Source: a virus
Length of the DNA stretch: 23,550 nt
Virus record (IMG/VR): IMGVR_UViG_3300025085_000193
Location: 1 to 23,550 of that record
Direction: 5' to 3' (one strand)
Shown: piece by piece, positions 1 through 23,550 of the stretch
Layout: the number at the start of each line of letters is the position of its first letter
How positions within the stretch are numbered: position 1 is the first letter of the stretch
The notes under the pieces: model-generated
Told to the model about the DNA's origin: nothing
Seen by the model: the letters and a program-made list of their open reading frames with translations, nothing else
Database searches by the model: none
Translations under genes and position numbers: made by a program

Positions 1-71
1 CACGCACTCCAAGTCCATACTGCTCTGTTACCAGCACTTGAGGGTGTTCTTGTTAAATATGTACTAGCCAT
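1..71 (-). CDS. LamG-type tail/fibre protein, 5' fragment (second copy)
   Basis: Only the first 23 codons are inside the window; the frame stays open to base 1. The ATG (71-69) shares one base with the TAA stop of the preceding IPT-domain gene (TAATG), as at other junctions here, and an AGGA lies a few codons upstream. The visible peptide starts MAST-L-RT-SS and continues into VWTWS. This matches the start of the 782-residue LamG/SPRY protein at 850-3198 (MAST-L-RT-SS, then a hydrophobic FTYSFW strand). It is therefore very likely a second copy of that gene, encoding a concanavalin-like, carbohydrate-binding virion protein. The function is inferred from the paralogue; the fragment alone shows no complete domain. 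Confidence 0.7.
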   Translation of the reverse strand, partial: MASTYLTRTPSSAGNRAVWTWSA

Positions 72-853
72 TATGTAAACATTCCTGAATTATCTATTGT
101 AGCAGGTGAAATTGTCATTGAAAAGTCTCGAGTTGCTGTTTGAGACTCTGCGTCAGTCGCTGTTAACGTGAAATTGTATGTTGTAGCAGTCGTTTGTGTT
201 CCTGATTCTGTACCCGTAATAGCAGCCGTATTCGATACGGTACTACCTAGCGATAATCCTGTGGGTAGTGTTCCTGCTGTTTTTGTAATCGTAATAGCAG
301 AGTCCGATGTTCCTGAAACATTAACACTGATTGTGTCTCCTTTTGCAAATGATCCTAGGCTTCCTGCCGCTGTGGTAAAACTCGGTGCGGTGGAAACGGT
401 TAAATCAGCATTAGTAGATCGAACTGCTTGACCATTATTGTTTTCAACACGAATAAAATAATTAGATGCAGGTACACTGACACTGGCCACTAGTGATGTG
501 GAACTACTATAACTTACTGTAGTCGCTTGTAAGATAGCGCCTGTACTAGAAATTAATTCAACAGTAGGAACAGAAACAAAGTTTGTTCCTGTGATTGTAA
601 TATTGGTAGCCGTACTAGGTATTGCTAATGTAGGGCTAATAGATGAATAAGTAGGAGCTTCTGTAGCTAAGACAACATCGGCAGGTAATCGTGCAGCAGG
701 GACCGTGCCACTGGCAAGATTGGAAGCGTTCATGTTTGATAGATCACTACCATCAACAGTTCCTGTAAGAGCCACTGTCGTATTAGAATCACCTAAGGTT
801 AGAGTATTCGAACTCCTCGGTAATATAGTATCTACTTTAATTTTACTGGTCAT
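71..853 (-). CDS. IPT/Ig-like tail fibre-associated protein (copy 2)
   Basis: 260 residues. The N-terminal ~60 residues have the look of phage fibre attachment segments (SGTVPAARLP near residue 50). Residues ~66-155 form an IPT/TIG-like beta-sandwich (pattern SPT-A-PSTATNITITGTNF, ending YFIRVEN). Residues ~158-250 resemble a putative Ig/cadherin-like domain (APSFTTAAG, TGTES, YNFTLTATDAESQTATRDFSM). It is alignable end to end with the 257-residue protein at 3200-3973, roughly half of positions being identical by eye, so the two are paralogues. Its ATG overlaps the TGA of the preceding 782-residue gene (ATGA), and its stop overlaps the next ATG. Likely a virion surface or fibre-chaperone component; the exact role is inferred. 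Confidence 0.8.
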   Translation of the reverse strand: MTSKIKVDTILPRSSNTLTLGDSNTTVALTGTVDGSDLSNMNASNLASGTVPAARLPADVVLATEAPTYSSISPTLAIPSTATNITITGTNFVSVPTVELISSTGAILQATTVSYSSSTSLVASVSVPASNYFIRVENNNGQAVRSTNADLTVSTAPSFTTAAGSLGSFAKGDTISVNVSGTSDSAITITKTAGTLPTGLSLGSTVSNTAAITGTESGTQTTATTYNFTLTATDAESQTATRDFSMTISPATIDNSGMFT

Positions 854-3198
854 CGTGCTGTTACCGGGATTCCTGAACTATCTACAAATGGGTTTTCAGC
901 AAATGCCATGTAAATGTATGTAACGCCATTTGAATTATTACTTGGGTGATTGACTCTCATTTTAAAACCATTAGACAAAAAGTCTATTAGTCCATTACCG
1001 TTGTTATATTCTGAAGCACTGTCATTAGCAGCTAATCTGTGGTCGGCAATATTAAAAGTATCTCTTTTATTATCATACATGGTCCACTCGCCTGTGGTTG
1101 ACATAGGCTTTGTCATAAAAAAAGACGGTCTAAAACCTGTGTATACAAACGTTCCATCAGTGGATCCGTTACCATTGTAGTAATTAAATTTTGAATATCC
1201 TATAACTTCTTTAAAACAATAACCGACATAGTTAATACCGTTTTGATTTCTTTGTGAACTACTAGATAACCTTAAAACTGTTGATGTTGGATCATTTTGC
1301 ATACCACTTCCCGGATCTTGTGCTGCAGTAGTATTTAATCTTACATAATAATCATAGTTAGTTAATCCCGCATGATAAACTTGAAAATGACTGGGTGAAT
1401 CATTTCTTGCTTTTGTGACAACCATTCTTGGAATTGCACCTAAACCATGTCCCACAGTTGCACCACCTGTAGCGTTTCCTGTATAAGTCACAACGCTAAA
1501 TCCTGCTGTAGTATTTACTGTTACTGAACTAGTAATTGAACCATCACTATTAGAAGCACTAGATCCACCTGCTCTCCAGTTCCAAGCAACCATACTGTTG
1601 CCATTACCATTTGCAGCATCACTTCTACCTACAGTGAAACCATCACTGTCAAAAGCACTAACACCGGGATAATTGTTTCCTCCGGGACCAGTGTCATATT
1701 CAGCACCTGATGTATTCGATTGTAATCTTAAATACACACCTCTGTTTGAGTCGCCTAACCAATGCCCTTCGCCATTACTACGAGATTTTAACCACACCCA
1801 GTCAGGTTGAAATCCGACACCTGTTATAGCGTGTCCATTAGAACCATTACCCGTGTAAAGAACGGTGTTCATGTAACTACCCCCTTTTCCTATAGGTTGA
1901 GTTAAAGACGAAGATAAGTTATTTGAACAAAGAGCTAAAAATCCTGTCGGCACGGAATAATAAAAATCCCCTTCTCCATTGGCATCACTGTTTCCTTGGG
2001 CGGTTACATTTCCGCCAAAAGTTCCATCTTGACCAAAATTTGAATTTAAGGTTGTATTATTACCTCTATTATAGACAAGTGGTAAATATGTGCCTGCGGG
2101 AATATCTGATTTTGCAACACCCTGTGTTGTGCCATTTTTGTAAAAAGTGATGGAAGTATTGGTTATATCTAAAGCAATGCCTATAATATCTCCAGCAGTC
2201 CAAGTAGCACCATAAGCTCCTTGTGATCCATTGTATCTAAAATTACCATCTGTTCTATATATAAGTTCTTTTAGATTATTAGGTGGTTCGTAAGCTTGTT
2301 GATTTACGTAAAAACCTACACCATCTGTCGATGATGTAGTGACATTATTTCCTGCTCTTAATTCAAAATACCATTTGCCTGCGCCTACTCCCAAAGTTCC
2401 ACCTGTAACTTCATTTTCATTCGGAGATGTAGATTCAAGATTTCCTTTAGTCAATGTAGACTTGTCGCTAACTAAAAGAGGATAATTGAATAAAGGATTA
2501 AGAGTACAATAAACATTTTCAGGACTATCTTTAACCTGATCTCCACTACCACTTTTTGTAAAATCATTATTATTACCTGAGAAATCTTCACCAAGATCAG
2601 AGGCATTTGTAAACTTTAAAAAATATCCATTAGTGCCATACGTAACTGAAGGATTAAGATTTGGTATCCACTGACCATTCGTTGATGTAGAACCAAAAGA
2701 AGAAGCCGCATAAGCATAGCCATCTGTAAAATGTAAGTGAGTCATGTAACCATCAAAGTATTCACTTGTGGTTCTTTGATAATATCCTATATCTTGTCTT
2801 TCATTTGTATTTATAAATTGTGCATTTGCATTTTGACTTGGATAATCACTTGTTGTTAAAGATGTGACCTGAGAGCCATTAACATATAAAATTGTTCTAT
2901 CTGATGCTGTACCATGTGTGGAGTCAAATTTTATTACAATATGATACCAAGCAGATGGATCTCTAAAAACCTGAGTTGTAACTAAATGAAAAATAGTTGA
3001 ACCACCAGCAGTGTGATACGCTTGAAATGTATCATTATCAACAAATCTTATATATAGAAACTTTGAAGTAGTAACATCGTTACTAATAATTCTTTGATAA
3101 GAACTCATATTACCACTTCTTTTTACCCAAAAAGAGTATGTAAATTTATTTATATCTGATCCTGATGATATTGTTCTTGCTAAAGATGTACTAGCCAT
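850..3198 (-). CDS. LamG/SPRY-domain tail fibre protein with C-terminal repeats
   Basis: 782 residues. Residues ~15-210 look like a concanavalin/LamG jelly roll (FTYSFWVKRSG, ILYVNGSQV, YFDGYMTHLHFTDG). Residues ~274-390 look like a SPRY domain (KWYFELRAG, GDIIGIALDITNTSITFYKNG, YLPLVYNRG). From ~440 to the end come about three divergent ~95-residue repeats with the pattern YTGNG...TGF.P..V..K...D..RG...F.S.GF, ending IYMAFAENPF and GIPVTAR, an ending I recall from marine phage tail proteins. These folds bind carbohydrate or protein, so a receptor-binding fibre or spike is the best call. The GAGG ribosome site (3209-3212) lies inside the last codons of the preceding gene. It forms a cassette with 3200-3973, and this cassette recurs downstream. 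Confidence 0.8.
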   Translation of the reverse strand: MASTSLARTISSGSDINKFTYSFWVKRSGNMSSYQRIISNDVTTSKFLYIRFVDNDTFQAYHTAGGSTIFHLVTTQVFRDPSAWYHIVIKFDSTHGTASDRTILYVNGSQVTSLTTSDYPSQNANAQFINTNERQDIGYYQRTTSEYFDGYMTHLHFTDGYAYAASSFGSTSTNGQWIPNLNPSVTYGTNGYFLKFTNASDLGEDFSGNNNDFTKSGSGDQVKDSPENVYCTLNPLFNYPLLVSDKSTLTKGNLESTSPNENEVTGGTLGVGAGKWYFELRAGNNVTTSSTDGVGFYVNQQAYEPPNNLKELIYRTDGNFRYNGSQGAYGATWTAGDIIGIALDITNTSITFYKNGTTQGVAKSDIPAGTYLPLVYNRGNNTTLNSNFGQDGTFGGNVTAQGNSDANGEGDFYYSVPTGFLALCSNNLSSSLTQPIGKGGSYMNTVLYTGNGSNGHAITGVGFQPDWVWLKSRSNGEGHWLGDSNRGVYLRLQSNTSGAEYDTGPGGNNYPGVSAFDSDGFTVGRSDAANGNGNSMVAWNWRAGGSSASNSDGSITSSVTVNTTAGFSVVTYTGNATGGATVGHGLGAIPRMVVTKARNDSPSHFQVYHAGLTNYDYYVRLNTTAAQDPGSGMQNDPTSTVLRLSSSSQRNQNGINYVGYCFKEVIGYSKFNYYNGNGSTDGTFVYTGFRPSFFMTKPMSTTGEWTMYDNKRDTFNIADHRLAANDSASEYNNGNGLIDFLSNGFKMRVNHPSNNSNGVTYIYMAFAENPFVDSSGIPVTAR

Positions 3199-3199
3199 T

Positions 3200-3973
3200 T
3201 TATATAAACCTCATTGACGTATTCATACCAACATTAATCGTCATAGAAAAAGCTCTGTCTGCAGTTTGTGACTCTTGATCTGTTGCTCTGATTGTAAAAT
3301 TATACGTTGTTGTTGCACTTGCACCACTTTCCGTACCCGCTAAATATACTGTATTTTGTGTGCTTCCTAAAGATAAACCGCCCGGAAATGTTCCTGTTGT
3401 TTTACTAAAATCAACAGCAGAGTCTGAACTTGCAGTGATCGCTACATTAATAGACGCACCACTATCAAAAGTTCCTAGTGTTCCCGCAGCCGTTGAGAAA
3501 CTTGGTGCTTGTGAAATAGTAAGATCTGCATTGGTTGAACGTGTAGCTAGTCCTGAATCATTTTCAATTCTTACATAGTAAGTTCCGTTTGTAGCAATAG
3601 TTGCATTTAGAGTAACGCTTGTAGCACTATTTAAGGTAACACTATTAGGTGTGATAATTGCACCTGCAGTGCTGACTAATTCAAAAATTGTTGTTGCTGT
3701 GAATCCTGTTCCTGTAACAGTAAAGTCAGTCGCTGTACTTGGTAATGCTGTAGTTGGTGATATACTTGTGTAAGTAGGTGATGCTCCTAATAAGGTAACG
3801 TTAGCAGATAATCTTGCATCATTAAGAGTACCTGTGCTTATATTAGATGCGTTCAGTCCTGTGAGGCCACTTCCATCTAATGTACCTACAACATTAATTG
3901 TATCGCCTGACTCACCGAATTGCACTGTTGTACCCGACTGAGGAATTATTTTATCTACTTCTATTTGTGACAT
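3200..3973 (-). CDS. IPT/Ig-like tail fibre-associated protein (copy 1)
   Basis: 257 residues, the paralogue of the protein at 71-853. The domains run in the same order: an N-terminal fibre segment (LTGLNASNISTGTL, residues ~38-52), an IPT/TIG-like sandwich (~66-152; SPTTALPSTATDFTVTGTGF, YYVRIEND) and an Ig/cadherin-like domain (~155-247; APSFSTAAGTLG, YNFTIRATDQESQTADRAFSM). The start ATG overlaps the TAA of the 149-residue gene upstream (TAATG). The last codons (MRFI then stop) contain the GAGG ribosome site of the following LamG/SPRY gene, so the two are translated as a unit. Probably a structural link between tail and receptor-binding protein. No catalytic motif is visible. Confidence 0.8.
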   Translation of the reverse strand: MSQIEVDKIIPQSGTTVQFGESGDTINVVGTLDGSGLTGLNASNISTGTLNDARLSANVTLLGASPTYTSISPTTALPSTATDFTVTGTGFTATTIFELVSTAGAIITPNSVTLNSATSVTLNATIATNGTYYVRIENDSGLATRSTNADLTISQAPSFSTAAGTLGTFDSGASINVAITASSDSAVDFSKTTGTFPGGLSLGSTQNTVYLAGTESGASATTTYNFTIRATDQESQTADRAFSMTINVGMNTSMRFI

Positions 3974-4422
3974 TAAATTATTACCAATGATCCTGTAACC
4001 GTAACGGTTCCTGTAACTGTGACAGGACCTGCGAGAACTCCTGATGCTATTGTTTGATCCTCTGTAATTGTTGTATCATGAGTACTGATAAAGTTTTGAG
4101 CTGTCATCGCAGCAGAGGGTGTACGAGATGCAGGAAGAGTACAGATCACTGTTTTCTCTCCTGCTGAAAAATCTACTAAGTTGTCTGAGTTTGATGATGA
4201 GATAACGGTTGTTCTTGATAATGTGTCAGGTGTAGCATCGGTGACTGTACCCACGCCTACCTCAAATTGTGCATCTAAAAAAATAGCATAAAAGGTTGTA
4301 TTGGTTGTTCCAATACCTGCAACAAAAGTTTCAAAACCTTCTACTGCCCCTGCTAAATTCAGGGTACCTGTTCCTGTTGTTGTACTAGTTTCTTTTACAC
4401 GATCATTAATACTAAAAGCCAT
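3973..4422 (-). CDS. Conserved tail fibre-associated protein
   Basis: 149 residues. The N-terminal half carries a pattern I recall from many phage tail proteins: DRVKETSTTTGTGTLNLAGA, then GFETFVAGIG, TTFYAIFLDAQFEVGVG, LSRTTVISSSNSD and FSAGEKTVICTLPASR. The C-terminal third (~110-149) is a short beta-rich stretch of VTVTGTVTV type that may form a beta-helix or trimerisation tip. The start ATG overlaps the stop of the repeat protein upstream, and its stop overlaps the start of the IPT gene (both TAATG), placing it in the fibre operon. Its role in the virion is inferred from family resemblance and position; no enzyme motif is present. Confidence 0.75.
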   Translation of the reverse strand: MAFSINDRVKETSTTTGTGTLNLAGAVEGFETFVAGIGTTNTTFYAIFLDAQFEVGVGTVTDATPDTLSRTTVISSSNSDNLVDFSAGEKTVICTLPASRTPSAAMTAQNFISTHDTTITEDQTIASGVLAGPVTVTGTVTVTGSLVII

Positions 4423-5414
4423 TATGCGACCTCTCTGTCATCGACATCTGTCCATACATTATTAGCAGAATCATCGACTTCTGTCCACGTATTAGTATTA
4501 CTGTCATCTACTGGAGTCCATGCATTATTGACTCCCGGTATCACAGGAGACCATGCGATAACACCGACACCTGTTTGACCAACGGATAAAGCTATTCCTG
4601 TAGGTGTAACTAAAGCGGAAGCTGTTGTGGTGACACTGCCTTGAGCAGAACTAATCGCTTGTCCTGTAACAGGGACATCGGCTCCTGCTTGACCTTCAGC
4701 CTGACCTTGGACAACGGATAATGCTATTCCTGTAGGTGTAACTAAAGCAGAACCAGTGACATTTTCATCACCAATTGCAGTGGTTAAACTTTGTCCTGTA
4801 ACGTCAACATCAACATTGGTAAAGGCAACAACATCTCCTTGAGCTGAGGTTAGTGCTATTCCTGTGACAGGAACGTTAGCGTCAGCGGAAACTGTTTCAT
4901 CACCGATTGCTGTAGATATAGCTTGTCCTGTAACAGAGACAACGGCAGATCCTGTAACAACAGAATCACCAATAGTTGTTTCAATAAGAGCTTCTGCTCC
5001 AACGACAATGGTCGTTTGACCACCTGCGGAAATAGAATAAGGACCAATTGCAGAGGATATTGACTCACCTGTTGGGAAAACCGTAATGTCAGGTAAGAAG
5101 ATAGTGACATCTCCTTCTGCTGGAGTTAGAGATTCACCTGTTGGGAAAGCAGTGACTCCTGCTCCAATTGCAACGGAACCTTGAGCACTAGATAAAACTT
5201 GTCCAGTAACTGTAACGTTAGCATCCGCACTAACGGTTTCGTTACCTATAGCTGTACTGAGAGATTGTCCTGTAAGTGTAACAACAGCACTACCAGATAT
5301 AGTAGCTGTTCCAACAGCAGTGTTTAATGCTTCTCCAGAAAGAACAACTCTAACGTTCTTACTACCTTGAGCACTAAACGAATCTTCAGCAAAGGTTGTA
5401 GTTCCAAAAAACAT
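4422..5414 (-). CDS. Repeat-rich beta structural protein
   Basis: 330 residues, almost all repeats. After a short N-terminal segment (FGTTTFAEDSFSAQG), about 12 copies of a 20-24 residue unit follow, pattern V-x-V-T-G-x-x-[LI]-[ST]-[ST]-A-x-G-x-x-x-[VI], spanning residues ~20-285. Four ~11-residue units with a conserved tryptophan then end the protein (AWSPV, AWTPVDDS, TWTEVDDS, VWTDVDDR). Such repeats suggest an elongated beta-solenoid or stacked beta-sandwich, fitting a fibre or virion surface filament. The start has only a weak upstream ribosome site, after a 43-bp gap from the 148-residue gene. The stop overlaps the next ATG. Near-identical DNA units (for example around 4591 and 4723) imply recent unit duplication or conversion. 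Confidence 0.75.
   Translation of the reverse strand: MFFGTTTFAEDSFSAQGSKNVRVVLSGEALNTAVGTATISGSAVVTLTGQSLSTAIGNETVSADANVTVTGQVLSSAQGSVAIGAGVTAFPTGESLTPAEGDVTIFLPDITVFPTGESISSAIGPYSISAGGQTTIVVGAEALIETTIGDSVVTGSAVVSVTGQAISTAIGDETVSADANVPVTGIALTSAQGDVVAFTNVDVDVTGQSLTTAIGDENVTGSALVTPTGIALSVVQGQAEGQAGADVPVTGQAISSAQGSVTTTASALVTPTGIALSVGQTGVGVIAWSPVIPGVNNAWTPVDDSNTNTWTEVDDSANNVWTDVDDREVA
4426..4556 (-). repeat. Four 11-residue tryptophan repeats
   Basis: The C-terminus of the 330-residue protein consists of four units of about 33 nt. Each encodes W-[ST]-x-V followed in three cases by DD and a polar/Asn-rich spacer. The periodicity is visible on the plus strand as repeated GTCCA(T/C) and TCATC(T/G)AC words. 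Confidence 0.7.
4557..5360 (-). repeat. ~12 tandem ~66-nt coding repeats
   Basis: Repeated coding units of the 330-residue protein. Each encodes VTG-x2-L-S-x-A-x-G or a variant. Two units share an essentially identical stretch of more than 25 bases near 4591-4616 and 4723-4748, and GATTGCTGT/CTTGTCCTGTAAC-like words recur through the block, showing unit-level duplication. Confidence 0.75.
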
Positions 5415-5457
5415 AACTGTATCTTAGCCCAACTACAACAAAAGCTAAATGATTATA

Positions 5458-5904
5458 TTAAGATATTCTTAATATAGCGTTAGATGAATCTGCTGTTGGG
5501 AACTGAATTGTAAATGTACCTGATGTTGAAGTCTTCACTGCACCAAAATCTAAAACCATAACTGCTGCATTTGTATTAGTTGTTGCAGTAGTGTTTGCGT
5601 TATAGATAACGGCAGCTTGCGCTGAGATTGTTGCACTTGTAAAACTTAAATCACTGAAATCAATGAATGCTGTTGCACCAGATCCTGAGGCACCTGAATT
5701 TGTCAATGCTCCACCACCTGCAGCATAAGTACCTGAAGCACCTACTTCGTTACCTGTAATGTACGCAGTAGTAGTAGCACTAAGGGTTGCAGAGTCTGTA
5801 TACAAAGCAAGTTTAAAGGCGTCTCCACCAGATGATCGAAAATCGTGTTCGCCTTGTAATAGTTCTACTTTAAAACTATTGCAGACTGCTTGTGTAATGG
5901 CCAT
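5458..5904 (-). CDS. Conserved phage structural protein, unknown role
   Basis: 148 residues. It starts MAITQAVCNSFKVELLQGEHDF, continues with FKLALYTDSATL, then a Gly/Ala/Ser/Thr-rich middle (TYAAGGGALTNSG), a FIDFSDLSF strand and a C-terminal FTIQFP strand. This layout is one I recall in marine phage tail regions, without known function. An excellent ribosome site (AGGAGGT) lies about 8 nt before the ATG and overlaps the final Gly-Gly-Lys codons of the adaptor gene upstream. Composition (small residues, beta strands, no catalytic motif) and location between connector and fibre genes suggest a virion component. Confidence 0.7.
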   Translation of the reverse strand: MAITQAVCNSFKVELLQGEHDFRSSGGDAFKLALYTDSATLSATTTAYITGNEVGASGTYAAGGGALTNSGASGSGATAFIDFSDLSFTSATISAQAAVIYNANTTATTNTNAAVMVLDFGAVKTSTSGTFTIQFPTADSSNAILRIS

Positions 5905-5906
5905 CT

Positions 5907-6572
5907 TTACTTACCTCCTGGAGTCACTGATTGTAACGGCACACGCAGGACTCCGTCTGCGTATTCGTCTCTTCGTTTCCTGCCCATTTGGGTAACAGAT
6001 AAACCTTGTACAGCTTGACTGTACTTCTGATCGTATAATTGCACAAATGTAGGATTTTTCAAGTAGGAAAAGGCTTCAGCACATACACCATATATTAAAA
6101 TTTCAGGAGCATTTGTAGAAAGAAAAGTTGTGGTATTTGTGCTTGATAATCTATCGGGTGTTTTATTATACCAGAGTTCTACTGTATAGGCAGCATCTGG
6201 TGTAGGTGCAAATATAAGGGTATTCTGATCCCAGTTTGCATAATAAAATGGTTTTCCTGTGTTATTAATTCTATCTACATTATATTCGTCAATAAAAGTT
6301 GTATCTCTTTGTTCTGCCCAAGTACGATCTTTTGTTGTATTATCAACAATTTGAACACCTCTCTCTAAATCAAAATCATCAGGTAAGGTAATAAAAGGAC
6401 TGCCTATGGTAAAACTTGAAGTAGCAAATTTACGGAAAGCATCAAGATCAAGTTGTTTTTGTACTTTATTTTCAGTGTTAATTATAAATACATTAAGAAT
6501 AGCATCTGTTAAAACATCAGATCCTACCTCTGTATAGTTTCTAACATTGCTAAGAAGTTCAGTATAATTCAT
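5907..6572 (-). CDS. Head-tail adaptor-like protein (SU10-adaptor type)
   Basis: 221 residues. It begins MNYTELLSNVRNYTEVGSDVL, followed by a helix (ILNVFIINTENKVQKQLDL), then LPDDFDLERGVQI, FYYANWDQNTLIFAPTPD, YTVELWYNKTPDRLS and a C-terminal helical part (EILIYGVCAEAFSYLKNPTFVQLYDQKYSQAV). This helix-beta-helix pattern fits the family of phage adaptor proteins described for podovirus SU10, which sit below the portal ring. The ATG overlaps the stop of the zinc-ribbon gene (ATGA). A second connector-like protein is two genes upstream, so the vertex may use two different rings. The assignment rests on recalled family pattern, not on a search. Confidence 0.6.
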   Translation of the reverse strand: MNYTELLSNVRNYTEVGSDVLTDAILNVFIINTENKVQKQLDLDAFRKFATSSFTIGSPFITLPDDFDLERGVQIVDNTTKDRTWAEQRDTTFIDEYNVDRINNTGKPFYYANWDQNTLIFAPTPDAAYTVELWYNKTPDRLSSTNTTTFLSTNAPEILIYGVCAEAFSYLKNPTFVQLYDQKYSQAVQGLSVTQMGRKRRDEYADGVLRVPLQSVTPGGK

Positions 6573-6898
6573 GATATGCTCACAGTGACATTACCAACTT
6601 TAGCAGTAATTATCAACTTTTTGATTTCAGTAGAAGGCTGCATTCCATCAGATTCAAATATACTATCACCAGGTGCTCCGACAAATACTGTTACAGGTTC
6701 TTGTCTTGCTGGTCTTGGATCATGTAAAGCTACGGCATCTGCAGGATGATAAGGTGGATCTAGTTGTGGATGTTTAGGTTCAAAACATTCAGGACATGTA
6801 AATAAACCATTCCATTCTTGTCTTAGTTCAAGATATTTATATTGTTGACCACATCTATCGCAGATAGCTAGTGCAAATTTACCGTTTGCAAAAGTCAT
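6569..6898 (-). CDS. Small zinc-ribbon protein
   Basis: 109 residues. Two CxxC knuckles (C13/C16 in CDRCGQQY and C35/C38 in CPECFEPKHPQ) are spaced like a treble-clef or zinc-ribbon fold of ~30 residues. The rest is a proline-rich stretch (HPQLDPPYHPADAVALHDPRPARQEP) and a C-terminal beta segment (IKKLIITAKVGNVTVSIS). It lies exactly between two connector-like genes, with a 1-bp gap on one side and an ATGA overlap on the other. That suggests a role at the head-tail joint or as an assembly factor rather than in transcription. The function is unknown; zinc binding is inferred from the four cysteines. Confidence 0.7.
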   Translation of the reverse strand: MTFANGKFALAICDRCGQQYKYLELRQEWNGLFTCPECFEPKHPQLDPPYHPADAVALHDPRPARQEPVTVFVGAPGDSIFESDGMQPSTEIKKLIITAKVGNVTVSIS

Positions 6899-6899
6899 T

Positions 6900-7565
6900 T
6901 TACCCTACATAAAAGTCACGAGGCACAATGTGCACTGAAGTAGATTGACTATCTTCTGTTAATGCTCTTTGTAATTCTGCTTCGTATCTTCTTTCTAATT
7001 CTTGTGAACGTTCAGGAGCCACCTCTTGTGATGTGTAGTAGGCTAGTCCTGAAACTAAACAAGGTAAAAATCTGTAAGGAGCATCAGGAGTATTAGTGTA
7101 AACACCTGCATCTTCGATTCTTCCTACATAATAATAATTAATTTGTGTGTCAGTTGTATTAGGTGTTTGATATAATGTTATCGTAACATTTGATAAATTT
7201 CTTCTTACATAGTATTGACTAGGTGTACCTTGAGATGTTTTATTTGGAATATTTTCATACTCAGATCTAGAAATTTTAGTCATACTGGTATCAGTAGAAC
7301 CATTTCTAAATACAACCTCCAATACATCAGATGCATCAGTGGGTGCTGTGTAAGTGTCAGTCCCCGCAGTTAAATTTGTTGTGTTGTTTTTTACTTTCCA
7401 AAGGTGAATACCTCGGTTGCCCCATTCAGAGAAAAGTAAATTAAGATTATCTCTTGCTGCGGACAGTTGATATCCTGTGCGCACATCCATACCACAACGG
7501 GCATAGGCACGCTCAACAAGCCTATCAATACTTAAATCAAATGCTGTGGTTCCCGAGGTAGCCAT
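6900..7565 (-). CDS. P22 gp4-like tail accessory/head-completion protein
   Basis: 221 residues. The N-terminal helices (IDRLVERAYARCGMD, LSAARDNLNLLFSEWGNRG) lead to a beta part (LTAGTDTYTAPTDASDVLEVVFRNG, the ISRSEYENIPNKTSQGTPSQYYV linker, VTITLYQTPN). A terminal helical segment (FLPCLVSGLAYYTSQEVAPERSQELERRYEAELQRALTED) follows. This is the arrangement of the P22 gp4-type connector that docks under the portal and closes the packaged head. It supports a short-tailed virion together with the P22-type portal. The start ATG has no strong ribosome site and lies 3 nt after the stop of the Lys-rich mini-gene, so coupling is likely. Called from pattern memory; moderate certainty. Confidence 0.65.
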   Translation of the reverse strand: MATSGTTAFDLSIDRLVERAYARCGMDVRTGYQLSAARDNLNLLFSEWGNRGIHLWKVKNNTTNLTAGTDTYTAPTDASDVLEVVFRNGSTDTSMTKISRSEYENIPNKTSQGTPSQYYVRRNLSNVTITLYQTPNTTDTQINYYYVGRIEDAGVYTNTPDAPYRFLPCLVSGLAYYTSQEVAPERSQELERRYEAELQRALTEDSQSTSVHIVPRDFYVG

Positions 7566-7568
7566 AAA

Positions 7569-7679
7569 TTATTTTTTCTTCTTGTTTTTCTTCTTTACTT
7601 GTTTTTTTGCTTTACCGCCACGTTTCATAGCAACAGGCTTACCGCCTCTTTTCATGGCTTGTTTTTTCATTCCCATCAT
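7569..7679 (-). CDS. 36-residue Lys-rich mini-protein
   Basis: A short ORF beginning MMGMKKQAMKRGG and ending in a lysine run, with MKRGGK appearing twice. It has one of the best ribosome sites in the window (AAGGAG, about 7 nt before the ATG), which supports translation. The second ATG (7676) is an alternative start. It overlaps the last 41 bases of the 206-residue gene in another frame and ends 4 bp before the gp4-like gene. About half the residues are Lys or Arg, so nucleic-acid or membrane binding is plausible. Its K-x-GG motif recurs in other proteins of this genome. Function unknown. Confidence 0.7.
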   Translation of the reverse strand: MMGMKKQAMKRGGKPVAMKRGGKAKKQVKKKNKKKK

Positions 7680-8259
7680 GTCTTTTCTCCTTTTTAAAAA
7701 GTTTTTCGTAGTCGTTTTGCCGAGTTTTTACGACATCATCATAATACTCAGTTGGCCAATTTTTATAATAACCTATCTTATGTAGTTTGCAACTTGCTTC
7801 ATACAGCTGTTTGTATTTTTGCACAAGCATCATACTGTACATATACTCAGGTTCCCAATCACACTCCTCATGTGGATTTACAAGAAATTCTTGTTCTTCT
7901 ACAGTAGCAGGGTTGCTGGGATGAAACCCCATAAAATATACATCTCGTTTATTATAGGTTTTATTGTAAAAATCTATCTTATCTTGAAATTGTTCAGCAT
8001 CATATTGTTCCCAATAAGGGTCACAAAATATAATAATATCGTGTTGTTTTTTATTCCAATCCTTTAATACATTTGTAAGATGCTTCTCATATTTTGTTTT
8101 ATCAGGTCTCACCTCTATACGAAGCTTATTATCTCTTCTCCATTTTGCAGCAAAAGGACATGCTGGGAAACCTAAATGTTGATTCATTGGTTCTAAGACA
8201 TTCTTAGACCAATTGATTACATCACTTTTTATTTTTTCTGCTAGTTTTTTTCGAGACAA
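7639..8259 (-). CDS. Conserved protein of unknown function (TTG start)
   Basis: 206 residues. The N-terminal part has WSKNVLEPMNQHLGFPACPFA (W17 to A37), a pattern I recall from uncharacterised marine phage proteins. It then has KLRIEVRPD, an IIIFCDPY strand, FMGFHPSNPATVEEQEFL and a C-terminal KNWPTEYYDDVVKTRQNDYE. No known catalytic site is recognisable. The reading frame is closed by a stop three codons before TTG (8259-8257), and the first internal ATG is codon 25, inside the conserved block. TTG is therefore the likely start, though it has no clear ribosome site. It overlaps the upstream basic-protein gene by 38 bp, next to a run of seven A residues, so coupling or frameshifting could also deliver ribosomes. 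Confidence 0.65.
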   Translation of the reverse strand: MSRKKLAEKIKSDVINWSKNVLEPMNQHLGFPACPFAAKWRRDNKLRIEVRPDKTKYEKHLTNVLKDWNKKQHDIIIFCDPYWEQYDAEQFQDKIDFYNKTYNKRDVYFMGFHPSNPATVEEQEFLVNPHEECDWEPEYMYSMMLVQKYKQLYEASCKLHKIGYYKNWPTEYYDDVVKTRQNDYEKLFKKEKRHDGNEKTSHEKRR

Positions 8260-8494
8260 TTGTTTTTACATTAGTGGGTTTTCCACCTGGATTGCCAGCA
8301 GCACGTTTTCTTCGTACTGCTGACGCTTTCTGAGATGTGCTCATACCTCTAGCCTTAGCTATTGGAACACATTTTGGATATTTTCTTTTTGAACCTTTAG
8401 ACCTACCGCAGGGTTGGTATTTACCATCTTTTTTAGGTGCACCTATGTCCACCCATTTTTCTTTCACCCAAGCACGTAAACCTTTTTTTGCCAT
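8222..8494 (-). CDS. Small basic protein (DUF5872-like)
   Basis: 90 residues, strongly basic. The first half matches a pattern I recall from cyanophage and marine phage proteins: GLRAWVKEKWVDIGAPKKDG, then YQPCGRSKGSKRKYPKCVP with two cysteines. I believe this is the family labelled DUF5872. The C-terminal part (KASAVRRKRAAGNPGGKP and a Lys-rich tail) may be disordered. The ATG overlaps the stop of the 35-residue membrane peptide (TAATG). Charge and the CG/KC pair suggest DNA binding or packaging inside the capsid, but no function is established from the sequence. Confidence 0.75.
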   Translation of the reverse strand: MAKKGLRAWVKEKWVDIGAPKKDGKYQPCGRSKGSKRKYPKCVPIAKARGMSTSQKASAVRRKRAAGNPGGKPTNVKTIVSKKTSRKNKK

Positions 8495-8601
8495 TACCAG
8501 ATTTGGTTATAAATAGCCCATAGAACAACTAATACAAAAACACCAGCAATTGCCTTGCCTTTTTTGTTTAAGCCATTCCACTTATTCCATAATTTTACCA
8601 T
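8494..8601 (-). CDS. 35-residue single-pass membrane peptide
   Basis: A short ORF of 35 codons beginning MVKLWNKWNGLNKKGKA and followed by a hydrophobic stretch IAGVFVLVVLWAIYN, giving a positively charged N-terminus and one membrane span. A very strong ribosome site (AAGGAGGT) precedes the ATG by 6 nt and overlaps the stop of the 91-residue gene. Its own stop overlaps the next ATG (TAATG). These junctions make translation likely. The topology would be N-terminus inside. It could be a small holin or regulator of lysis, but nothing specific supports that. Confidence 0.72.
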   Translation of the reverse strand: MVKLWNKWNGLNKKGKAIAGVFVLVVLWAIYNQIW

Positions 8602-8612
8602 GATTTACCTCC

Positions 8613-8888
8613 TTAACTGAGTGTGGTTTCTTTCCTACGTATTACTCCACCACAAGCAGCAGCTATAATTTTACCGCCTCTGGCTTTTCTATTTGCAGAA
8701 ACTTGTTTTCTAGATTGAGATATTTCGTTTACAGATCCACCGAATGCTTTCTTCTTTGGCTTCTTTTTACCACCAGGTGTTATTTTTCCAGAACATACTC
8801 CACTAGCATACATATTAGCATATGCGCTAGGGTAGACTGAAAATTTACGCTTTGCGGCGGCTTTTCCTTTTGCGCAAAGTTTTCCCAT
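8613..8888 (-). CDS. Conserved small basic protein
   Basis: 91 residues. The N-terminal half carries GKLCAKGKAAAKRKFSVYPS, then AYANMYASGVCSGKITPGGK with two cysteines, a pattern I recall in many marine phage genomes as a short conserved protein of unknown function. The C-terminal half is basic and Gly-rich (KKKAFGGSVNEI, KARGGKIIAAACGGVI). A GGAGGT ribosome site lies 7 nt upstream of the ATG, within the codons of an overlapping mini-ORF. It is one of a group of small basic proteins between the capsid and connector genes; an internal virion protein or DNA-binding role is only an inference. Confidence 0.75.
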   Translation of the reverse strand: MGKLCAKGKAAAKRKFSVYPSAYANMYASGVCSGKITPGGKKKPKKKAFGGSVNEISQSRKQVSANRKARGGKIIAAACGGVIRRKETTLS

Positions 8889-8946
8889 TTTTTTTACCTC
8901 CAGGTTTCATGATTTGTTGTTTCATTTGTGCACGTCCTATAGCCAT
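8845..8946 (-). CDS. 33-residue basic mini-ORF overlapping the next gene
   Basis: The ORF starts with MAIGRAQMKQQIMKPGGKK and ends in an Arg/Lys-rich tail (LRKRKSRRKA). The ATG overlaps the TAA of the 74-residue gene (TAATG), the junction type used by established genes here. Its last 44 bases overlap the 91-residue gene in a different frame, and its PGG codons are the GGAGGT ribosome site of that gene. The strongly basic tail could be a by-product of the overlapping frame. It may act mainly as a coupling leader. Real translation is plausible but unproven. Confidence 0.5.
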   Translation of the reverse strand: MAIGRAQMKQQIMKPGGKKNGKTLRKRKSRRKA

Positions 8947-9170
8947 TAAAACTCACTATAGTTTTTAATTAGAAATTCTTCCATCCAAGCCATCTTTTCA
9001 TCAATTGCTTGAATTTGTACTTTTATAACGGCAAGATCCTGTTGCATTTCTGCAACACTATCTGCTTTAACTTCTACCGCATTTAAACGTTCTGACCACA
9101 TACCCCATGTCATGGCTAAAGTGCCAAATAGCACTAGATAGGGTAATACTGTTCTAATTTCTAGTTTCAT
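8946..9170 (-). CDS. Small membrane-anchored coiled-coil protein
   Basis: 74 residues. It has one N-terminal membrane segment (~residues 7-25: VLPYLVLFGTLAMTWGMW) preceded by basic residues. A helical heptad-like part follows (~residues 30-70: AVEVKADSVAEMQQDLAVIKVQIQAIDEKMAWMEEF). The ATG overlaps the stop of the preceding 153-residue gene (ATGA), which has the same architecture. Predicted topology is N-terminus in the cytoplasm and coiled coil in the periplasm, like an inner-membrane spanin, but no partner lipobox is visible. Role in lysis or envelope passage is an inference. Confidence 0.7.
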   Translation of the reverse strand: MKLEIRTVLPYLVLFGTLAMTWGMWSERLNAVEVKADSVAEMQQDLAVIKVQIQAIDEKMAWMEEFLIKNYSEF

Positions 9171-9628
9171 TTTGTTTTAGCACTCATGTTACTTAAAGGG
9201 TTATTTAAAGCCTTATTGATTTGTAAGTCAAGGTTTTCTTCTATGAGTTTTAACTCATCAAATATCTCTCTTGTATCAGCTTTTTGTCTGTCCTCAATGT
9301 CATTTACAATTTCGGTGATGTGACGGATGTCATTACTAGCGTTACGTAAATCCAGCTTCATATCTCCTTTAAGGTCACGTGCTACAGAAGCTACTAGGTT
9401 AATTTCATCTAATATCATATCTAATTCTGATTTTAAAACTGCTATTTCTTCATCATATTTAGATAAATCAGGAGCTGTGTATTCTTCTATCTTGGCTTTC
9501 ATATCAAGATAATCATCATAAAACTTATATACTGTCCAACCACCACCGATGATTGCACCTAATAGCGATAAGATAATAAAGAATTTTCCTCCAGAAAACT
9601 TAATTCCCTGATACTCAATACTGGCCAT
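9167..9628 (-). CDS. Membrane-anchored coiled-coil protein
   Basis: 153 residues. A single membrane span is seen near residues 14-36 (GGKFFIILSLLGAIIGGGW). It is followed by a long acidic coiled coil (~40-145; DEEIAVLKSELDMILDEINL, DIRHITEIVNDIEDRQ, IFDELKLIEENLDLQI). The start overlaps the end of the signal-peptide protein by 14 bp, and its stop overlaps the next gene, also membrane plus coiled coil. Architecture and pairing recall inner-membrane spanins or envelope-spanning anchors. Without sequence identity to a known spanin the call stays structural. The two proteins may form a hetero-coiled-coil. Confidence 0.72.
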   Translation of the reverse strand: MASIEYQGIKFSGGKFFIILSLLGAIIGGGWTVYKFYDDYLDMKAKIEEYTAPDLSKYDEEIAVLKSELDMILDEINLVASVARDLKGDMKLDLRNASNDIRHITEIVNDIEDRQKADTREIFDELKLIEENLDLQINKALNNPLSNMSAKTK

Positions 9629-11048
9629 TTATCATCTCCGTAATTGTATTTTCTTGTGCCATGTTAAACAAAATACCATACTGATCTTCTATTGTCTTGT
9701 TTAAATATTCAGTAACGTTTGTATCTTGTATATATGCTTGACTATCAAAAAAGGTTTTTGTATTGCCAAGTATCTGCATCACAATTAATGTTTTCATTTG
9801 AGCAGCATCATCATATTTAGCTTTATCATCTATTTTTTTAACGATTTTAGTAGCAGCTTTCTCTTTTTTTGTTACTTTAGGTTTAGATGATTTCTCTTCT
9901 TTTGGCTTTTCTTCTGGATCTTTTTCTTTTTCTTTTGGTTGCAGTTCTTTTTGTTCTGATTCCTGTGGTTCTTCTTGAGATTCTTCGATAGTCTCTTCTT
10001 CAGGTTCAGGTTCTACAACTACAATTTCTTCCATTTCCATTTCGATTTCCATCTCTACCTCTGTTTCAACCTCGACAATTTCAGGCTCAGGATCAGGTAA
10101 ATTAATTTCAATTTCAGCTATTTCTAATTCAACACTTGCAAGTGTTACATCTTCTACTTCAGGTTCTACAGGAGTGAAGGATATCTCTCCTTCTTCCATA
10201 CTAATATCATTATATTCAAACACTTCTTCAACAAAGTCTAATTCAACAGGATTAAAGATTTCTAAATAATATATTTCTTCTAAAGTTGTAATGTGTTGAG
10301 TAATAATAGTATTAATTACATTATAAAAAACATTAATGCTAACATCATCAAACATTGGACCAATGGCCATGTTGATATCTCTTCCACCAACCTCAACAAT
10401 TATTTTATCTAATACGCCACTGAAATTGAAAGAACCGTTATAAGATTGGTAGCCTGTTGATACTCCAGATTCAGACAAGACGTCAGTGCCTGAAAAGACT
10501 GAAGTAGTTCCATTAAATCCTGAAACGTGCATGTATATTCTATCTTGAGCATCTTGTTTATCTACTTCAATTGAGTATTTGACTTCTCCACCGTTATCTA
10601 TTTGTAAATCTGATATGTCAATGGTGTTGAAAAATGTTGTACCCATACCATCAACACCCATATTAGATGTTGAATTACCACCGCCTGTTATCTGTGCACA
10701 TTTATCTGAACCTAACTGTCCGCAACTATTACCACTTGGTATACTTGCAGGACCTTGACCTCCCCAATCATAATCCATATCACCTTCTTTGTTTGTAGTG
10801 ACATAATCATTACTACCATCAAGAATATCTCCTGAGTCTTCATTAGTGACGGTGGTGGTAGTAGTAGTTACTGTTGTAGTAGTAGTTGTAATTATTTCTG
10901 TGCCTTTGTCTTCTTCAGTAATGTCAATTTGTGTATCTTCTGTAATAGTTACTCCAGGAATACAAAGACCTTCTACATCAGGAAGACAATCAGCTTTAGA
11001 ATAAGAGCAATAAAGAAAGAGCCATAAGACCAAAATTCTTAATATCAT
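9615..11048 (-). CDS. Exported phage protein with charged TonB-like linker
   Basis: 477 residues. The signal peptide (residues 1-19, ILRILVLWLFLYCS then SKA) predicts export. A Thr-rich stretch follows (~50-70), then a Gly/Asn-rich beta domain (~90-245). Next comes an acidic Val/Pro/Glu region (~265-350; VEPEPEEETIEESQEEPQES), a Lys/Glu/Pro region (~355-405; KEKEKDPEEKPKEEKSSKPK) and a C-terminal helical part (~410-477). The acidic-then-basic Pro-rich rod resembles the periplasm-spanning linker of TonB, though no TonB C-terminal domain is recognisable. The start has an AAGGAG ribosome site, and the first 53 bp overlap the preceding exported-protein gene. Unknown function; probably acts in the host envelope. 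Confidence 0.72.
   Translation of the reverse strand: MILRILVLWLFLYCSYSKADCLPDVEGLCIPGVTITEDTQIDITEEDKGTEIITTTTTTVTTTTTTVTNEDSGDILDGSNDYVTTNKEGDMDYDWGGQGPASIPSGNSCGQLGSDKCAQITGGGNSTSNMGVDGMGTTFFNTIDISDLQIDNGGEVKYSIEVDKQDAQDRIYMHVSGFNGTTSVFSGTDVLSESGVSTGYQSYNGSFNFSGVLDKIIVEVGGRDINMAIGPMFDDVSINVFYNVINTIITQHITTLEEIYYLEIFNPVELDFVEEVFEYNDISMEEGEISFTPVEPEVEDVTLASVELEIAEIEINLPDPEPEIVEVETEVEMEIEMEMEEIVVVEPEPEEETIEESQEEPQESEQKELQPKEKEKDPEEKPKEEKSSKPKVTKKEKAATKIVKKIDDKAKYDDAAQMKTLIVMQILGNTKTFFDSQAYIQDTNVTEYLNKTIEDQYGILFNMAQENTITEMINGQY
10846..10890 (-). repeat. Threonine-codon trinucleotide tract
   Basis: A low-complexity block seen on the plus strand as GGTGGTGGTAGTAGTAGT and GTAGTAGTAGT, encoding two runs of six threonines separated by one Val and flanked by Thr/Val in the 477-residue exported protein. 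It could vary in length by slippage. Confidence 0.75.
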
Positions 11049-11532
11049 TAAAATCTCCTTCTGGTTTTTCTTCTACGCTAGCTTGTAGATATTCAGGTTT
11101 ATATCTACTGCCATCTGGAATTTGATTAGGATTTTCTTCCCAATATGCTGCAGCTTCAGCACCAATTAAACCTTTTACAGGACACGGAGTCCCCGCATCC
11201 ATCATGCTTGTCCAGACACGAGGGTCTTGACAAAGTAGAGCAACAGCCGACACTTTCATTCCAAAAGCGTACTGACTGCGAGATAGCTTGAGAAGCTGAC
11301 ATAGTTCGTCATCTACCAAAACGCCTGTAGCTAAACCTAAAACATTATTTTGTATACTTCCGCCAACGCCCACTTTACATATATCTGAATTAGAGTTTGG
11401 AATTACAGGTGCATTTGCTGTTGGAGGTGTATTATTAACCACAGTGCTCGACACGGTATTCGTCTCAGCTTTTATATCAGTTATTGTAGCTACTAATGTG
11501 AAGAAAAAGAGAAGTGTTAGAAGTAGTTTCAC
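10996..11532 (-). CDS. Exported conserved phage protein (GTG start)
   Basis: 178 residues. The start is GTG (11532-11530) with a GGAG ribosome site about 7 nt upstream. It has an N-terminal signal peptide (KLLLTLLFFFTLVATITDIKA). The mature part carries five cysteines (DICKVGVGG, DDELCQLLKLS, ALLCQDPRVW, GTPCPVKGLIG among its motifs), a pattern I recall from marine myovirus and podovirus proteins of unknown function. The C-terminal FGLMALSLLLLF may be a membrane tail. Its last 53 bp overlap the next gene's signal peptide. The Cys pairs suggest disulfide bonds in the periplasm. Probably an envelope-acting protein, function unknown. Confidence 0.75.
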   Translation of the reverse strand: MKLLLTLLFFFTLVATITDIKAETNTVSSTVVNNTPPTANAPVIPNSNSDICKVGVGGSIQNNVLGLATGVLVDDELCQLLKLSRSQYAFGMKVSAVALLCQDPRVWTSMMDAGTPCPVKGLIGAEAAAYWEENPNQIPDGSRYKPEYLQASVEEKPEGDFNDIKNFGLMALSLLLLF

Positions 11533-11808
11533 CTAGCATCTCCATCTTTTTCTTGCTTGTCGTAATCTTGAATTCGGATCTTTAGCTGCTTTGGGAAATT
11601 GTTTCATTTGACCAGCAGATCTAGCACAGTAAGATTTTCTACGTTTTGCAGCTTTACTACCTTTCTTTACTTTACCTGTAACAGCAGTTTTTAATTTAGA
11701 ACCAGGATTATCTGCCCTGTATTTCTTTACTCCTGCTTTAGTCATTCCCGCCCCAGATTTAGTGGAGCGGAAATATTTTTTAGTTTTTGGTGGTTGCTTA
11801 TCAGCCAT
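11533..11808 (-). CDS. Conserved small basic protein (DUF6321-like)
   Basis: 91 residues, highly basic. The core (GAGMTKAGVKKYRADNPGSK, then LKTAVTGKVKKGSKAAKRRK) and the end (YCARSAGQMKQFPKAAKDPN, SRLRQARKRWRC) match a short protein I recall from cyanophages and marine phages. I believe it is labelled DUF6321; the label is from memory. A ribosome site (AAGGTAG) sits between the stop of the previous gene and this ATG. High Lys/Arg content and position next to capsid genes suggest binding to packaged DNA, as an inference. Confidence 0.75.
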   Translation of the reverse strand: MADKQPPKTKKYFRSTKSGAGMTKAGVKKYRADNPGSKLKTAVTGKVKKGSKAAKRRKSYCARSAGQMKQFPKAAKDPNSRLRQARKRWRC

Positions 11809-11816
11809 ATTCTACC

Positions 11817-12089
11817 TTAGCAATAGAAGAACGTCACCGCATCGATATTTGTTAAAACAGAAACATTAATGTCACTGACACGAATACCATTAGACGGGAT
11901 ATTTACTGAGTGCGTAGTAGATGCGTTGAAATCAAGATCAACAACAGTAGAACCACCATTACCATCGGTAACGGTGAGTCGAGGCGTGCCTGCCGCTGTT
12001 TTCAACTGTATCTGGCGGATACGTGCAGGACCAACACCGACAGAGCCGGTAGCAGTAATGCGTTTTGATTTTACGTCAGAATCAGCCAT
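11817..12089 (-). CDS. Small conserved beta-rich protein, possible virion component
   Basis: 90 residues. The sequence alternates beta strands and turns: KSKRITATGSVGVGPARIRQ, then IQLKTAAGTPRLTVTDGNGG, VDLDFNASTTHSVNIPSNGI and VSVLTNIDAVTFFYC. I recall similar short proteins in marine phage genomes near the capsid genes, without a firm role. A ribosome site (AAGGAGAT) precedes the ATG by about 7 nt. The single jelly-roll-like size and location just after the capsid terminator suggest a decoration or minor virion protein; no catalytic features are visible. Confidence 0.65.
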   Translation of the reverse strand: MADSDVKSKRITATGSVGVGPARIRQIQLKTAAGTPRLTVTDGNGGSTVVDLDFNASTTHSVNIPSNGIRVSDINVSVLTNIDAVTFFYC

Positions 12090-12100
12090 TATTTATCTCC

Positions 12101-12505
12101 TTACGCTATTGTTGCACCTTGAACTGAAGTTGCGACCCAACCAATAGTGCTATTCCAAACTAAAGTAGCTGATTCAGCTACTGCATCGAACGTAATTGTA
12201 GTTCCATTTGCAAAAGTAGTTGGAGTTAAAGTCCCATCTCCACCATCAACAATCATGTTAATAATTTTAATTTGACCTGAAGTTGTACCATCAGCTAAAG
12301 TTAATGCATCAGCTCCAGTAGTAGTTAATTCAGTTACTAAGTTAGTTAGATCAACTGCACCAGCACCTGATAAAGTTTGAACACCACCTGTAATACTTTT
12401 GCCGTATGTAGCATTAGTTGTGATTGCTCCTGTAGTTGCGTTTTTTGTTACAAAATCGAAACCGTTTTCGGATCTGACTGGACCTGAAAATGTTGTATTT
12501 GCCAT
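12101..12505 (-). CDS. Conserved small structural protein
   Basis: 134 residues. It starts MANTTFSGPVRSENGFDFVT, an opening I recall in several marine phage proteins. It then has a Thr/Gly-rich beta segment (TGGVQTLSGAGAVDLTNLV, ADGTTSGQIKIINMIVDGG) and ends with a WNSTIGWVA strand. It is the first gene after the capsid terminator and has a very strong ribosome site (AGGAGGT, 12512-12518), with a stem-loop just upstream of it. Expression independent of the capsid operon is therefore possible. Likely a virion or fibre-base protein, inferred from composition and context. Confidence 0.7.
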   Translation of the reverse strand: MANTTFSGPVRSENGFDFVTKNATTGAITTNATYGKSITGGVQTLSGAGAVDLTNLVTELTTTGADALTLADGTTSGQIKIINMIVDGGDGTLTPTTFANGTTITFDAVAESATLVWNSTIGWVATSVQGATIA

Positions 12506-12522
12506 TATAAACCTCCTAGGTT

Positions 12523-12550
12523 GTATAGACCGATCACATGGTCTCTATAC
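12523..12550 (-). promoter_or_regulatory. Stem-loop upstream of strong RBS
   Basis: The arms GTATAG-ACC and GGT-CTATAC pair over 9 bp with a 2-nt bulge and an 8-nt loop, directly before the AGGAGGT of the 134-residue gene. It lies in the 149-bp gap that follows the capsid terminator. It could be an mRNA processing site, a stabiliser of the downstream transcript or part of an operator. No sigma70-type promoter is convincing in the gap; a CATAAT near 12579-12584 is a weak -10 candidate without a good -35. Confidence 0.45.
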
Positions 12551-12605
12551 CGTCTGACTAGCTCAGTCCATGTAATCTATTATGCTAGTTCTTAATTAGT
12601 ACCAT

Positions 12606-12631
12606 AAAAAAAGGGGGCGTGAAAGCCCCCT
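12606..12631 (-). terminator. Rho-independent terminator after major capsid gene
   Basis: On the minus strand AGGGGGC and GCCCCCT pair over 7 bp around a 6-nt loop (TTTCAC), followed at once by seven T residues. It begins 24 bp after the capsid stop codon and is the clearest terminator in the window. It separates the head operon from the downstream accessory and tail genes. Confidence 0.92.
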
Positions 12632-12654
12632 CATAAGTTTATTTATTGTGCGGA

Positions 12655-13563
12655 CTATGCAGCACCTGGAGAACCAAATACACATCTAGGATCTGAGAAA
12701 CCGAATGAGTATCTCTCTCTAGCTTTGTATCTTACGTTACCAGTATCAAAGTCACCTTCCATAGATGTTCTAATTGGGGATCTTTGGAATAACTTAAATC
12801 CATTAGGAATGTCAGTCTTGATAAAGAATGCATCTGGATCTGTTAAGTAGTGGTTTACAACATAACCTTCAGGAATCATGCCCATATTTCTTGTGGCATT
12901 GATATCATTATCTGCTGTTCCAACTCTTAACTGTGACTGTGTAAGTCTTTCAGCTACGAATTGTAACTCAGAAGGAATGATAAGCTTTCTTCCCTGTGTT
13001 GAAATTAATAAACCTCTTTCGTCAACAAATGCAGCGATGTCTATTAAAGACTGCTCCAATGAAGTTTCGTTTAGGTCAGCAGCAGTTCCTAATTCGTTTG
13101 CGAATGTTCCTGCTACAATTGGGTGTACTGCAGAGCAAAGTTCAACGCCGTCACCACCAGCAAAGTTACCATCAAACGCATTGTTTAATACGTTTGCAGC
13201 TTTAACCTGCTTAGTGTTTGCCATGGAACGTGCAAGTGCTTTTGTGTATCTTGCTGAGATTCTGTCATAAAGATTATCTTCAACAGCTTCTTCAGTGATT
13301 GCAAAACCAAGTGCAATTGTTTCATGTGTGTAACGTGCTGTGAAAGTTTCTGTCGCATTGTCATAAACAATTGACCCACCTTCACTCTTTGTTCTCGCAT
13401 TACCAAAACCTGATAACATTACTTCTTCTTCGAATGCTCTGTCGGAAGATTCTGTATCAAATATTTGTGAATGCTCTGCATCGTAACGTCCGTACTCCAG
13501 GCCAAATAGTGCGTTTAGACCGGGCTCTAACTCTTTAACGAGTTGACTTCTAGATATAGCCAT
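12655..13563 (-). CDS. Major capsid protein
   Basis: 302 residues, within the normal range for an HK97-fold capsid protein. The N-terminus starts AISRSQLVKELEPGLNALFG. A beta/E-loop-like region follows (GGSIVYDNATETFTARYTHE), then the long spine helix region (EEAVEDNLYDRISARYTKAL, ARSMANTKQVKAANVLNNAF). C-terminal P- and A-domain features include GRKLIIPSELQFVAERL and the end region RYSFGFSDPRCVFG. The pattern matches capsid proteins I recall from marine phages and Mu gpT-like relatives. A strong AGGAGGT lies before the ATG, and a strong terminator follows the stop. Upstream are the decoration-like, scaffold-like and GroES genes, completing the assembly module. Confidence 0.88.
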   Translation of the reverse strand: MAISRSQLVKELEPGLNALFGLEYGRYDAEHSQIFDTESSDRAFEEEVMLSGFGNARTKSEGGSIVYDNATETFTARYTHETIALGFAITEEAVEDNLYDRISARYTKALARSMANTKQVKAANVLNNAFDGNFAGGDGVELCSAVHPIVAGTFANELGTAADLNETSLEQSLIDIAAFVDERGLLISTQGRKLIIPSELQFVAERLTQSQLRVGTADNDINATRNMGMIPEGYVVNHYLTDPDAFFIKTDIPNGFKLFQRSPIRTSMEGDFDTGNVRYKARERYSFGFSDPRCVFGSPGAA

Positions 13564-13574
13564 AGTTTAACCTC

Positions 13575-14153
13575 CTATACGCCTGTTGTGTCTGTTAGTG
13601 AGTGTAAGTTAATCTTAACTTGAATCGCTGCATTTGCTGCAGTGAAGTCAGAATTTTCAACATCAGTTGAAAGTCCTACAACTCTAAAATTAGCGCCAGC
13701 GTTTGTAGTAAAAGTGCTACCGTCAACAACAACGTTTGAGATTCCATCAGTTGATGAACCTGCACTGTATGTTGCGATGTTACAGTTTGTACCTACTTGC
13801 GCTTGACCGCCGTTAGTGTCGTCAACTTTGACCTCGAATACTACATTCGGATCATCAATGACGTATGCTTTAATATCATCAGCTGCTATGCTGCCTGGAT
13901 AGTGGTTACTCCAAGTTGGTTTACCTGTTGTTGGATCAGTGTATTCACAACCATTAAAAATACCAATAAGTTCAGCACCAGCAGTTGAACCGACATCAAT
14001 AGCACCATTTGCGACCAATATTACAGGGTCGCCTTGATATATCGCGGAACCTTCATTATTCCCGATTTTGTACTCATTCTGGCCTTGACCATTGTAAGCA
14101 GCACCGAGCATCTTGACAGGCTTGAATCCGTAATATCCAGCTTGATTTGCCAT
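13575..14153 (-). CDS. Head decoration-like / capsid-associated protein
   Basis: 192 residues directly upstream of the capsid gene, where stabilisation proteins are usually found. The N-terminus (MANQAGYYGFKPVKMLGAAY) resembles capsid-associated proteins I recall from marine phages. The body is beta-rich with repeated Gly/Asn turns (IYQGDPVILVANGAIDVG, ELIGIFNGCEYTD, DPNVVFEVKVDDTNGGQAQV, NFRVVGLSTDVEN). Good ribosome site (AAGGAG, 8 nt from the ATG). The gene stop overlaps the ribosome site of the capsid gene. The decoration role is inferred from position and fold character. Confidence 0.68.
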   Translation of the reverse strand: MANQAGYYGFKPVKMLGAAYNGQGQNEYKIGNNEGSAIYQGDPVILVANGAIDVGSTAGAELIGIFNGCEYTDPTTGKPTWSNHYPGSIAADDIKAYVIDDPNVVFEVKVDDTNGGQAQVGTNCNIATYSAGSSTDGISNVVVDGSTFTTNAGANFRVVGLSTDVENSDFTAANAAIQVKINLHSLTDTTGV

Positions 14154-14182
14154 AGTTCTTCTCCTTTATTATTAAGTGTGCT

Positions 14183-14647
14183 TTATTCGGTCTTCTTAGG
14201 ACCTCCAAAAGACACACGACTCTGCCTATCAACATTGACAGGCATGCTTGGATGTTGTTCCCTTAAAGGATCTGTTTCCCAAGCTTCAGTCTGTTGATCA
14301 GTCTTTCGCTTGTAGTGAGCATTACGCTCTAAAACAGTTTCTTCAGGGATTCTTGCCAATAGCAAGTCACCTACGCTGATGACACCCTCATAAGCTTTGA
14401 TACTTCCATTGTAAGCAGCGTATAAATTGCCGGAATATTGGTCAGCTCTGACTAATTCCCAGCCCTCTCTGAGTCTAGCGTTGATATTTTTAGTATCATC
14501 CGCTCCATTTACACGATGACGAAGCCATCTTTGCTTATATCCATCAGGACATGGTGGTGCGTCTAGTTGAGACGGTGGCTGCCAAGGTTTTCTACGTTCC
14601 TCGGTTGCCCTTGTTTGTGCACTTCTTGGTGTTTTATTATCTGTCAT
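14183..14647 (-). CDS. Conserved phage protein in head operon, unknown function
   Basis: 154 residues from the ATG at 14647. A longer reading from 14680 would add 11 residues, but the downstream ATG has an AGGAGGT five nt ahead, which decides the start. Motifs: RKPWQPPSQLDAPPCPDGYK, then RWLRHRVNGADDTKNINARL, REGWELVRADQYS, a VISVGDLLLARIPEETVLERN segment and a basic tail. This pattern recurs, in my memory, in marine phages between scaffold and capsid genes. Its function is not known to me; a head-assembly helper or minor internal protein is plausible. Confidence 0.75.
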   Translation of the reverse strand: MTDNKTPRSAQTRATEERRKPWQPPSQLDAPPCPDGYKQRWLRHRVNGADDTKNINARLREGWELVRADQYSGNLYAAYNGSIKAYEGVISVGDLLLARIPEETVLERNAHYKRKTDQQTEAWETDPLREQHPSMPVNVDRQSRVSFGGPKKTE

Positions 14648-14652
14648 GTTGT

Positions 14653-14659
14653 ACCTCCT
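14653..14659 (-). promoter_or_regulatory. Ribosome binding site AGGAGGT deciding the 14647 start
   Basis: A perfect AGGAGGT lies 5 nt before ATG 14647 and overlaps the TAG stop of the scaffold gene. It makes the 33-nt N-terminal extension from 14680 unlikely and shows translational coupling of the scaffold and 154-residue genes. Confidence 0.85.
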
Positions 14660-15596
14660 AAACGTACTTAGCATATTCACTTAGAGGAACTCCAAGCTTA
14701 TTTGCTATTTTTACCTGACTAGGAGTTAACCTAACAGATTTGCGCCCACTGGTTGCAGACCTTGATGCAGAGGCAACGGGTTGGGCGATTTTGTTGCTTC
14801 TGGTAGCCTGATCCTCGCCCTTCGAAAAGGACTCTGGAAACTTGTTTTTAACTCTATTAGTTAATTCATCATAGTAGTCATCTGATTCAGTGTCAAACCC
14901 TTCTGCTACTAAACCACGATGAATTCTTTGAGCAAAATCAGTCATTTCTTCATCTTGTCTAAACCACGTATTCTTTTCAGCCCAAGCTAATGCTTTAGAT
15001 GAAGGTTGTGGTCTACTTTGTGGTTGTTGAGGAGTTGACTGTTGATCAATTTCTTTTTGAAATTGTTCATATTCTTGCTCTTTTTTTGACTTTGTAACTC
15101 TAATTCTTTCAGCCTCTAAATCTAATTTAGTTAAAGCTTGGCGAGCTTCTTCTTCAAGTTGAAAATCACCAGCTTCTCTAGCTCTTATCAAATTTTGACG
15201 TGCAAGATCAGAAGCCATTTTATTTCGTACTTCACTTTCAGACATATAACCTTTGTCAATGTCATAAGTTTTCTTTTTAGCTTCTGATAGTTCTTTTTGA
15301 ACGTTTTGAGCATACATGAAAGCAGCCTCTTTTTCTCTTTCGGCTTCTCTCAATTTCCAAGTCATTTTATCAATTCGTTTTTTGACTTTATCTGAGTATT
15401 GATCCATTTCACCTTGTTGTTCTTCTTCCTGAACTTCAGGCTTTAAAGGATCTTTTTCTTCAGTTTTTACTTCTTCATACGTGTCGGGTTTTACTGTGCC
15501 GTGAGACTTATCTTCAAGTTCTATTTCAGCACCTTCACCTGACGTATCCAAATCGACCATTTTGTCTTTCTGAGCAGATGTTATTTCTGTTTGCAT
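14658..15596 (-). CDS. Scaffold-like capsid assembly protein
   Basis: 312 residues from ATG 15596, preceded by GGGAGGT (spacing short); an ATG four codons earlier (15608) lacks a ribosome site. Acidic N-terminus (SGEGAEIELED), then long charged helices predicted as coiled coil (~70-185; KVKKRIDKMTWKLREAEREK, EEARQALTKLDLEAERIRVT), a Gln/Pro linker (~195-205), a conserved segment (SKALAWAEKNTWFRQDEEMT, then DFAQRIHRGLVAEGFDTESD) and a basic C-terminal part (VRLTPSQVKIANKLGVPLSE). Disordered acidic and helical parts with a basic C-terminal capsid-binding end are the hallmarks of podovirus scaffolds. Position before decoration and capsid genes agrees. Confidence 0.78.
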   Translation of the reverse strand: MQTEITSAQKDKMVDLDTSGEGAEIELEDKSHGTVKPDTYEEVKTEEKDPLKPEVQEEEQQGEMDQYSDKVKKRIDKMTWKLREAEREKEAAFMYAQNVQKELSEAKKKTYDIDKGYMSESEVRNKMASDLARQNLIRAREAGDFQLEEEARQALTKLDLEAERIRVTKSKKEQEYEQFQKEIDQQSTPQQPQSRPQPSSKALAWAEKNTWFRQDEEMTDFAQRIHRGLVAEGFDTESDDYYDELTNRVKNKFPESFSKGEDQATRSNKIAQPVASASRSATSGRKSVRLTPSQVKIANKLGVPLSEYAKYV

Positions 15597-15609
15597 GGTA
15601 CCTCCCATG

Positions 15610-16029
15610 TTATAGTATTGTTAGTATGTCCTCTGGATTATCCACTGTGCCGAGTATCTCGTCATCATTGAGTAATCTTACTTCCCCACCTTCAATTTTA
15701 AGTCTAGATCCTGCGTATCTGCCAAACACAACCCAATCACCTTGTTTACACCAAGGACCATTAGGAAACTTTTCTTTATCTTGATATGCATCTGCACCGA
15801 CTGCTAAAACCATAGCAACAGACGCTGTTAATTGTGAGTCTTCTAAAGTCTTATCCGTTAAAATAACTCCACCTTTAGTTTTTTCTTTTGCTTTAAAAGG
15901 TAAAACTAAAATTCTCCAACCAACAGGTTGTGGAAGTTTTTCTAATTCTTTTTTATCTTCTGCTACGCCCTGTGAAGGGTTTGCCATTTTTTTCTTTATG
16001 TCCTCAGGGACATATAAAGTCTTAGTCAT
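15610..16029 (-). CDS. GroES-like co-chaperonin (Cpn10/gp31 type)
   Basis: 139 residues, longer than bacterial GroES (~95) because of a ~35-residue N-terminal extension. The core (~36-135) shows the Cpn10 signature: PVGWRILVLPFKAKEKTKGG, VILTDKTLEDSQLTASVAMV, LAVGADAYQDKEKFPNGPWC, then GDWVVFGRYAGSRLKIEGGE and LLNDDEILG. The mobile-loop area (KTKGGVILTDKT) carries the IL-type residues expected to contact GroEL. No GroEL is in view, so it likely pairs with the host chaperonin to fold the capsid protein, as T4 gp31 does. Ribosome site AGGAG, 8-bp overlap with the upstream 63-residue gene, and the scaffold gene immediately downstream fit a capsid-folding role. Confidence 0.88.
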   Translation of the reverse strand: MTKTLYVPEDIKKKMANPSQGVAEDKKELEKLPQPVGWRILVLPFKAKEKTKGGVILTDKTLEDSQLTASVAMVLAVGADAYQDKEKFPNGPWCKQGDWVVFGRYAGSRLKIEGGEVRLLNDDEILGTVDNPEDILTIL

Positions 16030-16213
16030 CTATTTTCTCCTCTTGATCCAGCAGGCGAGAAATTTCCTGTTGGCATATGTCAAGCATATGTAACTTTCCT
16101 TGAATATACTTGTAATCTTCAAAGTTTTCAACCCCTTGTGTCAAATGTTCATGAAGTTGTTCTTTGAGTGTTTTTAGTTCTTTTTGATAATTATGAATTA
16201 CAAAGATGCTCAT
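16022..16213 (-). CDS. Small helical protein of unknown function
   Basis: 63 residues, predicted to be almost wholly helical (ELKTLKEQLHEHLTQGVENF, DYKYIQGKLHMLDICQQEIS, RLLDQEE). Short proteins with a YKYIQG-type helix are found, as I recall, in many marine phages between head genes, without assigned function. The ATG overlaps the methyltransferase stop (ATGA), and its end overlaps GroES by 8 bp, so it is part of one translational chain. A coiled-coil dimer acting in head assembly or as a regulator is possible; nothing more specific can be supported. Confidence 0.7.
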   Translation of the reverse strand: MSIFVIHNYQKELKTLKEQLHEHLTQGVENFEDYKYIQGKLHMLDICQQEISRLLDQEEKIDD

Positions 16214-16833
16214 ACGTAAGCATTAACTCCTGGTATTCTTTTTTCAAAAACTTTATTTTGTCCATCTTTAGCACAATGCCATGTTTGTTCATGACCTTGA
16301 TTAACTCCATAATTATTCCTTTGCATTTTACCTAAGCCTGATTTTACTGCTTCAGCTACTGAATTAAGAGCATAGTCATCACCAACCATAACACCCGTTT
16401 GTTTTAGTTTAGGCCACCAATTGATAATATCATCTTCGACAGCGTCATATTCATGTGCACCGTCAACCATAATATAATCAACAGATTCGTCTTTAAATTG
16501 ATTTAAAATTTCTTCTGAATCCGATCTACCTTGACAAGGTATAACCATATTTCTTCCAATAAAAAATTGTAAATTATCTTTGAATATTGATGAGAAGTCT
16601 TTTGGTAGTTTTATATTAGCATGTTCTGTTGAACCTTCAAAAGTATCAACGCAATATATTTTTACATCTTCTTTTCCCGCATTGTAAAGAGCGGTTGCAA
16701 GATAGTGTGTCGATCTACCTAGAAAAGATCCAATTTCTACAATGACACCATCATCGGCTATTTGATCTACAACGATGTCGTAAGTTTCTGAGTAATTGAA
16801 CCACCCAGGTATCGTAAAATAGGTGTGTTTCAT
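16210..16833 (-). CDS. Class I SAM-dependent methyltransferase (Methyltransf_24-like)
   Basis: 207 residues, about the minimum for a class I methyltransferase domain. Motif I is VEIGSFLGRST (32-42), the acidic residue ending strand 2 is D63 in YCVDTFEGS, and a later motif is IMVDGAHEYDAVEDDI (121-136) followed by GVMVGDDY (147-154). This layout matches the Methyltransf_24 group, often fused to or near sugar-modifying enzymes. There is no target-recognition domain, so the substrate is unknown; sugars, small molecules or proteins are all possible. Upstream AAGGAT is a distant ribosome site (12 nt). It lies in the head operon next to GroES, which is unusual for a DNA methylase. Confidence 0.82.
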   Translation of the reverse strand: MKHTYFTIPGWFNYSETYDIVVDQIADDGVIVEIGSFLGRSTHYLATALYNAGKEDVKIYCVDTFEGSTEHANIKLPKDFSSIFKDNLQFFIGRNMVIPCQGRSDSEEILNQFKDESVDYIMVDGAHEYDAVEDDIINWWPKLKQTGVMVGDDYALNSVAEAVKSGLGKMQRNNYGVNQGHEQTWHCAKDGQNKVFEKRIPGVNAYV

Positions 16834-16847
16834 AGTTAAGAATATCC

Positions 16848-16955
16848 TTATTTGTTTGTCTTAACTATTTGTATCTTTTTATAATTAATTTTCAACCCTT
16901 GTGGTGTTGGTCCTCTTTTAGGAGGAACTGTTGTTGTTAGTTTCTGTTTCTTCAT
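16848..16955 (-). CDS. 35-residue Pro/Lys-rich mini-protein
   Basis: Short ORF encoding MKKQKLTTTVPPKRGPTPQG followed by LKINYKKIQIVK and a Lys/Asn/Thr tail. Small marine phage proteins with a TTTVPPKRGP-PQGL core are familiar to me as conserved but unassigned. It overlaps the cysteine-rich gene by 38 bp in another frame. Its stop (TAA, 16850-16848) runs into the AAGGAT ribosome-like site of the methyltransferase gene. No ribosome site of its own is apparent, so re-initiation from the overlapping frame is likely. Function unknown. Confidence 0.62.
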   Translation of the reverse strand: MKKQKLTTTVPPKRGPTPQGLKINYKKIQIVKTNK

Positions 16956-17034
16956 GTTCGCATATGGTGCATTCGCACATACAAGTTGAACAACAATGGC
17001 ATAAGCAGTCACACTTTATGCATTTTGTTGTCAT
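16918..17034 (-). CDS. 38-residue cysteine-rich mini-protein
   Basis: The ATG (17034-17032) overlaps the TGA of the holin-like gene (ATGA), the same coupling used elsewhere. The peptide begins MTTKCIKCDCLCHCCSTC, continues MCECTICEHEE and ends in a Thr/Asn/Ser tail. It holds ten cysteines and a histidine in the first 27 residues, as CxxC, CxC and CC pairs. This looks like a metal-binding (zinc or iron-sulfur) or disulfide-knotted peptide; a metallothionein-like function is speculative. The downstream 38 bp also encode the next mini-protein in another frame. Confidence 0.72.
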   Translation of the reverse strand: MTTKCIKCDCLCHCCSTCMCECTICEHEETETNNNSSS

Positions 17035-17426
17035 TTCTTTTTAGTAATTAAACCCATAGCACCTTTTGCCCCCTTGATGCCGAAGCTGGCCGAGCAGGCG
17101 ATATATAAGAGATGCTTATAATAATCAGGGAGTGAGTGTAGTGCCTCAAACCCTGCTTTAATGTGTGGAGTCCATCCGGGAATAAACACTGCCACCGCTG
17201 GAACCAACAAGCATATTAAAATTAGTTCGTCTTTCCACGATCCCTTCATTTGGTCAACTGCAGTAGCCTCCCAGCTAATTTTTCCTGCTATTTGTTGTTC
17301 TTTTAAGCTTTTTTGTGCCTTAATTTCAGTCAAAGCAAGATCCGCTTTTGCCTTTTTAGTCTCTACAAAGCCAGTAACAGCGTCTTTAATCATTCCAGCT
17401 ACTGGACCAGCTAATAAACTAATCAT
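17031..17426 (-). CDS. Holin-like protein (3-TM, GTA-holin type)
   Basis: 131 residues. An N-terminal short hydrophobic/amphipathic stretch (MISLLAGPVAGMIKDAV) is followed by a helical Lys-rich segment. Then come two membrane spans, ELILICLLVPAVAVFIPGW (~67-86) and HLLYIACSASFGIKGAKGAMG (~104-124). WKDE before span one and FIPGW...AGFEAL after it match the pattern of the '3-TM holin for gene-transfer release' family. Ribosome site AGAGGT. It overlaps the portal end by 8 bp; lysis genes inside the head operon occur in related marine phages. The holin role is a family-based inference. Confidence 0.7.
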   Translation of the reverse strand: MISLLAGPVAGMIKDAVTGFVETKKAKADLALTEIKAQKSLKEQQIAGKISWEATAVDQMKGSWKDELILICLLVPAVAVFIPGWTPHIKAGFEALHSLPDYYKHLLYIACSASFGIKGAKGAMGLITKKK

Positions 17427-19881
17427 TTTGACCTCTATTTGGTTGATTTTGACGTTGTATTGCTACATCTGCACGTAAATTAGCTAAATCATAGTCTTTT
17501 TGTAATTTTTTAGCGTCAAAAGCTTGCTTGTAATCAAATTGATTCTCTTTTAATGCTTGATTTTCACCTTTTAGTTGAGCTTGCATCTCCATTTCAGACT
17601 GTTTTAAAGCTAACTCTTGTTGTTTGAGTAAAACAAGAGGATCCATGTTTTGATCCTGCATAGATTCCTGTTCTTCCGTAACCATTTGTTCTGTAATTTT
17701 TACAATTTCATTATCTATTGCAGTTGCTCTTTGAGCTTGTAGTGCTTGTAAAGCCTCTGGTGGTACTTGTTCACCAAATTGTTGACGTAATTTTTCTGCT
17801 TCTTCTACCATTGCTTGATCAACAGTTTGTGTAGCAAGTAAAGAAGTATGTTGCATGATGTGAGAAACTAAATTCATAACTGCCATTGGATTAGCTTTCA
17901 CTAAAACAGATGACATAAATGTTCTGTGTGCTTTAATGTGAAGTTCATGATTTTGTTGTGGAAAAGCTTGTAAAGGAGCACCACGTAAAACAACACTATG
18001 TTCCATAGCTGGATCTTGTGGTTGAGGTTGTGGTGGTATTGGAAGTATTTGTTCAATATCTTTAATACCTAAAGCTATATACATTCTTCTGTAAGCTTCT
18101 CGTAAATTATGCATCTGAGGGTTACTCTGGGCAAGTTGTAATTGGTTTTGTGCTAACGTCACACGTTGTGACATGGAGAAAATATTTGGATCTGATACAG
18201 GTAAGATATCTATATTGTCATCAAAATCGAGAGCCTTAATTTGTCTAGGTCCACCTTGAACATTAAAAGGATATACAGGTGGAAGAGCTACTTTAAAAAT
18301 TTTAGCTAATAACTTAAATTCTTTCTTTTGAGCAAAGTGTAATCTTTTGTGAACAGCAGACATAACTTTTGTGCCACGTTCCATAAGAGCCATGGTGGTA
18401 CCCACAGGAGTTTGTGATTTACCTATTTCAGATGTTTGCATATCTGCAACGGTTGCAAATTGTTTTGCAGCATCTACACAGAAGCCTAGTAGTTGCATAA
18501 GAACTTGGTCAGGACCTTTGTAAGGTAAAGGCATTAATGCTTCACGAATAATTCCATTAGGTGCATCAACATCTCTAAACTCACCAGGTTGTAATGGTTG
18601 ATCATCATCACGTATTCTTAAACCACGTGACTTATAACCTGCTGGTAGATTAGATAAAGTACCTGCATCTAATAGTTGTCTTAATGCTGTTGTGGCAGTT
18701 CTTGTCAAACCACCAATCATGTGGATTAAACCAAAGCCATAAAAACCTAAACCCGGTAAAAACTTGTAGTGAACAAAATATTCATTTTTCCTTTTTAGTG
18801 GATCTCCTTCAACATAATTTCTATATATAGATAAAACTTTATTTGACGATCTATCTATAGTAACAACATAAGGTAGCTTAATTCCACTAGGTTCGCCATC
18901 CTTTGGGTTTAAATCTTCAAAACCTTCTAAATCTAAATCAACATGCATTTCATATAATTCAGACATGTCATCCATTTGATAGCTGTTTGGATTTACACCA
19001 TCTATTCTATCCATTTTTTCTTGAAGACCTGACTCATCATCACCATCGTATGCTTGTAAATCTACGTCACGATAGAATCCAGAAACTTGTTTCTTTCTCA
19101 AATCGTTCATAGACATTTTTACAATTTGTGAAATTCGATCACAGCTGTCTAAGTCTGATGCTCCGTAAGGAACAATAATATCTTCTGCAGGAATAAACTT
19201 TGATGTAGCTCTACCTTGAACTTCATCATAATAAACTTTTTTAAATGCACTTCCTGATAAAGGTAATTGAAATAACAATTGATCCATTTCAGGATTATAA
19301 TCTTCCATGACATGAGTAATCTCATAATTCATGTATTCTTTTACACGTTCTGCTGCTAATTGAAGTTGTTCATTGTTTGCACCAACAACTTGAGTTCTAA
19401 CAGGACCATCACTAGGTAATAATTCAACATAAGCCATCGCTTGAAATTGTGTAACAGCTTGAGCTAAGACAGGATGATTAACGCTTGCAGCACCTCTGAA
19501 TGGTCTGGTGCGTTCTTCATATTTGAAACCTAATAAATCTAAACCTTTGGTATAAGCAGTTTCCCAATCTTCTCTAGAGGATCTGTCATTTTCGACTTTA
19601 TCCATAAGGTCATTAGAAAGAGATTGTAAATACCCTTCATCTAAAATTTCTGCTAAGTTTGAATTGAATCCTGATTCTTCTGGTATGTCTACATCACCAA
19701 CTATCGCTGAACCATCTTCAATTATTTCTACACTATCTTCTACTTGATCAGGAGATAGATTCACCTCTATTTGACTGCCTACTTCTTCAATATCAATTTT
19801 ATCATCACCTCCAGGACCAATTGCTTTTGCATCGTTAATGTCGCTTGGATCACGTGATGAGCTGTTAAATTTATCTACCAT
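17419..19881 (-). CDS. Portal protein (P22 portal-like)
   Basis: 820 residues, fitting the large portals of P22-type phages (725 in P22). After an acidic, probably disordered N-terminus (1-80), the core shows SREDWETAYTKGLDLLGFKY, PFRGAASVNHPVLAQAVTQF, LPLSGSAFKKVYYDEVQGRA, then FLPGLGFYGFGLIHMIGGLT and GLRIRDDDQPLQPGEFRDVD. The C-terminal ~150 residues form a Gln/Glu-rich helical barrel-like region (EEQESMQDQN, QELALKQSEMEMQAQLKGEN). It forms the dodecameric DNA gate at the capsid vertex. The ATG overlaps the end of the large upstream gene by 11 bp without a visible ribosome site, so coupling is likely. No terminase gene is in the window. Confidence 0.88.
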   Translation of the reverse strand: MVDKFNSSSRDPSDINDAKAIGPGGDDKIDIEEVGSQIEVNLSPDQVEDSVEIIEDGSAIVGDVDIPEESGFNSNLAEILDEGYLQSLSNDLMDKVENDRSSREDWETAYTKGLDLLGFKYEERTRPFRGAASVNHPVLAQAVTQFQAMAYVELLPSDGPVRTQVVGANNEQLQLAAERVKEYMNYEITHVMEDYNPEMDQLLFQLPLSGSAFKKVYYDEVQGRATSKFIPAEDIIVPYGASDLDSCDRISQIVKMSMNDLRKKQVSGFYRDVDLQAYDGDDESGLQEKMDRIDGVNPNSYQMDDMSELYEMHVDLDLEGFEDLNPKDGEPSGIKLPYVVTIDRSSNKVLSIYRNYVEGDPLKRKNEYFVHYKFLPGLGFYGFGLIHMIGGLTRTATTALRQLLDAGTLSNLPAGYKSRGLRIRDDDQPLQPGEFRDVDAPNGIIREALMPLPYKGPDQVLMQLLGFCVDAAKQFATVADMQTSEIGKSQTPVGTTMALMERGTKVMSAVHKRLHFAQKKEFKLLAKIFKVALPPVYPFNVQGGPRQIKALDFDDNIDILPVSDPNIFSMSQRVTLAQNQLQLAQSNPQMHNLREAYRRMYIALGIKDIEQILPIPPQPQPQDPAMEHSVVLRGAPLQAFPQQNHELHIKAHRTFMSSVLVKANPMAVMNLVSHIMQHTSLLATQTVDQAMVEEAEKLRQQFGEQVPPEALQALQAQRATAIDNEIVKITEQMVTEEQESMQDQNMDPLVLLKQQELALKQSEMEMQAQLKGENQALKENQFDYKQAFDAKKLQKDYDLANLRADVAIQRQNQPNRGQND

Positions 19882-22800
19882 ATTCGCCGTATATATCTGT
19901 TATAGAAACTAAACTATCTTTATCAATAGTTCCACCTGATTTTTTCTTAAATAAGTACATTGGTTCTTCCAATTTGGAAGGATCAAATGATATAGTATAC
20001 ATATCAATTGCGCTAGGGTTATATTCCATAATCTTTATAAGTGCATCATCTGCGCTTTCACCTTCTTTTAAAGGTATCATACGATATCCTACATCCGTGG
20101 CATCTCCACGACCTTCTACAAGGTAGTAATCCATCATTTGACCTGGTGCAATTTCTCTAGTCAAAACTATTGTACCTGGTTCATTTACTCCACTTGCAAT
20201 TCTAGTTATTTCCTCATCATAATATTTGTCCCTATCCGCATCTGATATTTCTTTTCTAGTTTCTATTTGTTTTAATATCTGAAACTCTCCGTCTGGATTT
20301 TTATTAAGAAATGTCACACCACGATTAGTTTTACTTGAATCAATAATCTTTTCTACATTTAATGTACCATCATACTTTTTTGCAATGTTCTTTAATTGTT
20401 GAACACCTACTTTGTCATACAAGTTTTGAAACTTCTTTTTTGCTTCATCCGAACTCTTACCCCAACGAGGGTTAGCACCTATATCAGCAGGCATAATAGC
20501 CACTCGATCGATATCTTTTTGTTTTGCTGCTTTGATTGTTGATTTAATTAATAGATCTACATAGTCTGCTTGTTTATTAAAAGGTATGGGTGGAAATGAT
20601 TCTAATGTTTTCATATTATAACCACTTGGTAGATAAGTATCTGTCTCTCCAATTCGTTGTAATTCCTCTCGGTTGCTTGTAGAGGGTACTTTAAAATCTT
20701 TAAGCTTTTCTTGATAGTTTGAACTTCGATTCATGGACATCAAGTCATCAAGAATTTTTGTTTGTTCTTGTGCTAAATCAAAAATCTTAGTCTTGTAAGC
20801 AGGGTCTGTGTATTGCTCAACGTTTGCCATACTTAGTTTGTTAATATCATCTTGTATTGCATTTAGGTTGCGTGTTTTTTCTGGAATTAATTCTTTCGCA
20901 ACAATGTTAGGGAAAGGTTGAATTAAATTATCTTGTGCTAAGTCATTTAATAGACTCTCTGGATATTTTTGATCAAACTGTCTTAATTTATTTGTGGCAT
21001 AGTCAACGTTTCCGGGACCCAAGTTTCGAGCCTGTTCTACTTGATTAACTAGATCGGCACGTTGTCTTTTCAGTGCATTAACCATTGCAAACAAGCGTTC
21101 TTGTTCTTTACGAACTTCGGTTAGCATATCAGTTTGCATTTCTTGAATGACTGCCACTTTTTGATTGTCAGCATTCTTGTATGTTCCTACACGAGTGAAA
21201 CCTAAAACATTCGGTTCTTGATAGTGTCCTGAATTAACAAAAACTTTTTCTTGTCCGGGTAGTTGAGGGACGTTAACTACAACTTCAAAATACTCATCCG
21301 CAGCTTCATCAATTTTAGCACTACCTGCACCTTTATGTCTTGCTCTTCCTTGATCTGCATCAAAGTCTAATAAATCTCTTCCTGTGCTACCCGGCACAAA
21401 AGTTTCAGCAGGGTCTCGTCGAGTGGATTCTTTCACACGCACTTCTAAATTACCTAAGGGTGACATGTCATAGAGACTTTCTAAGTCTTGTTTTGTAATT
21501 TTTTTGTTAGGAAAAAACTTTTCAGTATCTTCTAGATATTGCAAAATTCCTGTATCCATCATTTCTGCTTCAGGAACTTTTCTTCCTTTAATTAAAAATT
21601 CTCTCCAACCTTGAGGTGTTGAAGCCTTCGGTGCATTTTGACTATTGAGTTGATCGAGAAAAAATGATTTGAAAAAGAAATCTTGTCTTCCTGCAGGCAA
21701 CGGTGCAATCTCCTGTGAACCTGTTGGTGCCGGTATAGGATCTCTTGCTTCTTCTATTTGTTTCACATTAGATGGTGTTGCCATCGCTTTGGGTTTTTTG
21801 AAAACTTTAAAGAGATTCAATAAATTTGCTGCTTGTAAATTACCTGAATCTACGGCTTCTTGAAAATAGTCTTGGTCTACTGCAGGGTCAGGTGAGAATT
21901 GTTGTTGATTAATATTTTGCAACGGATCACCGCCCATGGCCATACGTACAGGTTTGACTTCTCCACCTTTTTTCATTTTTAAGTCATCAATTATTTCTAC
22001 AGGTATATCTTCATCAATAAAACCTGAAGCAAGATTAGTGGGTCCACCTTTAGGTTCAACTTTTTTAGGTTTGTAATTTTTTTGTTTTGAGATTTGTTTA
22101 AAATGATTTTCTAAACTTTCTATTAAACTTATTAAGCCTGGTTGTTCTTCAATACCTACTTTTATAAATTCATCACCCTCTAAACCCTCTGGTAATATTT
22201 TTCCATATGCTACCGTTCCTAATTTTTTTGCACGCTTATCTAATAAATTTAATGCTTCTTGTTGAATAGGTGTTAATTTACCACCCTGTTCATTTGCAGC
22301 GTTTATAATTTCTTTAAATGAACTTTCAATTTCTTGATGAGATAAAATATTTGTTCTTGCAAAAGAAAGTCTCGATGAACCTTTTAGTCCACCAACTCCT
22401 TGAAATTGTCCTTTAACAGTTCGAAGAGGAAAATTATGTGATATTTGAAGTTTAAAATCATTTACATTTAAGTTTTTAAACTGCTTTGGAAAACGTTTTT
22501 TATAATCATTAAACATTTCTTTAATGATTTTGTCTCCCTGTATTCTCTGTTTATCTAAAACTTTTATTGTATCTAAATCTTCTGCAAACTGTTTTTTCCA
22601 ATCAATGCCTTTCATAAAATCAATAAACTTTTCTCCAAAAAGTTTTGGGTCAACATCTGGAGATAAGCCTAAATTTTCAGGTTCAAGACTTCTAAATAAA
22701 CCGTCAAATAAAACAGCTTCCTCTCTATCATCACCCATCATTTTTGCAGTTTTAGTCAACCCTAACTCTTTTTTGTTTTTATTCATTATAGTTGTAAGAC

Positions 22801-23550
22801 TTCTAAGTCTGTCACCTGGAGTAGAAAACTTAGAAAATATTATTTTTTCAGTAAGTTCTGGATTTTTTTTTCTTGCTTGATCAATACTATCTCGAGTAAA
22901 TCCCTCTTCAAATAGTTCCTTAAATGTTTTTTTGCCTTTTAAATTTTCTAAATATTTCCCTGCTTCTATAAAATTAGCTTGTCTAGGAATAAGACTTTGT
23001 AATTCTTCAATAGGAAATTCAAGTTGTGTATAATCAAAATTTGTATCAGGACTTTGTCTTAATAATTCATTAGTTCTATTTTTATCTAAACCATATTTAT
23101 TTGGACCTTGGTTTGGTTTTAATTTTCCTGATTTAATGTCTTTAATTGTTTTATTTAATTTTTTAAAATCATATGGACTAAATTTTCTAAAACTTACAGA
23201 TTTTGGTCCCATATCAGCTTCTCTCATAACACCTGCAGGTGTAAATCCTCCACCTGTAATAGTCAAAATTTCTTGTGTCTCAACAGGGAATTGTTTTTGT
23301 AATTCTGGATCTTGAGCCATCGTTTTTAAATTAGTTTTTCCAAACTTCTTTACTCCTAGGGTTGCTAATTTTTTAAAAACGGCTGGCAGTAATGCAATAT
23401 CGGTTATATCAATTATACCCATCGCAACACCCATTCGCTCATTGTCGGGTAGGTCATAGTAATCAATACCTGCACGAATATTTTGTGATCCTTTGACTAA
23501 ATCACTATACATAAATCCAGGTATCTTTCCTAATGCTTGGCTCGGGGTCA
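19871..23550 (-). CDS. Very large phage protein with polyvalent-protein-like C-terminal domain (5' partial)
   Basis: At least 1,213 residues from the first ATG at 23512; the frame stays open to 23550, so the start is outside. It has a basic, helical N-terminal half, a spacer with MKKGGEVKPVRMAMGG (~511) and a second domain (~700-1213). The latter shows EVVVNVPQLPGQEKVF, then VAVIQEMQTDML (~787), PPIPFNKQADYVDLLIK (~970) and FQNLYDKVGVQQLKNIAKKY (~1025). The order EMQ-D..., PF...lK...A...D-ova-P, YDK resembles a domain I recall in phage large polyvalent proteins, which often carry enzymatic toxins or injected virion enzymes. It lies directly upstream of the portal, typical of internal or injected virion proteins. 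Function unknown. Confidence 0.72.
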   Translation of the reverse strand, partial: TPSQALGKIPGFMYSDLVKGSQNIRAGIDYYDLPDNERMGVAMGIIDITDIALLPAVFKKLATLGVKKFGKTNLKTMAQDPELQKQFPVETQEILTITGGGFTPAGVMREADMGPKSVSFRKFSPYDFKKLNKTIKDIKSGKLKPNQGPNKYGLDKNRTNELLRQSPDTNFDYTQLEFPIEELQSLIPRQANFIEAGKYLENLKGKKTFKELFEEGFTRDSIDQARKKNPELTEKIIFSKFSTPGDRLRSLTTIMNKNKKELGLTKTAKMMGDDREEAVLFDGLFRSLEPENLGLSPDVDPKLFGEKFIDFMKGIDWKKQFAEDLDTIKVLDKQRIQGDKIIKEMFNDYKKRFPKQFKNLNVNDFKLQISHNFPLRTVKGQFQGVGGLKGSSRLSFARTNILSHQEIESSFKEIINAANEQGGKLTPIQQEALNLLDKRAKKLGTVAYGKILPEGLEGDEFIKVGIEEQPGLISLIESLENHFKQISKQKNYKPKKVEPKGGPTNLASGFIDEDIPVEIIDDLKMKKGGEVKPVRMAMGGDPLQNINQQQFSPDPAVDQDYFQEAVDSGNLQAANLLNLFKVFKKPKAMATPSNVKQIEEARDPIPAPTGSQEIAPLPAGRQDFFFKSFFLDQLNSQNAPKASTPQGWREFLIKGRKVPEAEMMDTGILQYLEDTEKFFPNKKITKQDLESLYDMSPLGNLEVRVKESTRRDPAETFVPGSTGRDLLDFDADQGRARHKGAGSAKIDEAADEYFEVVVNVPQLPGQEKVFVNSGHYQEPNVLGFTRVGTYKNADNQKVAVIQEMQTDMLTEVRKEQERLFAMVNALKRQRADLVNQVEQARNLGPGNVDYATNKLRQFDQKYPESLLNDLAQDNLIQPFPNIVAKELIPEKTRNLNAIQDDINKLSMANVEQYTDPAYKTKIFDLAQEQTKILDDLMSMNRSSNYQEKLKDFKVPSTSNREELQRIGETDTYLPSGYNMKTLESFPPIPFNKQADYVDLLIKSTIKAAKQKDIDRVAIMPADIGANPRWGKSSDEAKKKFQNLYDKVGVQQLKNIAKKYDGTLNVEKIIDSSKTNRGVTFLNKNPDGEFQILKQIETRKEISDADRDKYYDEEITRIASGVNEPGTIVLTREIAPGQMMDYYLVEGRGDATDVGYRMIPLKEGESADDALIKIMEYNPSAIDMYTISFDPSKLEEPMYLFKKKSGGTIDKDSLVSITDIYGEYGR

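Follow-up and report, generated by a model that had tools for sequence, protein, structure and literature searches.

Consecutive copies of a putative receptor-binding gene set in a virus raise the question of what the repetition is for: separate fibres mounted side by side, parts of a single fibre, or one copy in use and another in reserve. We examined such a locus in a window that is a whole 23,550-base IMG/VR record, which ends at base 1. Four cassette genes, IPT1, L1, IPT2, and LamG2, follow one another in tight succession on the minus strand at the window end (Table 1), positioned as the first-pass annotation had them. In our reading, which we regard as probable, a tandem receptor-binding cassette array of an HTVC023P-like podovirus begins here, with fixed adaptors, recombining heads, and fibres that are mounted together. 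The LamG2 reading frame begins with an ATG at 71-69 and is open to base 1. IPT1 is entered through a 1-nt overlap and is separated from L1 by a gap of 1 nt, L1 and IPT2 overlap by 4 nt, and IPT2 and LamG2 overlap by 1 nt. An earlier remark that junction types repeat is thus loosely true; short overlaps recur, but they measure 1, 4, and 1 nt and are accompanied by one 1-nt gap.

Table 1. Features of the cassette region of the window.
Feature	Position	Strand	Description
IPT1	3200-3973	-	257 aa, adaptor protein of cassette 1
L1	850-3198	-	782 aa, head of cassette 1; LamG-like, SPRY, and DUF7483 parts in one chain
L1, LamG/pentraxin-like jelly-roll part	2509-3198	-	aa 1-230; fold match to 4dqa
L1, SPRY/B30.2 domain	1936-2511	-	about aa 230-421; PF00622 and DDX1 fold match
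L1, DUF7483 domain	889-1884	-	aa 439-770; PF24299
IPT2	71-853	-	260 aa, adaptor of cassette 2, paralog of IPT1
LamG2	1-71	-	head gene of cassette 2, first 23 codons; cut by the record end
Joint at LamG2 start	45-77	-	33 nt, 88% identical to 3172-3204
Joint at L1 start	3172-3204	-	counterpart of 45-77; also seen in the family-wide identity profile
149-aa conserved gene	3973-4422	-	directly precedes the array; upstream array edge in relatives

The remainder of the window indicates what kind of phage this is. The portal protein has 49-50% identity to its counterparts in the Pelagibacter phages HTVC023P and HTVC027P, and the genes for GroES, the capsid, an adaptor, and the pre-array protein come in the HTVC023P order. 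Homologous portal and shared structural gene order point to an HTVC023P-type podovirus, with SAR11/Pelagibacter as the probable host. The two named genomes are 60.9 and 57.6 kb long, so by gene order the window is a fragment of a podovirus of 57-61 kb, probably less than half of its genome, and not the small phage for which it had been taken. The 149-aa pre-array gene is 71-96% identical in related loci L002, L003, L004, and L082-L087 (a suffix to these numbers gives the cassette), and its position is homologous to that of HTVC023P gp58. Positions 4422-5414 encode a 330-aa repeat protein (VTGQALSTAIGDETV...), which has 306 aa in some relatives, and the number of repeats may vary among them; in L004, proteins resembling it are found downstream of the array, not upstream. 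Elsewhere in the window are two SU10-type adaptor proteins (5907-6572 and 6900-7565) with a small zinc-ribbon-like protein between them (6569-6898), genes (15610-16833) that lie between portal and capsid and encode a GroES-like co-chaperonin and a Methyltransf_24/TylF methyltransferase, and a 1213-aa protein adjoining the portal gene that has no PHROGs or Pfam match (19871-23512).

The tandem duplication of an adaptor plus a receptor-binding-like cassette, proposed from the letters alone, is real. Residues 2-246 of IPT1 and 3-248 of IPT2 are 53% identical (E 1e-82 in a single comparison), so the two proteins do align almost end to end as had been claimed, and a second LamG start follows IPT2. 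In IPT1, an N-terminal motif (about aa 1-60) precedes two Ig-like domains, one IPT/TIG-like (about 66-153) and one He_PIG (165-247); IPT2 has the same architecture, a ~60-residue N-terminal stretch and then two Ig-like domains. The Pfam He_PIG model (PF05345, cut-off 24 bits) was passed by IPT1 with 30.8 and by IPT2 with 33.4 bits, and TIG/IPT (PF01833) remained below its cut-off of 20.9 bits in both (18.4 and 18.7 bits). We use "IPT" as a label only; the TIG/IPT region folds Ig-like in the AlphaFold model of IPT1, which has a pLDDT of 88.8 and strands spanning residues 67-247.

The head protein L1 combines three parts. Its LamG part has a ConA-like fold according to structure matches to 4dqa, a putative carbohydrate-binding protein (Z 19.7, 193 residues, rmsd 2.6), and to pentraxins; Pfam Laminin_G_3 gave no call in L1 and was called in the third head of L002 (52.5 bits). 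The SPRY domain scored 42 bits with PF00622 (cut-off 26.3) and has sequence and fold matches to the SPRY domains of DDX1 (Z 17.4), RanBP10, and ASH2L, and DUF7483 (PF24299) scored 376 bits over 330 positions (cut-off 27). The match list of the fold search was filled by LamG and SPRY domains, so that the DUF7483 fold was barely covered; the solved relatives among the matches listed comprise SPRY and generic Ig/lectin folds, with no phage-fibre precedent. LamG-SPRY and DUF7483 are encoded by two adjacent genes in most relatives; fusions occur in the window, L084, and two of the three L002 cassettes. Some DUF7483 genes of a second cassette type (L098, L131, and L120) encode about 490 aa, compared with about 345 aa. 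Cyanomyovirus Synechococcus phage S-B68 has six places that match L1, one of which is in a 4.3-kb structural gene, with two larger genes (5.7 and 7.3 kb) nearby, around baseplate genes. Judged by these matches, S-B68 appears to have the same kind of head in a different setting.

The truncated LamG2 protein begins MASTYLTRTPSSAGNRAVWTWSA, and L1 begins MASTSLARTISSGSDINKFTYSF. Among 195 LamG-gene starts, that of LamG2 is nearest to cassette 2 of L002, with 19 of 23 residues identical, as compared with only 11 of 23 for L1. The second LamG and DUF7483 pair of L002 matches L1 over its whole length (38% and 49% identity), and a resemblance confined to the first residues, which would have counted against the duplication, was not found in this relative. 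From L002, we infer that cassette 2 of the window has a DUF7483 part as well.

Relatives were collected by searching IMG/VR with each IPT protein, and the loci were scanned with IPT-domain, LamG-SPRY, and DUF7483 profiles; loci entered this sample by their similarity to the window IPT proteins, and its cassette counts are no census. The closest syntenic relative, L002, has neighbour genes 74-90% identical to those of the window and carries three complete cassettes at the same site. Three are also present in L004, at the syntenic site, and in L041, L042, and L043, and two in each of the isolates HTVC103P and HTVC104P. Twenty-two short-adaptor arrays are delimited by flanking sequence at both ends; one cassette is present in 3 of them, two in 14, and three in 5. 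The duplication had been called uncommon; with two or three cassettes in 19 of these 22 arrays, it is usual in this IPT-selected sample. Phages with a long fibre that ends in IPT domains, such as HTVC200P, whose fibre has a T7-type N-terminus, usually have one cassette. Bacterial genomes gave 20 hits, the five best of which (42-47% identity) are on short MAG contigs; contigs L158-L162 were assigned to Gammaproteobacteria, Rickettsiales, Campylobacterales, and Maricaulis, and these matches are probably binned phage contigs. As a metagenome contig, the record breaks off at base 1, and this is the one point in favor of an assembly artefact or of a chance likeness of common modules. However, given the strength of the IPT1/IPT2 match (E 1e-82) and the recurrence of this tandem order across dozens of independent contigs and in two isolate genomes, this explanation is refuted for the family and has a negligible probability overall.

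The duplication is old. Among the four-fold degenerate sites of conserved residues, the proportion that differs between IPT1 and IPT2 is 0.68, compared with a random expectation of 0.66; silent divergence between the copies, which the first-pass annotation had proposed to compare, is saturated. In a 25-row IPT tree, IPT1 falls with L082, L084, and L002_1 (91% identity to the L082 ortholog and 73% to that of L002_1), and IPT2 groups apart from it with its ortholog L002_2 (97/82; 66% identity). An AU test rejected a duplication after the split from L002 (p 3e-5) and likewise rejected a tree in which the copies within L002 form one clade (p 0.004). A topology forcing only IPT1 and IPT2 together was not rejected (p 0.195), but it left the 91% ortholog L082 out of account. 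A recent duplication is ruled out by the saturated silent sites together with the first of these tests. The adaptors of the window and L002 form one clade (100/100), apart from the L004-like adaptors of slots 1 and 2, and this separation suggests that arrays expanded independently in separate lineages.

The adaptors and the heads have different histories. We compared 113 non-redundant complete cassettes pairwise. In the 107 pairs whose IPT proteins are at least 85% identical, the median identity is 45% for LamG-SPRY and 48% for DUF7483, as compared with 36% and 42-43%, respectively, in cassettes with unrelated adaptors. Loci L041 and L042, for example, share a 96% identical backbone and IPT proteins of 95, 83, and 87% identity, with LamG-SPRY at 46, 51, and 45% and DUF7483 at 45, 56, and 50%. 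Similarity of adaptors and heads is weakly correlated (Mantel r 0.27 for LamG-SPRY and 0.14 for DUF7483). Some heads are more alike than their own adaptors, as in L131_2 and L120_1 (IPT 75%, LamG-SPRY 92%) and in L041_2 and L107_1 (IPT 76%, LamG-SPRY 84%, DUF7483 54%). In other pairs one head unit was kept and the other replaced: L098_2 and L094_1 have LamG-SPRY at 42% and DUF7483 at 77%, and L098_1 and L097_1 have one unit at 96% and the other at 63%. Because heads can be closer than the adjoining adaptors, or one unit can be kept while its partner is replaced, we conclude that heads are exchanged.

The borders of the exchanged parts were located with a profile of codon-aligned nucleotide identity over cassette pairs with adaptors at least 85% identical. 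Identity is about 81-95% through the IPT gene. In LamG-SPRY it is 70% over the first 10 codons, then about 43-62%, and 73-80% over the last 40 codons; in DUF7483 it is 78% over the first 10 codons, then mostly 49-71%, and 76% over the last 20 codons. This profile describes two variable blocks, each with short conserved joints at its borders. Between the cassette copies of the window, where DNA identity is otherwise low, the 33-nt joint over both LamG starts (88%) is the only strong DNA match. Array size varies from one to three, and heads are replaced, sometimes one unit at a time, between the joints; no recombination event itself was seen directly. With regard to a diversity-generating retroelement, which would have a reverse transcriptase and template/variable repeats, head divergence spans the entire heads instead of one short C-terminal stretch, and no reverse transcriptase was recognised among the scanned proteins of this incomplete genome.

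Heads might alternatively diverge by fast, selected evolution of receptor-binding surfaces, with no exchange at all. The low head identity everywhere and the weak correlation with the adaptors would both fit such a process, but it does not account for heads that are closer than the adjoining adaptor, for pairs with one unit at 84-96% and the other at 54-63%, or for several recombinants whose breakpoints fall in the joints; as the sole explanation we consider it quite improbable. Fast divergence or strong diversifying selection may add to the head differences, and a mixture with exchange is likely.

Position in the array is a further trait in which adaptors and heads differ. On the IPT tree, array position requires 17 changes, compared with 28.1 ± 2.0 after shuffling, and on the LamG-SPRY and DUF7483 trees 25 changes each, compared with 28.2 ± 2.0; the adaptors keep to their array position, and the heads are at best weakly bound to it. 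We also considered concerted evolution among the adaptors of one genome and did not see it (60 changes vs 59.4 shuffled). LamG-SPRY has a slight likeness within genomes (55 changes vs 59.4 ± 1.4), and some copying of it inside genomes is conceivable.

The first-pass annotation had also suggested that one copy might be an archive for switching, that is, a silent or alternative cassette brought into use by inversion or gene conversion. In the window, both IPT copies and the complete head are intact, lie on one strand, and have their own starts. No long inverted repeats flank the cassettes; the only inverted repeat found in the window (20 nt, 85%) is away from the cassette borders, and no recombinase or site-specific invertase was recognised among the proteins scanned from this incomplete genome. 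The window has no oppositely oriented alternative copy between inverted repeats of the kind that marks invertible tail-fibre cassettes (Mu G or P1 C type). Gene conversion between the window copies is not indicated either, as no high-identity tract extends beyond 33 nt, and within-genome head identity reaches at most 47% (LamG-SPRY) or 54% (DUF7483).

A part of a cassette lies on the opposite strand in only one of 142 related loci, that of HTVC200P (MH598801.1, 9600-12330). Here, one DUF7483 gene sits in reverse orientation between two LamG genes. The LamG-end/DUF7483-start joints carry a 58-nt inverted repeat (95%), and of a second IPT protein, since lost, the final codons remain (ending ...SLTSSFGATGGGQFN). 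These features, together with the slight within-genome similarity of LamG-SPRY, are what can be said for an archive. However, the second IPT gene of HTVC200P is mostly gone, and because the 3' end of the upstream LamG gene is missing, the locus reads as a rearrangement scar; an inversion switch was considered for it and set aside in favor of the decayed scar of a second cassette. Taken with the intact, same-strand copies of the window, we judge a switched archive to be very unlikely.

The N-termini of the adaptors bear on how the cassettes of an array would be used. Most adaptors begin with the same motif, MSxIEVDKIIPQSGT...GDTI, which recurs on other fibre-like genes beside the arrays. At the same place in the genome, gp59-gp62 of HTVC023P and genes of phage 023Pt_psg01 bear it too; these have glycine-rich ends in place of IPT domains. 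In HTVC023P (1242-6938), gp59-gp62 are four tandem paralogous fibre-like genes where the window has its IPT cassettes. The simplest reading is that the adaptor N-terminus is a common mounting end, presumably for the tail, that accepts interchangeable working ends.

The two cassettes could instead supply the subunits of one composite fibre, assembled serially or into a heteromer at a single tail site, and so add length or valency in place of a second specificity. Adaptors inherited by position are what would be expected of non-interchangeable parts, and the third adaptor of arrays is often a longer, distinct type of about 390-400 aa. Against this, closely related backbones have either two or three cassettes (L108 or L036 vs L041 and L042) and L084 a single one, every cassette comes with a complete head, and the docking motif is common to most adaptors. 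A composite fibre is therefore unlikely, and we continue with separately mounted fibres as the preferred reading.

Phages with several receptor-binding proteins are known from the branched tail-spike complex TSP1-TSP4 of Ackermannviridae (PMC11414711), which likewise has conserved N-terminal mounts, variable C-terminal heads, and conserved 5' ends that aid exchange. Shared N-terminal parts, as in that complex, are present among the IPT proteins and the neighbouring fibre genes, in which they would serve for docking. The Ackermannviridae spikes, however, are single chains linked by gp10-like XD domains, whereas adaptor and head are separate genes in the window and the head consists of two separately exchanged units; a Pfam scan found no XD domain in the IPT proteins. 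In the exchange of T-even distal tail fibres, as outlined in PMC11414711, short conserved motifs flank the swapped receptor-binding part as they do here, but one locus per phage and other protein families are involved. Hypervariable host-recognition islands of marine and SAR11 phages (PMC3909814, PMC10504331), including a Skadi region with an uncharacterised gene and a lectin-domain gene (PMC10504331), share the theme and the hosts of the window array. In the passages of these two papers that were consulted, the islands are recognised by low read recruitment, and the repeated IPT, LamG-SPRY, and DUF7483 cassette, its position-bound adaptors, and its joints do not appear.

Closer counterparts exist among pelagiphages. 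The complete genomes of HTVC103P and HTVC104P carry two IPT-LamG-DUF7483 cassettes whose genes are annotated as hypothetical; they differ from the window in having two unrelated genes between the cassettes and other adaptor N-termini, and they belong to a different phage group with HMO-2011-like structural genes (PMC8528129). HTVC023P gp59-gp62 and 023Pt_psg01 (URG13112-URG13114) share the group, the site, the motif, and the tandem fibre-like genes, but are single-gene units with a Gly_rich_2 end, whereas the window has IPT domains and separate lectin-like heads. The main text of the paper on HTVC023P-type phages (PMC9599517) does not contain the terms "tail fiber", "receptor", or "host recognition". 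In the open literature searched, from which subscription papers are mostly absent, we found no description of the IPT-LamG-DUF7483 cassette or of the pattern of fixed adaptors with two exchanged head units, and no paper on DUF7483 or on a SPRY domain in a pelagiphage. Several fibres in one phage and host-recognition islands in marine phages both have precedents; this cassette array appears to be undescribed.

Taken together, a cassette consists of a constant adaptor, with a putative docking N-terminus and two Ig-like domains, and a LamG-SPRY/DUF7483 head. Each adaptor may bind the virion through the shared N-terminus and hold its own lectin-like head, and the copies may be made and mounted together. 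Co-infecting phages could then recombine at the conserved joints, and the heads so renewed would alter or broaden the surface glycans that are recognised. A wider host range from two fibres, as first proposed, is plausible; the copies could also differ in expression level, or one could be non-functional. We tentatively extend this model, with somewhat less than even confidence, to marine podoviruses, mainly of SAR11, that would share a standardised multi-slot array with nearly invariant, position-bound adaptors and two-unit heads whose units pass independently from phage to phage at joints, a combinatorial set of fibres giving 1 to 3 parallel specificities (up to 4 with the Gly-rich units).

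SAR11 are the most abundant bacteria of the ocean, and host recognition by their phages is poorly known; most of the fibre genes are annotated as encoding hypothetical proteins. Should adaptors be fixed and heads be exchangeable, head sequences would be a record of host recognition that can be read from metagenomes, and the conserved joints would predict where recombination occurs. HTVC103P and HTVC104P, compared with single-cassette relatives, make it testable whether more cassettes mean more hosts. Exchange of heads on fixed mounts could let abundant ocean viruses follow their changing hosts.
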